NCBI RefSeq assembly: GCF_000018405.1
Contig: NC_009943.1
Location: 3,165,001 to 3,229,000, forward strand
DNA: 64,000 nucleotides
Origin: Desulfosudis oleivorans Hxd3
GTDB lineage: Bacteria; Desulfobacterota; Desulfobacteria; Desulfobacterales; Desulfosudaceae
Direction of reading: 5' to 3'
Shown here: positions 1-64,000 of the stretch, piece after piece
Position numbering within the stretch: position 1 is the stretch's first letter
Layout: each line of letters opens with the position of its first letter
Position numbers and translations under genes: made by a program
The notes under the pieces: model-generated
What the model saw: the letters and a program-made list of their open reading frames with translations, nothing else
What the model was told of the DNA's origin: nothing
Databases searched by the model: none

Positions 1-1302
1 ACACAAACTTCCCCGCGCCCGATCTTTTACGGATGGTACATTGTGGCCATCGCCTTTCTGGCCAACTTCATGGCCGTGGGCACCGGATTTTACGCGTTCA
101 ACGCCTTTCTCGAGCCCCTGTGCGAAGCCCACGGCTGGACCCGGACCCAGGTCAACATGGCCCTGATGCTCGGCACCCCCTTCGGCCTGCTGGGCCAGTT
201 TTTCTTTGGCACCCTGGTGATGCGCATAGGGGTAAAAAAGCTCATGATCACCGGCTCCCTGATATCGGGCATAGCCTTTATGCTGGTGTTCCAGGTGTCT
301 TCCCTGTGGCTCTTCTATCTACTTTATATTCTGCTTTACGTGGGCAATGGCGCCTATGGGGGCATCGTGGCCAACTCCGCGGTCAGCAACTGGTTTATCC
401 GCAAGCGGGGCAAGGCCCTGGGCATTGCCACTGCCGGCATGTCGCTCTCCGGCGCGGTGCTGCCCCTGGCCGCCATGATGTTGATCTCCCGGCTGGGAAT
501 GGGGACCACCGCCATTCTTATCGGCGCCATGGTGCTGGTGCTGGCCCCCCTGGTCCGCCTGGTGATCGTCAACTGGCCAGAGGACAAGGGGCTGCAACCC
601 GACGGAGAGATTCAATCCCAGCCCGAGAGCGAACCGAAACTGTCCGGCGGCCTTGCCATGGGTATTACCACGCCCGGCATTCCCCTTGAACCTTCATGTG
701 TGCTGGACGACGTCCCCCGGTGGACCCTTGGCCGGCTGGTGAGAACATCGGTCTTCTGGAAAGTGGGCCCTGCCTATGCCATGGCCATGATCGGCGTGGT
801 GGGGGTCATGTCCCAGTTGAAACCGAGATTCGTGGAGGTGGGGTTTTCAGACACAACGGCCATGCTGCTGATGGCGGCCACGGCCCTTGCCGGCACCCTG
901 GGCAAATATGTGTGGGGCGCCCTGTGCGATGTCATCGCGGCCCCGAAAATGGCATCCACCATCATGGCCATCAACGGCATCGGCCTGCTGGCCGCCCTGT
1001 TTGTCCACTCACCGGCGGCCATCGGGCTTTTTGTCTGCCTGTTCGGGTTTGCCATGGGCGGGGTCATGTCCACCTACCCCATCCTGGTGGCCGACCTTTT
1101 CGGCAGAAAGGCCTTTCCCTCGGTCTTTCGGTTCATGGGAGGCTTTCTGGTCTTTCAGATGCTGGGCTTCGGTATCGCGGGCGCCAGCTTTGACCGATTC
1201 GGTTCCTACACACCGGCCTATATCCTGTTCATGGGGCTTGACGTGATCGCGGCCCTGATGCTGCTTTCCGTAAAACGGCCCCCGGCGGCATGTGACGACT
1301 GA
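1..1302 (+). CDS. MFS transporter, 5' end outside the window
   Basis: The frame is open from base 1 and reads ...PIFYGWYIVAIAFLANF, the usual first transmembrane segment of oxalate/formate-antiporter-like major facilitator proteins, so the true start lies upstream; the GTG at 43 is internal. About 12 hydrophobic segments are visible, split by a hydrophilic central loop around residues 200-245. The second half restarts at VFWKVGPAYAMAMIGVVG. Such proteins sit in the inner membrane and exchange or import small organic anions, but the substrate cannot be read from sequence. It converges on trmJ with about 100 bases between them. Confidence 0.85.
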   Translation, partial: TQTSPRPIFYGWYIVAIAFLANFMAVGTGFYAFNAFLEPLCEAHGWTRTQVNMALMLGTPFGLLGQFFFGTLVMRIGVKKLMITGSLISGIAFMLVFQVSSLWLFYLLYILLYVGNGAYGGIVANSAVSNWFIRKRGKALGIATAGMSLSGAVLPLAAMMLISRLGMGTTAILIGAMVLVLAPLVRLVIVNWPEDKGLQPDGEIQSQPESEPKLSGGLAMGITTPGIPLEPSCVLDDVPRWTLGRLVRTSVFWKVGPAYAMAMIGVVGVMSQLKPRFVEVGFSDTTAMLLMAATALAGTLGKYVWGALCDVIAAPKMASTIMAINGIGLLAALFVHSPAAIGLFVCLFGFAMGGVMSTYPILVADLFGRKAFPSVFRFMGGFLVFQMLGFGIAGASFDRFGSYTPAYILFMGLDVIAALMLLSVKRPPAACDD

Positions 1303-1403
1303 TGCGTCACCACGCCCCCCTTTTTTAAAACGTCATTGCCGGCCAGCGCCGAAGCAATCTTTTCCCGCGCCCCCTCTGCCATGGGATTACCACAGACCGA
1401 GAA

Positions 1404-2186
1404 CTACCGGGGATCTTTCTTTTTCTTTTCAGCCAGGCCGTCAGCATACCGCTTTTCACCGTACCAGTTCACCTGGCGGCACACCCCCCGGATCAGCTTG
1501 ACCTCTTTTGCCGTCAGGCCCACCCGGGAAACAAACCGGCGAAAATTGTTCATCCAGTAATCGGGGTTGTCCGGCCGCAGAAAATCGATGGCCAGCAGCA
1601 CCTCCTTCATCTGGTCGTACATGCCCTCCAGCTCAAAGCTTGAGGCAAGCCGGGGCTGAAAATGGTCCTGGTTCGGCCGGGCCGCGCCGAACAGCTCGTA
1701 ACAGATCACTAAAACCGCCTGGGCCAGGTTGAGGGAGGAAAATTCGGATGTGGGAATATGGACAAGGTTGTGGCAGTACTGAAGGTCTTCGTTTTCAAGG
1801 CCCCGGTCCTCGGGCCCGAACATCACAGCCACCGGGTTCTCCCGGCACAGGGTAACCGCTTTTTCAGCGAAGCCCCCGGGCGAAAGCACCATCTGCCGCT
1901 GCCGGCCCATGCGGGCGGTGGTGCCGGCAATGTAAGAAAAAGGCGACACCGCCGTGGCCGTGTCGCCGACAATCTCGATCTTTTCCACCACGTCCCGGCA
2001 GGCGTGGGTGGCGGTTTTCATGATCCGGACCGGGTCCCATGCTTCCGGGGCCACCACCTTCAGCCGGGAAAGCCCCATGTTTTTCATGGCCCGGCAGCAG
2101 GCACCGATGTTTTCGGGAATGCGGGGCCGCACCAGTATAATGGTGATTCCGGCATATCCCGCATATTTCATGAATTTTTCCGACAT
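1404..2186 (-). CDS. trmJ: tRNA (cytidine/uridine-2'-O-)-methyltransferase TrmJ-like, SpoU/TrmH family
   Basis: 260 residues, close to the family's usual 245-260. All three SPOUT knot motifs are present: motif 1 VRPRIPENIGACCRAM, motif 2 VMFGPEDRGLENED and motif 3 IPTSEFSSLNLAQAV. The family methylates the ribose 2'-OH of the tRNA anticodon loop (position 32) with S-adenosylmethionine. The C-terminal helices with YWMNNFRRF are also typical of TrmJ rather than other SpoU proteins. A second ATG lies five codons in and could be the real start. Upstream is a 166-bp intergenic repeat (A1), then ndk on the same strand. Confidence 0.9.
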   Translation of the reverse strand: MSEKFMKYAGYAGITIILVRPRIPENIGACCRAMKNMGLSRLKVVAPEAWDPVRIMKTATHACRDVVEKIEIVGDTATAVSPFSYIAGTTARMGRQRQMVLSPGGFAEKAVTLCRENPVAVMFGPEDRGLENEDLQYCHNLVHIPTSEFSSLNLAQAVLVICYELFGAARPNQDHFQPRLASSFELEGMYDQMKEVLLAIDFLRPDNPDYWMNNFRRFVSRVGLTAKEVKLIRGVCRQVNWYGEKRYADGLAEKKKKDPR

Positions 2187-2259
2187 GGGTAGGCATTTTC
2201 AAAAAGTATAAACTCTTACTATAAAATTCATGTGTATTTCGAAAATACAAACCATGAAA

Positions 2260-2425
2260 GGCGACTTGAGGTATTATACGCCAATTTTATGTCGAAAAAT
2301 TCACCCTTCGGGCGGGCCGTCTTGGCCACATCTGCTGCGTTGTGGCATACTCGCAGTAGATTAACTACAGCTTCGCATGCCGCGCCTTGCATCTGACGGC
2401 CAAATCAACTCGTGAAATACACGGG
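2260..2425. repeat. Dispersed palindromic repeat A, copy 1
   Basis: About 166 bp between ndk and trmJ. A second copy in the same orientation lies at 27518-27682. Both open with GCGACTTGAGGTAT, share CACCCTTCGGGCG and end in CAAATCAACTCGTGAAATA. The centre is a long imperfect palindrome bounded by TTGGCC and GGCCAA with GTAG-ATTAA-CTAC at its midpoint. Non-coding. Confidence 0.8.
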
Positions 2426-2441
2426 ATGCCCAGGGATTCCG

Positions 2442-2861
2442 TCATCTGCCCATGATCTCAAAGGAATTGAAAAAGTAGCCGATCTCAAAAGCCGCCGTAT
2501 CAGGCGCGTCCGACCCGTGCACCACGTTACGCTCGATCTCCGTGGCAAAGTCCCGGCGAATGGTACCCTCGGCTGCGTCCTTGTAGTTGGTGGCGCCCAT
2601 CAGGGTGCGGTAGCGCAAAATGGCGTCCTCGCCTTCCAGCACCATCACCACAACCGGACCCGAGGACATGAAGGTGGTCAGGCTTTCAAAAAAGGGCCGC
2701 TCCCGGTGAACCGCGTAAAACCCCTCGGCCTGGGCCCTGGTCATGTGAATCATCTTCATGGCAATGATTTTCAGGCCCTCTTTCTCCAGCCGCCGGACCA
2801 CTTCACCGATCAGGCCCCGCTCCACGCCGTCGGGCTTGACAATCGATAGTGTTCTTTCCAT
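2442..2861 (-). CDS. ndk: Nucleoside diphosphate kinase
   Basis: 139 residues, the normal size. It transfers the terminal phosphate from ATP to nucleoside diphosphates through a phosphohistidine. The N-terminus [20 protein letters not shown] and the catalytic motif [12 protein letters not shown] (histidine near residue 115) are both intact. A clear ribosome-binding site, AAGGAG, lies six bases before the ATG. It stands alone on the minus strand, downstream of the 3004-7314 gene set and upstream of repeat A1. Confidence 0.97.
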
Positions 2862-3003
2862 GTATGGCTCCTTGTTTGCAACAGGTTTATTGTTAATGGC
2901 TACTGCCAGTTATCAAAAGTTTAAAGGCAAGTCAACCGATATCGCGGGGCGTAGCCGGACTTGAGACCGGGAAAAAAAGCCTTCAGTCGAACGGCATGAA
3001 GAA

Positions 3004-4767
3004 TCACCTGCCGGCCTTGAGCCGTTCGATCCGCATCAGATTTTCCCGGGCGGTCGCATATCCGGGATGAATGGCCAGGGCCTTTTTCAGCATATCACCG
3101 GCAGCTTCATAATCTCCCTTGAGGGTCAACGCTGTTGCCAGGTTGTTGTAAACCATAAAAGCCGAGGGATCGGCGGCCAGGGCGTTCTGGTAGTGCACGA
3201 TGGCTTCGTCGATCCGGCCCGTGTCACACAGGAGATTGCCCAGGCTGTTGCGGGCCGGCACATGATCCGGCTGCAAGTACACGGCTTTTTCAAAATGGCG
3301 CATTGCCGCCTCAGAATTTCCGGCGCTCTCCATGGCCCTTCCCAAATGATAGTGCGCCAGGGCATTGTTTGGGTCAACGGCCAGGGCGGCTTCAAGCTGG
3401 CCGATCGCCTCGGCGTTTCGGCCGTGAAGAAACAGAACCTCTCCATAGTTGGCCCGGGTCTGGCTGCAAGCGGGACGGACCTCGACCGCATGCCTGAAAA
3501 ATGAAAGCGAATCCGCCCAGTGCCGCGTCTGGGCATGGGAAATAACCGTCAGCATCGCCACCACGGCCACGGCTGCCACCGCCCTGATGCACCTGCTCAA
3601 ACCGAGCCGGCGCATCAGGGCGGCACAGCCCCACACAATTCCCAGCACCAGCCCCAGCACCGGCAGATAGGCATAGCGTTGCAGCAGAAAACGATGCTGT
3701 CCCACGCAGACCGGCAAAAAAGGCGCCAGCCCGATCAGAAACCATCCCCAGCCGACGAGAAGATAAGGCGCTTTTTTACGAAAACGAATGACCGCCAGCG
3801 TGACAACAGTGATTATTGTAAACGCTCCCATAATCTGCCACAGGGGTACAAGATACCCCGCCATGGGCGGCACATAAGCGGGAAGCCCGGACGGCACCAG
3901 GGTCTTCCATAAATAGGTGACATAGACCACCGGAATGTTGAGCAGCAGTTCCGGCTGAAAACTTCCCTCTTGCATGGACTGAGCCATCGACGTGGCCTGA
4001 AAAAAAAACCGGCCGAACAGAACCGCCCCGGCCCCAATGGCCGCGATCGGGAGCTTCTCAATGATTAACCACTTCAGGGAAACCAGCGATTTTTCTTCTA
4101 TCTGCCGATCCGCATCAAATGGGATAATCCGTTGCAAAGGCCAATAATCCAGCAGCAGGAGAAAAACGGGAAAAAGAATAATAGCGGGCTTGGACAAAAG
4201 TCCTAAGATAAAAAACAGACAGGCAAGCAGAGACTTCCACCACCGTCCCGTTTTCGTGTAACTTACATAAGCCATGACAGCCAGAATCGTCCAGAAAACA
4301 CTCAAAACGCCTGCCCTGCCGGGAATCCATGCCACAGACTCGGTATGAAGGGGGTGAACGGCCCAGATGGCAGCGGCTGCCACGCTCTTCCAGAAACATC
4401 CGGTCATTTGAAACAACAACACAAAAAAAACGGTTGCCGTAATCCCGTGCAACACCCCACTGGTAAGATGGTATCCTCCGGGATCCATCCGAAAAAGCTC
4501 ATAGTCAGCAAAATACGACGCCATGCTCACCGGAATCCAATACGGAACATGACCCGGCATCTCCGTAAATGCCATGCGTGTGTTATGCCAGAACCTGTCC
4601 GGCTGATGAGCCATATATTCAAAAAGATCGATATCGTCCGCCATAACAAGACCGAAGTGCATGGACTGAAAATATATTGCCCCGCTCAAGAGACATATGA
4701 CCAGCGCGGCAACCGCTACTCTTGTATACAGCAATGCTGATGACTGTTGTCGGGTTGTGTTTAACAT
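3004..4767 (-). CDS. TMTC/PMT-like polytopic membrane protein with C-terminal TPR repeats
   Basis: 587 residues. Residues about 15-430 hold 10 or more hydrophobic segments. Two motifs mark the TMTC/DUF1736-type O-mannosyltransferase-like family: HPLHTESVAWIPGRAGVLS and GLLSKPAIILFPVFLLLLDYWP. An acidic pair (MADDIDLFEYM) sits in the first extracytoplasmic loop, where GT-C glycosyltransferases keep catalytic acids. Residues about 440-587 are four tetratricopeptide repeats (for example ALAHYHLGRAMESAGNSEA). The start ATG overlaps the stop of the upstream methyltransferase by 7 bases, which implies translational coupling. A role in glycosylating surface or secreted proteins is inferred. Confidence 0.8.
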   Translation of the reverse strand: MLNTTRQQSSALLYTRVAVAALVICLLSGAIYFQSMHFGLVMADDIDLFEYMAHQPDRFWHNTRMAFTEMPGHVPYWIPVSMASYFADYELFRMDPGGYHLTSGVLHGITATVFFVLLFQMTGCFWKSVAAAAIWAVHPLHTESVAWIPGRAGVLSVFWTILAVMAYVSYTKTGRWWKSLLACLFFILGLLSKPAIILFPVFLLLLDYWPLQRIIPFDADRQIEEKSLVSLKWLIIEKLPIAAIGAGAVLFGRFFFQATSMAQSMQEGSFQPELLLNIPVVYVTYLWKTLVPSGLPAYVPPMAGYLVPLWQIMGAFTIITVVTLAVIRFRKKAPYLLVGWGWFLIGLAPFLPVCVGQHRFLLQRYAYLPVLGLVLGIVWGCAALMRRLGLSRCIRAVAAVAVVAMLTVISHAQTRHWADSLSFFRHAVEVRPACSQTRANYGEVLFLHGRNAEAIGQLEAALAVDPNNALAHYHLGRAMESAGNSEAAMRHFEKAVYLQPDHVPARNSLGNLLCDTGRIDEAIVHYQNALAADPSAFMVYNNLATALTLKGDYEAAGDMLKKALAIHPGYATARENLMRIERLKAGR

Positions 4768-5681
4768 CCGGTCTTCTTACGGTAATCGCATGACATTGGT
4801 TCCGGCACGGATAAACCATCATGGTGATGGGGTTTCTGAAAAACCGCCTGCATCTCTTCCAGGGGATCGAGGTAAAACCGCGCCCGCCCCAGGCGCAGTG
4901 TGTCTGCGAAAAAATCCAGTATCTTCAGCAGCGGTCTTGGGTTGTAATAATGTTCAAGACGATTGCGCAACATATCCAGGGTGCAACAGATGCCCGCGCT
5001 CCCCATTTTCAGCAGATAAAACCCTTCTTCTTCAAGCAGGCGCCGCATGGTGGCACGGCTGAAGTAGTACAAATGTTCAAACGGCTTTAACTGAATCCAC
5101 CTTTTTCCAACCAGCCGGGGCATGATATGTGAGATGTCGGGGGTTCGAACATAACCGATGCCGCCGGGCTTGAGAATAGAAAAAACCTTTTTTACCGCAC
5201 CCCTGGGATCCAGCATATGTTCAATAGAATCCCCCATTCTTACCACGTCAAAACTTTCAAGCGGATAATGGACTTTATTGAAATCCCCCACCGTGATGGG
5301 GACATTTAATCGTTTGGCGATTCTATCCGCATAAGCCGGTGAGATATCAACACCACTGACTTCCCACCCCCTGGATTTGGCAATGTCAAGAAAGTCACCG
5401 GTGGCACATCCCACATCCAGAAGCCGCCCCTTGCCGAGCGCAAACTTTTCTATCAAAGCAAGATGGCCGGCATATGTCCGCCGGTTGATGGCGGCGGTCA
5501 TCACATAATAGTCAAAATAAGCGGCGTCATAAAGGCTTTCCGTGTTTACGGCTACCGGCATGGGATTCACATAAACAAGTCCGCACTTTCCGCACATTCG
5601 GATACTCATTTCCTGAATGGTATACAAAAGCCGTGGAGCATCAGCACCACAGAGGTTGCAGGCTTGCCATTGTAGTTCCAA
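4761..5681 (-). CDS. Class I SAM-dependent methyltransferase with N-terminal zinc-ribbon-like motif
   Basis: 306 residues. The N-terminus has CNLCGAD and CGKCGLVYVNP, a four-cysteine metal site often found in methyltransferases acting on sugars or polyketides. The Rossmann motif I is LLDVGCATGDFLDIA (near residue 90), followed by VDIS and VVRMGDSIEHMLDP. It is the middle gene of a three-gene minus-strand set: 19 bases follow the radical SAM gene and it overlaps the TMTC-like gene. The setting suggests surface-glycan or lipid modification; the substrate is unknown. Confidence 0.82.
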   Translation of the reverse strand: MELQWQACNLCGADAPRLLYTIQEMSIRMCGKCGLVYVNPMPVAVNTESLYDAAYFDYYVMTAAINRRTYAGHLALIEKFALGKGRLLDVGCATGDFLDIAKSRGWEVSGVDISPAYADRIAKRLNVPITVGDFNKVHYPLESFDVVRMGDSIEHMLDPRGAVKKVFSILKPGGIGYVRTPDISHIMPRLVGKRWIQLKPFEHLYYFSRATMRRLLEEEGFYLLKMGSAGICCTLDMLRNRLEHYYNPRPLLKILDFFADTLRLGRARFYLDPLEEMQAVFQKPHHHDGLSVPEPMSCDYRKKTGC

Positions 5682-5700
5682 AATGCTCTTCCCCGTCGCC

Positions 5701-7314
5701 TCACCGGCGAAAATTTTTTGATTGGTTTCCGGATATCAGATCATCCCTCACCCATCGTTCGGCAATCGTTGTCAGGCTGCTGGAAAACTGCTTAACATAG
5801 CGGCTGAAACCGATTCTAAAAAAGACCGGAATCTGTTTGAGTGTTCTTTTTACACTTCCGTGCTGGCTTACTTGAATCACCCGGAAATAGGCCAGCGGTT
5901 CCAACATCAGGGTGGACAAGAGTCCGGCCGTGATAAGCGTCAGCCGGAATCCGGCGCTTTGCGGCCGGCTTCTGCCATACGAAATCAGCCTCCTTACAGC
6001 GGACACCGGCAAATAAGCTGAAATCCGAATCAATTTGTTCATGGAAGTATGCCGGTAATGATAAAAATTCTTGTGCAGATAAGCGTCGGCCAATCCAGGG
6101 GAATCGGCAGTTATCCTTTCATACAGAGAGGAGCCCGGATAAAGCGTCAGGGCAAACAGTTGAAGAAAATAAGGTCGGGGCGCAGCTGTCAGCACCTCAA
6201 TGGTTTTGTAACGGTCTTCGTCGTTTTCCAGGGGATTGTCCAGAATGACGTCATAGTAAGCCGCGATACCGGCTTCATGCACCAGCCGGGCCGCTGCCAG
6301 AAACTGTTCGGATGTGGAATGCCGGTTGTAGGCATCGGACAACACACGATCACTGCCGGACTGCAACCCAAGAGACATCCAGACAAGGCCGGCCGCCTTG
6401 AGCTTTTTCAACCGGCCGGCATCCACAAAAGCGGGAATACACCGGACTATAAATGGACGGCCGATCTTCTGGCGATAAGCATGACAGAACGCTTCCAGAT
6501 AGGCGTCGGAACAGGCCAGAAAACAGTCATCCTGAAAGTTGATATATTGAATTTCCGGATGATCGGCAACGGCCCTGGACAGTTCGGGCATAAGACTGGC
6601 CACACTCCGGCGCCGTATCTTCCTGGTGTCATAAAGCCTGGATAAAAAATCGTTGCAGCAGTAGGCGCAGGCAAACGGGCAGCCCCGGCTGCTCATGGTG
6701 CTGTATATTGTACCGCGCCAACGGCCGTAGCGCTTTAACTGATGGTGATCCAGGGAAACAATGCTTCCCCGGTGCGCGATATAAGAACCTCTTGGAAGAT
6801 GCTCACAGGTGGGCAGGCTATCCAGGTTTTGGATGACCGGTTCCAGGGGGTTTCGGACGATCTTTCCTTGCCGGCGATAACAGATGTTGGAAATATGCTC
6901 AACGGTTTTTTCTTCCCGAAAGGCACGGGCAAGCGCCGCCACCGCGTGTTCACCTTCGCCCACGCAGACATAATCCGCATGGTCCAGACACATTTCCGGC
7001 GCGATGGTAGGATGAATTCCGCCCCAGATGACCGGCAGGCAGGGGAAGGCCTGTTTGAGGCGACCGGTCAGGGCCGCCGCACCGGAAAATTCATGGGACA
7101 TCAGGCTGATGCCCACAAACCCGGGATTGCGATCGGCGACAAAACGGACAACCTGTTCCATCAGAACATTATCGCCAGGGGAAAAAGAGGGAAGATAGAG
7201 CAGCAGCGAACTAAAGCCCCGATCCTGCAAAACGGCATGAATCTGCTTCAGGCCGATGGTGTCCAGATCGACCTGGAGCGAGATCAGCAGTGCGTCTGTC
7301 CGGGACCGGTTCAC
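5701..7314 (-). CDS. B12-binding-domain radical SAM protein
   Basis: 537 residues. Residues about 1-145 form a cobalamin-binding-like Rossmann domain (VGISLMSHEF, VIWGGIHPTIAPE, YVCVGEGE). The radical SAM cluster motif CPFACAYC is near residue 212, followed by NFQDDCF and LGLQSGSD, as in the BchE/P-methylase class. The His of a DxHxxG cobalamin signature is not visible in the N-terminal domain, so base-on or B12-free chemistry is possible. It is first of three genes on the minus strand, before a methyltransferase and a TMTC-like protein. The substrate is unknown. Confidence 0.85.
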   Translation of the reverse strand: MNRSRTDALLISLQVDLDTIGLKQIHAVLQDRGFSSLLLYLPSFSPGDNVLMEQVVRFVADRNPGFVGISLMSHEFSGAAALTGRLKQAFPCLPVIWGGIHPTIAPEMCLDHADYVCVGEGEHAVAALARAFREEKTVEHISNICYRRQGKIVRNPLEPVIQNLDSLPTCEHLPRGSYIAHRGSIVSLDHHQLKRYGRWRGTIYSTMSSRGCPFACAYCCNDFLSRLYDTRKIRRRSVASLMPELSRAVADHPEIQYINFQDDCFLACSDAYLEAFCHAYRQKIGRPFIVRCIPAFVDAGRLKKLKAAGLVWMSLGLQSGSDRVLSDAYNRHSTSEQFLAAARLVHEAGIAAYYDVILDNPLENDEDRYKTIEVLTAAPRPYFLQLFALTLYPGSSLYERITADSPGLADAYLHKNFYHYRHTSMNKLIRISAYLPVSAVRRLISYGRSRPQSAGFRLTLITAGLLSTLMLEPLAYFRVIQVSQHGSVKRTLKQIPVFFRIGFSRYVKQFSSSLTTIAERWVRDDLISGNQSKNFRR

Positions 7315-7520
7315 ACTTTCTCCATCTTCTCCGGCGTAAAACCGGATGGCGGTTCTCGTCTGCCGCCGGGTATTATCCTTCAGGCCTTTTTTTCAGGGTG
7401 TATCGAAAACAAGAAACCTCTTTTTGCGTGTATCGTCAACAAAAACTTTGGATAACCGGCCTGAGATTTTCAGAATGAACCGGCAGAAATCCGCAATCGG
7501 GACAATAACGGAAAAAAGTT

Positions 7521-8540
7521 TTACAGAAAAACGATTGTGCCGGGGTTGTAAAAAAGGGGAATCCGTTTGCCGGGCAGAAGGCCGTGTTGCTCCACTTCAT
7601 GGTCTGCGACCCGCACGGTAAGGGTCAGGCGATCCACTGTCACGGTCACTGCCACGGTCTGGCGCTTGGGTTCCAGCACAAGGTGAGTCACCTTGCCGGA
7701 AAGGGTGGGAAGGCCGGCACCGGCTGTTGGCGTTTTGGCCAGGCCGAACTCGATGAGCGCCGATGCATCGGCGACCGGCGGTGCCGGCACATGAATCCGC
7801 TGGCCGCCGGGCAGATGCTTTTCCCATCGCCCCTCACCTGCTGAATGCCACGGCCCGGGCACCACGTTTTTGCTGCCCGCCTCCCAGACCCTGCCGTTAT
7901 ACATCTGCAGCATCCGGTCGGAAACCGCGTGCATCCACTGCAGGTCGTGGCTGGCCACCACCACGGTGGTGCCATGCACCTGCCGGGCCGCCAGCACGGC
8001 CTCCTGGATAAGACGGGCACTTTCCACATCCACGCTGGCGGTGGGTTCATCAAGAAGAAGCACTTCCGGCTCCAGGGCCAGCCGGGCCGCCAGGGCCACC
8101 CGCTGGGCCTGGCCACCGGAAAGCGAATCAGGACGGCGGCGGCAGACATCGAAGGGTAGACCCACCAGGGCCAGGGCCCTTTCGATCCGTCGATCCATAT
8201 CTTCCGTCGTCACCCCCCGCAGCCTTAACCCATAGGCGATGTTCCCGTACACGCTCCGCTTCAGCAGATAGGGGGTCTGGGGAAGAAACGTAACGGCAAA
8301 CCGTACATGCTCTGAAAAGGTCGAGGCCGGGCGGCCCTTGAAGCGTATCTCGCCGGCCACGGGTTTCTGCACAAACGCCAGCAGCTTCAACAGGGTGGTT
8401 TTCCCGCTGCCGTTGGGGCCGACCAGGCCGGTGACTGTTCCCCGGGTAATCTCCAGTTCCGGGACCTCCAGCACGCGGGGCCCGCTGTCATAGGCATACA
8501 CCAAATCGGATACCCGGTAGATTACCGACGACATCGGCAT
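7521..8540 (-). CDS. tupC: Tungstate ABC transporter ATP-binding protein TupC
   Basis: 339 residues, longer than a bare ABC ATPase. Walker A is GPNGSGKTT, the signature is LSGGQAQRVALAARLA and Walker B is VLLLDEPTA. Residues about 240-339 are an extra TOBE/Mop-like beta domain (VTHLVLEPKRQTVAVTV), which in this family can sense oxyanions. It follows tupB by 37 bases and is last in the wtp-tup run. Assignment to tungstate rests on TupA at 9508-10341. Confidence 0.9.
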   Translation of the reverse strand: MPMSSVIYRVSDLVYAYDSGPRVLEVPELEITRGTVTGLVGPNGSGKTTLLKLLAFVQKPVAGEIRFKGRPASTFSEHVRFAVTFLPQTPYLLKRSVYGNIAYGLRLRGVTTEDMDRRIERALALVGLPFDVCRRRPDSLSGGQAQRVALAARLALEPEVLLLDEPTASVDVESARLIQEAVLAARQVHGTTVVVASHDLQWMHAVSDRMLQMYNGRVWEAGSKNVVPGPWHSAGEGRWEKHLPGGQRIHVPAPPVADASALIEFGLAKTPTAGAGLPTLSGKVTHLVLEPKRQTVAVTVTVDRLTLTVRVADHEVEQHGLLPGKRIPLFYNPGTIVFL

Positions 8541-8577
8541 GTCTCCATAATACTTGAAATCAAACGGTTACCGCCGC

Positions 8578-9267
8578 TCATGACCGCCGTCGCAGCAGCG
8601 TGACCCCCAGGGTCACAAAAAAAGCGATCAACAGGAGTACCAGCCCCAGGGCGATGCCCATGGCAAACTGCCCCTTGTTGGTTTCAAGGGCAATGGCCGT
8701 GGTGATGGTTCGGGTATACCACTTGATGTTGCCGCCCACCATCAGGGAAATGCCCACCTCGGTCATGACCCGGCCGTATGCCACCAGCCCGGCGGAAACG
8801 ATGCCGTGGCGGGTCTCCCACAGGCTGGTCAACAACAGGTTCTTTGGACCGGCCCCCAGGGAAACCAGGGTGACACGAAGGTTCTTGTCAGTGGCCTGGG
8901 TGGCCGTGGCCACCAGGGAAATCACGATGGGAAGGGCCAGAATGGCCTGGCCGATGGCGATGCCCGGCAGGGTAAACAGCAGGCCCAGGCCGCCCAGCGG
9001 CCCCCGGGAAGAGATCAGTGCATAGACCAGCAGGCCCACAAAAACCGTGGGCAGGGAGAGCAGGGTATCCACCACGATACGGACCTGGTTCTTGCCGGGA
9101 AATTCATGGTACCCCAGCAGAAAACCCAGGGGGATGCCCACAACCAGGCTGACCGCCATGGAGGCCGTGGTGACCCGCAGCGTGACAAAAACCGCTGAAT
9201 AGGTCTGCGCGTCACCAGTGGCCAGCAGCACCAGGGCTTTTATCAATCCCGAGAAAAGAAAGTCCAT
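8578..9267 (-). CDS. tupB: Tungstate ABC transporter permease TupB
   Basis: 229 residues with five to six transmembrane segments and the binding-protein-dependent permease loop (ALGAGPKNLLLTSLWETRHGI form of the EAA motif). The sequence VGLLVYALISSRGPLGGLGLLFTL is TupB-like. It forms the inner-membrane channel for tungstate import with TupC. A strong hairpin terminator and repeat B1 separate it from tupA upstream, so its expression is probably lower than that of the binding protein. Confidence 0.9.
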   Translation of the reverse strand: MDFLFSGLIKALVLLATGDAQTYSAVFVTLRVTTASMAVSLVVGIPLGFLLGYHEFPGKNQVRIVVDTLLSLPTVFVGLLVYALISSRGPLGGLGLLFTLPGIAIGQAILALPIVISLVATATQATDKNLRVTLVSLGAGPKNLLLTSLWETRHGIVSAGLVAYGRVMTEVGISLMVGGNIKWYTRTITTAIALETNKGQFAMGIALGLVLLLIAFFVTLGVTLLRRRS

Positions 9268-9285
9268 GATATATCAATCCGAAAA

Positions 9286-9319
9286 AACCGTCGGCGGCAG
9301 GCGCCTGCCGCCGACGGTT
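9286..9319 (-). terminator. Hairpin terminator between tupA and tupB
   Basis: A perfect 34-bp palindrome with arms AACCGTCGGCGGCAGGC. Read on the minus strand it is followed by TTTTTTC. It lies inside the transporter run, so it should end most transcripts after tupA and allow limited read-through to tupBC. Confidence 0.85.
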
Positions 9320-9387
9320 AAGGATGCTTTTCGCATCCATCCATACTGTTATGGGGGCACGAAAAATGTTTCCAATTCAGAAATGAG

Positions 9388-9493
9388 AATTTTTTCGCAA
9401 GGTCAAGGAAAACAAGGGCTGACGCGGAGGCGTACTGTTGTACGCCGCACAAGGAAGCCCGCAGTTTGACACAGAGATTGCGGAAAAAGGCCA
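9388..9493. repeat. Dispersed palindromic repeat B, copy 1
   Basis: About 106 bp between tupA and tupB. It shares with 62598-62716 the ordered blocks AAGGTCAAG, GGCGTACTG.TGTACGCCGCA and CAGAGATTG. The core GGCGTACTGTTGTACGCC is palindromic. Non-coding. Confidence 0.7.
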
Positions 9494-9507
9494 TTTATGG
9501 ATGGAAA

Positions 9508-10341
9508 CTATTTGGCGTTCGGGAAAAAGAGCTGCTTTCCCATCATTTTAAAATCCTGAACATACGCCTGGGCCGGTTTGTCCGCCAGCCATTTGGCGAA
9601 CGCCTCGGCACCGTCGCGGTTGATCTTCGGGCACCTTTCCGGGTTCAGCAGCACAACGCTGTACTGATTTTTCAGGCCGGGATCACCCTCCACCAGAATA
9701 ACCAGCGGTGGATTGTCCTGGTAGTCGGCACTGTACTTGATGTAGGTGCCCCGGTCGGTCATGGTATAACCGCTCCGCTCGGCGGCCACGTTGATGGTGG
9801 TCAGCATACCCTGGCCCACCTGCATGTACCAGGGAGCGCCGTCGGGAACCGTCAGGCCGGCATCGCTCCACAGGGAGAGCTCCTTCTTATGGGTGCCCGA
9901 GTCATCACCACGGCTGGCGAAAACCGCCTGTTTGGCGGTAATGGCGGCCAGGGCATCGGTCACGCTCTTTCCCTTGATCCCCGCCGGGTCCGCCTCAGGA
10001 CCGATAATCACAAAATCGTTAAACATCACCTCGGTCCGGCTGACGCCGTGACCGGCCTCGATAAAGGATTTTTCCGCGGCCGGCGCATGCACCAGCAATA
10101 CATCCACATCGCAGTTCTGCCCCATCTGCAGGGCCTTGCCCGTACCCACTGCCGTCCACTTCAGCTCGATACCGGTGTCCTTTTGAAACAGGGGCGCCAG
10201 GTAATCCAGCAGGCCGGTGTTATCCGTGCTGGTGGTGGTGGCCATCATCAGGGGCGCCTTGGCCTCTTCCGCGCTGCAGGGCAGCACTGCCGCCATACCG
10301 CAGATAAACAAAACCGTCAACAACGCCAATAACTTTTTCAT
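9508..10341 (-). CDS. tupA: Tungstate-binding periplasmic protein TupA
   Basis: 277 residues with a Sec signal peptide (MKKLLALLTVLFICGMAAVLPCSAEE). The mature N-terminus has the TupA hallmark TTTSTDNTGLLDYLAPLF, which holds the threonine/serine residues that bind the oxyanion. VFASRGDDSGTHKKEL is the second conserved TupA stretch, with the binding arginine. It captures tungstate in the periplasm for TupBC. It lies 33 bases after wtpC on the same strand. Confidence 0.95.
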   Translation of the reverse strand: MKKLLALLTVLFICGMAAVLPCSAEEAKAPLMMATTTSTDNTGLLDYLAPLFQKDTGIELKWTAVGTGKALQMGQNCDVDVLLVHAPAAEKSFIEAGHGVSRTEVMFNDFVIIGPEADPAGIKGKSVTDALAAITAKQAVFASRGDDSGTHKKELSLWSDAGLTVPDGAPWYMQVGQGMLTTINVAAERSGYTMTDRGTYIKYSADYQDNPPLVILVEGDPGLKNQYSVVLLNPERCPKINRDGAEAFAKWLADKPAQAYVQDFKMMGKQLFFPNAK

Positions 10342-10374
10342 CTTTCTTCTCCTTTGTTAATACGGTTCATGCAA

Positions 10375-11448
10375 TCAGGTGCCCGATGATATCGGGACCA
10401 CCGCTTCAGGCAATATTTCCATGCCAACCGTCCGGCCCGGCGCCGGATTGATGCGGGCAAAAGCTTCAAGCGACACGGCCGACCGCCACGGCAGGCCGCC
10501 TGCCTGAATCATGGCCTCCACATAGGGTCCCATGTGGGTGAGGCCCGTCACCCGGCCTGTCATTTGATTCACACCACCGGAACCGGTTGTGCCGTTTGTC
10601 AGTCGCACATTTTCACTGCGCACGGCCACGTGAGCGGCACTGGCCGGAGCCGGGGCCTCCATCATCAGCTCGCAGCCGCCCAGTATCGCCCGGTCACCGT
10701 CAAAGACGGCGGGAAATATGTTCCGCACACCGGTAAACCGGGCGACAAACACTGTGGACGGTTTTTGAAAAAGCCAGGCCACCGGGCCGGTCTGCTCAAT
10801 ACGGCCATCGTGCAGAACAGCCGCACGTTCGCCCAGAAACCGGGCCTCATCCACATCATGGGTCACCATCAGAAACGTGGTGCCGGTGGCGCGGCAAAGC
10901 GCCTTTAAAAGCTGCTGAAGATCCTCCCTGAATCCCGGATCCAGTGCCGACAGGGGTTCGTCAAGCAGGAGCACCGAAGGGTTGACGGCCAGGGCACGCA
11001 AAAGGGCAACCCGCTGTTTTTCGCCACCGCTCAGGGTGACAATGGAACGATTGGCCAGATGCGCAATACCCACCTGGGACATCAATTCATTAATCTGTTT
11101 CCGGGGCATTCGTACTTCCGGTTTCCGGTACCGTACGCCGTAGCAGATGTTCTCCATCACCGACAGATGGGGGAAAAGTGCATAATCCTGGTAGACAATA
11201 CCCACGGAACGGGCCTCAGGCGGCAGGCGGGTGACATTCTGCCCGTTGACATGAAGGGTTCCCGTGTTAATGGGCACCAGCCCGGCAAGGGCCTCCAGGG
11301 TCAGGGTCTTGCCGGCGCCGGTGGGCCCCAGCAACAGAAAAAACTCGCCGGGTTCAATGGAGAAACTGATGTGCTCCAGGCGGAAACCGGGCAATCGGAT
11401 CGACAGGTCGCACACCGCCACCCGGCCCTTCATGTCACGCTTTTCCAT
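10375..11448 (-). CDS. wtpC: Tungstate/molybdate ABC transporter ATP-binding protein WtpC
   Basis: 357 residues from the ATG at 11448, which has GGAAG at a good distance; an ATG at 11433 that overlaps the permease stop (ATGA) is the alternative. The longer open frame upstream is a shadow of wtpB. Walker A is LLGPTGAGKT, the signature LSGGEKQRVALLRAL and Walker B VLLLDEPLSALDP. The C-terminal 110 residues form a TOBE domain. It energises uptake with WtpB, whose gene it overlaps. Confidence 0.9.
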   Translation of the reverse strand: MEKRDMKGRVAVCDLSIRLPGFRLEHISFSIEPGEFFLLLGPTGAGKTLTLEALAGLVPINTGTLHVNGQNVTRLPPEARSVGIVYQDYALFPHLSVMENICYGVRYRKPEVRMPRKQINELMSQVGIAHLANRSIVTLSGGEKQRVALLRALAVNPSVLLLDEPLSALDPGFREDLQQLLKALCRATGTTFLMVTHDVDEARFLGERAAVLHDGRIEQTGPVAWLFQKPSTVFVARFTGVRNIFPAVFDGDRAILGGCELMMEAPAPASAAHVAVRSENVRLTNGTTGSGGVNQMTGRVTGLTHMGPYVEAMIQAGGLPWRSAVSLEAFARINPAPGRTVGMEILPEAVVPISSGT

Positions 11449-12245
11449 CGCTTCTTCCAGCCCCCGGTACGCATGCCCGCGGTATCCGGCCTGCGCCATG
11501 ACAGCAGCCGGAGCATCACGAACAGCAGCAGGCAGACCAGGATCAGCCAGACCGCTACCGGCTGGGAGTATTTCAGGCCATAGGCGGTAAACCGTTCGTA
11601 AATCAAAACCGGCGCGGTCATGGGATGATAGGCCACAATCACAATGGCGCCGAACTCGGAAATGGCACGGGCCGCGCAGAGAATCAGGCCCACCAGCATG
11701 GAACGCCATGCCAGGGGAAAGACCACCCGGGCAAAGGTCTGGCCCATGGAGGCGCCCAGGTTCCTGGAAACATGCTCCAGCCGGACGGGAATGGCTTCGA
11801 TCCCCGTTTTGACGGCATTGATATAAAAGGGCAGGCCCACAAAGGTCAGCACCGTCACAATGCCGACCGTGGACCCCATCACCCGGATACCCGCTTCCAT
11901 CAGCAGGCGGCCCAGCCAGTGTTCCCGCCCCACAATGCCCAGAAAGGCAATGCCGATCACCGGATGGGGAATCATGATGGGCAGATCCACGATGCTTTCC
12001 ACAAGCCGTTTGCCCGGAAAATCTTTCCGGGCCAGCACATAGGCAAACGGGGTGCCGAACAGAAAGGAAAGGGCACCGGCCCAGCCCGCGGTGTAAAGGC
12101 TCAGGCCGATGGCCCGTTGCACGGTTCTGTCGCCGATGGCCCCCAGCATGTTTTCCCAGGTCGGCTGCACCAGCATCTGCACCAGGGGAAGCACAATAAA
12201 GGCCGACACCAGCAGGCAGGAAAAAAGCGAGGCCCACACCAGCAC
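11430..12245 (-). CDS. wtpB: Tungstate/molybdate ABC transporter permease WtpB
   Basis: 271 residues from a GTG start. Five to six transmembrane helices are visible, with the EAA-type loop NLGASMGQTFARVVFPLAW. RKDFPGKRLVESIVDLPIMIPHPVIG is typical of ModB/WtpB permeases. It lies 31 bases after wtpA and overlaps wtpC. It forms the membrane channel of the WtpABC importer. Confidence 0.88.
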   Translation of the reverse strand: MLVWASLFSCLLVSAFIVLPLVQMLVQPTWENMLGAIGDRTVQRAIGLSLYTAGWAGALSFLFGTPFAYVLARKDFPGKRLVESIVDLPIMIPHPVIGIAFLGIVGREHWLGRLLMEAGIRVMGSTVGIVTVLTFVGLPFYINAVKTGIEAIPVRLEHVSRNLGASMGQTFARVVFPLAWRSMLVGLILCAARAISEFGAIVIVAYHPMTAPVLIYERFTAYGLKYSQPVAVWLILVCLLLFVMLRLLSWRRPDTAGMRTGGWKKRWKSVT

Positions 12246-12276
12246 GCTTCCGGGTCGGCCTTTTTCCGCGAATGTG

Positions 12277-13257
12277 CTAATTTTTGACCTCCACCCGGTG
12301 CTTCAGGCCCTTGGGAATCTTCTCATACATCTCCTGAGTGGGAACCCGGCAGGGAATAAAGGGCGGCTGCCCCATATCGGCCAGCACCTTCAACCCGCCC
12401 TGGGGGTCCAGCATGTAATCCAGGAACGCCAGGGCCGCCTCCGGGTTGGGCCCATCCTTGATCATGGTGATGCCGTAAGTGCAGGACTGGCAGGTCTGGG
12501 TCATGAAGGTGCCGGGCTTGTCGCCGGTTACCTGGACCTGGGCGCGTTTGTAAAAGTCATCATACTTATAATTGCCGAGATTGATATGGTCGTCCAGTTT
12601 GACATATTTAAGTTCGTGCTGCACCGCCACGGACAGGTACTCCCAGGCGTAATCCATGTTCCCGGTTTTCAGCAGGGCCACCAGTTCCACCGACTTGGGA
12701 CGCACATTGGCCTGGGGCCGGTTGGCGATCAACTTATCGTACAGGCCCGGCTGGTTGTAAAAAATTTCGGCCAGCTGCAGCACCATCAGGCTGCGATAGC
12801 CACAGGGGTCCAGGTTGGGATCGGAATGTCCCCACACCACCTCTTTTCGGGCCAGGATCTCGTACCAGTTGTCCGCGCTGATCTCACCGGCAAACTTGCT
12901 TTTGTCGGTATAACAAAGCACCAGCTGATTGGTTGCAAACCGCACATTCCAGTCCGCGTGATCCGGCACCAGCACCTTGTCGATCACGACAAAATCGGCG
13001 GATGCCATGATATCGGCCGGCTTGCCCACTTCGGAAATCATTCGGGCCATCTTGGTGCTGCCGCCCCCTTCCCTGAGGATATTCACCTTGGGATATTGCT
13101 GGACAAAGCCCTTGCCGATCTCCTCCAGCGGCACACTGAGGCTGCCGGCATGAAAAACAATCAAATCGCCGGAGGGCTCGGCAACTGCCCACTGAGAAAA
13201 AGCCACACAAACCAGAACGACCATTGCCAATTTTTTAATAAATCCGATAGCACCCAC
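12277..13257 (-). CDS. wtpA: Tungstate/molybdate-binding periplasmic protein WtpA
   Basis: 326 residues from a GTG start with AAGGAG six bases before it. The signal peptide ends around [11 protein letters not shown]. The mature protein begins [15 protein letters not shown], the WtpA/ModA-type oxyanion site, and continues [14 protein letters not shown] and [11 protein letters not shown], both characteristic of WtpA. The family binds tungstate and molybdate tightly and was first described in archaea. It is the first gene of the six-gene minus-strand transporter run and is divergent from the iron-sulfur protein gene at 13575. Confidence 0.92.
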
Positions 13258-13574
13258 ATTCTTCTCCTTTCGTCTGAAAATGCGTTTCCTGCATGTTGAT
13301 AATATATTTATGAAAGTATTTTTTTACTATAAATTGTTTGTTTATGTCAATATTTAGAAAAATTATAATTATTAATCCAAAAAATTACTTAAAATTACCT
13401 TTAATGCCATTATTCACTGTTGCAGTCCGAACCGATTTAAAAGTGTGACATCCTGCTGTTGTGCCTGTTGTGGCAAAGTTTCCATTTGACACTGTTTTAC
13501 AAAAAGTGTATATTGCCGACAATCGACTTTATGGAATGCTTCCATTTCCGGTACACCATAACCCAGGGGGGCCG
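13258..13574. promoter_or_regulatory. Divergent regulatory region between wtpA and the iron-sulfur protein gene
   Basis: 317 AT-rich bases without a gene. On the plus strand there is a near-consensus sigma-70 promoter (listed separately). On the minus strand a TTGACA (rc at 13345-13350) sits in a very AT-rich tract before wtpA, but no well-spaced -10 is clear. I could not find a ModE-type palindrome or a molybdenum-cofactor riboswitch by eye. Confidence 0.6.
13486..13514 (+). promoter_or_regulatory. Sigma-70 promoter of the iron-sulfur protein gene
   Basis: TTGACA at 13486-13491, a 17-base spacer and TATATT at 13509-13514. It lies about 60 bases before the ATG at 13575 and inside a longer in-frame extension of that gene, which argues that the upstream codons are not translated. 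Confidence 0.75.
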
Positions 13575-14753
13575 ATGAAAAACACGCTCAACCAGTTGAA
13601 AACCAAACTTGTAGACCTGTATCAATGGGAAAAACCCTACCGTGCCCTGCGCAGGCACTTAAACACCATGCCCGTGGGATTTCCCGCCACTTTTTCCGGA
13701 GTGGAGCGGCGCCTGCTCAAGGCCATGTTTACCATTGATGAGGCCAGGGTGGCCCTGCATATGGACTACCGGTTTGAATCAGCGGATATGATCTTTGAAA
13801 AGGTAAGGGACAACGATTTTTCAAAAGCGGACCTGGAAGCCCGGCTCTCTGCCATGGAGAAACGGGGCGCCATTTTTTCCATGGAAAAGGACGGGGTGAT
13901 GCACTACGCCCTGGTGCCTTTTGTCATCGGCATGTACGAGATGCAGGTGGCCCATATGACGCCCGGCTTCTACCTGGATACCCGGGAGTATATGACCAAA
14001 GCCTACGGTATCGAATACCTGACCACGGCCGTGCCCCAGATGCGGGTGATTCCCGTGGCAAAAAGCGTGACCCCGGAGCACAACATCGCCACCTATGATG
14101 AGATCCGCGCCATCATCGAAACCACCGACAGACAGATCGGCGTGGCTGAATGCATCTGCCGCAAGGCAAAGGACCTGCTGGCAGAGCCCTGCAAAAGGAC
14201 CGACCGCCGGGAGGTGTGCCTGGGACTTCGGGATTTTCATGACATGTATGCCCGCCACGGCTGGGGCCGGACCATCACCAAGGAGGAGGCCCTTGCCATT
14301 TTAGACCAGTCTGAAAAAGACGGCCTGGTGCTGCAGCCCTCTAACGAACAGGAGCCCCAGTTTGTCTGCGCCTGCTGCGGGTGCTGCTGCGGGGTCCTGG
14401 AGATGATGCGGATCATGTCCCGGCCCGCCGATTTTGCGGCCAGCAATTTTTACGCGGCACTGGACAACGATGCTTGCAACGGCTGCGGCGTGTGCGTCCG
14501 CCGGTGCCAGATGGGGGCCATTGAGGTAAAAGAGAAAAAAGCGCATCTGGATGTGGGCAAGTGCATCGGCTGCGGACTGTGCGTGACCACCTGCAAGACC
14601 GGCGCCATCCGGCTGGAGAAAAAAAGCTTTCAAACCGTGCCGCCGAAAACCACCGAGGACCTGATGGAGGCCATCATGGCCGGGAAAAAGGGGACGGCGG
14701 GCAGGCTGCTGGCCGCCGCCAAAGGGGCCATGGGCATAAAAAAGGCGCGTTAA
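13575..14753 (+). CDS. Iron-sulfur protein with two C-terminal [4Fe-4S] ferredoxin motifs
   Basis: 392 residues. The ATG at 13575 is chosen because GGGGG precedes it and the promoter lies just upstream. Residues 1-190 are a helical domain that resembles a winged-helix fold around FSKADLEARLSAMEKRGAIFS (my reading). Cysteines then come in four groups: CIC at 193-195, CKR..VC near 206-215, CACCGCCC at 265-272, and two ferredoxin motifs, CNGCGVCVRRC (from 301) and CIGCGLCVTTC. It is cytoplasmic, with no signal peptide. It may be an electron carrier or sensor; the substrate is unknown. A strong terminator follows. Confidence 0.82.
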   Translation: MKNTLNQLKTKLVDLYQWEKPYRALRRHLNTMPVGFPATFSGVERRLLKAMFTIDEARVALHMDYRFESADMIFEKVRDNDFSKADLEARLSAMEKRGAIFSMEKDGVMHYALVPFVIGMYEMQVAHMTPGFYLDTREYMTKAYGIEYLTTAVPQMRVIPVAKSVTPEHNIATYDEIRAIIETTDRQIGVAECICRKAKDLLAEPCKRTDRREVCLGLRDFHDMYARHGWGRTITKEEALAILDQSEKDGLVLQPSNEQEPQFVCACCGCCCGVLEMMRIMSRPADFAASNFYAALDNDACNGCGVCVRRCQMGAIEVKEKKAHLDVGKCIGCGLCVTTCKTGAIRLEKKSFQTVPPKTTEDLMEAIMAGKKGTAGRLLAAAKGAMGIKKAR

Positions 14754-14815
14754 CCCGGATAGTCCATGAAATATCCGTGTTAATGGAGCATGCCCCGGCG
14801 ACCGGACTGAAAATA

Positions 14816-14847
14816 AAAAAGGGGACGGTGCAAACCGTCCCCTTTTT
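14816..14847. terminator. Bidirectional hairpin terminator, also left edge of the accessory island
   Basis: 14-bp arms AAAAAGGGGACGGT and ACCGTCCCCTTTTT around a GCAA loop. It follows the iron-sulfur gene by about 60 bases. The same 32 bases, loop included, recur at 21180-21211 on the other side of the island. Confidence 0.85.
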
Positions 14848-14916
14848 GCGTGGTGCCGCACAGGTGAAACATGGGCCACATGCTGCCGGGGCCATCCCCG
14901 AAAGCGCCCCTTCCCT

Positions 14917-15200
14917 CATTGCGAGGAGCGAAGCGACGAAGCAATCTTTACCATTAAACATCGATCTTTCTTAAAGCATTTATCCACGTACTTTTCTTTA
15001 AAAGAAAAGTACCAAAAGAATCGCCCCGTGCAGCTTGGCCACGCCGCAGGCGTGGCTTTCCTCGCTCTAATAATTTTTCGGCGCGGGCAGGAACTCATCC
15101 CGCTTCGCGGGATTCAAACAGCCTGCCCGCTTTTCCCGAAAAATCATTCTCGCTTCGGCTGCGCTGCAATGGGGCATAAAACACCTGCCTGCCCATCTTT
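14917..15200 (+). repeat. Structured repeat R1, copy a
   Basis: About 284 bp, non-coding. It begins with the common palindromic motif CATTGCGAGGAGCGAAGCGA. Visible stems: GTACTTTTCTTT with AAAAGAAAAGTAC (14988-15012); GCCACGCC with GGCGTGGC (15038-15056); ATTTTTCGG with CCGAAAAAT (15073-15081/15136-15144); GCGGGCAGG with CCTGCCCGC (15083-15091/15122-15130); and an inner ATCCCGC/GCGGGAT hairpin (15097-15113). Copies are at 19223-19500 and, inverted, 38585-38800; a fragment is at 17103-17151. It ends about 50 bases before the hipBA operators. Confidence 0.85.
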
Positions 15201-15249
15201 ACAGCATAGGCACCTCTCCGTCATTCCATGAAATACAATCCATATTACC

Positions 15250-15394
15250 GGCAAAATATTGCTGCTTATAACAGCAAAAGTCGATAAAAGGCGATATTTT
15301 GCCGTTAATATTGATTTGCCATTGATTTTTATTTTTATCGGCAATATAATGCCTATAAATATTAAAAAATATATTTAATCAGCAATATAGTGCC
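15250..15394. promoter_or_regulatory. Array of four 14-bp operator-like palindromes upstream of hipBA
   Basis: GGCAAAATATTGCT (15250-15263), GGCGATATTTTGCC (15290-15303), GGCAATATAATGCC (15340-15353) and AGCAATATAGTGCC (15381-15394). Starts are 40, 50 and 41 bases apart, near multiples of a helical turn. The tract is very AT-rich and ends 33 bases before hipB. HipB-type proteins repress their own promoter, so these are likely HipB sites. Confidence 0.75.
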
Positions 15395-15427
15395 TTTAAA
15401 ATATATCGAATTAAAGGAGACGCTGCA

Positions 15428-15793
15428 ATGTCCTATAATATCGATTTTTCATTGGCGAATAGCCGTCAGATTGGAACTGCGCTTGGCGGGCGCATGGAGC
15501 AGATCAGGCTCTCGCGAAACCTGACACAGTCGCAACTCGCTCAGGATGCCGGCATATCCGTAAGAACGTTACGTAACCTTGAAAAAGGCGAAGGCGTTTC
15601 TTTGGACACGTTCATTCGCGTCCTGATCGCATTGGGCATCCAGCACAGCCTCGAAGTCCTTCTGCCTGATCCGTCTGTCAGGCCGGTTGAGCGGATCGGC
15701 CTGGGCAAAGAACGCCGGCGCGCACGCCCGGTCCGGAAAGAAGAAAAAACAGCGCAATGGTCATGGGGAGACGGAGGAACCAACGATGATTAG
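15428..15793 (+). CDS. hipB: HipB-like antitoxin, XRE-family DNA-binding protein
   Basis: 121 residues. A helix-turn-helix of the XRE/Cro type occupies about residues 22-75 (RLSRNLTQSQLAQDAGISVR followed by TLRNLEKGEG). The basic C-terminal tail (GKERRRARPVRKEEK) is disordered-looking and is where HipB proteins contact the toxin or carry degradation signals. AAAGGAGA precedes the ATG. It overlaps hipA by 8 bases, the usual antitoxin-first order, and is expected to repress through the upstream palindromes. Confidence 0.9.
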   Translation: MSYNIDFSLANSRQIGTALGGRMEQIRLSRNLTQSQLAQDAGISVRTLRNLEKGEGVSLDTFIRVLIALGIQHSLEVLLPDPSVRPVERIGLGKERRRARPVRKEEKTAQWSWGDGGTNDD

Positions 15794-17087
15794 CGATGCG
15801 CGGGTCATGCTCTGGGGATCAGATATTGGCGCCGTGACCTGGCTGGAAGACCGGGAAATCGGTGTATTTCAATTTGAGCCCGGTTTCCTGGAAAGTGGCA
15901 TTCAATTATCACCGTTGATGATGCCCCTTCGCGCTGCCCCGTATGAATTTCCGGCACTGGCCAGGCATACATTTAAAGGGCTCCCCGGATTGCTGGCGGA
16001 TTCTCTGCCCGATAAATTCGGAAATGCGATCATTGATGCATGGCTCGCTGAAACGGGCAGGAATGTGATGGATTTCCATGCCGTAGATCGCCTGTGTTAC
16101 ATCGGCAGGCGCGGTATGGGGGCGCTGGAATTTGAGCCGGCAATTCATGAACTGTCAACAGAACAGCAAAATCTCGAAGTGGACAAGCTGGTAGCACTGG
16201 TGAACAAGGTGCTGGATGAACGTGCTGCAATGGGGGGCGCATTTACGGGTGAGGATGACCGAAAAGTCATCGAAGACATTCTTCGCGTCGGGACCTCGGC
16301 AGGCGGCGCCCGGGCAAAAGCAATCCTGGCCTGGAATCCGCGGACCAATGAATTTTGCTCCGGCCAGGTCGATGTCGAAAAAGGCTTCGAGTACTGGCTG
16401 ATGAAATTTGACGGCATCGCCAACAATCGCGACAACGAACTCGCCGACCCGCAAGGCTACGGCAGAATCGAATATGCCTATTATTTGATGGCTGTCGATT
16501 GCGGCATCGAAATGACTGACTGCAGGCTTCACCACGAAGGGGGCCGAAGCCACTTTATGACCAGGCGTTTCGACCGCACCGGAAAAGGCGGCAAAGTCCA
16601 TATGCAGTCACTGGGGGCCATGGCCCACTACGACTATAAACAGCCGGCCCGATACGCATACGAGCAGGCCATTTACGTGATGAAACGGCTGAACCTTTCG
16701 CAAAAGGAACTCAATCAACAGGTGCTGCGGACGTTTTTTAATGTCATTGCCCGCAACCAGGATGATCATGTGAAAAACATCGCTTTTCTGATGGACCGGC
16801 AGGGCCGGTGGCGGCTTTCCCCGGCTTTTGATGTCTGCTATTCCTATAATCCGACCGGCGATTGGACAAACCGGCATCAGATGAGCGTCAACGGCAAGCG
16901 GGATAAATTTGTGCGGGACGATTTAATTGCCTTTGCCGGTGTTGCCGGCATCAAGAAGAAGAAGGCAAACGAGATGATTGACCATGTCCTGGACAGTGTC
17001 AGGAAATGGCCGGAGTTTGCGGAACAGGCGGAACTCAGCAAAGAGCGTATGGTAAAAATTAAAAACAGCCACAGGCTGACCTTATAG
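15786..17087 (+). CDS. hipA: HipA-like serine/threonine kinase toxin
   Basis: 433 residues from the ATG overlapping the hipB stop, the normal HipA length. The glycine-rich loop GTSAGGARAKAI, the substrate-loop region HFMTRRFDR, the catalytic motif NQDDHVKNIAF and the metal-binding LSPAFDVCYS are all intact, so an active kinase is expected. In E. coli HipA phosphorylates glutamyl-tRNA synthetase and causes growth arrest; the target here is unknown. A fragment of repeat R1 begins 15 bases after the stop. Confidence 0.93.
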   Translation: MISDARVMLWGSDIGAVTWLEDREIGVFQFEPGFLESGIQLSPLMMPLRAAPYEFPALARHTFKGLPGLLADSLPDKFGNAIIDAWLAETGRNVMDFHAVDRLCYIGRRGMGALEFEPAIHELSTEQQNLEVDKLVALVNKVLDERAAMGGAFTGEDDRKVIEDILRVGTSAGGARAKAILAWNPRTNEFCSGQVDVEKGFEYWLMKFDGIANNRDNELADPQGYGRIEYAYYLMAVDCGIEMTDCRLHHEGGRSHFMTRRFDRTGKGGKVHMQSLGAMAHYDYKQPARYAYEQAIYVMKRLNLSQKELNQQVLRTFFNVIARNQDDHVKNIAFLMDRQGRWRLSPAFDVCYSYNPTGDWTNRHQMSVNGKRDKFVRDDLIAFAGVAGIKKKKANEMIDHVLDSVRKWPEFAEQAELSKERMVKIKNSHRLTL

Positions 17088-17102
17088 AAAGCGGCGGTGT
17101 TT

Positions 17103-17151
17103 GCCCGCTTTTCCCGAAAAATCATTCTCGCTCGGCTGCGCTGCAATGGGC
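17103..17151 (+). repeat. Repeat R1, 3'-half fragment (copy d)
   Basis: GCCCGCTTTTCCCGAAAAAT and the following CATTCTCGCTCGGCTGCGCTGCAATGGG stretch match the 3' half of R1 copies a and b. The 5' half is missing. It lies just after hipA, so hipBA is bracketed by a full R1 and an R1 fragment in the same orientation. Confidence 0.75.
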
Positions 17152-17185
17152 ACACGGACCACACACGTCATGATTTATAATTTAT

Positions 17186-18473
17186 GGGTTTCTCTAAAAA
17201 TTGATTATTTTATCATGGTTTCTAAAATCATCGTGTGTTATAAATATCCTCATCAAACTCAGTAAATACGGGCATTGAGGAGAAATGGCGATGATGCAGA
17301 CCGGATTTTTTGACTGGCATGAGAGATTTGAGAAACTCGACAGAAACGGCGATCCACTGCTTAAATTGAATCAAGTGGTGGATTGGGAGATGTTCCGCCA
17401 GCCTCTGGAAAAAATTCGTCATAAAGAGCGAAAAAGCAATGCCGGCGCAAGGCCCTACGATGTAATACGGATGTTCAAGATTCTCATTATTCAGTCGTTG
17501 TACAATCTTTCCGATGACCGGATTGAGTTTCAGATTCTGGACCGGATATCGTTCATGCGCTTTCTGGGTTTGGGCCTTGGAGATCGGGTGCCGGACGCCA
17601 AGACCATTTGGTTGTTTCGGGAGCAGATTACCGAAGCTGGTTTGATCAAACCGTTGTTTGAGAAGTTTGACGTCTGTTTGCGGGAAAATGGTTTTCTGGC
17701 GCAAAAAGGGCAGATTATTGACGCCAGTATTGTAGCGGCCCCTCGTCAACGGAACAGCCGGGAAGAAAACGAGCGAATCAAACGGGGAGATATTCCCGAG
17801 GAATGGAAAGAGGCCAAGAGACGTCAGAAAGACACGGATGCCCGGTGGACAAAGAAGAACGGACAGAACTACTACGGATACAAAAACCATATAAGCGTGG
17901 ACGTTAAGCACAAGCTGATTCGGGATTATGAGGTTACGGATGCGGCGGTTCATGACAGCCAGGTGTTTGACCAGATAATTGATGAGAGCAACAGCAGTCG
18001 TGATGTGTATGCGGACTCGGCATATCGTTCGGAGGAATCGGTGAAGCGCCTCAAGGAAGAGGGTTTTCGGGAGCATCTGCAGCGGAAGGGATGTCGACAC
18101 CGAAAGCTGACGAAGCGGGAGCAACGGGGCAACCATACACGGGCAAAGACGAGATCGCGAGTCGAACATGTTTTTGGAGTGCAGGCGATGATGGCCGGAG
18201 AAATGATTCTCCGGACGATCGGAATTGTTCGAGCCAGGGCCAAAATCGGATTGAGGAATCTGGCGTACAACATAAACCGATACAGTATACTGGGGGCAAC
18301 GGGGTAAGGTCTGTCCCAAGAGGGTGGACCCCGCCGACGGGGTGGAAAAAGTCGGTAAAATGGGATGTAAAATATGACTTTTATGCTTCATTACTTACCC
18401 GAAAGGTCCCAATCTGAAAATTTTTTACCGCCGCAAACGGCCTTTTTTAAAAAATGGATTTTTAGAGGTTCCC
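17186..18473 (+). mobile_element. Complete IS5-family insertion sequence, 1288 bp
   Basis: Terminal inverted repeats are visible: the left end reads GGGTTTCTCTAAAAATTGAT and the right end, reverse-complemented, GGGAACCTCTAAAAATCCAT. The element is flanked by a 4-bp duplication TTAT (17182-17185 and 18474-18477), the size made by IS5-type elements. It holds a single intact transposase gene, so it looks recent and possibly active. It lies between the R1 fragment after hipA and the brnT promoter. Confidence 0.8.
17285..18307 (+). CDS. IS5-family DDE transposase
   Basis: 340 residues, uninterrupted. An N-terminal helical DUF772-type domain holds RPYDVIRMFKILIIQSLYNL. DDE residues are visible at GQIIDASIV (D), VYADSAYRSEE (D) and the C-terminal RVEHVFGVQ (E); the YGYKNHISVD and YREK-like region (IGLRNLAYNINR) are typical. 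ATTGAGGAGAA precedes the ATG. It cuts and joins DNA at the element's inverted repeats. Confidence 0.93.
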   Translation: MAMMQTGFFDWHERFEKLDRNGDPLLKLNQVVDWEMFRQPLEKIRHKERKSNAGARPYDVIRMFKILIIQSLYNLSDDRIEFQILDRISFMRFLGLGLGDRVPDAKTIWLFREQITEAGLIKPLFEKFDVCLRENGFLAQKGQIIDASIVAAPRQRNSREENERIKRGDIPEEWKEAKRRQKDTDARWTKKNGQNYYGYKNHISVDVKHKLIRDYEVTDAAVHDSQVFDQIIDESNSSRDVYADSAYRSEESVKRLKEEGFREHLQRKGCRHRKLTKREQRGNHTRAKTRSRVEHVFGVQAMMAGEMILRTIGIVRARAKIGLRNLAYNINRYSILGATG

Positions 18474-18519
18474 TTATGTTATGGATCGAAAAGACCATAT
18501 AAATTACCATATTTTTATA

Positions 18520-18548
18520 TTGACATTCTTTCTTTGCCGACCTAGTAT
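18520..18548 (+). promoter_or_regulatory. Sigma-70 promoter of brnTA
   Basis: TTGACA at 18520-18525, a 17-base spacer and TAGTAT at 18543-18548. The brnT ATG is at 18555, so the predicted transcription start falls on or beside the start codon. It begins 46 bases after the insertion sequence ends. Confidence 0.7.
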
Positions 18549-18554
18549 AAAACA

Positions 18555-18848
18555 ATGAAAAAACGATCTGATTTTGATTGGGACGTCAATAAAGACAAGC
18601 TAAATCAGGAAAAGCATGGCGTTTCTTTTGCCCTGGCACAACTTGCTTTTCTGGATCCTGACCGTGTTATACTCGAAGATCTTGAGCACGGTGTTGAAGA
18701 GAAACGCTATTACTGTCTTGGCAAGGTTTCTGGTGGAATAATGACCGTTCGATTTACATACAGAAAAAGCAAAATCAGAATTTTTGGCGCCGGATATTGG
18801 CGGAAAGGAAAAAAAATATATGAAAGAGAAAATCAAATACACGGATGA
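18555..18848 (+). CDS. brnT: BrnT-like ribonuclease toxin (DUF497)
   Basis: 97 residues, the family size. It opens FDWDVNKDKLNQEKHGVSFALA and contains RYYCLGKVSGGIMTVRFTYR and RIFGAGYWRKGKKIYE, the standard BrnT blocks, with the catalytic-type K/R and H residues. BrnT toxins are RelE-fold ribonucleases that stop translation. The antitoxin brnA overlaps by 29 bases. No Shine-Dalgarno precedes the ATG, in keeping with a leaderless transcript. Confidence 0.9.
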   Translation: MKKRSDFDWDVNKDKLNQEKHGVSFALAQLAFLDPDRVILEDLEHGVEEKRYYCLGKVSGGIMTVRFTYRKSKIRIFGAGYWRKGKKIYERENQIHG

Positions 18849-19047
18849 GCCCATGGGGAAGGTCAAGGTTATTCCCGATTTTCTCCCATCCCCTGAAGAA
18901 CTGGCCCTGAAAGACGAAACCGTAAAAGTTACAATTGCGTTAAGCAAAACCAGTGTCGCTTTTTTTAAAAAAGAGGCCCAAAAGTATAACACGCAATATC
19001 AGAAAATGATTCGCAGGCTTTTGGATGAATATACAGCCCGCCAATAA
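18820..19047 (+). CDS. brnA: BrnA-like antitoxin
   Basis: 75 residues from the ATG at 18820, with GGAAAGGA upstream inside brnT. The C-terminal part KVTIALSKTSVAFFKKEAQK followed by YNTQYQKMIRRLLDEYTARQ is the ribbon-helix-helix DNA-binding domain. The N-terminal part, with DFLPSPEEL, would wrap the toxin. BrnA represses the brnTA promoter. Repeat R2 copy a begins two bases after the stop codon. Confidence 0.88.
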   Translation: MKEKIKYTDEPMGKVKVIPDFLPSPEELALKDETVKVTIALSKTSVAFFKKEAQKYNTQYQKMIRRLLDEYTARQ

Positions 19048-19048
19048 C

Positions 19049-19165
19049 GGGTAACACGGGCAACACGTTGCCCGTGCCCGAAGGGTAAGAGGTTATACTT
19101 TGAAGGGGGGATAAGTGCCTTTTCCTGTGCTACACACACTGGCAGGCAGGCTGCCAGTGTCACCC
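19049..19165 (+). repeat. Structured repeat R2, copy a (117 bp)
   Basis: Bounded by inverted ends GGGTAACACGGGCA and TGCCAGTGTCACCC. Inside are hairpins GGGCAAC-AC-GTTGCCC, CCC-GAA-GGG and CTGGCAG-GCAGG-CTGCCAG. It starts one base after the brnA stop. Copy c at 20073-20189 has the same length; copy b at 19502-19595 is degenerate. Confidence 0.8.
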
Positions 19166-19222
19166 GCAGCAGTATGAATCTCCGCCAGGGAATGACGAAG
19201 CAGTCTTGCTCGCACCGTGCGT

Positions 19223-19500
19223 CATTGCGAGCGCAGCGAAGCAATCTTTACCATTACACATTGATCTTTCTTAAAGCATTTATCCGTGTACTTTTCTTTA
19301 GAAGAAAAGTACCAAAAGAATCGCCCCGTGCAGCTTGGCCACGCCCCGGCGTGGCTTCCCTCGCTCCAATAATTTTTCGGCGCGGGCAGGAACTCGCCCG
19401 CCTGCGGCGGTGCTCAAACAGCCTGCCCGCTTTTCCCGAAAAATCATTCTCGCTTCGGCTGCGCTGCAATGGGGCTAAAACATCTGCCTGCCCATCTTTA
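19223..19500 (+). repeat. Structured repeat R1, copy b
   Basis: About 278 bp, most of it identical to copy a (14917-15200). Differences cluster in hairpin tips and mostly keep pairing: the second stem loop is GCCACGCC-CC-GGCGTGGC, and the inner hairpin is CCGCC-TGC-GGCGG instead of ATCCCGC-TTC-GCGGGAT. Non-coding; R2 copy b follows at once. Confidence 0.85.
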
Positions 19501-19501
19501 C

Positions 19502-19595
19502 GGCAACGGGCAACACGTTGCCCGTGCCCGAAGGGTAAGAGGTTATACTTTGAAGGGAGGATAAGTGCCTTTTCCTGTGCTGCGCACCTGCGCTC
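19502..19595 (+). repeat. Repeat R2, degenerate copy b
   Basis: Shares the core from GGGCAACACGTTGCCCG to GATAAGTGCCTTTTCCTGTG with copy a. The right-hand hairpin is replaced by a different one, GCGCAC...GTGTGC, and the outer ends are eroded. It sits between R1 copy b and the 3' end of the gene at 19612. Confidence 0.65.
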
Positions 19596-19611
19596 CGTGT
19601 GCGTTGCATGG

Positions 19612-20061
19612 TTAAGTCGCAATAATTTTATGTATAATGTGACCTTCTGGTACATACGGCGACAATAATGATTTTAAGCTGATTGGTTCCTTCAGTAGCC
19701 AATTCCCAGGAAGTATACAAAAATGGTTCAGTGTTTTGCCTGACACAATAAAGAAAAGACCCATAGGGGATTTGCGAACAGATACGATATCTTCCCAGCG
19801 TAATCTGCCACAAGGAGTTGGCAGTAAGGTGGGCATAATCCCTTCAACTGAGATATCACATGTACAAGCCATCAATGATATAGCAGCAAAAAACGGGATG
19901 AGTAATACTCCGGATATAGTTAAGAAAGCCAAAATCATTGGGTCAGTAACTGGAATGCCCATTACTGCAACTGCTAAAACGAAGAGCAAGTAACTGGCCC
20001 CGTCTATTACGACCAGTCTTAAAAATCGTGGCTTGATTGTTTTTTTGCCTGATCCATTCAT
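19612..20061 (-). CDS. Small membrane protein of unknown function
   Basis: 149 residues. Two hydrophobic segments lie at about residues 17-38 and 42-66 (LLFVLAVAVMGIPV; ILAFLTISGVLLIPFFAAIS). The soluble C-terminal part has alternating strands (CDISVEGIMPTLLPTPCGRLRWEDI, MGLFFIVSG), compatible with a bacterial PH-like domain, but I do not recognise the family. Base composition is AT-richer than the core. It is flanked by R2 copies on both sides and may be a captured cassette-like gene. Confidence 0.65.
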   Translation of the reverse strand: MNGSGKKTIKPRFLRLVVIDGASYLLFVLAVAVMGIPVTDPMILAFLTISGVLLIPFFAAISLMACTCDISVEGIMPTLLPTPCGRLRWEDIVSVRKSPMGLFFIVSGKTLNHFCILPGNWLLKEPISLKSLLSPYVPEGHIIHKIIAT

Positions 20062-20072
20062 ATCGACTTAAG

Positions 20073-20189
20073 GGGTAACATGGGCAACCCGTTGCCCGTG
20101 CCCGAAGGGCGAGAGGTTATAATTTAAAGGAGGAATAAGTGCCTCCTCCTGTGCTGAACAGACTGGCAGGCAGGCTGCCGGTGTCACCC
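20073..20189 (-). repeat. Structured repeat R2, copy c (117 bp)
   Basis: The same length and inverted ends as copy a (GGGTAACATGGGCA and TGCCGGTGTCACCC). The hairpin near the middle reads GGAGG...CCTCC where copy a has a different arm pair. Its edge supplies the last codon and TGA stop of the gene at 20184-20504. Confidence 0.8.
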
Positions 20190-20504
20190 ACGAACCTGTT
20201 CAATAGATTTAATTGACCAAAGTTTGAATCTGAACAACATTAAAACAGCAGAAATTATAATACTGACTGCCAACCAAACAATCTCGTTTTCTGTTAAGAA
20301 AGATAACAAATAGGCATTAAGAAGAATTACAAAAACATACCCACCACCTTTTTTTATGTAGAAATGGGCAATTGGAAAAAACACAACGCTTAGAACCATA
20401 CCTAACCAAAATCTATTCGGAGCAAACTTTCTGCATAGAAATATTATCAAAATCGGAACGAAAAGCAGGAACAAATTCAAAATTTGATAGATAGTATTTT
20501 GCAT
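20184..20504 (-). CDS. Small polytopic membrane protein of unknown function, cassette-like
   Basis: 106 residues with about four transmembrane stretches (LFLLFVPILIIFLC, FWLGMVLSVVFFPIAHFYI, YVFVILLNAYLLSF, VWLAVSIIISAVLML). I do not recognise the family. The ATG is 8 bases after an attC-like site, a spacing typical of integron cassettes. AT-rich compared with the core genes. Its stop codon lies inside the edge of R2 copy c. Confidence 0.7.
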   Translation of the reverse strand: MQNTIYQILNLFLLFVPILIIFLCRKFAPNRFWLGMVLSVVFFPIAHFYIKKGGGYVFVILLNAYLLSFLTENEIVWLAVSIIISAVLMLFRFKLWSIKSIEQVRG

Positions 20505-20511
20505 GTTAACC

Positions 20512-20574
20512 CTCTAACACTGGAGCTGAAACGTGCGCTGTTTCGGCGCGTCGTTTTCCAGCGATATGTTAGCG
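20512..20574 (-). other. Integron attC-like recombination site
   Basis: 63 bp. On the minus strand it runs from CGCTAAC to GTTAGAG, matching R'' and R' boxes with one imperfect end base each. Pairing continues through CTAACA/TGTTAG, an unpaired spacer (TATC against TCCAG), then GCTGGAAAACG against CGTTTCAGC with one extrahelical base, then GCGC. The stop codon of the upstream gene (20569) lies in the R'' box and the next ATG follows closely. No integron integrase is in the window. Confidence 0.7.
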
Positions 20575-21087
20575 GTGTATTATCATTTTTTTGCCAATGG
20601 CAAAACGGCCATTAATAATCGCCTCTTTAATTGAAAAATATTCCTGCTCATACACCTTGCTAAAAGAGGTAAAAGAATCTTGAGCGATCACTCTCAAAAG
20701 TAAGGTTGATTCTTGTGTATTGCTCCATTCAACTTCCAAATTGGCATCTGTCGAAAATTCAAATGAACAATCCAGTGGATTATTTTTACAATAAGGTTTT
20801 AATATGCAACGATCATTCTTGAGTAGCTTTACATCGTATATTTTTCTTCCTTTTCCGCCTTCAACAACTCTATTCCCTATAATTTGCATTTCTGCTCTGA
20901 TGTTTATGGCAGTGCGACAGCCGCAGTTGACGACTTTCACTGAATAGATATTTTTTCCATCATATTCGCCTTTCGAAATAGTCTTTGAAATAGATAGTTG
21001 GGGACGGAAAAATGAGGCGAAAATCAAAAAGACAATTGAGGCAACTAAACTACCTGCAACTCCTAAAAGAAATGGTTCAATTTCCAT
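20569..21087 (-). CDS. Membrane-anchored protein of unknown function, cassette-like
   Basis: 172 residues from the ATG at 21087, preceded by GGAG; the longer frame upstream is a shadow of the HSP20 gene and terminator. One N-terminal transmembrane segment (LLGVAGSLVASIVFLIFASFF) is followed by a beta-rich soluble domain (YSVKVVNCGCRTAINIRAEM and EVEWSNTQESTLLLRVIAQD). No family recognised. AT-rich. Its TAA stop lies in the attC-like site. Confidence 0.72.
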   Translation of the reverse strand: MEIEPFLLGVAGSLVASIVFLIFASFFRPQLSISKTISKGEYDGKNIYSVKVVNCGCRTAINIRAEMQIIGNRVVEGGKGRKIYDVKLLKNDRCILKPYCKNNPLDCSFEFSTDANLEVEWSNTQESTLLLRVIAQDSFTSFSKVYEQEYFSIKEAIINGRFAIGKKMIIHR

Positions 21088-21178
21088 ATGATTTTTTCTC
21101 CAGCTGACATAGATTATACGGCTGCTGTATTTCCCCCAGTCTTGGCCCATTATCAGGACCGGGGCTGCTGCTGTCAAC

Positions 21179-21212
21179 AAAAAAGGGGACGGTGCAAACC
21201 GTCCCCTTTTTT
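21179..21212. terminator. Bidirectional hairpin terminator, right edge of the accessory island
   Basis: AAAAAAGGGGACGGT, loop GCAA, ACCGTCCCCTTTTTT. The central 32 bases are identical to 14816-14847. It would end transcription from the HSP20 genes on the minus strand. Confidence 0.85.
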
Positions 21213-21241
21213 GTTCTTTTTTCTGTCCGGTGCGGCCGGCA

Positions 21242-21646
21242 TCAGGCGGAAATTTCGATTTTTCTGGGCTGGGCCTTTTCCGCCTTGGGCAGGCGCAGCC
21301 GAAGCACGCCGTCGTTGAGTTTGGCCTCGATCCGGCTCTGGTCGATGATATCGGACAGGGTGAACTGCCGGTAGTACTTGCCCACCTCGTATTCAATCAG
21401 AATGTCCTGCTCGTCGGCATTTTCAAAAGGCGCAATATCACCGGACAGGGTCAGCACATTGTCCCGAAGGTCGATGGTCAGATCCTTTGATGTCACACCG
21501 GGCATATCAGCCAGCAGGGTGATGTCGGCATCGGTTTCAAAAATATCCACCGCCGGGGTGAACACGGCGCCCGGCCGGGTCTGTTCGGGCGTGGCCGCTT
21601 CCATCTTCTCTTTTACCTGGATCTCTTTTTTCTCTTTGTCTGTCAT
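21242..21646 (-). CDS. Small heat-shock protein, HSP20/alpha-crystallin family
   Basis: 134 residues. The alpha-crystallin domain spans about residues 30-125 (VDIFETDADITLLADMPGV, LTLSGD, RQFTLSDIIDQSRIEAKLND) and includes the conserved GVLRLRLPKAEKAQPRKIEI end. The N-terminal arm is short and charged. HSP20 proteins hold unfolding proteins in large oligomers without ATP. It lies 53 bases after a second HSP20 gene on the same strand. Confidence 0.95.
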   Translation of the reverse strand: MTDKEKKEIQVKEKMEAATPEQTRPGAVFTPAVDIFETDADITLLADMPGVTSKDLTIDLRDNVLTLSGDIAPFENADEQDILIEYEVGKYYRQFTLSDIIDQSRIEAKLNDGVLRLRLPKAEKAQPRKIEISA

Positions 21647-21699
21647 TCCTATCCCCTCCTTTCACAGTCTGATGGATTGGATAAAATTGTTCAGGAGTT

Positions 21700-22155
21700 T
21701 CAGTTCACCGCGATCTGCCGGGGCTTGGCCGCTTCCGACTTGGGCACGGTGATGGTCAGAATGCCGTTGACCAGGGATGCCTTTATCTTGCCGGCGTCAA
21801 TGTCGCCGGGCATCTTGACCATTCTGGAAAACCGGCCCGCGTCCCGCTCCCGGCGATGAAACTTGGCGCCCGTGTCCTCTTCAGGCAGCCTGCGCTCGCC
21901 GGAAATGGAAAGGCTGTTGCCCGTGGCCTGAATGTCCAGGTCGCCGGCCTTTACGCCCGGCAGCTCGGCCCGCAGGTAGAAGTTCTCCTTTCCCTCGGTA
22001 AGGTTGATCAGGGGGAACACCCCTGCCCCTGCCAGGCGCTGGCTGCCTTCGATGTTTTCCATGATCCTGCCCAGCTGCCGCCGGATCGGCTCCAGCTCGT
22101 TGAGATAATTTTGCAGGCCCCAGCCGGGAAAATCAAAAAGGCGTCTGGTGATCAT
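21700..22155 (-). CDS. Small heat-shock protein, HSP20/alpha-crystallin family
   Basis: 151 residues from the ATG at 22155, which has AAAGGAGG seven bases upstream; an ATG six codons earlier lacks a good site. The N-terminal arm is hydrophobic (LFDFPGWGLQNYLNELEPIR). The crystallin domain ends NGILTITVPKSEAAKPRQIAV. With the neighbouring HSP20 it would form a two-chaperone set for stress. A remnant of a third HSP20 gene lies upstream. Confidence 0.95.
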   Translation of the reverse strand: MITRRLFDFPGWGLQNYLNELEPIRRQLGRIMENIEGSQRLAGAGVFPLINLTEGKENFYLRAELPGVKAGDLDIQATGNSLSISGERRLPEEDTGAKFHRRERDAGRFSRMVKMPGDIDAGKIKASLVNGILTITVPKSEAAKPRQIAVN

Positions 22156-22218
22156 AGCGTATCCTCCTTTCATTCCGGGTTCCGTAGCCGCCCACGCGAC
22201 CCCGGAACCGTTTGGTAT

Positions 22219-22320
22219 TTAACCCTCAATTTTAATGGTTCGTCCCTGGTGCTCCTTTGTTTTGGGCATGGTTACCTTCAATACGCCCCTGTTAAATGGA
22301 CGGACACCTCCTGTCTTTTT
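22219..22320 (-). pseudogene. 3' remnant of an HSP20 gene
   Basis: The minus strand encodes NRGVLKVTMPKTKEHQGRTI and KIEG followed by a stop, which is the conserved C-terminal strand and IXI-type tail of HSP20 proteins. No start codon or crystallin core precedes it, and a stop occurs about 14 codons upstream of this stretch. The rest of the gap (22321-22577) shows AT-rich sequence with no gene. Confidence 0.7.
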
Positions 22321-22577
22321 AGCAACATATAGAGTGTTAAATCAAAAGGTTATATTTTTCAGAAAAATAATAATCACAAAGGCCGGGCTGTCAAGAAGGG
22401 ATGAAAAAATTTTTTGCCGGCCCAAAGCAGCGCTTCCGGCAGGCAGGCAGACAGCCAGAAGATATGGTCTGAATATTGCAAAAGTTGATTTTGCCGCCGG
22501 CCTTATAATAAGATGATCGAACAAATAGTTTTCAACCGGTAAAGCCTCAGGCTTGAACTTTAAGAAAGGAATCTTCC

Positions 22578-22757
22578 ATGGAAAACCAGCCGGACATGTA
22601 CCGATGCCAGACCGTCAACTGCGGTTATATCTACAATTCGGACAGGGGCGACAGAAAGGGCAAGATCGAAAAGGGGACCCGGTTTGCCGACCTGCCGGAT
22701 GACTGGAAGTGCCCGGTGTGCGGGGCCGGGAAGAAGATGTTTGCTCCCATGATCTGA
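22578..22757 (+). CDS. Rubredoxin with CX4C first iron ligand pair
   Basis: 59 residues; AAGAAAGGA precedes the ATG. The first ligand pair is [11 protein letters not shown], with four residues between the cysteines instead of two. The second is the standard [11 protein letters not shown]4C rubredoxin (Rd-2 type) is known from Desulfovibrio desulfuricans. It holds one Fe(Cys)4 centre and passes single electrons, often to rubrerythrin or flavodiiron proteins. It lies 24 bases before a thioredoxin gene, and the two are probably co-transcribed. Confidence 0.9.
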
Positions 22758-22781
22758 TGCTGACTTTCGAAGGAGAGGGTC

Positions 22782-23234
22782 ATGACCGATCAGGCTGTAA
22801 TTGTGCCGTGCAGCCGCTGCGGCGCGAAAAACCGGGTGAGAACGGACCCTGCGGGGAAAATGCCGGTGTGCGGGAAATGCAGGGCCCCGCTGGTTGCCGG
22901 CAAAGCCCTCTCTGTCCCGATTACCGTCTTTGACCGGACCTTTCAGGACGAGGTTCTGTCCAGCGCCGTACCGGTGCTGGTGGACTTCTGGGCCCCCTGG
23001 TGCGGGCCGTGCAAAATGGTCGGCCCCATGCTTGAGCGGCTGGCCGCAAAGTATGCCGGCCGTGTCAAGATCGCAAAGCTCAACGTGGATGAAAACCCGG
23101 CCACCGCCTCCCGTTACGCGGTGTCCAGCATTCCCACCCTGCTCTTTTTCAAACAGGGCCGGGTGGCCCAGACCCTTGTGGGGGCCGTGCCTGAAAGCCG
23201 GATCGAGGACCAGATCCGGGCACTGCTGGCATAA
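22782..23234 (+). CDS. trxC: Thioredoxin 2 (TrxC type) with N-terminal zinc motif
   Basis: 150 residues. The N-terminal extension carries CSRCGAKN and CGKCRAPL, the four-cysteine zinc site of thioredoxin 2. The active site is WAPWCGPCKMVGPM near residue 76, with the cis-proline stretch SSIPTLLFFKQG. Thioredoxin 2 reduces disulfides and is linked to oxidative stress. It follows a rubredoxin gene closely. Confidence 0.95.
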   Translation: MTDQAVIVPCSRCGAKNRVRTDPAGKMPVCGKCRAPLVAGKALSVPITVFDRTFQDEVLSSAVPVLVDFWAPWCGPCKMVGPMLERLAAKYAGRVKIAKLNVDENPATASRYAVSSIPTLLFFKQGRVAQTLVGAVPESRIEDQIRALLA

Positions 23235-23367
23235 CCCGGCATGTCGCCGGGGTAAAAACCCACCAGAAAAACCGTGTCACGATACAATGGTGTCTGAAAA
23301 GTACCGTGATACAGTAAAAAAAGTTTTTGTAATTTAAATCAGTATGTTATTTTTTATGCCCGGCCGG

Positions 23368-23521
23368 CTGAAACAGAATCTGGTCGTTGTTTCAGTGGGC
23401 AGGACCGGAGCACATACTGTTTCCTGATGTCATGCCCCGCCGGTTAGTTTTTTAATATGTTAATATAACAAGTAAAATTATTATTTTTCGTTTTTACTCC
23501 CGATTCTGGCACGCAAATTGA
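23368..23521 (+). promoter_or_regulatory. Candidate sigma-54 promoter with upstream inverted repeat
   Basis: TGGCACG (23507-23513), four bases, then TTGA (23518-23521) fits the -24/-12 pattern with correct spacing and one mismatch (GA for GC). About 115 bases upstream, CTGAAACA (23368-23375) and TGTTTCAG (23388-23395) form an inverted repeat suited to an activator of the NtrC type. The 23235-23578 gap holds no gene. Confidence 0.55.
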
Positions 23522-23578
23522 TAAGTTATCTGGTTTAAATTACACGCCTGCGTGCGGGCCTATTATCGGGAGCACAAC

Positions 23579-23788
23579 ATGTTAAAACCTTGTGACACCA
23601 ACATCAAAGAGCTGTTACGGCTGTCCGAAGAGATGATCTACCTGGCGGCCAAGGGTTACGAAGAACACGAAGACGACGGCTGCGCCATTCTTTACGGGGT
23701 GCTGCTGGACTCGGCCCACCAGATTCGAAAGCTGGCTGAAACCGAAATGTGGGCCCACATTCAGAAGGGGTGGTGGAAAGAGGCCTGA
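23579..23788 (+). CDS. Small acidic protein of unknown function
   Basis: 69 residues from the ATG at 23579, preceded by CGGGAG. Sequence features include LLRLSEEMIYLAAKGYEEHE, then DDGCAILYGVLLDSAHQIRK and a tryptophan-rich end (HIQKGWWKEA). It looks wholly helical with no membrane segment. The family is not recognised. A sigma-54-like promoter lies upstream and rubrerythrin follows 102 bases downstream, so a link to redox stress is possible. Confidence 0.7.
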   Translation: MLKPCDTNIKELLRLSEEMIYLAAKGYEEHEDDGCAILYGVLLDSAHQIRKLAETEMWAHIQKGWWKEA

Positions 23789-23890
23789 CAACGGCTTTAC
23801 CTTCATTTTTATCCACGAAGGCAGGCACGTTGTGAAACCATATCTTTTTTCATGACCAACAATATTAACCACTGACTGTAAGGAGGAATC

Positions 23891-24466
23891 ATGTCACGTA
23901 TCAAGGGAACACGAACCGAAAAAAACCTGCTCGCGTCTTTTGCCGGCGAATCCCAGGCCAGAAACCGCTACACCTATTTTGCCGGACAGGCCAGAAAAGA
24001 CGGGTATGTCCAGATCGCTGATATTTTTGAAGAGACCGCGAACCAGGAAAAAGAGCATGCCAAACGGTTTTTCAAGTTTCTCGAAGGCGGTGAGCTGGAG
24101 ATCACAGCCGCTTTTCCCGCCGGCGTAATCGGCACCACCCTGGAAAACCTTCAGGCCGCGGCCGAGGGCGAGCATTATGAGCAGGCCACCATGTATCCGG
24201 AATTTGCCAAAGTGGCCCGGGAAGAAGGGTTTGAGGATATCGCCATTGTATATGAAAAGATAGCCGTGGCGGAAAAACAGCATGAAAAACGGTACAGGGA
24301 CCTGGCCGCCAACATCGAGGCCGGGCGGGTATTCAAGCGGGATGAATCGACCGTATGGCGGTGCCGCAACTGCGGTTATCTCCACGAAGCAGCGGCCGCG
24401 CCGGAAATGTGCCCGGCCTGCGCCCATCCCCAGGCCCATTTCGAGCTGCTGGGGGAAAACTGGTAG
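23891..24466 (+). CDS. rbr: Rubrerythrin
   Basis: 191 residues, the classical length. The diiron four-helix domain has FAGESQARNRYTYFAGQA, EETANQEKEHAKRFFKF and the later EKIAVAEKQHEKRY ligands. The C-terminal rubredoxin domain has CRNCGYLHE and CPACAHPQ. Rubrerythrin reduces hydrogen peroxide in the cytoplasm with electrons from rubredoxin. TAAGGAGGAATC precedes the ATG. A 28-bp palindrome follows as a terminator. Confidence 0.97.
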   Translation: MSRIKGTRTEKNLLASFAGESQARNRYTYFAGQARKDGYVQIADIFEETANQEKEHAKRFFKFLEGGELEITAAFPAGVIGTTLENLQAAAEGEHYEQATMYPEFAKVAREEGFEDIAIVYEKIAVAEKQHEKRYRDLAANIEAGRVFKRDESTVWRCRNCGYLHEAAAAPEMCPACAHPQAHFELLGENW

Positions 24467-24486
24467 ACCGGGCAGAGCTTCAATCC

Positions 24487-24514
24487 GCAGGGGCGCGGCC
24501 GGCCGCGCCCCTGC
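24487..24514. terminator. Perfect 28-bp palindrome after rubrerythrin
   Basis: Arms GCAGGGGCGCGGCC and its complement meet without a loop and are followed by TTTAAC. It is 20 bases after the rubrerythrin stop. The short T run makes it a weak rho-independent terminator. Confidence 0.65.
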
Positions 24515-24547
24515 TTTAACCCGAAGTTTTCATGAAAGGACATGAAC

Positions 24548-24982
24548 ATGGCAAAGGCGCTGATCGTCTACTCCACCCGCACCGGGGAAACCCAGAAGAT
24601 CGCCGAACTCATCGCCGAGGGACTCCGGTTTTCAGCGGTGGATGTAACCCTGATGGAAGTAAAGGACGTCAAAAAAGCGGCAGCCCTGGCCGGCTATGAC
24701 GCTTATGTGTTCGGCGCTCCCACCTATCACGGGGAGATGACCGCCGGCATGAAGACATTCCTGTTTCTGGCGGAAAAGGCCGAACTGGCCGGGAAGGTGG
24801 GCGGGGCCTTTGGGGCCTTTGGCTGGAGCGGTGAGGCGCCGGAGCGTATTTTTGAAACCATGGCCCGCATCTTCAACATGAATATGACCGAGGGTCCCCT
24901 GATGCTCAAGTCGGCCAGCCTGGAGGGGGGGATGAAGATGGCCCAGAATTACGGGCGCCAGATCGGCCAGAAAATTACCTGA
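24548..24982 (+). CDS. Flavodoxin
   Basis: 144 residues from the ATG at 24548; an ATG two codons earlier sits too close to AAAGGA. The FMN phosphate loop is YSTRTGETQKIAE, followed by VFGAPTYHGEMTAGMKTF and GGAFGAFGWSGEAPERI. It is a low-potential one-electron carrier that can replace ferredoxin. It lies between rubrerythrin and cytochrome bd. Confidence 0.9.
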   Translation: MAKALIVYSTRTGETQKIAELIAEGLRFSAVDVTLMEVKDVKKAAALAGYDAYVFGAPTYHGEMTAGMKTFLFLAEKAELAGKVGGAFGAFGWSGEAPERIFETMARIFNMNMTEGPLMLKSASLEGGMKMAQNYGRQIGQKIT

Positions 24983-25080
24983 CAACCTGCCGATGGGGAA
25001 AAGCGTTTGAATTGCGCGCGTAAAAACGGTAGGATAGGCGCACATCCAATCGTATCAACACCAGACCAAGGACGTGGCTC

Positions 25081-26391
25081 ATGGACCCGTTAATGCTTTC
25101 CCGGCTTCAGTTTGCCGCAGCGACCCTGTTTCATTTCATCTTTGTTCCCCTCACCCTGGGCCTTGCCGTGCTCATCGCCTTCATGGAGACACGGTATGCA
25201 TGGACCGGGGACAAGACCTATCTTAAAATGGTCAAATTCTGGGGCCGGCTGTTTCTGATCAATTTCGCCCTGGGCGTGGTGACCGGCATCACCCTGGAGT
25301 TCCAGTTCGGCACCAACTGGGCCCGGTACTCGGCCTATGTGGGTGACGTGTTCGGGTCCCTGCTGGCCATTGAAGCCACTGTGGCCTTTTTTCTGGAGTC
25401 GGTGCTGCTGGGCGTCTGGATCTTCGGCTGGAAAAAGCTCTCCGCCAAGGCCCATGGCATTGTAATGTGGCTGGTGGCCCTGGCCGGCACCTTTTCCGCC
25501 GTCTGGATTCTGATCGCCAACGCCTGGATGCAGCACCCGGTGGGCTACGTGATCCGCAACGGCCGGGCCGAGCTGGAAAACTTCTTTGCCGTGGTCACCC
25601 AGCCGTTTGCCGTTCTGATGATTCTTCACACCCTCAGCGCCGCCTACATTGTTGCCGCTTTTTTCGTGATGGGCATCAGCGCCTACCATCTTTTGAAAAA
25701 ACAGCACGTGGAGGTCTTTACCCGTTCCTTTAAAATCGCCCTGGTGTTCGGCCTGGTTTTTTCCTTTTTTGAAGTGGCCGAAGGCCACCTGCACGGCGCC
25801 GACCTGGCCCACAGCCAGCCGGCCAAGCTGGCGGCCCTGGATGCCCACTGGGAAACATCCGAACGGGCGCCTTTGTATTTTTTCGCCATTCCCGATGAAA
25901 AAAACGAGAGAAACATTCTTGAAATCGGCAAGGTGCCGGGGGGCCTGAGCCTCATGGCCTTTCACGATTTCAACGCCGAAGTAAAGGGATTAAAGGACTT
26001 TCCAAAAGATGAGCGGCCACCGGTGCTGATCACCACGGTCTCCTTCAAGATCATGGTGGGCCTGGGGTCACTGTTCTGCCTGCTGACGGCAGTCGGCTTT
26101 TTCCTGCGCAACCGGCTGATGGAAACCCCGTGGTACCTGAAAATCATGGTGGCCGCCATTCCCCTGCCCTATATCGCTTCCGAACTGGGCTGGGTGGTGG
26201 CCGAGGTGGGCCGCCAGCCCTGGATCGTGTACGGGGTCATGAAAACCGCGGACGCGGTGTCGGCCAATATTTCCGCCGGCCAGGTGGCCGTCTCCCTGGC
26301 GGGATTTGTCCTGGTGTACGGCCTGCTGGGCGCTGTGGGTATCTACCTGATGGCGACCAGTGCCGTTAAAGGCCCTGTCGAACTCGAATAA
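25081..26391 (+). CDS. cydA: Cytochrome bd ubiquinol/menaquinol oxidase subunit I
   Basis: 436 residues, the short-Q-loop form. Nine hydrophobic segments are visible. The heme b595 ligand is the histidine in LFHFIFVPLTLGLAV, and the GRQPWIVYG motif is intact. The enzyme reduces oxygen to water at high affinity with quinol electrons. In a sulfate reducer it acts as oxygen removal. The subunit II gene follows at 26403. Confidence 0.97.
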   Translation: MDPLMLSRLQFAAATLFHFIFVPLTLGLAVLIAFMETRYAWTGDKTYLKMVKFWGRLFLINFALGVVTGITLEFQFGTNWARYSAYVGDVFGSLLAIEATVAFFLESVLLGVWIFGWKKLSAKAHGIVMWLVALAGTFSAVWILIANAWMQHPVGYVIRNGRAELENFFAVVTQPFAVLMILHTLSAAYIVAAFFVMGISAYHLLKKQHVEVFTRSFKIALVFGLVFSFFEVAEGHLHGADLAHSQPAKLAALDAHWETSERAPLYFFAIPDEKNERNILEIGKVPGGLSLMAFHDFNAEVKGLKDFPKDERPPVLITTVSFKIMVGLGSLFCLLTAVGFFLRNRLMETPWYLKIMVAAIPLPYIASELGWVVAEVGRQPWIVYGVMKTADAVSANISAGQVAVSLAGFVLVYGLLGAVGIYLMATSAVKGPVELE

Positions 26392-26402
26392 GGAGAGAGG
26401 TG

Positions 26403-27416
26403 ATGGAGCTTCAAGCCGTATGGTTTTTTCTCTGGGGCCTGCTGTGGGCCATCTTTTTCATGACCGACGGGTTTGACTTTGGCGTGGGCATTCTCTACCC
26501 GTTTTTTGGAAAGACCGAACAGGACCGGCGGGTGATGGTCAACGCCCTGGGACCCCTATGGGACGGCAACGAGGTGTGGCTCATCACCGCCGGCGGCGTC
26601 ACCTTTGCCGCCTTTCCCGCGGTGTATGCCATGATGTTCTCCTCACTCTATACACCCCTGATGCTGATCCTGTTTGCCCTGATTTTCCGGGGCGTCTCCT
26701 TTGAGTTCCGGGGCAAAATCGATTCCCCGGCCTGGCGGCGGGTGTGGGATATCTGCATTTTTGCCGGCAGCCTGGTTCCGGCCCTGCTGTTCGGTGTGGC
26801 CTTTGCCAATATCTTTGCCGGCCTTCCCTTTGACGCCGCCGGCTATCACGGAAACCTTTTTTCGCTGCTCACCCCCTATGGCCTGATGGGCGGCGCTTTG
26901 TTTGTGCTGCTGTTTATCGTGCACGGGGCCCTGTGGCTCTGCATCAAAACAGAGGGGCCGCTCCAGGAACGGGCCGCGGGAACCGCGGCGGTTGCCTGGA
27001 TCGTGCTGCTGTGCGTGGCGGCCCTGTTTCTGATCGCCTCGGCCTTTGCCACGCCCCTGTATGGCAACTACCTGTCCGCGCCCGCGCTTTTTCTGATCCC
27101 GGCGGCAGCAGTGGCGGCCCTGGTGGGGGTGCGGATCTTTATCGCCCGGCGCAACTGGTTTGCGGCCTGGGGCAGTTCGGCGGCCACGATCGTGATGTGC
27201 ACCTTTTTCGGCATCGCCGGCCTTTATCCGAACCTGTTTCCATCAAAACTGGATCCGGCCGCCAGCCTGACGGCCTTTAATGCATCGTCCAGTCCACTGA
27301 CCCTGAAAATCATGCTGGGCGTGGTGCTGGCGGTCATTCCCGTGGTGATCGCCTACCAGGTATGGGCCTACATGCTGTTCAAAGGCAAGGTGATTGTTGA
27401 GGAGATGGAGTATTGA
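26403..27416 (+). CDS. cydB: Cytochrome bd oxidase subunit II
   Basis: 337 residues from the ATG at 26403, seven bases after AAGGAG; a GTG one codon earlier is possible. The N-terminus FLWGLLWAIFFMTDGFDFGV and GPLWDGNEVWLITAGGVTFA are standard for CydB. Eight or more transmembrane helices. It pairs with CydA; no cydX-sized gene is evident, and repeat A2 follows. Confidence 0.96.
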   Translation: MELQAVWFFLWGLLWAIFFMTDGFDFGVGILYPFFGKTEQDRRVMVNALGPLWDGNEVWLITAGGVTFAAFPAVYAMMFSSLYTPLMLILFALIFRGVSFEFRGKIDSPAWRRVWDICIFAGSLVPALLFGVAFANIFAGLPFDAAGYHGNLFSLLTPYGLMGGALFVLLFIVHGALWLCIKTEGPLQERAAGTAAVAWIVLLCVAALFLIASAFATPLYGNYLSAPALFLIPAAAVAALVGVRIFIARRNWFAAWGSSAATIVMCTFFGIAGLYPNLFPSKLDPAASLTAFNASSSPLTLKIMLGVVLAVIPVVIAYQVWAYMLFKGKVIVEEMEY

Positions 27417-27517
27417 CAGAATATTTCATAAAATTTTTCGACAGGTATAAATTTTATATAAAATACAAACTGTTGAATTAAAAATCGAATAATTTTGAAG
27501 GATACAAACTGTCAGGG

Positions 27518-27682
27518 GCGACTTGAGGTATTTTATGCCAATTTTATGTCGAAAAATTTCACCCTTCGGGCGAGTCGCCTTGGCCGCATCTGCTGTGTTG
27601 CGGGACATTCGCGGTAGATTGACTACAGCTTCATGTCCCGCGCCTTGCATCTGCGACCAAATCAACTCGTGAAATATCCGGG
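27518..27682. repeat. Dispersed palindromic repeat A, copy 2
   Basis: 165 bp, same orientation and layout as 2260-2425, with changes spread through the palindrome (GTAG-ATTGA-CTAC at the centre). The 27417-27743 gap holds no gene; the sequence before the repeat (27420-27510) is AT-rich. Confidence 0.8.
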
Positions 27683-27743
27683 TTAGCAGAAGGGTTCAAA
27701 GATTCAATTGGCGACCCTGGCCAAAAAAATTACGGAGGATTGA

Positions 27744-28085
27744 ATGAAACAGCGCAAGTGGTTCTGGCCGGTACTGGCGGCCCTGGTTTTAACGGCCGTG
27801 GCGGCCCTGGCGGCGGAAATGAACATGGGGGCCCCGAACCTGGTGATTCCCGCCGGCAACAAAGGAGATGTCTCCTTTCCCCACGGCACCCACCAGACGG
27901 TGCTGGAAGACTGCAACACCTGCCACAGCCTCTTTCCCCAGGAGCCGGGCAGCATCGTCTCCCTGAAGGCGGCCGGCACCCTGCGCAAAATGCAGGTGAT
28001 GAAGGTGTGCCAGGGGTGCCACAAAGAGATGACCCAGGCCGGCAAAAAGACCGGGCCGGTGAGCTGCAATGACTGCCATCAATAA
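27744..28085 (+). CDS. Periplasmic triheme c-type cytochrome (c7/class III-like)
   Basis: 113 residues with a signal peptide cut after about residue 23 (VLTAVAALAAE). Three heme-binding motifs are present: CNTCH, CQGCH and CNDCH, and further histidines (FPHGTHQ) can serve as distal ligands. The layout resembles cytochrome c7. TACGGAGGATTGA precedes the ATG. It lies 38 bases before a sulfite reductase gene and may pass electrons in the periplasm, whereas the sulfite reductase has no signal. Confidence 0.9.
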   Translation: MKQRKWFWPVLAALVLTAVAALAAEMNMGAPNLVIPAGNKGDVSFPHGTHQTVLEDCNTCHSLFPQEPGSIVSLKAAGTLRKMQVMKVCQGCHKEMTQAGKKTGPVSCNDCHQ

Positions 28086-28123
28086 TAACGGAAACGGGAA
28101 AACACAAGGAGGCATCTGACACC

Positions 28124-28798
28124 ATGGAGGAAAAGAGCAGGCTGAAGGATGGAGAAAAGGGAGTTGTGCTGCAGAGAGACAAAGAGACTTACGCTATTGC
28201 GCCCCATCTTGCCTGCGGCGTGGTGACGCCGGAGGTTCTGCGCAAACTGGCCGATGCGGCCGAAAAATACAATGCCGCGGCCGTCAAGGTGACCAGCGCG
28301 GCCCGCATCGCCCTGGTGGGGATCCGGCCTGAAGACATCGACAATATCTGGCGGGACCTGGGCATTGCGCCGGGCCATGCCGTTGGCATGTGCGTGCGCA
28401 GTGTCAAGGCATGCCCTGGCACGGCTTTCTGCCGCCTGGGCCAGCGGGACAGCCTGGGCATGGGCATGAAGCTGGACGAGATCTACCACGGCATGGACCT
28501 GCCCAGCAAAACCAAAATGGGGGTCAGCGGCTGCAAGAACCAGTGCGCGGAAAACTGCATCAAGGATGTGGGGCTCCATGGGACAAAAAACGGATGGGTG
28601 CTGACCGTGGGCGGCAAGGGAACCAGCAGGCCCCGGCTGGCCGATACCCTGGCCGAGGGAATCGAATCCGACGAGCAGGCCCTTGAACTGGTGGCAAAAG
28701 TAGTCGATTTTTACAAGACCAATGCCGAAAAACCCGAGCGCATCGGCGCCATGCTCGACCGGATCGGGCTGGATGCGATGAAAGCGGCGGTTTTATAA
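28124..28798 (+). CDS. sir: Monomeric low-spin (assimilatory-type) sulfite reductase
   Basis: 224 residues. It is a single siroheme/[4Fe-4S] domain with the ligand cysteines in CPGTAFC and GCKNQCAENC. The size and sequence match the small low-spin sulfite reductase known from Desulfovibrio vulgaris, which reduces sulfite to sulfide. Its physiological role is unsettled; nitrite detoxification is an alternative. AAGGAGGCATCTGAC lies before the start. A rubredoxin gene follows. Confidence 0.88.
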   Translation: MEEKSRLKDGEKGVVLQRDKETYAIAPHLACGVVTPEVLRKLADAAEKYNAAAVKVTSAARIALVGIRPEDIDNIWRDLGIAPGHAVGMCVRSVKACPGTAFCRLGQRDSLGMGMKLDEIYHGMDLPSKTKMGVSGCKNQCAENCIKDVGLHGTKNGWVLTVGGKGTSRPRLADTLAEGIESDEQALELVAKVVDFYKTNAEKPERIGAMLDRIGLDAMKAAVL

Positions 28799-28814
28799 AT
28801 TTGGGCGCAAACGG

Positions 28815-28855
28815 TTTCGATCCCGATACCGATACCGATAGCGATAGCGATTTTA
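28815..28855. repeat. Hexanucleotide-type repeat H, copy 1
   Basis: Runs of six-base units (CGATAC, CGATAG, CGATTT) between the sulfite reductase and rubredoxin genes. Related stretches occur at 36305, 38837, 49167, 59617 and 63568. Confidence 0.65.
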
Positions 28856-28883
28856 ATAAAAACCATATGGAAAGGAGAGCGTC

Positions 28884-29045
28884 ATGGACAAGTATGTATG
28901 CGAAGTGTGTGGTTATGTGTATGACCCGGCCGAAGGCGATTCTGAAAACAATATCCCGCCGGGAACCGCGTTTGCGGATCTGCCTGCCGACTGGGAATGT
29001 CCGGTCTGCGGGGCCAGTAAGGATGATTTTGTAAAGCAGGAGTAA
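28884..29045 (+). CDS. rub: Rubredoxin
   Basis: 53 residues, the classical form. Iron ligands are CEVCGYVYD and CPVCGASK, with the usual YVYDPAEGD and [13 protein letters not shown] stretches. AAAGGAGAGC precedes the ATG. It stands 109 bases before the flavodiiron oxidoreductase gene, the order seen in Desulfovibrio, where rubredoxin donates electrons to that enzyme. Confidence 0.96.
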
Positions 29046-29154
29046 CTCGCACACAGGCAGCTGAACGAGAGAAGGGATACGGCCTGCCGTGTCCCTTTGC
29101 TCATCTCTGCCGGCGCTGATTTTCAGATCTGAATTTCAGGAAGAGAGGAATAAA

Positions 29155-30345
29155 ATGGCGGCATTTGAAATTGCAAAAGGTATTTACAGCGTGGGCGCGG
29201 TGGACTGGAACGGGCGGGATTTTCACGGCTACTCCACCCTGGCCGGAACCACCTACAACGCCTTTCTGATCGTCGACGAAAAGATTGCCCTGGTGGACAC
29301 AGTCAAAAGCGGGTTTACCGACCAGCTGCTGGCCAACATCGCCCAGGTCGTAGACCCGAAAAAGATCGACCTGGTCATCAGCAATCACACCGAGATGGAC
29401 CACTCTGGAGGCCTGCCCCGGGTGATGCATTACATCGGTGAAGACAAGCCCCTGTACCTGTCTAAAATGGGCCTCAAAAACCACAGCCTTCACTTCCGGC
29501 AGAAGTGGAACTACCAGGTGGTGGAAAACGGCCAGGAACTGAGCCTGGGCAAACGCACCGTTCAGTTCCTTGAAACCCGGATGCTTCACTGGCCGGACAG
29601 CATGTTTTCCTATTTAAAAGAAGACAAGATTCTTTTTTCCAGTGACGCCTTTGGCCAGCACTATGCCGGGCCGGAACGGTTTGACGATGAAATCGGCGAC
29701 GCCATTTTCCCCCATGCCAAAAAGTATTTTGCCAATATTCTGCTGCTCTACACCGAAAAGATCAAAAAACTCATCGACACCGTGACACAGATGGGGCTGG
29801 AATTTAAAATGATCTGCCCGGACCACGGTATTATCTGGAGAAAAGACCCGGGGGCCATCATCTCGGCTTATGCGAAGTGGAGCGACCATCCGGCGGACAA
29901 CAAGGCCGTGGTGGTGTATGACTCCATGTGGCACAGCACCCAGTCCATGGCTGAAAAAATAGCAGAGGGCCTGGCCGCCGAAGGCGTTGTGGCAAAGCCC
30001 ATGCACCTGCGCGCCTCGGACCGCAGCGAAGTAATGACCGAGGTGCTGGATGCCGGGGCCGTGATCGTGGGCTCCCCTACCCTCAACAACAACGTGTTCC
30101 CAACGGTCATGGACTTCCTGGTTTACATGAAGGGCCTCAAACCGAAAAACAAGATCGGCGCGGCCTTTGGCTCCTACGGCTGGAGCGGCGAATCGGTAAA
30201 AGACATTCACGACACCCTTGAATCGATGAAATTTGCCATGCCCGAGCCGGGGTTGAAGATTCAATATGTGCCGGATGAAGACGGACTGGCCGCATGCGTG
30301 GAATTCGGCCGCAAAATCGCAAAAGCGTTAAAGGCGGGGCAATAA
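29155..30345 (+). CDS. fprA: Rubredoxin:oxygen oxidoreductase (flavodiiron protein)
   Basis: 396 residues from the ATG at 29155, with AGAGAGGAA upstream. The metallo-beta-lactamase-like domain keeps the diiron ligands in SNHTEMDHSGG, the histidine in RMLHWPDS, SDAFG and CPDHGIIW. From about residue 255 a flavodoxin domain follows (VVVYDSMWHSTQSMAEKIAE, GSPTLNNNVFPTV, FGSYGWSGES). It reduces oxygen to water, or nitric oxide, with electrons from rubredoxin. A ferredoxin gene starts 2 bases after its stop. Confidence 0.97.
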   Translation: MAAFEIAKGIYSVGAVDWNGRDFHGYSTLAGTTYNAFLIVDEKIALVDTVKSGFTDQLLANIAQVVDPKKIDLVISNHTEMDHSGGLPRVMHYIGEDKPLYLSKMGLKNHSLHFRQKWNYQVVENGQELSLGKRTVQFLETRMLHWPDSMFSYLKEDKILFSSDAFGQHYAGPERFDDEIGDAIFPHAKKYFANILLLYTEKIKKLIDTVTQMGLEFKMICPDHGIIWRKDPGAIISAYAKWSDHPADNKAVVVYDSMWHSTQSMAEKIAEGLAAEGVVAKPMHLRASDRSEVMTEVLDAGAVIVGSPTLNNNVFPTVMDFLVYMKGLKPKNKIGAAFGSYGWSGESVKDIHDTLESMKFAMPEPGLKIQYVPDEDGLAACVEFGRKIAKALKAGQ

Positions 30346-30347
30346 AA

Positions 30348-30533
30348 ATGAAACAGCCGGTGGTGGAGCTGTCGGACTGCATCCTGTGCGAGGTGTGCCG
30401 AGAAGTGTGTCCCTCGGTGTTTCGGTTAAACGACGCGGGCTATATCGAGGTGGCCGACCTGACCGTCTACCCCGAGGCCGAGGTGAACGAGGCCATTGCC
30501 AACTGCCCGGCGGGCTGTATTGCCTGGATGTAA
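30348..30533 (+). CDS. Single-cluster [4Fe-4S] ferredoxin
   Basis: 61 residues. Cluster cysteines are in CILCEVCREVCP and the distal NCPAGCIAW, as in monocluster Desulfovibrio-type ferredoxins. It starts 2 bases after the flavodiiron gene, so the pair is co-transcribed. It probably supplies or drains electrons in the oxygen-reducing chain. A strong terminator follows. Confidence 0.9.
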   Translation: MKQPVVELSDCILCEVCREVCPSVFRLNDAGYIEVADLTVYPEAEVNEAIANCPAGCIAWM

Positions 30534-30548
30534 ATCAAACCCGTGCGT

Positions 30549-30588
30549 AAAAAAGGCCCGGCGCCATGACGGCTGCCGGGCCTTTTTT
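30549..30588. terminator. Bidirectional hairpin terminator
   Basis: GGCCCGGC and GCCGGGCC arms with an A run before and TTTTTT after. It separates the convergent ferredoxin gene and the secreted-protein gene at 30622. Confidence 0.9.
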
Positions 30589-30621
30589 GCTTTTTACTGG
30601 GCGGTGCATGTAACAAAACGC

Positions 30622-31125
30622 TTATTTTGTACCGCGTTCAGCCTGTACTGCCTCCGGCGGGAGAATCGGAAACCATCCGGTCATGTCCACGGACTCACCG
30701 GTATCCTTGTTCTTGACCGCACGTACCTGAAAAATCCAGCTGCGACCTTCCACGGTGTCCACAAGCACGTTATAGGCGGCGGAAAAGCCGGATACAAAAA
30801 GCTGAAACCGCGCCGTTGCCGGCTTTTTGATTTCAGGCCGTTCCCACACCAGCATCTCAATCCACGCCACCTCGCCTGTCAATGACTGGACCAACTGGAA
30901 GACCTGGCCGGTGTACCGGTCAAGCCTGAAAAGCCATTTGGGGGCCGTTGCCGACTGGAGCACTTCGTAACGGGCATTGTCCGGCAGCACGGTTTTGTAA
31001 TGGGCGCCGGCCCTCACTGTCTCCGGCACATCCGGTGCCTCCTGGGCTGCCCATGCGTAAATGCCGTAAAAAAAACACAACACAAACAGGCAGGCCGTTC
31101 TTGGTGAAAAGAAGCTATTGCTCAT
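30622..31125 (-). CDS. Secreted protein of unknown function
   Basis: 167 residues with a signal peptide (FFSPRTACLFVLCFFYGIYA then WAAQEA). The mature part is beta-rich: YKTVLPDNARYEVLQS, WLFRLDRYTGQVFQLVQS and GRSWIFQVRAVKNKDTGESV. The repeated aromatic strand pattern (W-x-F-x-L-D-x-x-T-G) resembles small periplasmic beta proteins, but no family is recognised. It lies 46 bases after ppdK on the same strand. Confidence 0.75.
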   Translation of the reverse strand: MSNSFFSPRTACLFVLCFFYGIYAWAAQEAPDVPETVRAGAHYKTVLPDNARYEVLQSATAPKWLFRLDRYTGQVFQLVQSLTGEVAWIEMLVWERPEIKKPATARFQLFVSGFSAAYNVLVDTVEGRSWIFQVRAVKNKDTGESVDMTGWFPILPPEAVQAERGTK

Positions 31126-31171
31126 GGACTACCTCACAAAATAGATGCCAGGCGGTCGCGGCACCGGCCCG

Positions 31172-33922
31172 TCAGGCACCGGCCGGTTTCCGGTTTTTGG
31201 ATTTCAGGGCCGCATGGGCCGCCGCCAGCCGGGCCACCGGCACGCGAAAGGGTGAACAGGAAACGTAATCCAGCCCCAGTTCGTGGCACAGGGCGATGGA
31301 TTCCGGATCACCGCCATGCTCGCCGCAGATGCCGCATTCCAGATCGGGCCGAACGCTTCGCCCTTTGGTAACCCCGATCCGCATCAGCTCACCCACGCCG
31401 TCCCGGTCAAGGGTGGCAAAGGGGTTGTCCGGCAGAATGTCCTGGTTCAGGTAACTCATCAGAAACCCGGATTCGGCGTCGTCCCTGGAAATGCCAAAGG
31501 TGGTCTGGGTCAGGTCGTTGGTGCCGAAGGAGAAGAACTCCGCGTGGGCCGCGATTCGATCGGCGGTCAGGGCGGCACGGGGCAGTTCGATCATGGTGCC
31601 GAATTTATAGTCGATGGTGATGCCCTGCTCAGCCATGACTTTTTTAGCCGTTTCCTCAAGCACCTCCCGCTGGCGCTTAAGCTCATTGGCGTGGGTGGTC
31701 AGGGGGATCATGATTTTGGGAAAGACGCGAATGCCTTCACGGGTGACTTCACAGGCCGCTTCAAAAAGCGCCCGAACCTGCATACCGGTCAGTTCGGGGA
31801 TTTGAATGCCCAGCCGAACACCGCGCAAGCCCAGCATGGGATTTTGCTCCTGCAACTGCACGGTCCGTTGTCGGATGCGTTCCTTGCCCCGGATCTGTTG
31901 CAACAGGCTGTCTATATCGGCCATGTTGGTCGCGTGGTTGACGCGCATTTTCAGATCGGCCAGTTCGTTGATCAGCTCCACCAGGTCGGGCATGAACTCA
32001 TGAAGCGGCGGATCGATCAGGCGAATGATGACCGGCAGCCCGTCCATGACCCGGAACAGGCCGGCAAAGTCCTCCCGCTGGAACGGGAGCAGGGCCGCCA
32101 GGGCCTCCCGTCGGTCAAAGGGAAGCGTGGCCATGATCATCTTCTGCACATGGGGCAGGCGTTCACTTTCAAAAAACATATGCTCCGTCCGGCACAACCC
32201 GATGCCCTGAGCCCCGTACTCCCGGGCACGGCCGGCGTCCACCGGGTAGTCGGCGTTTGCCATCACGTCCAGGGAGCGGATCCGGTCGGCCCATTCGAGC
32301 AGCTTGATCAGCCAGGGATCTTTGATGTCCGGTTCCATGGTTTTTATCTGGCCGATAAAAACCTCACCGGTATTGCCATCCAGAGAGAGCCAGTCCCCTT
32401 CCTGGATGGTGAGGTCTCCCACCGTCATGCACCGCTTGACCAGGTTGATCTGCAGGTCCGACACCCCGACCACGGCCGGCTTGCCGAACTGGCGGGCCAC
32501 CAGGGCCGCGTGGCTGGTGCGGCCGCCACGGCTGGTAAGAATGCCGTTGGCCGCCAGCATGCCATGCACATCATCGGGCTTGGTCTCGGGCCGCACCAGC
32601 AGCACCTGGCGACCCTGCTCCCTGGCCCAGGTTGCGGCCAGGTCCGCTTCAAAGACCACCTTGCCCACGGCGGCGCCGGGGGAGACATTCAGGCCCCGGG
32701 CCAGTACCTTGCCCCCGGCCCTGGCCTCAGCCACGGCCTGATTATCAAACTGGGGGTGAAGAAAGAAGTCGACCTGGCCGGGAGAGACCCGTGCCACCGC
32801 CTCCTCCTTTGTGATTCTTCCCTCCTCAACCATGTCCACGGCGATGCGTACCGCCGCCTGGGCCGTACGTTTGCCGTCCCGGGTCTGCAGCATCCAGAGT
32901 TTGCCCTTTTCAATGGTAAACTCCATATCCTGCATGTCGCGATAGTGGTTTTCCAGTATTCTGGCGATCTCCTGCAACTGCCGGTAACTTTCCGGCATCT
33001 CCGTGGCCAGTTGGTCGATGTTCCGGGTCATTCGGATGCCGGCTACCACGTCCTCACCCTGGGCGTTAATCAGGTAGTCCCCTTCCAGGCCCGGTTCTCC
33101 GGTAGCGCCGTTGCGGGTCATGGCCACGCCGGTGGCGCAGTCATCTCCCATATTGCCGAAGACCATGGTGACGATATTAACCGCCGTGCCCAGGTCGTGG
33201 GCAATGCCGGCGGCGTTTCGGTAATCAACGGCCCGGCGGCCGTTCCAGCTTTTAAAGACCGCCTCGGTGGACATCTTGAGCTGCTCCACCGGGTCCTGGG
33301 GAAAATCGATCTGGGTATGGCTGTGAAAGATGGTTTTAAACTGTTCCGTCAGCAGATGCCACTGTTCGGCCGTCAATTCGGTGTCGGCCGATACCCCGGC
33401 CTTTTGTTTGGCCCGGTCAATAGCGGATTCAAAGGGCTCGTCCGGAACCCCCATGACCACGGCCCCGAACATCTGGATCAACCGGCGGTATGCGTCATAG
33501 ACAAAACGGGGGTCCTGGGTGAGGCGGATCATGCCCTGGGCGGTCTCGTCGGTGAGACCGATATTGAGGACGGTGTCCATCATGCCGGGCATGGAGAACT
33601 TGGCACCGGACCGGCAGGAGACCAGCAGGGGGTTTTCACTGTCTCCAAAAATCTTTCCGGTATTTTTTTCAATGGCCAGCAGGGCGCGCAGCTCCTGGTC
33701 CCACATATCATCCGGAAAAACGCCGCCACCCTCCAGGTAAGCGTTGCAGGCCTCGGTGGTGACGGTAAAGCCCGGTGGCACGGGCACGCCAAGGCGCTGC
33801 ATGTCCGCCAGGTTGGCGCCTTTGCCGCCGAACAGCCCCCGCACGGCATCCCAGTCATTGCCGACATTGGCCATGGCCTGATCCAATTCGTCAAAAAGAT
33901 ATACCCATTTGGTTGTTTTCAT
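31172..33922 (-). CDS. ppdK: Pyruvate, phosphate dikinase
   Basis: 916 residues. The N-terminal ATP-grasp domain starts VRGLFGGKGANLADMQRLGV; the swivelling phosphohistidine motif is GGRTSHAALVARQFGKPAVV; the C-terminal PEP domain has GLCRTEHMF and LECGICGEHGGDPES with the catalytic cysteine. It interconverts pyruvate + ATP + phosphate with PEP + AMP + pyrophosphate. In sulfate reducers it serves gluconeogenesis from acetate or glycolysis. Confidence 0.98.
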   Translation of the reverse strand: MKTTKWVYLFDELDQAMANVGNDWDAVRGLFGGKGANLADMQRLGVPVPPGFTVTTEACNAYLEGGGVFPDDMWDQELRALLAIEKNTGKIFGDSENPLLVSCRSGAKFSMPGMMDTVLNIGLTDETAQGMIRLTQDPRFVYDAYRRLIQMFGAVVMGVPDEPFESAIDRAKQKAGVSADTELTAEQWHLLTEQFKTIFHSHTQIDFPQDPVEQLKMSTEAVFKSWNGRRAVDYRNAAGIAHDLGTAVNIVTMVFGNMGDDCATGVAMTRNGATGEPGLEGDYLINAQGEDVVAGIRMTRNIDQLATEMPESYRQLQEIARILENHYRDMQDMEFTIEKGKLWMLQTRDGKRTAQAAVRIAVDMVEEGRITKEEAVARVSPGQVDFFLHPQFDNQAVAEARAGGKVLARGLNVSPGAAVGKVVFEADLAATWAREQGRQVLLVRPETKPDDVHGMLAANGILTSRGGRTSHAALVARQFGKPAVVGVSDLQINLVKRCMTVGDLTIQEGDWLSLDGNTGEVFIGQIKTMEPDIKDPWLIKLLEWADRIRSLDVMANADYPVDAGRAREYGAQGIGLCRTEHMFFESERLPHVQKMIMATLPFDRREALAALLPFQREDFAGLFRVMDGLPVIIRLIDPPLHEFMPDLVELINELADLKMRVNHATNMADIDSLLQQIRGKERIRQRTVQLQEQNPMLGLRGVRLGIQIPELTGMQVRALFEAACEVTREGIRVFPKIMIPLTTHANELKRQREVLEETAKKVMAEQGITIDYKFGTMIELPRAALTADRIAAHAEFFSFGTNDLTQTTFGISRDDAESGFLMSYLNQDILPDNPFATLDRDGVGELMRIGVTKGRSVRPDLECGICGEHGGDPESIALCHELGLDYVSCSPFRVPVARLAAAHAALKSKNRKPAGA

Positions 33923-34147
33923 GGCCCTCTCAAACTGTTTTGATGAAGAACAGACAGCCGCGTGACAAGAAGCAGAAGGCAGTATAGCAAACGGGTGCTG
34001 CTTGTCAAACCCCTCCTGTCATGTCGGGAACCGGTTGAAGAGACCCAAAAGGCAGTCCCGGCCGGTTCGGCAAGTGCATTGACTTTTATCAGAAACATCA
34101 TTACAACCGGACATCAGAGCAATCCCGAAAGAACGGCAGGCAACAGT

Positions 34148-35125
34148 ATGGCATTACCAGACGCGGCATTGTTGGAAAAATACCGGCACCAGGCCCACAT
34201 GCTGGCCAACCGGGCAAAAAAACAGTACCGGCATTTAAAAAAACGGTTTGCACGGCAGAACATCGAGGTGTTCCGGATCTACGACTGGGACATTCCCGAG
34301 ATCCGGGCCGTGGTGGACTGGTACGCCGGTCACCTGGTGGTGGGCGAATACACCCGCAAACAGTCCACCCCGGACTGGCTGCCCATGATGGGAGCCGCGG
34401 TGGCAGAGGCCCTGGAAGTGCCACCGGCAAAAGTCCATCTGAAGACCCGGCGCACCGGCACCCAGGGGCAAAAGCGCTATGAACGGCTGGCCCGCACCGA
34501 GCGAAAAATCGTGATGTCGGAACGGGATTTCAAATTTTACGTCAACCTGGACGACTATGTGGACACCGGCCTGTTCTCCGACCATCGGGATACCCGGCGA
34601 ATGGTACGGGAGATGGCGGACGGCAAAGACTTTTTAAACCTGTTCTGCTACTCGGGCACATTTACCTGTTACGCGGCCCGGGGCGGGGCCCGGTCCACAA
34701 CGTCGGTGGACCGTTCCCGCACCGCCATTCGGTGGGCCCGGGAGAACATGGCGTTAAACAGCATTCCGTCAAAGGGCCACACCCTGGTCCAGGCCCATGT
34801 GTTCGACTTTCTGGAAAAAGCGGCCGCGGATGCCCGGCGGTTTGACCTGGCCATCGTTGACCCTCCGTCCTTTGCCACCAGCCGGGACGGGGCGCACAAC
34901 ATGGACATTGTAAAAGACCATCCCCGGCTGCTGGAAATGACCGTGGCCCTGATGAAACCCGGCGGCACCATCCTCTTTTCCACCAACCACCAGGCATTTG
35001 CCCCCCGTATGGAGCGGCTTGGCGTGGCCGGCATTCAGGAGATCACGTCGGCCACGACTCCAGAGGATTACCGCAACCGGAAAACGCCGATTCACCGGTG
35101 CTGGAAAATCACGGTATGCCCATGA
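34148..35125 (+). CDS. RlmK/RlmI-like class I SAM methyltransferase (23S rRNA type)
   Basis: 325 residues from the ATG at 34148; an in-frame ATG at 33962 would run into the ppdK promoter region. The N-terminal part has NIEVFRIYDWDIPEIRAVVD, typical of the RlmK half of RlmKL. Motif I is FLNLFCYSGTFTCYAARGGA and motif IV is IVDPPSFATS. These enzymes methylate guanine or cytosine in 23S rRNA. Its TGA overlaps the start of the dus gene (ATGA). Confidence 0.85.
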   Translation: MALPDAALLEKYRHQAHMLANRAKKQYRHLKKRFARQNIEVFRIYDWDIPEIRAVVDWYAGHLVVGEYTRKQSTPDWLPMMGAAVAEALEVPPAKVHLKTRRTGTQGQKRYERLARTERKIVMSERDFKFYVNLDDYVDTGLFSDHRDTRRMVREMADGKDFLNLFCYSGTFTCYAARGGARSTTSVDRSRTAIRWARENMALNSIPSKGHTLVQAHVFDFLEKAAADARRFDLAIVDPPSFATSRDGAHNMDIVKDHPRLLEMTVALMKPGGTILFSTNHQAFAPRMERLGVAGIQEITSATTPEDYRNRKTPIHRCWKITVCP

Positions 35126-36090
35126 CCCTCTGCATGGCCCCCATTCGGGGCATCACCGATCATATCTTCCGCACCGCCTTTGCCGAACACTTCGGCGGGT
35201 TTGACACGGCGGTGGCTCCTTTTGTTTCCAGCCGTAAAGACAGAAAAATCAAAAGCGCCCACCTGAAAGACCTGCTGCCTGAATACAACACCGCCCTGCC
35301 GGTGGTGCCCCAGATTCTGAGCAACAGCGGCGAGGATTTTGTCTATCTGGCCGACCATCTGTACGATCTGGGGTATTCGGTGACAAACTGGAACCTGGGA
35401 TGCCCCTATCCCATGGTGGCCAAAAAATACCGGGGCGCGGGCCTGCTGCCCCACACGGACCGGATCGCGGAATTTCTCGACACCGTCATGTCCCGCATGA
35501 AGGGCGGTCTTTCTGTCAAAATCCGGCTGGGATGGGCGGATACAACAGAGTTGATGGGCCTGCTGCCGGTGCTGCACCGGTATCCCCTGGCCGAGCTGAT
35601 CGTGCATCCGCGGACCGGGATTCAGCGGTACGAAGGAACCGTTGACCTGGCGGCCTTTGAACGAGTGCTGGAGAACACCGGCCTTCCGGTCATGTACAAC
35701 GGTGACATTCAGACAGTTGCGGATTTTGCATACCTGTCCGGCCGCTTCAAGGCGGTGGACCGGTGGATGATCGGCCGGGGAGCGCTTGCCGACCCTTTTC
35801 TGCCGGCAGCCATTGGCGGCAGTCAGCCGGAGGAAAAAGAAAAGGTGGCCCGAATGCGAAATTTTCACGACGACCTGATGGCCCGCTATACCCTTCGTTT
35901 AAACGGACCGGTCCACCTGCTGGACCGGATGAAGGGGCTGTGGCGCTATTTTATCCTGCTCTTTGAAACGCCGGACAAATCCGCCAAATCGATCTTCAAG
36001 TCAAAAGAGATCGCCGCCTACCAGGACCATGTGGCCCGGTTTTTTGATACCGGCCCACGAATTGCCAAAAAAAAGCCTACTTTTTTTTGA
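35122..36090 (+). CDS. tRNA-dihydrouridine synthase family protein
   Basis: 322 residues from the ATG that overlaps the upstream stop. The FMN TIM barrel opens LCMAPIRGITDHIFRTAFAE. The catalytic cysteine lies in NWNLGCPYPMVAKKYRGAGL, and VKIRLGW, IVHPRTGIQRYEG, YNGDIQT and MIGRGALADP follow in order. It reduces uridine in tRNA. Its 3' end overlaps a convergent small gene by 14 bases. Confidence 0.92.
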   Translation: MTLCMAPIRGITDHIFRTAFAEHFGGFDTAVAPFVSSRKDRKIKSAHLKDLLPEYNTALPVVPQILSNSGEDFVYLADHLYDLGYSVTNWNLGCPYPMVAKKYRGAGLLPHTDRIAEFLDTVMSRMKGGLSVKIRLGWADTTELMGLLPVLHRYPLAELIVHPRTGIQRYEGTVDLAAFERVLENTGLPVMYNGDIQTVADFAYLSGRFKAVDRWMIGRGALADPFLPAAIGGSQPEEKEKVARMRNFHDDLMARYTLRLNGPVHLLDRMKGLWRYFILLFETPDKSAKSIFKSKEIAAYQDHVARFFDTGPRIAKKKPTFF

Positions 36091-36271
36091 TTTTCTCATG
36101 GGCCGGCACGCCGAACACCTTTTTGTAGGAGCGGCAGGCCGGGCAGATCTGCTCTTCGAGCTTTACAAACTCGTAAAGAAACCCCTCCCCCTTTTCCCGT
36201 GCCCGGGTGCAGACCGGACAGGAGTCCTTGCAGAAGGAGGCCATTTTTGTCGTTGCTTTTCCGTGTTTCAT
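36077..36271 (-). CDS. Small cysteine-rich, probably metal-binding protein
   Basis: 64 residues. Cysteines fall in FCKDSCPVCTRAR and ICPACRSYKK, a likely zinc or iron site; the tail is lysine-rich. AAAGGGAACC precedes the ATG. No family recognised. It overlaps the dus gene end to end by 14 bases on the opposite strand. Confidence 0.65.
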   Translation of the reverse strand: MKHGKATTKMASFCKDSCPVCTRAREKGEGFLYEFVKLEEQICPACRSYKKVFGVPAHEKIKKK

Positions 36272-36304
36272 GATCGGTTCCCTTTGAAAAAGTTTTTCCT
36301 TGTT

Positions 36305-36344
36305 TTATCCAAATCGATATCGCTATCGGGATCGGGATCGAAAC
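36305..36344. repeat. Hexanucleotide-type repeat H, copy 2
   Basis: TTATCCAAATCGATATCGCT followed by ATCGGGATCGGGATCGAAA. It is followed at 36376 by repeat C. Confidence 0.65.
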
Positions 36345-36375
36345 TCTCGCCGCCTGTCACGGACGACTTGAATCA

Positions 36376-36492
36376 TCTGCCTCTTCGTGTTCTTCCAAAT
36401 CTTCGCGCTCTTCGTGTTGAAACATCCCGCTGACTCAATCGGCCGGCCGCTTTTTACGCGAAGGACACGAAGCGCACGAAGATCACGAAGGG
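36376..36492. repeat. CTTCGTG inverted repeat C, copy 1
   Basis: CTCTTCGTGTTCTTCC and CTTCGTGTTGAAACAT on the left face GGACACGAAGCGCACGAAG and ATCACGAAGG on the right. The copy at 49221-49333 shares both arms and the GTTGAAACAT turn. Confidence 0.7.
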
Positions 36493-36520
36493 GGCCGGTC
36501 CCGTTTATCCCTGGTCCAGG

Positions 36521-37516
36521 TTATGGCTTTTTGGCCGTCAAGATGCCCGAGTCGGTAGGGCCGGCATAAGACAGGCGGGTTATGTCGGTAAACCCGGCGC
36601 CTTTGAGCATCAGGGTCAGTTCCCGGTTGGTATAGGACCGGCCCTCGGCTGTGCCGGTAAGCATGTTCAATGAAAAAAGCGCGGGGAAAAGCGGCGACGT
36701 GCGGTCGTCATTCAGGATCAGTTCATGGACCGCCACCAGGCCCCCCGGGTCGAGCACCCGGTAAACCTTTTCAAGCATTCGGGAGCAGGTGTCCGGATTT
36801 TCGCTGTGAAAGATATGGGACATCCATACCGCGTCGTAAGTGCCGGGCAGATCCTCTTGCAGGTAATCGCCCGCCAGGAAATGCACCCGGCCGGTCATGC
36901 CGAAGCGTTCAATGGTTGCCCTGGCCTGGGATTGAGAAGATGGCAGATCCAGCACCCATGCCGACAGGTGCGGGTTGGTTTTGCAGAAGGCGATGGCATA
37001 CATGCCGGCCCCGCCGCCTAAATCCAGAAGGGCACGCCGGCCTGACAGGTCCATATGGCCCACCAGGCGGGGCGCCGTGAGCATGGCCGTGGTGGACATG
37101 GCGTTTATAAACGCCTCACGAACAGCCGGATCGCCAAAGGCAAGCGTTGTGCGCACCGGTTTGCCAGAGGTCACGCACCTGTCAAGCTGCTGCCATGATT
37201 CCATGAGGTGGTGGTGATGGAGGATAATGTGACCGATGTACTCCGAAGAGGACGCGGACAGGAACCGGGATCCGGCCGATGTGTTGCCGAACCGGTCCTC
37301 TTTCTTTGTCATCAGCTTCATGGCGGCCAGGGCGTTTAACAACCGGGCCGTGCCGTCGCTGTCCGCCCGAATCCGGTCGGCCACTGTTTCGGCGGTAAGG
37401 GATTCATTCCCGATGACGGTAAACAGGTCCAGCCTGATGGCCGCGTGCAGCACACAAGAACGCCAGTAGTAACCCGACATCCCCAGCAGACTTCCGGGGT
37501 TCCAGTTGCCTTCCAT
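36521..37516 (-). CDS. COMT-type O-methyltransferase with dimerisation domain
   Basis: 331 residues. The N-terminal winged-helix dimerisation part (HAAIRLDLFTVIGNESLTAE, ARLLNALAAMKLM) is followed by the SAM domain: ALLDLGGGAGMYAIAFCKTN, VLDLPSS and AVWMSHIFHSENPD, with the conserved VAVHELIL. The family methylates hydroxyls on small aromatic or related compounds; in anaerobes some members act in quinone or antibiotic-like pathways. The substrate is unknown. It follows the SDR gene after a 200-base gap with no visible gene. Confidence 0.85.
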   Translation of the reverse strand: MEGNWNPGSLLGMSGYYWRSCVLHAAIRLDLFTVIGNESLTAETVADRIRADSDGTARLLNALAAMKLMTKKEDRFGNTSAGSRFLSASSSEYIGHIILHHHHLMESWQQLDRCVTSGKPVRTTLAFGDPAVREAFINAMSTTAMLTAPRLVGHMDLSGRRALLDLGGGAGMYAIAFCKTNPHLSAWVLDLPSSQSQARATIERFGMTGRVHFLAGDYLQEDLPGTYDAVWMSHIFHSENPDTCSRMLEKVYRVLDPGGLVAVHELILNDDRTSPLFPALFSLNMLTGTAEGRSYTNRELTLMLKGAGFTDITRLSYAGPTDSGILTAKKP

Positions 37517-37716
37517 GGTTCTTCTCCTTTATATCATCTTCCAACCCGCAGCCGCTTTTTTAATTTTCGAACCTTATCCAATTTAGTGAATGCGCAGGGT
37601 TTTTTTACTGGACCACTTGAATCCTTGAACCCCTGGCCCCTTTAAAACCATCAACTGCACTGAAAATCATGCAAGTCTTTACTCCCACTAATCGGGAGAT
37701 AAACCTTATTTTTTAA

Positions 37717-38517
37717 TTACAGCCCCCCGTGCAGCAGCACCCCGCCCTCCACGGCCACCACCTGGCCGGTCATGTAGGCCGAGGCGTCAGAGGCCAGGTA
37801 GAGCATCAGCCCCACCATGTCGTCGGGCACGGCCACCCGGCCCAGGGGAAAGGCCTGGCCGATCTGCTGAATCTGTTTTTCCCTTTCGTCTTCCGGCAGA
37901 AAGGCGAACAGCCCTTCAAAGAGCTTGGTGCGCGTGGCCCCCGGCGCAATGGCATTGACCCGGATCTTGTGAGGCGCCAGTTCCAGGGCCATGGAGCGGG
38001 TGGCCATATTGACCCCGGCCTTGGAGATGGAGTAGATGCCCACCTGGGCCTGGGGCGCGAACCCGTCGATGGAGGAGACGTTGATGATGGAACCGCCGGC
38101 GCCCTTTTCTTCCATGACCCGGGCCACGGCCTGGCTCAGAAAATAGAGCCCCTTGAGATTGAGGCCGATGATCGAATCCCACAGTTTTTCCTGGGCTTCG
38201 AAAATGGTGGCATAGGCCGGGCTGGTGGCCGCGTTGTTGACCAGGATGTCGATTTGTCCGAACTCGGCAACCACCTGCTCCACAATGGCGGGAAGCTGGT
38301 CCATGCGGCCCACGTGGGCCGCCACGGGCAGGCACCTTTTCCCTTTGGCCTTTATCTCTTCGGCCACGGGGGCCAGGTTTTCCATCTTGCGGCTGACAAT
38401 GGCCACGTCAGCCCCGGCATCGGCAAAGGCCAGGGCCGTGGCCCGGCCGATGCCCATGGAACCGCCGGTGACAAGGGCCGTCTTGTTCTCCAGTGAAAAC
38501 AGTTTACTGATTTCCAT
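37717..38517 (-). CDS. Short-chain dehydrogenase/reductase
   Basis: 266 residues. NAD(P)-binding motif VTGGSMGIGRATALAFADAG, NNAATSP, catalytic serine in NVSSIDG and YSISKAG (Y-x-x-x-K). LVNNAATS and the C-terminal YMTGQVVAVEGGVLLHGGL fit the FabG/glucose-dehydrogenase-like classical SDRs. The substrate is not readable. Transcribed on the minus strand after ilvE with a 437-base repeat-filled gap between. Confidence 0.9.
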   Translation of the reverse strand: MEISKLFSLENKTALVTGGSMGIGRATALAFADAGADVAIVSRKMENLAPVAEEIKAKGKRCLPVAAHVGRMDQLPAIVEQVVAEFGQIDILVNNAATSPAYATIFEAQEKLWDSIIGLNLKGLYFLSQAVARVMEEKGAGGSIINVSSIDGFAPQAQVGIYSISKAGVNMATRSMALELAPHKIRVNAIAPGATRTKLFEGLFAFLPEDEREKQIQQIGQAFPLGRVAVPDDMVGLMLYLASDASAYMTGQVVAVEGGVLLHGGL

Positions 38518-38584
38518 CAGGTCTCCTTAACCCCGTTGATCATAAGATATGCAGACGGGGCAACTGTTTTTGTTTGTTTTATCG

Positions 38585-38800
38585 GGGCATTGATGGCAGC
38601 CCCTGCCCATTGCAGCGCAGCCGAGCGCAGGCGGTTTTTTCGGGAAAAAGCGGGCAGGCTGTTTGAGCCCACCGAAGGTGGGCGAGTTCCTGCCCGCTCC
38701 GAAAAAACCGTTTGCGCGAGGGAAGCCGGAGGCCAAGCTGCGGGGCCGGTTCTTTTGGTACTTTTCTTGCCGCCAAGAAAAGTACACGGATAAGCGGGAT
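38585..38800 (-). repeat. Structured repeat R1, copy c (inverted, outside the island)
   Basis: The reverse complement of the R1 layout. Stems: GGTTTTTTCGG with CCGAAAAAACC (38633-38643/38699-38709), GCGGGCAGG with CCTGCCCGC, inner GCCCACC-GAA-GGTGGGC (38667-38683), and GTACTTTTCTTG with CAAGAAAAGTAC (38758-38785). Each stem tip differs in sequence from copies a and b but still pairs. The 38518-38954 gap holds no gene, only this and repeat H copy 3. Confidence 0.85.
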
Positions 38801-38836
38801 AGGGGAAACAGTCTTTGAGAGCACCGCCGTAAATAC

Positions 38837-38877
38837 AATTCGATTCCGATACCGATAGCGATTTCGATTTGGATAAA
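38837..38877. repeat. Hexanucleotide-type repeat H, copy 3
   Basis: AATTCGATTCCGATACCGAT followed by AGCGATTTCGATTTGGATAA. The TTTGGATAA end is the complement of the TTATCCAAA that opens copies 2 and 6. Confidence 0.65.
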
Positions 38878-38954
38878 CAACCGGAGATCTGTCCTGTCAT
38901 GATAAAACCGTTTTGGGACAATAGTTACCCCGGACATTTCATGAAATGTCCGGG

Positions 38955-40016
38955 CTATACCGGTTCGATCCACCCGTCCGGCGCCGGCGCGTCGCCATAC
39001 TGAATACCGGTGAGGGTGTCAAAGAATTTTTTGGACATCGGCCCGGCGCTGCCGTCACCGATGGTCACCTCGAGATCATCGCATTTGATCATGCCCACTG
39101 GTGAAATCACCGCGGCGGTGCCGGAGCCGAACACCTCGGAAAGAGCCCCGCTTTTTTGGGCCTCAAACACCTCGTCAATGGAAATTTTTCGCTCGGCCAC
39201 CGGCATGTCCCAGGACCGGGCCACCTCGATCACCGAATCCCGTGTCACGCCCGGCAGAATGCTACCGTTGAGGGCCGGGGTCACCAACTCATTGTTGATC
39301 ACGAAAAAGATGTTCATGGAGCCCACTTCCTCCACATACTTCTGCTCCACGCCGTCCAGCCACAGCACCTGGGTATAGCCCTCCTTGTGGGCCTCTTCCG
39401 TGGCATAGAGGCTGGCCGCGTAGTTGCCCGCGGTCTTCACATGTCCCACACCGCCACGCACGGCCCTCACATACTTCCGGGTGACCCAGATCTTGACCGG
39501 GTTGAATCCTTCGGGGTAGTAGGCCCCCACCGGCGACAGAATGATGGCAAGCCGGTAGGTGTGGGATGACCGCAGGCCCACGTAGGGGTCGGTGGCGATG
39601 ACGAAGGGCCGGATGTAAAGAGAGGTGCCGTGGGTGGAGGGCACCCATGCCTGGTCCAGGGACACCAGCTGTTTGAGACCGTCCAGCAGATCTTCTTCGT
39701 TGAATTCGGGAATGCACAACCGCCGGCACGACTCGTTGAGCCGGGCCAGGTTCTTTTTCGGCCGGTACAGCTGCACCCCGCCGGATGCGGTACGATAGGC
39801 CTTGAGCCCCTCAAATACAGCCTGCCCGTAGTGAAGAACCATTGAGGCGGGTGAAAGCTCAAAAGGCCCGTAAGGCTCGATGCGGGGAGTGTGCCACCCC
39901 TTCTCGGGGGAGTAATCCATATTGAACATGTGATCGGTAAACACCGTGCCAAAGGCCAGTTCATCATCCTTGGGGTGGGGCTTTAACTCCTGTGCCCGGG
40001 TCAGGGTAAGTTCCAT
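38955..40016 (-). CDS. ilvE: Branched-chain amino acid aminotransferase
   Basis: 353 residues, of the longer bacterial/eukaryotic BCAT2-like type. The PLP lysine is in RGGVGHVKTAGNYAASLYA, with EVGSMNIFFV, SILPGVTRDSVIEVA and FGSGTAAVISPVG. It transfers amino groups between glutamate and leucine, isoleucine or valine. It lies 111 bases after the PPC-domain gene. Confidence 0.96.
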   Translation of the reverse strand: MELTLTRAQELKPHPKDDELAFGTVFTDHMFNMDYSPEKGWHTPRIEPYGPFELSPASMVLHYGQAVFEGLKAYRTASGGVQLYRPKKNLARLNESCRRLCIPEFNEEDLLDGLKQLVSLDQAWVPSTHGTSLYIRPFVIATDPYVGLRSSHTYRLAIILSPVGAYYPEGFNPVKIWVTRKYVRAVRGGVGHVKTAGNYAASLYATEEAHKEGYTQVLWLDGVEQKYVEEVGSMNIFFVINNELVTPALNGSILPGVTRDSVIEVARSWDMPVAERKISIDEVFEAQKSGALSEVFGSGTAAVISPVGMIKCDDLEVTIGDGSAGPMSKKFFDTLTGIQYGDAPAPDGWIEPV

Positions 40017-40127
40017 CTTCTGTCTCCTGCCGTTTATTTATATATAAAGGTACGTATGCAATAAGATTGATTCGTCGCCGCGCTCCTCGCGATGACGAAT
40101 CTATTCCCGGGACATCCGGATCAGTTT

Positions 40128-40580
40128 TCATGAGGTGTCTGTCGTCATTTGCCACAGCATCAGGCCGGTGACCTCGTCATAGGCCCGTTCCGGTGGGGTG
40201 CCCACCAGCTCGACAATCTCGATTTCACCGGCAAAAACAAGGGTGTCGGAAAACAGGTGGCCCCCGATGGTTTCGCCGTGAATATCGGCCAGCACAATAT
40301 GGGCGTGAACAAAGGGCCTGCCCTCTTTTAAGGAGATGTTGCCGGTGCAGGACAGAATCTCAAGCTCCCGGTCCTCCTTTACCGTGACATACACCTGCTG
40401 CTTCTGGTCGTAGGCCCCGATGGTGGCTGAGGATACAGCGCCGATCAGGGAAAAAACCCCGCTGCGGATCTCATGCCGGACGCAGAATTCTTCTATGGCA
40501 CCAAGGATATCCGTGCCGTGGGCCAGCCGGCCTAAAAAGCGCCTGCCTGCGACAAACTCCCGACCTGCAATACCGGACAT
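40128..40580 (-). CDS. PPC/DUF296-domain protein
   Basis: 150 residues, a single plants-and-prokaryotes-conserved (DUF296) domain. Key stretches are RLAHGTDILGAIEEFCVRHE, GVFSLIGAVSSATIGAYD and GRPFVHAHIVLADIHGETIG with GGHLF, the conserved metal-ligand-like histidines of bacterial PPC proteins. These form trimers; some are linked to DNA binding, but a function is not established. Possibly co-transcribed with ilvE. Confidence 0.88.
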   Translation of the reverse strand: MSGIAGREFVAGRRFLGRLAHGTDILGAIEEFCVRHEIRSGVFSLIGAVSSATIGAYDQKQQVYVTVKEDRELEILSCTGNISLKEGRPFVHAHIVLADIHGETIGGHLFSDTLVFAGEIEIVELVGTPPERAYDEVTGLMLWQMTTDTS

Positions 40581-40833
40581 TGACGTTGTTCCTCTGTTTC
40601 AATACGCGGCCAAAGGCCGTTCAAGTCACATACCTTACAGCGGTTTAGCACCAAACGCAAGAATCCGCAAAGCATTTTTTGCCAACGGTTGATTGCCGGC
40701 CGACCGTTTTTAACCAGCTCCACCTGTGCAAAAAAGCACGGAAAAACCATGCGTTCCGGTTTTGGCTTTACTATCGAAGCGGAATGTGAAAAATACGGAC
40801 AGACAAAACAAATAAAAAGGAGTTTTTACCATT

Positions 40834-41631
40834 ATGACTGACAACACCACTTCATCCGGCGGCGGCGCCGCAACCATCAATCCCGTCCGTTTCGGGCCGG
40901 AGAGCCGGTTTGTGTTTGAATGCCACAAGGGAGTTCCCTGCTTTACCTCCTGCTGCCGGGGCATCAACATTCTGCTCACCCCCTATGATATCGTCCGGCT
41001 CAAAAACCGGCTGGACCTTTCCTCCACAGAGTTTCTGGCCATCTACACCGAGCCCCACCTTCTGGAAAAAACCGATCTGCCGGTGGTGTCCCTGAAGCTG
41101 CTTGATGATGAACAGACCTCCTGCCCCTTTGTGCGGGACGACGGATGCATCATTTATGAGGACCGGCCCACGGCCTGCCGCTATTACCCCCTTGGCGTGG
41201 CCACCCTGAGCCACAAGGAGACCGATATGCCGGCCCCGGACGGCGACGGGTTCTATTTCTTTGTCAATGAGCCCCACTGCAAGGGATTTGAAGAGAAAAA
41301 GGAGTGGACTGTTGCCGAGTGGCGGAAAGACCAGGGCGTGGACATTCACGACGAGATCAATGCCGAATGGACCGACTTGGTGGTGCGAAAACGCTCTTTT
41401 CCCGCCAACGTTCAGTTGACCGAGCAGGCCAAGAAGATGTTTTTCATGGTCTCCTACGATGTGGACGCCTTCAAGCGTTTTGTGTTTGAAAGCAGCTTTC
41501 TTTCCCGCTACGACATTGATCCCGACACGGTGGAAAAAATCCGCAACAGCGAGGTGGAGCTGCTCAAATTCGGATTCCGCTGGCTCAAAGCGATTTTTTT
41601 CAAGGGCGAAGGGTTTACCGTCAAAAAGTAG
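40834..41631 (+). CDS. YkgJ-family cysteine-cluster protein
   Basis: 265 residues. The eight-cysteine YkgJ core has CHKGVPCFTSCCRGINILLT, CPFVRDDGCIIYEDRPTACR and YYPLG, with a later HCKGFEE. The family is thought to bind zinc or an iron-sulfur cluster; function is unknown. The C-terminal 120 residues are an added helical region (KKMFFMVSYDVDAFKRFVFE). AAAAGGAGTTTT precedes the ATG. It converges with the serine hydrolase gene. Confidence 0.85.
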   Translation: MTDNTTSSGGGAATINPVRFGPESRFVFECHKGVPCFTSCCRGINILLTPYDIVRLKNRLDLSSTEFLAIYTEPHLLEKTDLPVVSLKLLDDEQTSCPFVRDDGCIIYEDRPTACRYYPLGVATLSHKETDMPAPDGDGFYFFVNEPHCKGFEEKKEWTVAEWRKDQGVDIHDEINAEWTDLVVRKRSFPANVQLTEQAKKMFFMVSYDVDAFKRFVFESSFLSRYDIDPDTVEKIRNSEVELLKFGFRWLKAIFFKGEGFTVKK

Positions 41632-41649
41632 CCGGCAAAAAAGGAAGAA

Positions 41650-42822
41650 TCACAGGCACTCGTAGGCCGCGTCGATCAGGCGTCTGGCCCGGGGGTCCAC
41701 CAGAATGAAAGTATCCATTTTGTTCATCACGTAGCCGAATCCCATTTTCGCGTCCGGGTCGGCAAAGCCCAGTGCCCCGCCGGCGCCGGGATGGCCGAAG
41801 ACCCGGCGGCCCGGCCCCATGCTGCCGGACGGGTTGTCCTGGTTGAGCATGAACCCCAGGCTGAACCGGGTGCGCAGTTTCAATACCGCATCCATGCCTT
41901 CGGAAGTCTCCTGAACGCACCGGTTGATGGACTCGGCGGACAGAAGGTGGGTATTGCCCTGCGTGCCGCCGCCGGCCAGCACGCCATAAAGCCGGGCCAG
42001 GGCCAGGGCCGTGGCCTGGCCATTGGCCGACGGGATCTCGGCGCCGCGCCAGGCCGCGGTATTGACACCGGTGGCAATGCTTACCGGATTGCCGAAAGCG
42101 CAGGACGTGGCGCCAAAGGGGTGGCGTATCATCTCGGCGGTCAACCGAAGGCAGTCTTTATGAATGGTGGGCAGCCTCAGCATCACCATGGTGGCACACC
42201 GGTGGTGCTGGGCCGGCTCCAGCCCGATATGCAGGTCCAGCCCCAATGGCCCGGTGATCTCTTCTTTTAAATACTGCCCCACGGTTCTGCCGGTGATGTT
42301 GCGGATCACCTGGCCCACCAGCCAGCCGTAAGTGACCGGATGGTATCCCAGGGTGTTATCGCGCCACCAGGGGGACTGGGCCTCCAGTGCCGAGACCATG
42401 GTGTTCCAGTCGTACAGGGCACTGGCCGGCTGCCGGCGCTTGAAGGCCACCATGCCGGCGGTGTGGTTCAACAGCATGCGGACAGTGATGTGGCCCTTGT
42501 CCTTTTTTTCAAATCCCGGCCAGTAGGCGGCCACGGGCCTGTCCAGATCCAGTCGCCCCTGCTCAGCCAGCCGGTGGGCGCAGATGGCTGTTACCCCCTT
42601 GGTGGCCGAATAGATGTTGGCAAGGGTGTTTTCCTGCCAGGGCCGGCGGCTTGTAAAACCGGCGTTCCCGGCCCAGATGTTGACCACCGGTTTGTTGTCG
42701 ATCACGATGGCGGCGGCGGCGCCCCGTTCCTTTCCGGCTTTGAAATTGGCCACAAAGGTTTTTCGAACCTTTTCAAAGGCCGGATCGCAATACCCGCGAA
42801 TATCCACCGTGGCAGCCGCCAT
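41650..42822 (-). CDS. Serine hydrolase of the class C beta-lactamase/esterase family
   Basis: 390 residues, no signal peptide. The nucleophile motif is NIYSATKGVTA (S-x-x-K) near residue 72, the tyrosine is in GYHPVTYGWLVGQV, and VFGHPGAGGALGF is the third motif. The family includes EstB-type esterases and D-aminoacyl hydrolases; a true beta-lactamase is unlikely. It begins 10 bases after dapA and is probably in one transcript with it. Confidence 0.85.
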   Translation of the reverse strand: MAAATVDIRGYCDPAFEKVRKTFVANFKAGKERGAAAAIVIDNKPVVNIWAGNAGFTSRRPWQENTLANIYSATKGVTAICAHRLAEQGRLDLDRPVAAYWPGFEKKDKGHITVRMLLNHTAGMVAFKRRQPASALYDWNTMVSALEAQSPWWRDNTLGYHPVTYGWLVGQVIRNITGRTVGQYLKEEITGPLGLDLHIGLEPAQHHRCATMVMLRLPTIHKDCLRLTAEMIRHPFGATSCAFGNPVSIATGVNTAAWRGAEIPSANGQATALALARLYGVLAGGGTQGNTHLLSAESINRCVQETSEGMDAVLKLRTRFSLGFMLNQDNPSGSMGPGRRVFGHPGAGGALGFADPDAKMGFGYVMNKMDTFILVDPRARRLIDAAYECL

Positions 42823-42832
42823 TTTGTTGTCC

Positions 42833-43867
42833 TTAATAGTCCGGGTAAACCAGGCTTTTCATGACCCCGCCGTCAAACAGCCGGGCCTCCACGTCAACAC
42901 CGAAGGATTCGGCCACCGGCGTAAACAGTTCCGGGGCACCGGCAAACACCTTTCGGGCCGCTGCAACCAGGGAGTCAATGCCCGCGGGGGTCATTCTGCC
43001 CAGGGGCTGACGGCAGAAGCCTGACGGCATGCCCAGCAGGGCCATCAGGGTCTTGACCGGCAGGGGATTGCGGGCACGGCAGGTAACAGGGCCCAGGGGG
43101 GTTTCTTCCGTGGAAACCACCGTGACCCGTTCCAACAGGGGCGAAAGGGCCAGAGAAATTTTACGGCCCTCCTCCTTGTCGCCCCGGTCCAGGGCCGCCA
43201 CCATTTGGGACATGGCGCCGGGAAAGATATTGGAATAGACCGAAATCACGCCGCAGGCCCGAATCTCCGGGTCGGTCATCATCTGAAACACCAGGTTGTC
43301 GTCACCGGACAGGATGTTGAAGGCGTCACCGCAGCACTGGCGGGTTCGCCGCATGTTCTCCAGGTTGCCGGTGGCCTCCTTGACCGTGTCCACATTGGCA
43401 AAACGCTGAAACGCCAGGGCCAGGTCTTCCGGCAGCACCTGGGCGCCGGTCCGGCCGGGCACCACGTAGGGAATGATGCGGGTGTCGGGAAAGGCCCGGG
43501 CCACGGGTTCAATATATTCCCTGCGTATCTCAAGGGAACTGGGGCCATTATAGTAAGGATCCACCAGCAGCACGGCATCGGCCCCGGCCCGCACGCTGTG
43601 CTCCGTGGCTGAAAGGGTTTCCGCAGTGTTGTTGCTGCCGGTGCCGGCGATGCAGATGCCCCGGCCCTTGACCTGCCGGGCGATTGACTCGGTCACCCGG
43701 TTGTGCTCGTTCCAGGTCAGGGTGGGGCTTTCGCCGGTGGTGCCCACGGCCACGATGCCGGCAATACCGTTTTCCATCTGAAACGCCACCAGGCGGGAAA
43801 GACCCTCCTCATCCACCCCGTGATCATCAAACGGTGTGATCAGCGCCGTATAACATCCCGGTCTCAT
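42833..43867 (-). CDS. DapA/dihydrodipicolinate-synthase family aldolase
   Basis: 344 residues from the ATG at 43867, which has AGGAGGAGAT directly before it; an upstream in-frame start lacks one. The Schiff-base lysine is in NVDTVKEATGN and the tyrosine in IIPYVVPGRTG; TGESPTL is also present. DapA condenses pyruvate with aspartate semialdehyde toward lysine. The protein is about 45 residues longer than usual, with an added C-terminal tail (FTPVAESFGVDVEARLFDGG). A related pyruvate aldolase is possible. Confidence 0.85.
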   Translation of the reverse strand: MRPGCYTALITPFDDHGVDEEGLSRLVAFQMENGIAGIVAVGTTGESPTLTWNEHNRVTESIARQVKGRGICIAGTGSNNTAETLSATEHSVRAGADAVLLVDPYYNGPSSLEIRREYIEPVARAFPDTRIIPYVVPGRTGAQVLPEDLALAFQRFANVDTVKEATGNLENMRRTRQCCGDAFNILSGDDNLVFQMMTDPEIRACGVISVYSNIFPGAMSQMVAALDRGDKEEGRKISLALSPLLERVTVVSTEETPLGPVTCRARNPLPVKTLMALLGMPSGFCRQPLGRMTPAGIDSLVAAARKVFAGAPELFTPVAESFGVDVEARLFDGGVMKSLVYPDY

Positions 43868-44030
43868 ATCTCCTCCTGTCACTTTCAACAATATGGTTTT
43901 ACTGCTTGTTATCACACACGCCGGCGAATAACAATATCAAAAGCCGCCTTGAACCTGTTCCCTGCCCGTTTTAAAAATGGCCAAAACCCGAAAAGCGGGA
44001 CGGTTTTCTTTGGTTTTGGTTTCTTTTCTC

Positions 44031-44061
44031 TTGACAACCCCCCCATGGTGCAGCTTAGAAT
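44031..44061 (+). promoter_or_regulatory. Candidate promoter of the TPR gene
   Basis: TTGACA at 44031-44036 and TAGAAT at 44056-44061 with a 19-base spacer, longer than ideal. The ATG is at 44130. Confidence 0.4.
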
Positions 44062-44129
44062 AGCTCCTTTATATAGCAGAGATTTTTTATAAATTCCGGC
44101 TTCCATATTCCGGGCCAAAAGAGAGACAG

Positions 44130-44750
44130 ATGACACAATCCATTAATGCCGACGCCTATTTGGAGCAACACAAAAACGCCGTGCAGGCCAACCCCACCTG
44201 CGGCATGACCCGCTATAACTACGCGGTGGCCCTGCTGGCCCAGAAACGGTTTGACGAGGCCGAACACGAGCTCAAGGAGGCGGTCGATTGCAGCCCCACC
44301 TTTTCCGAGGCCTATGTACTGCTGGGTGGCATTCGCATGCACCACAACGATTTGGAAGGCTGCCTGCTTTACAATCAGAAAGCGGTCAACGCCAGAGAGG
44401 GGTTTTCCGAGGGCTACGGCAATATCGGGTTTGTTCATCTTCAGCAGGGCAACATTGAGGCGGCCATCGAGGCCCTTGAAAAAGCGGTGGCCCTCAACCC
44501 CAACTTCATTCAGGCTTATGCCAACCTGGGCAATGCCTACCTGATACACGGGCAGGTCGACAAAAGCATCGAGGCCAGCAAGAAGGCCCTAGAAATTGAG
44601 TCGGCTTTTGCCGTGGCCCATAACAACCTGGCCATCGCCTACCTGGAAAAGGGTGAAATTGAACTGGCCGCGACCCATTGCGAAAAGGCCGAAAAGCTGG
44701 GATACGCCGTGGCTCCGGAAATTAAAAAGGAAATTGACACCGCTGGATAG
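44130..44750 (+). CDS. TPR protein upstream of dsrAB
   Basis: 206 residues made almost wholly of tetratricopeptide repeats, about five (for example AVALLAQKRFDEAEHELKEA, GFVHLQQGNIEAAIEALEKA and AIAYLEKGEIELAATHCEKA). No signal or membrane segment. TPR domains bind other proteins, so a scaffold or assembly role beside the sulfite reductase genes is possible. It is 101 bases from dsrA. Confidence 0.88.
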   Translation: MTQSINADAYLEQHKNAVQANPTCGMTRYNYAVALLAQKRFDEAEHELKEAVDCSPTFSEAYVLLGGIRMHHNDLEGCLLYNQKAVNAREGFSEGYGNIGFVHLQQGNIEAAIEALEKAVALNPNFIQAYANLGNAYLIHGQVDKSIEASKKALEIESAFAVAHNNLAIAYLEKGEIELAATHCEKAEKLGYAVAPEIKKEIDTAG

Positions 44751-44851
44751 GATCCCCTGGTAACGGGGACTATATATAGCAGTACGAGGCGTGAGTGTTT
44801 TGACTGCCGACAGGCAAGATCATTTTCATTATTCACAAATGGAGGAAAAGA

Positions 44852-46165
44852 ATGGCAAAACATCAGACTCCTTTGCTTGACCAGCTGGAGTCCGGACCGT
44901 GGCCCAGCTTTGTGTCCGACCTCAAGCAGGAAGCAGAGGCAAGAGCGAAGAACGAGAAGAACATCGAGTACCAGATCCCCCAGGACGTGGTGGAAGACCT
45001 TCTTGGTGTTCTGGAACTGTCCTTCAAGGACGGTGTCACCCACTGGAAGCACGGCGGCATCGTGGGCGTGTTCGGCTACGGCGGCGGCGTTATCGGCCGT
45101 TACTGCGACCAGCCCCAGCAGTTTCCCGGCGTGGCTCACTTTCACACCATGCGCGTGGCCCAGCCCGCGGGCAAGTTCTACACCACCAAGTACCTCAATG
45201 ACCTGTGCGACCTGTGGGAGTTCCGGGGCAGCGGCCTGACCAACATGCACGGCTCCACCGGCGACATCATCTTCCTGGGCACCACCACGCCCCAGCTGGA
45301 AGAGATCTTCTTTGAACTGACCCACACGCACAACCAGGACCTGGGCGGCTCCGGCTCCAACCTGCGGACCCCCTCAGACTGTATCGGCGAGGCCCGGTGC
45401 GAGTATGCCTGCTACGACACTCAGGCTCTGTGTCACTACCTGACCAACGAGTACCAGGACGAGCTTCACCGTCCGGCATTCCCCTACAAGTTCAAGTTCA
45501 AGTTTGACGGATGTCCCAACTGCTGCGTGGCCTCCATCGCCCGGGCCGACCTCTCCTTTGTCGGCACATGGAAGGACGACATTCAGGTCGATCAGGATGC
45601 GGTCAAAGCCTATGTGGACGGCACATATCCGCCCAATGCCGGCGCCCATTCCGGTCGTGACTGGGGTGCCTTTGACATTAAGGCCGAAGTAATTGACCGC
45701 TGCCCCACGGGCTGCATGAAGTACGAAAACGGCAAGCTGGAAATCGACAACCGGGAATGCACCCGGTGCATGCACTGCATCAATGTCATGCCCAGGGCCT
45801 TGAAACCCGGCAAGGAAAAAGGTCTTTCCATCCTGGCCGGCGCCAAGGCGCCCATTCTTGACGGTGCCCAGATGGGCTCCCTGCTGGTTCCCTTTATCAA
45901 GGTCGAAGAGCCTTACGACGAGATCAAGGAAGTGATCGAGGCGGTATGGGACTGGTGGATGGAAGAGGGCAAGAACCGCGAGCGCCTGGGCGAGCTGATG
46001 AAGCGCCAGGGCTTCCAGAGACTGCTTGAGATGACCAACATCAAGCCCGTTGCCCAGCATGTAAAGGAACCCAGGACCAATCCGTACATCTTCTGGAAGG
46101 AAGACGAGGTTCCCGGCGGTTTCGAGCGTGATATCAAAGAATATCGTAAAAACCATCAGAGATAA
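44852..46165 (+). CDS. dsrA: Dissimilatory sulfite reductase alpha subunit
   Basis: 437 residues. Siroheme and [4Fe-4S] ligands are in [11 protein letters not shown] and [10 protein letters not shown], and the inserted ferredoxin domain has [10 protein letters not shown] and [15 protein letters not shown]. With DsrB it forms the cytoplasmic alpha2beta2 enzyme that reduces sulfite, passing intermediates to DsrC. GGAGG precedes the ATG. dsrB follows after 14 bases. Confidence 0.99.
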
Positions 46166-46179
46166 GAAAGGGGAAAACA

Positions 46180-47334
46180 ATGGCTTTTATATCCTCTGGT
46201 TATAATCCAGCTGAGCCGATGAAGGACCGTATCACCGATATCGGCCCGAGAAGTTACGAAGAGTTCTATCCGCCCGTGATTGCCAAGAACAAGGGCAAAT
46301 GGGCCTACCACGAAATCCTTGAGCCCGGCATTCTGGTTCATGTATCCGAAACTGGCGACGAGGTTTACACCGTGCGCGTCGGCGGATGCCGCCTGATGTC
46401 GGTTACCCACATCCGCGAAATCTGCGAAATCGCGGACAAGCACTGCGACGGGTACCTGCGCTTCACCACCCGTAACAACATCGAGTTCATGGTGGATTCC
46501 AAGGACAAGGTGGAGCCGCTGAAAAAAGACCTGGCCGGCCGGAAATTTGCCGGCGGCAGCTTTAAGTTCCCCATCGGCGGCACCGGTGCCGGCGTCACCA
46601 ACATCATTCACACGCAAGGGTGGATTCACTGTCACACCCCGGCAACGGATGCTTCCGGCCCTGTAAAGGCGACCATGGACGCCCTGTTTGACCACTTCCA
46701 GAGCATGGACCTGCCGGCCCAGGTGCGGGTCTCCCTGGCCTGCTGCCTGAACATGTGCGGCGCGGTGCACTGCTCGGATATCGCCATTCTGGGCTACCAC
46801 AGAAAACCGCCCATGATCGAGGACGAGTACCTTGACAAGATGTGCGAAATTCCGCTGGCGGTGGCGGCCTGCCCCACGGCGGCCATCAAGCCCGTCAAAA
46901 AGACCCTTGAGGACGGCACCGAAGTCAAGACCGTGGCCGTGAACAACGAGCGGTGCATGTACTGCGGCAACTGCTACACCATGTGCCCGGCCCTGCCCCT
47001 GGCGGACAAAGAGGGGGACGGTATCGTGATCATGGTGGGCGGCAAGGTCTCCAACCGGATCAGCGCGCCCAAGTTCTCCAAGGTGGCGGTGGCATTTCTG
47101 CCCAATAATGCGCCCCTGTGGCCTGAAACCACGGCGGTCATCAAGCAGATCATTGACGCCTATTCCAAGGACGCCAGAAAATACGAGCGGGTCGGCGAGT
47201 GGGCCGAACGGATCGGGTGGGAACGATTCTTTGAGAAGTGCAACCTGGAATTCACCCATCACCTGATTGACGATTTCCGTGATCCCGCCTACTACACCTG
47301 GCGGCAGACGACCCAGTTCAAGTTCACTGACTAG
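46180..47334 (+). CDS. dsrB: Dissimilatory sulfite reductase beta subunit
   Basis: 384 residues. The siroheme-side cysteines are in [19 protein letters not shown] and the ferredoxin domain in [33 protein letters not shown] precedes the ATG. Together with DsrA it forms the catalytic core. A hairpin terminator starts 17 bases after its stop, before dsrD. Confidence 0.99.
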
Positions 47335-47350
47335 TCACTTAACCGGCAAT

Positions 47351-47382
47351 AGAGAGACGGGGATGATCTCCGTCTCTCTTTT
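47351..47382 (+). terminator. Hairpin terminator or attenuator between dsrB and dsrD
   Basis: AGAGAGACGGGGAT pairs with ATCTCCGTCTCTCT with one mismatch and is followed by TTTT and, a few bases on, TTTTT. It would set dsrD transcript levels below dsrAB, or protect the 3' end of the dsrAB message. Confidence 0.75.
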
Positions 47383-47404
47383 GCCTTTTTGAAGGAGAGC
47401 TACC

Positions 47405-47653
47405 ATGGCGGATATGGATCAGGAAACTGCAAACAAAATGGTTATCGAGGCGCTGCAGAAAAAGCAGAAGACCAAGTCCAAGTTTTATTTTTCCGATCTT
47501 CAGGACATCCTGGGCTTGAAACCCCGTGAAGCCAAGAAGTTTGTCAACAAGATGGTTGAAGCGCAGATCCTGGAGTTCTGGTCAAGCGGCAGCACCACCA
47601 TGTACGGCCTGAAGGGAACGGGCAAACAGGCCGGGGCGGAGCACGAAGACTAG
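47405..47653 (+). CDS. dsrD: DsrD, small winged-helix activator of sulfite reductase
   Basis: 82 residues, the usual size. KTKSKFYFSDLQDILGLKPR followed by EAKKFVNKMVEAQILEFWSS forms the winged-helix fold typical of DsrD. Recent work on the family describes it as an allosteric activator of DsrAB rather than a DNA-binding protein. GAAGGAGAGC lies before the ATG. Confidence 0.97.
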   Translation: MADMDQETANKMVIEALQKKQKTKSKFYFSDLQDILGLKPREAKKFVNKMVEAQILEFWSSGSTTMYGLKGTGKQAGAEHED

Positions 47654-47713
47654 TTCTTCACCTGCACCCCGCCACACAAACAGGGACGCACCTTTTCCCC
47701 TGGTGAGGCTTTA

Positions 47714-49117
47714 ATGCAACACCCCATTCACTGCCCGCGGCTGGTCTTTTCCGCGTTAAGAGGCGGGGCGGGAAAGAGTACTGTTGCCATAGGCGTCACC
47801 GCCGCACTGAAGCATCTGGGAAAACGGGTCGCGCCTTTTAAAAAAGGTCCCGACTATATTGACGCCGGCTGGCTTTCATTGGCAGCCGGCGTTTCCTGTC
47901 GGAACCTGGACACCTTCTTCATCCCTTCCGAAGCGGTTCTTTCCTCCTTTTTCACCCATACCACCGGCATGGAGATTGCCGTCATCGAAGGTAATCGCGG
48001 CCTTTACGACGGCATTGACATCGACGGTCGCACCAGCACCGCGGAAATCGCCAAGCTGCTGGGGGCACCCGTGGTGCTGTGCCTGGACTGTACCAAGACC
48101 ACCCGCACATCAGCGGCCGTCGTGGCCGGGTGCATGCAGTTTGACGAGGCCACCCGAATTCGCGGCGTTGTTTTAAACCGCGTGGCCGGTCCCCGGCACG
48201 AATCCATTGTACGCCGATCCATTGAACACTACTGCGGCATTCCAGTGGTAGGGGCCATTCCCAAGCTGGCCGACGAGGAGTTTCCCGAACGTCACATGGG
48301 CCTGGTGCCCACCTTCGAGCATGCATGGGCCCAGGAGGCGGTGGAGGCGGCAGCCCGGATCGCGCAACAGTATATCGACCTGGATGCCGTTGCCGCCATT
48401 GCCGACGAGGCCCTGCCGGTTGAGTCGCCAGCGCCGGAAGCCGCGGCAGCGCCCCTTTCCGGCTTTCAACCAGTGGTTGCAGTGGCCCGGGACGCGGCCT
48501 TTCAGTTTTACTATCCGGACAACCTGGAGGCACTGGAGCGGGCCGGCGCCGATCTGGTATTTGTCAGCCCGATTGCGGACCCATCGCTTCCGGCGAATAT
48601 CGACGCCCTTTATCTGGGTGGCGGATTTCCCGAAACCCACGCAAAAGAACTGGCCGCCAATGCGTCGTTCCGGCAGCGGGTGCTTGAGCTGGCCGAGGCC
48701 GGACTGCCCATTTATGCCGAGTGCGGCGGCCTGATGTACCTGGGAAAAGAGCTGGAACTGAAGAATACCGCATACCCCATGTGCAATGTGCTGCCGGTCT
48801 CCTTTGGCATATCGGCCAGGCCGGCGGGCCATGGCTATACCATCTCGATGGTGGACCGTGAGAATCCGTGGTTTCCCGTTGGTATGGAGATTCGGGGCCA
48901 TGAGTTCCGCTACTCTACGGTACGACAGTGGGAGGGGTCCGATGCCGACCTGGTGTTTTCAACCACCCGGGGCAAAGGGTTTGTCAGTCACCGGGACGGC
49001 ATCTGCCGCACCAACGTCTTTGCCGCCTACACCCACATTCACGCCCTGGGCACACCGGCCTGGGCCCCGGCCCTGGTGGCCAATGCGGCTCGCTTTCACT
49101 CCCAGCACCATTCCTGA
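47714..49117 (+). CDS. dsrN: Cobyrinate a,c-diamide synthase homologue, DsrN type
   Basis: 467 residues. The P-loop is FSALRGGAGKST, followed by VAPFKKGPDYIDAGW and VIEGNRGLYDG; the C-terminal glutamine amidotransferase domain has the catalytic cysteine in IYAECGGLMYLGKE. CbiA-type enzymes amidate corrinoid carboxylates. Next to dsr genes this homologue is thought to amidate siroheme for DsrAB. It starts 60 bases after dsrD. Confidence 0.92.
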   Translation: MQHPIHCPRLVFSALRGGAGKSTVAIGVTAALKHLGKRVAPFKKGPDYIDAGWLSLAAGVSCRNLDTFFIPSEAVLSSFFTHTTGMEIAVIEGNRGLYDGIDIDGRTSTAEIAKLLGAPVVLCLDCTKTTRTSAAVVAGCMQFDEATRIRGVVLNRVAGPRHESIVRRSIEHYCGIPVVGAIPKLADEEFPERHMGLVPTFEHAWAQEAVEAAARIAQQYIDLDAVAAIADEALPVESPAPEAAAAPLSGFQPVVAVARDAAFQFYYPDNLEALERAGADLVFVSPIADPSLPANIDALYLGGGFPETHAKELAANASFRQRVLELAEAGLPIYAECGGLMYLGKELELKNTAYPMCNVLPVSFGISARPAGHGYTISMVDRENPWFPVGMEIRGHEFRYSTVRQWEGSDADLVFSTTRGKGFVSHRDGICRTNVFAAYTHIHALGTPAWAPALVANAARFHSQHHS

Positions 49118-49166
49118 TTCAACCCTTCGTCTTCATAAAACAAGAGCGTCACACCCGGAGCATATG

Positions 49167-49220
49167 ATTTCGATTTGGATAAAACCAAAATTTAATCGTA
49201 CTCGTACTCTTACTCGTGAT
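49167..49220. repeat. Hexanucleotide-type repeat H, copy 4
   Basis: GATTTCGATTTGGATAAAAC, then AATCGTACTCGTACTCTTAC. The right part uses CGTACT/CTTACT units, as in copy 5. The 49118-49360 gap holds only this and repeat C. Confidence 0.6.
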
Positions 49221-49333
49221 CATGATCTTTTTCTTCGTGATCTTCGTGGTATTCGTGTTGAAACATACTGACTGCCCGGCGCGGCTGACCGCTTATGACA
49301 CGAAGACCGCGAAGATCACGAAGGAAGCGAAGG
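49221..49333. repeat. CTTCGTG inverted repeat C, copy 2
   Basis: CTTCGTGATCTTCGTGG and TATTCGTGTTGAAACATAC face GACACGAAGACCGCGAAG and ATCACGAAGGAAGCGAAGG. Same order as copy 1 at 36376, and again directly after a repeat H. Confidence 0.7.
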
Positions 49334-49360
49334 TGGGACAAAAAAATACCGGTATTGCAA

Positions 49361-51571
49361 TCAGGTCATATCGTCCTGCGCAAACCGTTCCTCGTCGATG
49401 ATGGCCGGGTTGAGGCGGGCGGCCAGAAGCGACAGCCGGGTTTTCGGGGTGTTTTTCCGCATGGCCACTGCCACTGCTTTTGATGTCCCCACCAGCACCA
49501 CCAGTTGCCGTGCCCGGGTCATGGCGGTATAAAAAAGGTTACGCTCCAGCATGGTGTAATGCCGGGTGGTCATGGGCAGCACCACCGCCGGGTACTCCGA
49601 TCCCTGGGACTTGTGCACCGTGATCGCATAGGCCAGGGTCAGCTCATCGGCTTCGACCACATCATATTCGACGATGCGGCCGTCATAGTTCACATCAATC
49701 ATGCGCCGCCGTGTGTCCACAGCCGCCACAGTACCGATGTCGCCGTTGAACACCTCCTTGGTGTAGTTGTTTCTCAGGTGCATCACCTTGTCGCCGGGCC
49801 TGAAACCGGCCAGTGTCTCTTTATTCCCGGGGCCATCCGGGTTTAATGCCTGCTGGAGTGCATGGTTCAAAGCGATGGTGCCCAGCGGGCCCTTGTGCAT
49901 GGGGGTGAGTACCTGAATATCGTTTGCCGGGTCCAGGCCAAAGGTTCGCGGCAACCGGGAAACACACAGGTCTTTTATCGTGGCGGCGATTTCTTCCTGA
50001 GTTTCTTTTTCTACAAACCAGAAGCCGGTATCCGGGGAGATGGCAGCGGCGGACGCCAGGTCCGGCGGCTCGCTCCGGCGAATGCGGTGGGCGTTCCGCA
50101 CAATGGCGCTCTGTTCAGCCTGGCGGAACACCTGGGTCAGCTCAAACACCGGCAGGCTGCCGGATGCAATCAGATCCCGCAGCACGTTGCCCGGGCCCAC
50201 CGACGGCAGCTGATAGACATCCCCCACCAGCACCAGCCCGGCGGTTACCGGAGTGGCGGACAGCAGGGCAAAAAAAAGCGGAATGTCCACCATGGAGGCC
50301 TCGTCCACCACGATCACGTCGGCGCGAAGCTGGTTGTCCTGATTTTTCAGAAAAGGGGTTTCCTCAAACCCGATGCCCAGCAGCCGGTGAAGGGTGACCG
50401 CCTCCTTGCCGGACACTTCGCAGAGACGTTTGGCGGCCCGGCCCGTGGGCGCGGCCAGCATCACTTTTTTACCGGCACCCTCGAACACCGCGGCAATGGC
50501 CCGGATCAGGGTGGTCTTGCCCGTGCCCGGCCCTCCGGTCACCACCACCACCCGGTGGGAAAGAATGTTTTGAATCACCGCCAGCTGTTCGACAGAGGGC
50601 TGAATGGCCAACTGCCGCACCACCTGGTCCATGATCTGGTCGCTGTCGGCCCGGTCCGTGGTGACAGGGACCGAGGCAAACGCGGCCAGCCGGGCCGCGA
50701 TGCCGGTTTCAGCGGCGTACAGGTCCGCCGGATAAACAATGGCCACATCCGGGTCCGGGCCGGGCATCTCGGTTATCACCAGTTCCTCGGCCCGGGCCAG
50801 CTCGAAAAGGGCGGTCTCCACATCCGCTGGGTCAATGTGAAACTGCGTGCCGCAATGGTCCACCAGGTGGGAAACAAAGGCAAACACGTTGCCTGCCGTT
50901 CTGTTCTGGTCCAGGGTGTGGCGCACGCAGGCCCTTATCCGCCGGGGGTCGTCGGCCCTGGCACCTGAAGAAAGGGCGATGGTGTCGGCGATCACAAACC
51001 CGGGGCCCGGCAGGTCCTCGGCCAGGCGAAAGGGGTCGGCCCGCAGGATATCCACCGCCGCCTCTCCATACGCCCGGAAAATCCGGGCGCTGAGGGAGGC
51101 ATCCACCCCTTTTTCCTGCAAAAACACCATCAACTCCCTGACAGCATGGTGCTCGCGCCAGGCATTCCGGATCATGAGCGCTGTTGCTGCGCCGATGCCC
51201 GGCACTTCGGCCAGCCGCTCAGGCTGGTTTTCAATCACGGAAAATGTCTCTTTGCCGAAATGGCGGGTGATCTTTCTGGCCATGGCGGTTCCAACGCCCT
51301 GGACCAGGCCGGATTGCAGGTAGTTCTGAATACCTTCCACCGTGGCGGGAAGGGTGACGTCACAGGTTTTCACGGAAAACTGCTGGCCGTACCGGGCATG
51401 GGTAGTCCATTCGCCGGTGAGGGTAACGGTCTGCCCCGGCGTCACGCCGGGCAGGATGCCCACCACCGTGACAAGGGTGCCGGGCCGGGCCACACGCAGA
51501 CCGGCAATGGTGTAAAAAGTGGAAGGATGGCGATATCGAATGGTCTCCAGGACCCCTTGAAGCGTAATCAT
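49361..51571 (-). CDS. recD2: RecD2-like DNA helicase
   Basis: 736 residues from the ATG at 51571, which overlaps the gmhB stop; the longer frame is a shadow. N-terminal OB and helix-hairpin-helix regions (VEGIQNYLQSGLVQGVGTAM, LAEVPGIGAATALMI) precede the superfamily 1 motor: TGGPGTGKTTLIRAI, VVDEASMVD, LVGDVYQLPSVGPG and TVHKSQGSEYPAVVLPM. RecD2 is a 5'-3' helicase that works without RecBC in genome maintenance. Confidence 0.95.
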   Translation of the reverse strand: MITLQGVLETIRYRHPSTFYTIAGLRVARPGTLVTVVGILPGVTPGQTVTLTGEWTTHARYGQQFSVKTCDVTLPATVEGIQNYLQSGLVQGVGTAMARKITRHFGKETFSVIENQPERLAEVPGIGAATALMIRNAWREHHAVRELMVFLQEKGVDASLSARIFRAYGEAAVDILRADPFRLAEDLPGPGFVIADTIALSSGARADDPRRIRACVRHTLDQNRTAGNVFAFVSHLVDHCGTQFHIDPADVETALFELARAEELVITEMPGPDPDVAIVYPADLYAAETGIAARLAAFASVPVTTDRADSDQIMDQVVRQLAIQPSVEQLAVIQNILSHRVVVVTGGPGTGKTTLIRAIAAVFEGAGKKVMLAAPTGRAAKRLCEVSGKEAVTLHRLLGIGFEETPFLKNQDNQLRADVIVVDEASMVDIPLFFALLSATPVTAGLVLVGDVYQLPSVGPGNVLRDLIASGSLPVFELTQVFRQAEQSAIVRNAHRIRRSEPPDLASAAAISPDTGFWFVEKETQEEIAATIKDLCVSRLPRTFGLDPANDIQVLTPMHKGPLGTIALNHALQQALNPDGPGNKETLAGFRPGDKVMHLRNNYTKEVFNGDIGTVAAVDTRRRMIDVNYDGRIVEYDVVEADELTLAYAITVHKSQGSEYPAVVLPMTTRHYTMLERNLFYTAMTRARQLVVLVGTSKAVAVAMRKNTPKTRLSLLAARLNPAIIDEERFAQDDMT

Positions 51572-52155
51572 GCGGCCGGATCCGAATCGTGATTTTTGAT
51601 CATCCACAGGGCCGCCTCCAACAGGTCGGCGGCCACCCAGGTGGGAAAAACCTGCTTTTCGGCCAGCTCTTTTTCCGCCTGTCTGCCGTTGCCGGTTCTG
51701 ACCAGAATCGAACAGCCACACCCGGCGGTCCGGGCGCATTCAATATCTTCCGCACTGTCGCCGATCATCACCGAAGAGAGCAGGTCCACGTGATATTTTT
51801 CGCGGGCCTGCTGAATCAGGCCGGGCAAAGGCTTGCGGCAGCCGCACCGGTCCGCCGGCACATGGGGGCAGTAAAACACGTCAACAATGCGCCCGCCGGC
51901 GTGTTCCGCCTCCTGCCGCATCTTGGCGATCATGTAGTCAAGGCAGGACCGGGTCATCAGGCCACGGCCCACGGCCGGCTGGTTGGTGATTACCATCAGG
52001 ATGAACCCGGCTTCGGTGAGCCGCTGAATGGCTTCCAGGCTGCCGGGCACAAAGGTCACTTCGGCCCAGTTCTTCACATAGCCGGGGAAATCCTCGTTGA
52101 TCACCCCGTCCCGGTCCAGGAACACGACATTTCGAAGTTCGGGCGCTTCCATCAT
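51568..52155 (-). CDS. gmhB: D-glycero-D-manno-heptose 1,7-bisphosphate 7-phosphatase, HAD family
   Basis: 195 residues. The HAD nucleophile motif is VFLDRDGVINED, with ITNQPAVGRG and MIGDSAEDIECARTAG. The zinc loop typical of GmhB is CPHVPADRCGCRKPLPG. It removes the 7-phosphate in making ADP-heptose for lipopolysaccharide. It overlaps both neighbours by ATGA junctions. Confidence 0.93.
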   Translation of the reverse strand: MMEAPELRNVVFLDRDGVINEDFPGYVKNWAEVTFVPGSLEAIQRLTEAGFILMVITNQPAVGRGLMTRSCLDYMIAKMRQEAEHAGGRIVDVFYCPHVPADRCGCRKPLPGLIQQAREKYHVDLLSSVMIGDSAEDIECARTAGCGCSILVRTGNGRQAEKELAEKQVFPTWVAADLLEAALWMIKNHDSDPAA

Positions 52156-52901
52156 TCCGCCACAATAAATGCATCTTCAAAACCGGCCGCGGCCATCTGG
52201 GAGCGGGCCGCCTCAGCCGCTTCCCGGGACGGGTACCGCCCCACCCGCACCCGGTGAAACGTATCCACCCCGTCAAAAAATTCCGTCACATGCACATGGG
52301 CAAACCGTTTTAAAAGGGATGCCTGAAAATTGTCGGCGTTCTGCCGGCTGGCAAAGGCCCCCACCTGAAAGGCAAACACCCCCTCTTCTTTGCCGAGCCG
52401 CACATCACCGGGATGGGGTTCCAGGGCCGTGATGCGCACCGGCGCGGTGCCCGGACCGATTACGCCCAGTTCCCTGGCCGCGGCATAGGAGAGGTCGATG
52501 ACCCGGCCGGCCACAAAAGGTCCCCGGTCGTTGATTCGCACTTCAAGGGATTTTCCGTTCTGTTTGTTATACACCGTGACCCGGGTGCCCAGGGGAAGCG
52601 TCTTGTGGGCCGCGGACGGTTTATGCATATCATAAACCTCGCCGCTGGCGGTTTTCCGGCCGTGAAACGGCTCGCCATACCAGGAGGCCATGCCCTCTTC
52701 AGTAAAACCGGCAGCGCTGGGCAGCAGCCTGTATTCTTTGCCGAACTGACGGTACGTACCGGTGGATGGTTTTGCCGGCGGCGTGGAAACGACCCGGGTC
52801 GCGCATCCCGACATCAGCAGGCAGACAAGGAGGAAACCCCATGGCAAAAAACAGTGATATCTGCTACCATGCGGCCTGAAACGGGAAAAAACATTGCTCA
52901 T
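52152..52901 (-). CDS. rlpA: RlpA-like septal ring lytic transglycosylase with SPOR domain
   Basis: 249 residues. A signal peptide with lipobox LLMSGCATR marks an outer-membrane lipoprotein. The double-psi barrel has ASWYGEPFHGRKTASGEVYD and INDRGPFVAGRVIDLSYAAA with the catalytic aspartate. The C-terminal SPOR domain (FAFQVGAFASRQNADNFQAS) binds denuded peptidoglycan at the septum. It is the first gene of the rlpA-gmhB-recD2 run. Confidence 0.93.
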   Translation of the reverse strand: MSNVFSRFRPHGSRYHCFLPWGFLLVCLLMSGCATRVVSTPPAKPSTGTYRQFGKEYRLLPSAAGFTEEGMASWYGEPFHGRKTASGEVYDMHKPSAAHKTLPLGTRVTVYNKQNGKSLEVRINDRGPFVAGRVIDLSYAAARELGVIGPGTAPVRITALEPHPGDVRLGKEEGVFAFQVGAFASRQNADNFQASLLKRFAHVHVTEFFDGVDTFHRVRVGRYPSREAAEAARSQMAAAGFEDAFIVAE

Positions 52902-53000
52902 TTTAACACCCGGGTTAAAGGTTATAACCGGTCAACTGTTTATTTTATGTCATGATCATGACCAATAATCAAGCAGGGAAGCGCAAGACCGCACGCCGTT

Positions 53001-54197
53001 TTGATTCACGCCCTGCCGGAGACCAGACGTTTCGTGGTTGAAAAAGAGACCCCATCCAGCCGCATCAGCCTCGCGCTGCAATACTTTCTCTACTTTGCCG
53101 TGCTGGGCATCTTTCTGCCCTTTTTCAACCTCTACTGCTACCACCTGGGCTTTTCCGGTTTTCAGATCGGCACCCTGTCCGCCATCCAGACCGGCGCCAC
53201 CGTTGTTTTTCCCCTGATCTGGGGGGCCCTGGCCGACCGGTTTGAGGCCCGCAAGCCGATCTACCTTTTGTGCAACATGGTCAGTGCCGGCTTGTGGAGC
53301 TTTTTTCTGTTTACCACCGATTTTATTCCCATGCTGGTGATTACCCTGTTTTACAGCATTTTTCGCGCTCCGGTGATCTCCTTTATGGAGGCTTTTTCCA
53401 TGGACATACTGGGCGCGGAAAAAAACAGCTACGGCCGGGTCCGGGCCTGGGGCACGGCCAGCTTTATCGCGGTGGTCATCCTCATGGGCCGGGTCACCGA
53501 CATCTTTTCCATTGACATCATCATTCCCCTGATTCTGGCCGGCACCCTGCTCCAGTCCGCCGGTGCGCTGGCCCTGCCCGCGGTGAAAAGCACGCGGGAG
53601 AAAAGCGGGGCCGGCTCCCTGCTGCGGCAGAAACGGGTCAAAATGTTCCTGGCCTGCGCTTTTCTGATGCTGGTCAGCCACGGCACCTACTACGGCTTTT
53701 TCTCTATTCACCTGGAGAACCTGGGGTTTGACGCCACTTTCATCGGGTTTGCCTGGGCACTGGCATCCCTGGCCGAAATCGTGGTCATGCTGGCCTCGCC
53801 CAGGCTCTTTGCCCGTTTCTCCCTGGAGGCGGTACTGATCTTCTCTTTTTTTGTGGCCGTTGTCCGCTGGCTGCTGATGGCCGTTGTCATATCGGCCCCG
53901 CTGATTCTCCTGGGTCAGCTGCTGCACGCCGCCACCTATGCCGCCTTTCACATGGCCAGTATTCTTTACATGGACCGGGTAAGCCTGGAAGGCACCAAAA
54001 CCCTGGGCCAGGCCGTAAACAACGCGGTGAGCTTCGGCCTTGGCATGATGATCGGTATTTTTGTCAACGGTGTTTTTTTCGACGCTACGGGAGCGCGCCC
54101 CCTGTTCATCGCCAGCGCGGTAACGGCCCTGGCCGGTGGCCTGGCCATGATGGCCACAACTCGCCTGGCCGCGCGCAAGGACAGGGCCGTTGCCTGA
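53001..54197 (+). CDS. MFS transporter, phenylpropionate/nucleoside-permease-like
   Basis: 398 residues from a TTG; a GTG at 53034 (residue 12) is an equally good start and neither has a strong ribosome site. The N-terminus has LQYFLYFAVLGIFLPFFNLY and GFSGFQIGTLSAIQTGATVV, typical of the MFS_1-like/PPP family. About 12 helices; DRFEARKP and YGRVRAWGTASF are the conserved loops. The substrate is unknown. It is divergent from rlpA and precedes a DUF2157-like gene by 26 bases. Confidence 0.85.
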   Translation: MIHALPETRRFVVEKETPSSRISLALQYFLYFAVLGIFLPFFNLYCYHLGFSGFQIGTLSAIQTGATVVFPLIWGALADRFEARKPIYLLCNMVSAGLWSFFLFTTDFIPMLVITLFYSIFRAPVISFMEAFSMDILGAEKNSYGRVRAWGTASFIAVVILMGRVTDIFSIDIIIPLILAGTLLQSAGALALPAVKSTREKSGAGSLLRQKRVKMFLACAFLMLVSHGTYYGFFSIHLENLGFDATFIGFAWALASLAEIVVMLASPRLFARFSLEAVLIFSFFVAVVRWLLMAVVISAPLILLGQLLHAATYAAFHMASILYMDRVSLEGTKTLGQAVNNAVSFGLGMMIGIFVNGVFFDATGARPLFIASAVTALAGGLAMMATTRLAARKDRAVA

Positions 54198-54223
54198 TAC
54201 CAATAACCAGAGGAGGGCGTTCA

Positions 54224-55300
54224 ATGGGGAAACTCTCTAAAACCGAGGCCCAGAAACGGGCCGACCGGATTGCCGGGTTCCAGGAGGAGCTGGTGCTGCT
54301 GGAAAAGGAACAGGTATTGTGCCTGGCCCCGGATCAGAAGGCGGCGGTGGACGCCTATCATAAAGGACTGCTGGAAACCTTTACCGCCGGCTTTGACATC
54401 GACACCAGTCGCAGGGAAAAGCAGTTCAGCCTGGGCATGCGTATTGCCTCATTTCTGGGCGCCCTGGCGCTGGCCGCCAGCGTGTTTTTTCTTTTCTACC
54501 AGTTCTGGGGCCGCTTTTCCACACCGGTTCAGGTGATTATCCTGACCGCCGCGCCCCTGGTCACCCTGGCCCTGACATACACGGCCTCGGTCCGCGAGCC
54601 GTCCGGCTATTTTTCAAAAATCTTCGGCCTGGTCTGCGTGGCCTGTTTTGTGCTGAACCTGATCATGCTGGGCCAAATCTTCAACATCGTGCCGTCGGAA
54701 AACGCCTTTCTGGTCTGGGCGCTGTTTGCCTTTCTGCTGGCCTATGCCACCGACGCCAGGCTGCTGTTGGCCGCGGGCATCATCAGCCTGGCCTGTTTTC
54801 TGTCCGCCCGCACCGGCACGTGGTCCGGCTGCTACTGGATATATTTCGGAACCCGGCCGGAAAACTTTTTCCCGGTGGCGCTGTTTTTGTTTGTGATTCC
54901 GTTTTTTGTCTCCCACAAATCCTATTCCGGGTTTGGTCTTATCTACCGGGTGTTTGCCATGCTGCTCTTTTTCCTGCCGGTGCTGGTGCTGGCAAACTGG
55001 GCCAGCGTCAGCTACATCAATATCGATGGGAAGTTTGTGGAATATTTTTACCAGGCCGTGGGGTTTGTGGTCAGCGCCCTGGCCATCTGGCTGGGCCTTC
55101 AAAAAAACTGGTCCGACGTGGTCAACACCGGCACCGTGTTTTTCGTGATTTTTCTGTATACCAAAATTTTTGACTGGTGGTGGGACTGGATGCCCAAGTA
55201 CATCTTCTTTTTTGTCGTGGCGCTGACCGCGATTCTGGCTCTGCTGATATTCAAGCGACTCAGAAGCGACGAACCGCGGGCAAAGGAGGTGGCATCATGA
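54224..55300 (+). CDS. Polytopic membrane protein, DUF2157/DUF4401-like
   Basis: 358 residues. A charged N-terminal helical region (about 1-75) is followed by some 9-10 hydrophobic segments in closely packed pairs (FLGALALAASVFFLFYQFWG, VIILTAAPLVTLALTYTAS, IFFFVVALTAILALLIF). Family assignment is by general resemblance. Its stop overlaps the next gene (ATGA), so the three genes 54224-57380 are translated as a coupled set. Confidence 0.72.
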   Translation: MGKLSKTEAQKRADRIAGFQEELVLLEKEQVLCLAPDQKAAVDAYHKGLLETFTAGFDIDTSRREKQFSLGMRIASFLGALALAASVFFLFYQFWGRFSTPVQVIILTAAPLVTLALTYTASVREPSGYFSKIFGLVCVACFVLNLIMLGQIFNIVPSENAFLVWALFAFLLAYATDARLLLAAGIISLACFLSARTGTWSGCYWIYFGTRPENFFPVALFLFVIPFFVSHKSYSGFGLIYRVFAMLLFFLPVLVLANWASVSYINIDGKFVEYFYQAVGFVVSALAIWLGLQKNWSDVVNTGTVFFVIFLYTKIFDWWWDWMPKYIFFFVVALTAILALLIFKRLRSDEPRAKEVAS

Positions 55301-56172
55301 AAAAGCGCCTTTCCGCAAAAACACTTTTTATCCTGGCTTTTATCATGATCGCGGCAATCAACGGCATCGTGTTGTCCGGCGTGGCATACAACCGCTCCGG
55401 CGATCCGAATGCCGTGGTGGTGCTCTCTGAGCGGGAGCTCAACCTGCCCTATTGGACGCCAAAAGAGAACAGCGGCATGGCCCTGGAGATAGCGTGGCAG
55501 ACGCTGGGCATGGAGCGTGGGGACAGCTACGGTTGGTATACTTACCGGTCCCGCAATCCCCGGTGGATGGACGAGGCCAAACTTCGTGAGCTGGGGTTTA
55601 ACGTGGACCGATACAAGGCACGACATCAATACAAGCCCGATACGCCCAGAGAGGTATTTGTTGTTCTGGAACTGGGCGGCACACCCTGGCAACAGTTTCT
55701 GGAGCAGATGGATACCGCATTAGAGAAGATACGGGCCGCGCATCAGGCCGCTCCGAATGACGAGGACCTTGAAAAAGAGTATACCCGTTTTCAGGAGCGG
55801 GTGAACGAAGTGAAAACCAGCGGCTCCCGGCTGTTTGCCGTGGACGCCGGCACCGACGCCAAAGCCTTGCGGGTGGAATACAGCGACCGGAACCGTTTTA
55901 TTATTGCTCCGGCCATTGTTGCCATGGACACCTTTTACGCGAATGACAAAAAAGAAAAAATCGTGGGCCATATTCAACGGCTGAGTGTAGGGCAAATCCA
56001 CGTGCCTGTCGGCAACAAGCAGGTGTTTGCGGCCCTGCTCTCACAAAAAAGGACACGTTCCGACACCCCCCCTGCTTTCGGGGTGGAAGTTGCCTATGGC
56101 AAACGTCTGGAACCCTGGATTCGCGCGGTGACCCCGGCACCGGTCACCAGCGGGAAAGACAAAAACCCATGA
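55297..56172 (+). CDS. Membrane-anchored protein, DUF4824-like
   Basis: 291 residues from the ATG overlapping the upstream stop, with AAAGGAGGTGG before it. One N-terminal membrane segment (LFILAFIMIAAINGIVLSGV) anchors a periplasmic domain. It contains GDSYGWYTYRSRNPRWMDEA, a motif like the GDYxxLxY proteins that accompany DUF2157 genes. The likely role is a partner of the upstream membrane protein; function unknown. Its stop overlaps the capA start. Confidence 0.7.
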   Translation: MKKRLSAKTLFILAFIMIAAINGIVLSGVAYNRSGDPNAVVVLSERELNLPYWTPKENSGMALEIAWQTLGMERGDSYGWYTYRSRNPRWMDEAKLRELGFNVDRYKARHQYKPDTPREVFVVLELGGTPWQQFLEQMDTALEKIRAAHQAAPNDEDLEKEYTRFQERVNEVKTSGSRLFAVDAGTDAKALRVEYSDRNRFIIAPAIVAMDTFYANDKKEKIVGHIQRLSVGQIHVPVGNKQVFAALLSQKRTRSDTPPAFGVEVAYGKRLEPWIRAVTPAPVTSGKDKNP

Positions 56173-57380
56173 CCCTTAAAAACCGCTTCACGCCGTACCG
56201 GCTTTTGCTGGTGGTGTGTGTAATCACCGTCGGCGTTTACGGGTGCCGTGCCGGCGACACGGCCGATGGTCTTGCCCACACCGGGCAGGTCCATATCCTT
56301 TTTGCGGGTGACACCGCATTTGGCGAAAGCTATCAGCGTGTCATCGCCCAACAGGCCGGCGAGGACATTCTCAAGACCCGGGGATATGATCATGGATTTG
56401 CCGGACTGCTGCCGCTTCTGAAGCGCGCGGATACAACCGTGGCCAATCTTGAAACGCCTGTCACCAGCCTGCCGGCGTCTCCGCTGGCAGGCAGAAAATC
56501 CTATCTTCACTGGAGCGATATTCACGCGGCGCCCGCCGCGCTTGCAAAACACAACATTAAGCACCTCTCCCTGGCCAACAACCACACCATGGATTACGGC
56601 CTGCAAGGGTTGAAACAGACCCTGGACGTATTGCAGCAGAACGGCATGGAGACTTTCGGCGCGGGGGCAAGCGCGGCTGACGGGGCCCGGCCTCTTGCGC
56701 TGTCTTATAAAATCAACGGTCACCCCCTGCGAATGCTGGTGGCGGCGGGCTTTGAATACCGGCCGGTCTATGACAGGGCATTCCGGTTTTACGCCGGCAA
56801 AGACAAGGGCGGTGTGAATGCCTGGTCAATCCCCAGGGCCGCCGCCCAGATCCGGGCCCTGCGCGGGGAAAACCCCGGGGCCTTTATCATCGCTTTTCCA
56901 CACTGGGGCAAAAACTATCAGTGGAAAACCACCGGGCAGACAGCCCTGGCCCATGCCCTGATCGATTCCGGCGCGGACCTGGTGTTGGGCCACGGGGCCC
57001 ACCGGCTTCAGGAGATTGAACTGTACCATGACCGCTGGATCATATACAGCCTGGGCAATTTTGTGTTCAACGCCCCGGGCCGGTACGCGGAACATGACGG
57101 CCCCCCTTTCAGTCTGGCCGCGTTGATGGCGGTAACGGAAGAAAAGGGGAAATTTGACTGTGCGCTGAGCCTTTATCCCGTCATGAGCGATAACCGGATC
57201 ACGGGCTATCAGCCCCGGTTTGCCACGAAAAAAGAGTTTGATGCTCTATACCAAAGCATCCTTGACCAAAGCAGTGACCCGGGTGCCCTGAAAACAAGGA
57301 TTGCCACCGGACAGGATGACGTGGGGCCGTTTATCCGGCTCAACGTCACGCCCGAACCTTTTCTTGCCAAAAACGTGTAA
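56169..57380 (+). CDS. CapA-family (PGA_cap) lipoprotein, metallophosphatase-like
   Basis: 403 residues. A signal peptide ends in the lipobox VGVYGC. The CapA fold motifs are FAGDTAFGE, VANLETPVTS, SLANNHTMDYGL, AFPHWGKNYQ and VLGHGAHRLQ, in the order of calcineurin-like metal sites. Family members take part in poly-gamma-glutamate capsule export or act as cell-wall-linked hydrolases. No pgsB or pgsC homologue is in the window. Translationally coupled to the DUF4824-like gene. Confidence 0.85.
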   Translation: MTLKNRFTPYRLLLVVCVITVGVYGCRAGDTADGLAHTGQVHILFAGDTAFGESYQRVIAQQAGEDILKTRGYDHGFAGLLPLLKRADTTVANLETPVTSLPASPLAGRKSYLHWSDIHAAPAALAKHNIKHLSLANNHTMDYGLQGLKQTLDVLQQNGMETFGAGASAADGARPLALSYKINGHPLRMLVAAGFEYRPVYDRAFRFYAGKDKGGVNAWSIPRAAAQIRALRGENPGAFIIAFPHWGKNYQWKTTGQTALAHALIDSGADLVLGHGAHRLQEIELYHDRWIIYSLGNFVFNAPGRYAEHDGPPFSLAALMAVTEEKGKFDCALSLYPVMSDNRITGYQPRFATKKEFDALYQSILDQSSDPGALKTRIATGQDDVGPFIRLNVTPEPFLAKNV

Positions 57381-57476
57381 TTTTTGTATTGCTGAACTTC
57401 ACATCGTTTCATTGAAAGACTGGAGACAGTCTCTTTTTCGTCTCATTACCAACCCGCTTTCAGAAAGGACGGCACC

Positions 57477-58445
57477 ATGGCCAAAATGAAGGAGATCAAG
57501 GCAAAAAACATGAATGTGGAGAAATTTATCGCCGACAAGGTAAAAGACATTCAGCAGGCCGTGGGAGACGGAATGGCCATTAACGCCCTTTCCGGAGGCG
57601 TGGATTCGTCCGTGGTCACCGTGCTGGGCCACAGGGCATTGGGCAAAAACCTGAAAACCTATTTCATCGACAACGGCATCATGCGGGAAGGCGAACCGGC
57701 CCGGGTGGTGGCAACCTTCAAAAAAATGGGGATTCCGGTAGAGGTCATCGATGCCTCCAGGGCCTTTTTCGCCGCGCTCAAAGGCGTGACCGACCCGGAG
57801 GAAAAAAGAGAGGCCATCACCCAGACCTTTTATAAAAAGATTTTCGGCAAGCTGGTGGTCAAGAGCAAGGCCACGTACCTGCTTCAGGGCACCATCCTGA
57901 CAGACGTGGATGAGACCGTGGCCGGTATCAAGCGGCAGCACAATGTTTTTGCGCAGCTGGGCATTGACCCCCAGAAGGCGTTCGGCTACAAAATCCTGGA
58001 GCCGCTGATTGAACTGCGCAAGGACGGGGTGCGCAAGGTGGGCCGGGGCCTGGGCCTGCCGGAAGCCGTTTTTGAACGCATGCCCTTTCCCGGCCCGGCC
58101 CTGGCGGCCCGGGTGATCGGCGAGGCAAAGCCGGACAGGATCGCCCTGGCGCGAAAAGCCACGGCCATCATGGAAAAGACCTTCAAGGACGTTGACGCCT
58201 TTCAGTACATGGCCATTCTGCACGAGGACCGGGTCACGGGCATGCGGGACAACAAGCGGGTCTTCGGCAACCAGATTGAAATCCGCTGCTGGGACAGCGT
58301 GGACGCGCGCAAGGCCCGGCCCACGCGGCTCTCCTTTGACCTGCTGGAATCGGTTGCCAAAAAAATAACGAAAACCATTCCGGAAGTGGTCAGCGTGACC
58401 TACAACATCACCTCCAAGCCCACTTCCACCATGGAAGCGGTGTAA
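57477..58445 (+). CDS. Stand-alone GMP-synthase-like ATP pyrophosphatase (GuaAb-like)
   Basis: 322 residues. It contains only the synthetase half of GMP synthase: no glutaminase domain is present. The P-loop is ALSGGVDSSVVTVLGHRALG, then YFIDNGIMREGE, LQGTILTDVDETV, IKRQHNVFAQLG and MPFPGPALAARVIGE. The usual substrate-side C-terminus DITSKPPGTIEWE is altered to NITSKPTSTMEAV. That could mean a different acceptor than XMP, or an archaeal-type two-subunit enzyme. AAAGGACGGC precedes the ATG. A deoxyribosyltransferase-like gene follows 15 bases later. Confidence 0.85.
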   Translation: MAKMKEIKAKNMNVEKFIADKVKDIQQAVGDGMAINALSGGVDSSVVTVLGHRALGKNLKTYFIDNGIMREGEPARVVATFKKMGIPVEVIDASRAFFAALKGVTDPEEKREAITQTFYKKIFGKLVVKSKATYLLQGTILTDVDETVAGIKRQHNVFAQLGIDPQKAFGYKILEPLIELRKDGVRKVGRGLGLPEAVFERMPFPGPALAARVIGEAKPDRIALARKATAIMEKTFKDVDAFQYMAILHEDRVTGMRDNKRVFGNQIEIRCWDSVDARKARPTRLSFDLLESVAKKITKTIPEVVSVTYNITSKPTSTMEAV

Positions 58446-58460
58446 CCTGGAAGTCTGTAG

Positions 58461-59144
58461 ATGGCACAAAAAGAAAAAACCGTTGTCTACTGTTCCGGTC
58501 CGCTTTTCTGTCCCGAAGAGATTGGTGGCATGACCGCCATTGCCGGGGTACTGGAGCAAAACGGGTATGCCACCTTTCTGCCCCACCGGGACGGACTGGA
58601 AGCCCATGTGATGAAGTTCTTAAACTCACCCCTGGGTATAAATATCCTGAAATCCCGGCAGGTGGTAGACCGGCTGATATTTGCCCTGGACCTGTTTCAG
58701 ATTATTGAGCGGTGCGGGTGCATTGTGGTGAACACCAACGGCCGGGTGCCGGACGAGGGGGCCGTGGCAGAGGCGGCCATGGCCTTTATGGCCGGCAAGC
58801 CGGTGGTGCTTTACAAAAATGATTGCCGGTCCGTGTTCCGGGGCCGTGACAACTCCATGGTCACCGGCCTTGCCACCGGGCCGGTGGTAAACCGGCTGGA
58901 CGATATTCCCGGGGCGGTCAAAAAGACTTGCGCGTCAGACAAAGGCCCGACTGACGGGACAAGGCCCCTGCCCCTGAATGTGGCACAAACCGTGGCCCTG
59001 GGCAAAAAGGTGTGGCGCCTGATGGGGTTTCTGCATGCCGATGGCGGGCCGGCAAAAGAGGCCCAGGGCCTGGCAGCGGAAATCTCCGCTTTTTGTCTGG
59101 ACTGGCAGGACAACCCCATGGAGCAGAAAACAGGCGAGCCATAA
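58461..59144 (+). CDS. Nucleoside 2-deoxyribosyltransferase-like protein
   Basis: 227 residues. The N-terminal part YCSGPLFCPEEIGGMTAIAG matches the first strand and loop of the family. The catalytic glutamate region is GRVPDEGAVAEAAMAFMAGK followed by PVVLYKND. The family moves deoxyribose between bases or hydrolyses nucleoside or nucleotide N-glycosidic bonds. Here it forms a two-gene unit with the GMP-synthase-like protein, which suggests an unusual purine nucleotide step. The C-terminal 80 residues are an extra helical part. Confidence 0.8.
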   Translation: MAQKEKTVVYCSGPLFCPEEIGGMTAIAGVLEQNGYATFLPHRDGLEAHVMKFLNSPLGINILKSRQVVDRLIFALDLFQIIERCGCIVVNTNGRVPDEGAVAEAAMAFMAGKPVVLYKNDCRSVFRGRDNSMVTGLATGPVVNRLDDIPGAVKKTCASDKGPTDGTRPLPLNVAQTVALGKKVWRLMGFLHADGGPAKEAQGLAAEISAFCLDWQDNPMEQKTGEP

Positions 59145-59152
59145 GGAGTGGT

Positions 59153-59584
59153 TCAACAGACATCCACCAGGTTTTTGACGACGTCCCGCAAAGGCGGTTT
59201 CAGCGGACGCCATTTGGGGGCCACGGCCACACCCTCTTCCCAGGTGAATTCCACTGCCTCAAAAATTTCATCAATCTGTTTCACGTGTTTGACGCCGTAC
59301 TGAACTGCAGGGTAGTGCTCCACCCAGAGCATCCGGTGCGGATCGATATGAAACGCCCTGGAAATAAAGGAGGCCAGGGGGCCGGCCCACCCCTTGACCG
59401 TGATGCTCTCTCCCGGCACATCGGAAACCACCACCACCATGGGTCTCAGGTGACGAACGCCCCTGTTTTCCGGGGCCTTGTCCAGGTCGAAAATACGCAG
59501 CCGGATTCTCCCCGTGGCCAGGCCGAAGGCCTTGCCCAGCCCCTCCCAGTGATAAATGTCGTTGTAGAGAATCATGTCGTCCAT
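59153..59584 (-). CDS. Protein of unknown function
   Basis: 143 residues from the ATG at 59584, preceded by GGGCGGA. Stretches such as NDIYHWEGLGKAFGLATGRI, RPMVVVVSDVPGES and HRMLWVEHYPAVQYGVKHVK suggest a small alpha/beta cytoplasmic protein. No membrane segment, signal or known motif. Convergent with the deoxyribosyltransferase-like gene, 8 bases apart. Confidence 0.68.
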   Translation of the reverse strand: MDDMILYNDIYHWEGLGKAFGLATGRIRLRIFDLDKAPENRGVRHLRPMVVVVSDVPGESITVKGWAGPLASFISRAFHIDPHRMLWVEHYPAVQYGVKHVKQIDEIFEAVEFTWEEGVAVAPKWRPLKPPLRDVVKNLVDVC

Positions 59585-59616
59585 TGATCCGCCCACATCC
59601 GCTTGTAAAATATCCA

Positions 59617-59730
59617 GTTCGATTTCTTATTTAATCTTACTCGTGCTCGTGCTCTTAATCTTAATCGAAACTTTTTAACTGTGGGTCACGATTACGATTA
59701 TAAGTAAGAGTAAGAATAAGATCAGGTCTG
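59617..59730. repeat. Hexanucleotide-type repeat H, copy 5 (divergent)
   Basis: Six-base units CTTACT, CGTGCT and CTTAAT around 59632-59670, then ATTACGATTATAAGTAAGAG on the right. Near 59760 a CTTTTCTTTGCGCCAAAGAC piece recalls the first stem of R1. Gap 59597-59788 has no gene. Confidence 0.5.
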
Positions 59731-59788
59731 TGCAACCATATTGTTCGTCAGGGTCATTCTTTTCTTTGCGCCAAAGACAAGTACATGG

Positions 59789-62530
59789 TCATCCTGTCAA
59801 CCGCCCGTAGATTCGCAGCAGCTTGTTCGGCAGCTCCCTCACATTGGAGATCACGCTGTGGCGCACTTTTCCGTAAAGATCGTCCAGCACGCCGTCACCG
59901 GCGATGTTCACGGTGATGGTGTGAACGGAAATGCCGCCGGCCCTGGCTTCCAGCAGGGCCCGCCGGGTATCCTCAATGGCCCGTTCCCGCTTGTAGTCCA
60001 GGTCGTTGGGAAACCCGTCGGTCACGATGATCAGCAGCCTGGAGGCGGCGGCCGCAGCCTTGAGCTGTGCCGTGGCATGCCGGATGGCGGCCCCCATGCG
60101 GGTGTTGCGCTGGGGCGACAGCCCGCCGATGCCCCGGCGCACGGTGTCGGTCATGGGCTGGTCAAAATCCTTGATGGGGAAATAGTCCACACCCAGGCGG
60201 CCGGTGCCGGAAAACCCGGCAATGGCAAAGGTGTCGCCCACCACGTCCAGGGCTTCGCAGAACAGGACCGTGGCCTCCTTTTCAACGGAGAGCACCGTGG
60301 TCGTGTCTGAACCGGCGACCGCGCCGGAGGTGGAACGCGAAATGTCCAGCAGCAGCAGCACGGCCACGTCCCGCACCTTCTTAAGCCGCTTGATATAGAT
60401 CCTTTCGGACGGGGTTTTGCCGGCCTTTTTGTCAATCACAAAATCGATCAGCTGGCGATAATCGAAATCCTCTCCTTCCCGCCACTTGCGAAGCACGGTC
60501 ATACCCTCGGGTTTGAGCAGTTCAAAGGCGTAGCGGATTTTTTTCACCAGGCCCCGGTGCCGGGAAAGAGCCGACTGGTAGAATCCGGAATCCGGCGGAT
60601 CGAAGCGGCGTTCCCGCACCAGCACATGATCGGCAAGATAGTCCCCGATGGCGTGGTCCCACTCCCGGTATCGGTAAACCGGCCCGCCGGCAGGATCCGG
60701 CGCCGGCCCGTTTGCCGCCAGGGAATCATGGAGGTCGGACAGGTCAATGCCCGGTAAACCGGGGCCGGCACCGCTTTCCGGTCCCGGTTCATGCGCCTGG
60801 GGGGTGTGAGCCACGATCTGTTGAATATCTTCGGCATAAAGAAGCCCTCCCTGTTCCCGCATTCGCCGCAGGATATCGGACTTGTATGCCTTGTACCCCT
60901 CTTTTGCAACAGCCTGCTGCACCCGGCCCGCCAGCCTGTCATGCTCGCCCCAGGCCCTGGCAAAAAGCGCGGGCCGCAGGCAAAGGCCCAGGGCCGGGGC
61001 CATGGATCTGTATTCGCCCTGCATGAAAAGACCGGGCCGCAGGCCTTCGAACACGGAAAACAGGGCCTGGGCCGAGGCTTCGGGAAACGGACGGCCGGCT
61101 GCATGGTGATTGAAAATACGCGCCACGGTCTCCACCGTTCGCTTTCCGGCACCCCTGCATTGTACCAGGTTCCGGCCCAGGGCGATGCACGCATGAAGCG
61201 TCTGCATTATATTTTCGCCCGGCCCGGGGGCCGCCGCCTGCCGGACCAGCCCGTAAAAGCGCCGGGCCCCTTCCGGGTAATGTTCTTCCAGCAGGGTGCG
61301 GACCCGGCCGTATTCAAAAATGGAAAAAAGGTCGGCGGCCAGGCCGGTGTGGGGAAAACAGTCAAACAGCCGTTCCATATCGGTGCGGCCATCTTCGCCC
61401 GGCCCGATGGGTCTCGGGGGACGGCCGGCATTTTCCAGGGCTTTTTGCAGGTCAAAATCAAAGGTGCCGAACTCAATCAGCCCGGCCTCGATCCAGGCCA
61501 GGGCCTTGTAAAAATCGCTGTTTTCTTTCCGCCGCGAATTGCGGTTGATCGTGTCGGCCAGAAAAATGGTCTTCCCGTCGGAACAGGCAGACACATCAGG
61601 TGAATTCGAAAAAAAAGTTTCGGGCAGACCGGAGATCGGCTTCACGGGAATGGCCCGGCCGGTGCGGGCATGCAGGTAGCAGGAAATCTTCTGCTGCATC
61701 TCCGGAAAAATCGCCGTGGTCCGAAGACGGTCGCAGGTTTCAATGGCGGTCCGGGACTCCAAGGTCAGAAACTTTTTTCCCCGGTTGGCATCCTTTTGAT
61801 GGCGGTCCAGCCCCTCTGAGATAAAGCGTTCAAGGTCGGCCGGCGCCAGAAAGGCAAGCTCCCGGGTCAACGGCGTCAGAAACAGGCAGGCCAGGTCAAA
61901 ATCCCGGCGCACCACCCGCTCCAGCTGAACGGTTTTCCAGGCCCGCTGGCCGGGCGAAAACGAAAGCACGGCCCGGGGAAACTCGGCGGTAAACCGCCGG
62001 TACTGGTTGTAGGTCAGTTCATGGTCAAACACCGCCAGCAAAAGGTCCAGGTAGGCAAGGCCGGCGTCCGCGGCCTTGCCGCTCACCAGTTCACCGATGA
62101 TCTCCATGGGCTCGGCGGTCAGGGCATAAAGCCACCGGGCCTTGATCCGGTTCACGGCGGCCATGAACCGGTCAAACAGCCGGGAATCGGGGTGAAGCAG
62201 CACCGGGGGCAGGCTGATGGCCAGAATCCGGCCAAACGTGGGCCCCTCTTTAATGGCCGCCTGAAGGGATCGGCTGTAACAATCAATGGCCTTCCGGTCC
62301 GCGCCCCCGGTGATCAGTGCCAGGTAGCCGTCGGCCAGGGCCCGGCCCAGGGCGGATTCAATGGAAAGGCCGTACACCACGTCACCGGCCAGAACGCTTA
62401 CCGCCTTCGCCTTCAAATCGCATCCGGCCTTGTCCAGCCGGTTTTTTACCCGGCGGGCCAGGTCGGGATCGGCCAGGGCCAGGACCTCCAGGGGGGAGTC
62501 TCCATTATTTATGTATGAGAATTGGTTCAT
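59789..62530 (-). CDS. NorD/CbbO-like von Willebrand factor A protein
   Basis: 913 residues. The C-terminal 220 residues are a VWA domain with the MIDAS motif LLLDISRSTSG and, later, RLLIIVTDGFPNDLDYKRER. The large N-terminal part is helical and resembles NorD/CbbO proteins. These work with a NorQ/CbbQ AAA+ ATPase to mature or reactivate a metalloenzyme. The matching ATPase gene is upstream on the same strand, beyond repeat B2. No nor or Rubisco genes are in the window. Confidence 0.85.
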   Translation of the reverse strand: MNQFSYINNGDSPLEVLALADPDLARRVKNRLDKAGCDLKAKAVSVLAGDVVYGLSIESALGRALADGYLALITGGADRKAIDCYSRSLQAAIKEGPTFGRILAISLPPVLLHPDSRLFDRFMAAVNRIKARWLYALTAEPMEIIGELVSGKAADAGLAYLDLLLAVFDHELTYNQYRRFTAEFPRAVLSFSPGQRAWKTVQLERVVRRDFDLACLFLTPLTRELAFLAPADLERFISEGLDRHQKDANRGKKFLTLESRTAIETCDRLRTTAIFPEMQQKISCYLHARTGRAIPVKPISGLPETFFSNSPDVSACSDGKTIFLADTINRNSRRKENSDFYKALAWIEAGLIEFGTFDFDLQKALENAGRPPRPIGPGEDGRTDMERLFDCFPHTGLAADLFSIFEYGRVRTLLEEHYPEGARRFYGLVRQAAAPGPGENIMQTLHACIALGRNLVQCRGAGKRTVETVARIFNHHAAGRPFPEASAQALFSVFEGLRPGLFMQGEYRSMAPALGLCLRPALFARAWGEHDRLAGRVQQAVAKEGYKAYKSDILRRMREQGGLLYAEDIQQIVAHTPQAHEPGPESGAGPGLPGIDLSDLHDSLAANGPAPDPAGGPVYRYREWDHAIGDYLADHVLVRERRFDPPDSGFYQSALSRHRGLVKKIRYAFELLKPEGMTVLRKWREGEDFDYRQLIDFVIDKKAGKTPSERIYIKRLKKVRDVAVLLLLDISRSTSGAVAGSDTTTVLSVEKEATVLFCEALDVVGDTFAIAGFSGTGRLGVDYFPIKDFDQPMTDTVRRGIGGLSPQRNTRMGAAIRHATAQLKAAAAASRLLIIVTDGFPNDLDYKRERAIEDTRRALLEARAGGISVHTITVNIAGDGVLDDLYGKVRHSVISNVRELPNKLLRIYGRLTG

Positions 62531-62597
62531 GAACGTAAGCGGTATTGCCCCACGCCGTATCCGGTCCGATAAGGCATTCTATCCACCGATTCAGGAT

Positions 62598-62716
62598 GGC
62601 TTCGTAAAAAGGTCAAGATCAAGGCGCCGCAAAGCCCGAGGAATGAGGCGTACTGAATGTACGCCGCAGTGACGAGGGATGCCGCGCAACGCAGAGATTG
62701 GGCTTTTTACGGAGCC
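62598..62716. repeat. Dispersed palindromic repeat B, copy 2
   Basis: Begins GGCTTCGTAAAAAGGTCAAG and ends GGGCTTTTTACGGAGCC, so the tips are inverted repeats. The core is GGCGTACTGAATGTACGCC. It fills the 187-base gap between the two Nor-like genes. Related to 9388-9493. Confidence 0.75.
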
Positions 62717-62717
62717 A

Positions 62718-63557
62718 TCAAAACAGATCTTTTACCAAATCATCCAGCGTCTCCTGCAACCCCTCATCATCGGTCAGGGGCTGGCAGATGGCGGCCCGGC
62801 AGGCGTCCGCCCCGGCCACGCCCTGGCGGATCAGGCGGGCGGCATAGATAAGGAGCCGGGTGCTGGCCCCCTCGGTCAGGCCGTGCTCCCGAATGTTGCG
62901 AATCCGGGTCCCCAGCCGCACCAGCCGGTCAGCGGTCTCCTGGTCCACGCCCGCCTCCTTGCAAATGATGGTAATTTCATGTTCAGCCGCCGGATAGTCA
63001 AAGGTCAGGGCCGTAAACCGCTGGCGCGTGCTCTGCTTCATGTCTTTAAGCACGGACTGGTATCCGGGGTTATAGGAGATCACCAGCAGAAAGTCGGGGT
63101 GGGCGGGAATCACCTCTCCTTTTTTGTCGATATAGAGGGTGCGGCGGTCGTCGGTCAGCGGGTGAATCACCACGGTGGTGTCTTTCCGGGCCTCCACGAT
63201 CTCGTCAAAATAGCAGATAGCGCCCATACGCACCGCCGTGGTCAGGGGGCCGTCCCGCCACACGGTTTCATCGTTTTTCAGAATGTAGCGGCCCACCAGG
63301 TCGGAGACAAACAGGTCCTCGTGGCAGGCCACGGTGATCAGGGGCCGGCCCAGACGAAAGGACATGTGCTGCACGAACCGGGTCTTGCCGCAGCCGGTGG
63401 GGCCCTTGAGCATAACGGGCAGCCGGGCGTCGTAAGCCGCCTGAAACAGAACCGCCTCGTTTCCCGCCGGCAGGTAGAAGGGTTCTTCCGTAATTCGGAA
63501 ATCTTCGGCCCTGATTTCCGTGTTCTGCTGCTTTTTCACCGGTATCTCCTCAACCAT
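62718..63557 (-). CDS. NorQ/CbbQ-like MoxR-type AAA+ ATPase
   Basis: 279 residues. Walker A is [16 protein letters not shown] near residue 50 and Walker B is [31 protein letters not shown] and [20 protein letters not shown] are typical of the CbbQ/NorQ group, as is the C-terminal CbbQ_C region. It would use ATP to remodel a target held by the NorD-like VWA partner. The 3' end lies at repeat B2; the start has AGGAGATACC upstream. Confidence 0.9.
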
Positions 63558-63567
63558 GAATTTATGT

Positions 63568-63614
63568 TATCCAAACCCAAATCGCTACCGGGATCGGTAT
63601 CGGTATCGAAATCA
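63568..63614. repeat. Hexanucleotide-type repeat H, copy 6
   Basis: TTATCCAAACCCAAATCGCT followed by ACCGGGATCGGTATCGGTAT and CGAAATC. It lies between the NorQ-like and TraB-like genes. Confidence 0.65.
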
Positions 63615-63749
63615 AAACATACATGGCACTTTCAACAAAAACGAGCCTGTTGGACATCTTCCTTGACACGGCACGGAATTCGATATATCCGGCGGTATCA
63701 GGGCGATAATTTAACACGTCAGGCCGCATATTTCACGAAAAGAATAATA

Positions 63750-64000
63750 ATGACCAGTGACGACAACATTCATCACCTGCATGCAGGTGACAAAGAGATC
63801 CTTCTGGTGGGCACCGCCCATGTCTCCCGCCAGAGCGCCGAACAGGTCACTCAGGTGATTGAGGCAGAGCAGCCGGACACGGTGTGCGTGGAGCTTTGCC
63901 GGCCCAGGTTTGAGGCTGTCCGCAACCGGGAGCACTGGCGACAGATGGACATCCTGAAGGTGGTCCGGGACAAGAAGGCCTTTATGCTGCTGGCCAACCT
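63750..64000 (+). CDS. TraB/PrgY-family protein, 3' end outside the window
   Basis: The first 83 residues are present. HAGDKEILLVGTAHVSRQSA followed by EQVTQVIEAEQPDTVCVELC is the conserved GTAHVS strand and ExxPDxVxVELC motif of the TraB/pheromone-shutdown family, which shares the TIKI/erythromycin-esterase-like metalloprotease fold. Full members are 240-400 residues with C-terminal membrane helices. There is no strong ribosome-binding site; AAAAGAATAA precedes the ATG. Confidence 0.85.
   Translation, partial: MTSDDNIHHLHAGDKEILLVGTAHVSRQSAEQVTQVIEAEQPDTVCVELCRPRFEAVRNREHWRQMDILKVVRDKKAFMLLAN

Follow-up and report, generated by a model that had tools for sequence, protein, structure and literature searches.

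Two genes for predicted membrane proteins lie head to tail on one strand of the Desulfosudis oleivorans Hxd3 chromosome, joined by a short sequence that resembles the attC recombination site of integron cassettes. In functional integrons, the bottom strand of attC folds and is bound by the integrase IntI, which carries out strand exchange at G^TT in the R' box. The question is whether this sequence is an attC and, if so, how cassettes came to lie in a genome where no integron integrase is seen. The window, the whole stretch of DNA that was analysed, spans 64 kb (3165001-3229000) of a closed 3.94 Mb chromosome, and the locus lies entirely on its minus strand. Literature searching found no paper that names cassettes of this organism.

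The candidate site is 63 nt long (20512-20574, minus strand), its top strand being the minus strand of the window. Read from the sequence, the R'' box is CGCTAAC (20568-20574) and the R' box is GTTAGAG (20512-20518); they are complementary at six of seven pairs and contain the core AAC/GTT, and, by analogy with characterised attC sites, the exchange point is predicted at G20518^T20517 in R'. Compared with the consensus RYYYAAC/GTTRRRY, R'' deviates at positions 1 and 2, and R' at position 7. Similar R'' exceptions (TGCTAAC, GGCTAAC) occur in the intI-linked arrays behind the models described below, and CGCTAAC is also the R'' box of another attC in the same genome. Over 50 bp the site shares 81% identity with a chromosomal attC at 1650261-1650312, which terminates a gene of an array at 1.65 Mb. 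The flanking genes are spaced as an earlier note on this DNA had described: the stop codon of gene 1 (TAA, 20571-20569) falls inside R'', and the ATG of gene 2 (20504) follows R' after a gap of 7 nt. The R' box and the next two bases form GTTAGAGGG, which gives gene 2 a Shine-Dalgarno-like GAGGG. The same note had proposed an L stem with one extrahelical base, and this detail does not survive, as the attC-like fold of the bottom strand (the plus strand of the window) has a single T bulge plus a 2-nt TC bulge, both on the '' arm. In the minimum-energy fold, CTGG pairs with CCAG instead, and a bulge of 4 nt lies on the opposite arm (-15.0 kcal/mol vs -9.1 kcal/mol for the attC-like fold).

An attC covariance search, which the earlier note had recommended, places the site well above background with independent models. 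Two models were built from attC sites found beside integron integrases in other Desulfobacterota: R1 from 12 sites and R2 from 57 sites gathered using R1, with sequence from the genome under study in neither. In the phylum sample, 134 of the 395 genomes have an integron integrase above the curated cut-off. R1 scores the site with 28.7 bits (E = 2.5e-4), and it is the sole R1 match in the 64 kb up to an E-value of 10. R2 gives it 26.3 bits with filters off, and drops it with the default speed filters. The background was taken from 20-kb tiles, 60 in all, spaced evenly along the first 2.4 Mb of the chromosome and amounting to 1.2 Mb. There, the R2 hits are limited to 39.7, 33.1 and 19.2 bits and those of R1 to 31.1 and 20.7 bits; just two sites exceed 20 bits, and both were already known to be attC-like. 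Because there is almost no background in 1.2 Mb, scores of 26-29 bits lie above chance level. A search by rule alone, for boxes and a hairpin, gives three matches in the real window, two of which are the window attC read on both strands, vs zero to one per shuffled 64 kb. The strict YYYAAC/GTTRRR rule applied over the window misses the site; a relaxed box rule catches it plus two unrelated places in the window. An Rfam search at the site matched no attC-like family. Judged from its sequence, 20512-20574 is a genuine attC, and because this site joins them, genes 1 and 2 can be read as leftover integron cassettes.

The integrase that the note had not seen, and wanted sought elsewhere, is absent from the closed genome by a TIGR02249 search: neither an integron integrase gene nor a fragment of one was found, and the matches, all far below the cut-off, are led by XerD, XerC and a short recombinase of the Xer type (219 aa). 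attC sites are present in number. The genome-wide model search, in which the best 150 of 2500-3600 first-look candidates were scored, missed the window attC, and chosen stretches were therefore scanned directly. With R1 and R2, at least about 20 further attC sites were found in a dozen or so places, either solitary (including 265322, 483076, 812344, 2307019, 2830529, 3283050 and 3295895) or in small arrays (1443299-1445934, 1647166-1650970, 1931877-1933544 and 3147927-3150576). Positions 1445860, 1931877 and 3150510 are also among the attC sites of this integrase-free genome. At 20 of the 22 attC sites tested, the window site included, an ORF of 60 codons or more terminates close to the R'' start on the correct strand (from 18 nt inside to 71 nt before it); the same is true of 23% of random positions and, for the opposite strand, of 4 of the 22 sites. 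Given the roughly 20 other attC sites, integron-derived cassettes are a normal component of this genome.

How the locus should be classified depends on the number of sites. A complete integron is not present: no intI exceeds the TIGR02249 cut-off in the genome, and attI was not seen. CALIN elements consist of at least two neighbouring attC sites without an integrase; such groups occur at other places of the same genome, whereas the 64-kb window holds one attC. IntegronFinder 2 requires two attC sites by default, although its authors state that a lone attC can be a true positive (PMC9024848). Like CALIN elements (PMC9024848), the window locus has an attC that follows an ORF, genes spaced as in cassettes, and no integrase; it differs from them, under the two-attC default, in having a single site. 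It is a solitary attC, CALIN-like but not a formal CALIN. The earlier description as a fragment of a cassette array without an integrase thus holds, but the word cluster does not strictly apply, since only one attC is present locally. The arrays of the same genome (1.443-1.446, 1.647-1.651, 1.932-1.934 and 3.148-3.151 Mb) likewise have attC sites behind ORFs and no integrase, but hold at least two attC sites each. The nearest relative of the window attC is the one at 1.6502 Mb; however, the 1.65 Mb array carries a repeat of about 203 bp between its cassettes, which the window lacks. Chromosomal integrons of Desulfobacterota (intI plus array) share the same general attC model, and a homologue of gene 2 has an attC context there (genome G347, below), but those integrons have an intI, whereas this genome has none and attI was not seen.

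The ~203-bp repeat is a separate observation. It is ORF-less, its copies are 98-100% identical, and in this genome it occurs only within two integrase-free cassette arrays, with five copies at 1647868-1651974 (loci L011 and L012) and one full and one broken copy at 3146340-3149208 (locus L120). It lies between the attC of one gene, whose R' is GTTCGCC in all copies seen, and the start of the next gene, and contains an inverted repeat of 18 bp (AATTGCCGCAGTTGAGCG) as well as an attC-like hairpin with a weak score of 14-16 bits. The attC sites flanking the copies differ from one another. The repeat may represent a cassette without an ORF, or else a small attC-targeting element.

The two genes differ in what can be said of their origin. 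Gene 1 (20569-21087, minus strand; ATG at 21087; 172 aa) has the arrangement of a cassette gene, its ORF terminating at the R'' box of its own attC in the same orientation. Its product is predicted to have one N-terminal membrane helix followed mostly by strands, in a low-confidence fold. It matches no Pfam or NCBIfam family and no defence family, and relatives are absent from 84,980 species genomes (searched for close relatives only), the 395 phylum genomes and 72,556 plasmids. A KirBac-type inward-rectifier K+ channel was considered and rejected, the resemblance being weak (E 0.017) and the fold of low confidence. Upstream lies a predicted sigma-70-like promoter, TTGACA-17-GATAAT (21149-21177, minus strand), recognised solely by its 11/12 match to the consensus; genes 1 and 2 are probably read from it on the minus strand. 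Gene 2 (20184-20504, minus strand) encodes a predicted four-helix membrane protein of 106 aa. It has three distant homologues among the 395 phylum genomes, and no relatives in viral contigs. One homologue, in another genus (G347), lies 35 nt behind an attC, with a further attC one gene upstream; on its other side the same attC recurs with its R'' and L arm damaged. Another (G208) is ~2.4 kb downstream of attC sites that share its orientation; the third (G131) is in a genome with integron arrays, and its own surroundings contain only a 13.8-bit fragment. Of the two proteins, which the earlier note wanted sought in known cassette collections, that of gene 2 has a homologue in a real array and that of gene 1 is an orphan.

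At the far end of gene 2, no attC of the second cassette was found: gene 2 runs into copy c of the repeat R2 (R2c, 20069-20189), which yields no model score, and because its own attC is absent, only the start of gene 2 and its homologue mark it as a truncated cassette. R2c begins at the last codons of gene 2, supplies its stop codon and, as the earlier note had observed, occupies the place where the second attC is expected. Most simply, R2c would be a later insertion or duplication that removed this site. The gene 2/R2c junction was considered as the second attC itself (ATTGAAC ... GTTCAGC) and rejected, as it has no model score and its inner hairpin is the R2 repeat. The 121-bp form of R2 occurs only at this locus, where 1.2 kb holds three copies, two of them almost complete and one partial; within 19045-20189 the three copies adjoin neighbouring gene ends (the BrnA stop, gene 3 and gene 2). 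The rest of the genome has just a palindromic core of ~45 bp, found five times. Gene 3 (19612-20061, minus strand; 149 aa) lies between R2c and R2b, and may be a third, wrecked cassette. Its stop codon falls within ACTTAAC, which was considered as part of a remnant attC and does not score as one. In the wider surroundings, the same palindrome (AAAAAGGGGACGGTGCAAACCGTCCCCTTTTT) is found at 14812-14847 and 21180-21215; it resembles a terminator or an element of the REP kind, and its two copies bound a variable island with HipBA, an IS, BrnTA and genes 1-3. Direct repeats of ~270 bp (14937-15206 and 19237-19505), roughly 88-95% identical in pieces, flank the HipBA toxin-antitoxin pair, a DDE transposase and the BrnTA pair.

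We consider it likely that the locus is the relic of an integron cassette array, consisting of two head-to-tail cassettes (gene 1 - attC - gene 2). The attC would then be the scar of a past integrase-mediated insertion, in which its bottom strand would have folded into a hairpin and IntI would have exchanged strands at G^TT in R'. Gene 1 and its attC would thereby have been joined to the TTAGAG that starts the gene 2 cassette. The attC of the second cassette would have been lost where R2c now sits and, without IntI, the gene pair would be fixed in place. We infer that IntI once acted here, the integrase having since been lost or having acted from outside; the gene 1 cassette might still be movable by IntI supplied in trans, and both membrane proteins presumably serve accessory functions. 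Several observations speak against the relic: there is one local attC, R'' is noncanonical, two bases bulge from the L arm, and a fold other than the attC-like one has the minimum energy. In addition, the default filters of R2 drop the site, and no cassette provides a homologue of gene 1.

The alternative that survives best assigns the same attC a different history, in which one or both cassettes were inserted outside any integron platform, through recombination between a cassette attC and a genomic G^TT with the integrase acting in trans. Insertion of this kind, at attG sites, is well established (Loot et al., 2024, cited by PMC12444791). It would account for a genome without integrase in which attC sites are scattered and many are single, and a GTT is found just past the hsp20 terminator, upstream of gene 1. 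Similarly, several attC sites of this genome have an R' box that does not match R'' (GTTCGCC, GTTCGCA, GTTCTGC), as is expected at a junction with foreign DNA, but the last attC of any array can also carry a mismatched R'. At the window site itself, however, R' and R'' match at 6/7 positions, and a second gene then follows in cassette position, as within an array. Nor was an empty site found in relatives, in which the hsp20 pair is kept and the downstream neighbour differs. The R'/R'' match and the adjoining second cassette favour descent from an array, whereas the scattered single attC sites and the mismatched R' boxes elsewhere leave room for direct insertion. That the locus is one of many off-platform, attG-type insertions in an integrase-free chromosome appears doubtful, at perhaps a minority chance; if true, the genome would be a natural record of cassette dispersal, which has so far been shown mainly by experiment in E. 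coli.

That the site is no attC, and an ordinary intergenic hairpin or terminator merely mimics one, is very improbable: on the plus strand the hairpin is followed by GCGTCGTTTT and passes a crude terminator scan, and the minimum-energy fold differs from the attC-like fold, but a plus-strand terminator would serve no identified gene, as both genes run on the other strand, and an ordinary hairpin would be at odds with a site that is the only model match in the window, under models whose chance level is known from 1.2 Mb, and that shares 81% over 50 bp with another gene-ending attC of the genome.

As the relic of a cassette array, the locus makes integron cargo of two small membrane proteins that are otherwise unclassifiable. 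An integrase-free cassette pair is a known kind of arrangement; the genome that carries it is unusually rich in attC sites. An integrase-free genome that keeps about 20 attC sites would be a cassette reservoir that an incoming integrase could mobilise, and such genomes permit array decay to be tested against direct chromosomal insertion as the origin of scattered cassettes.
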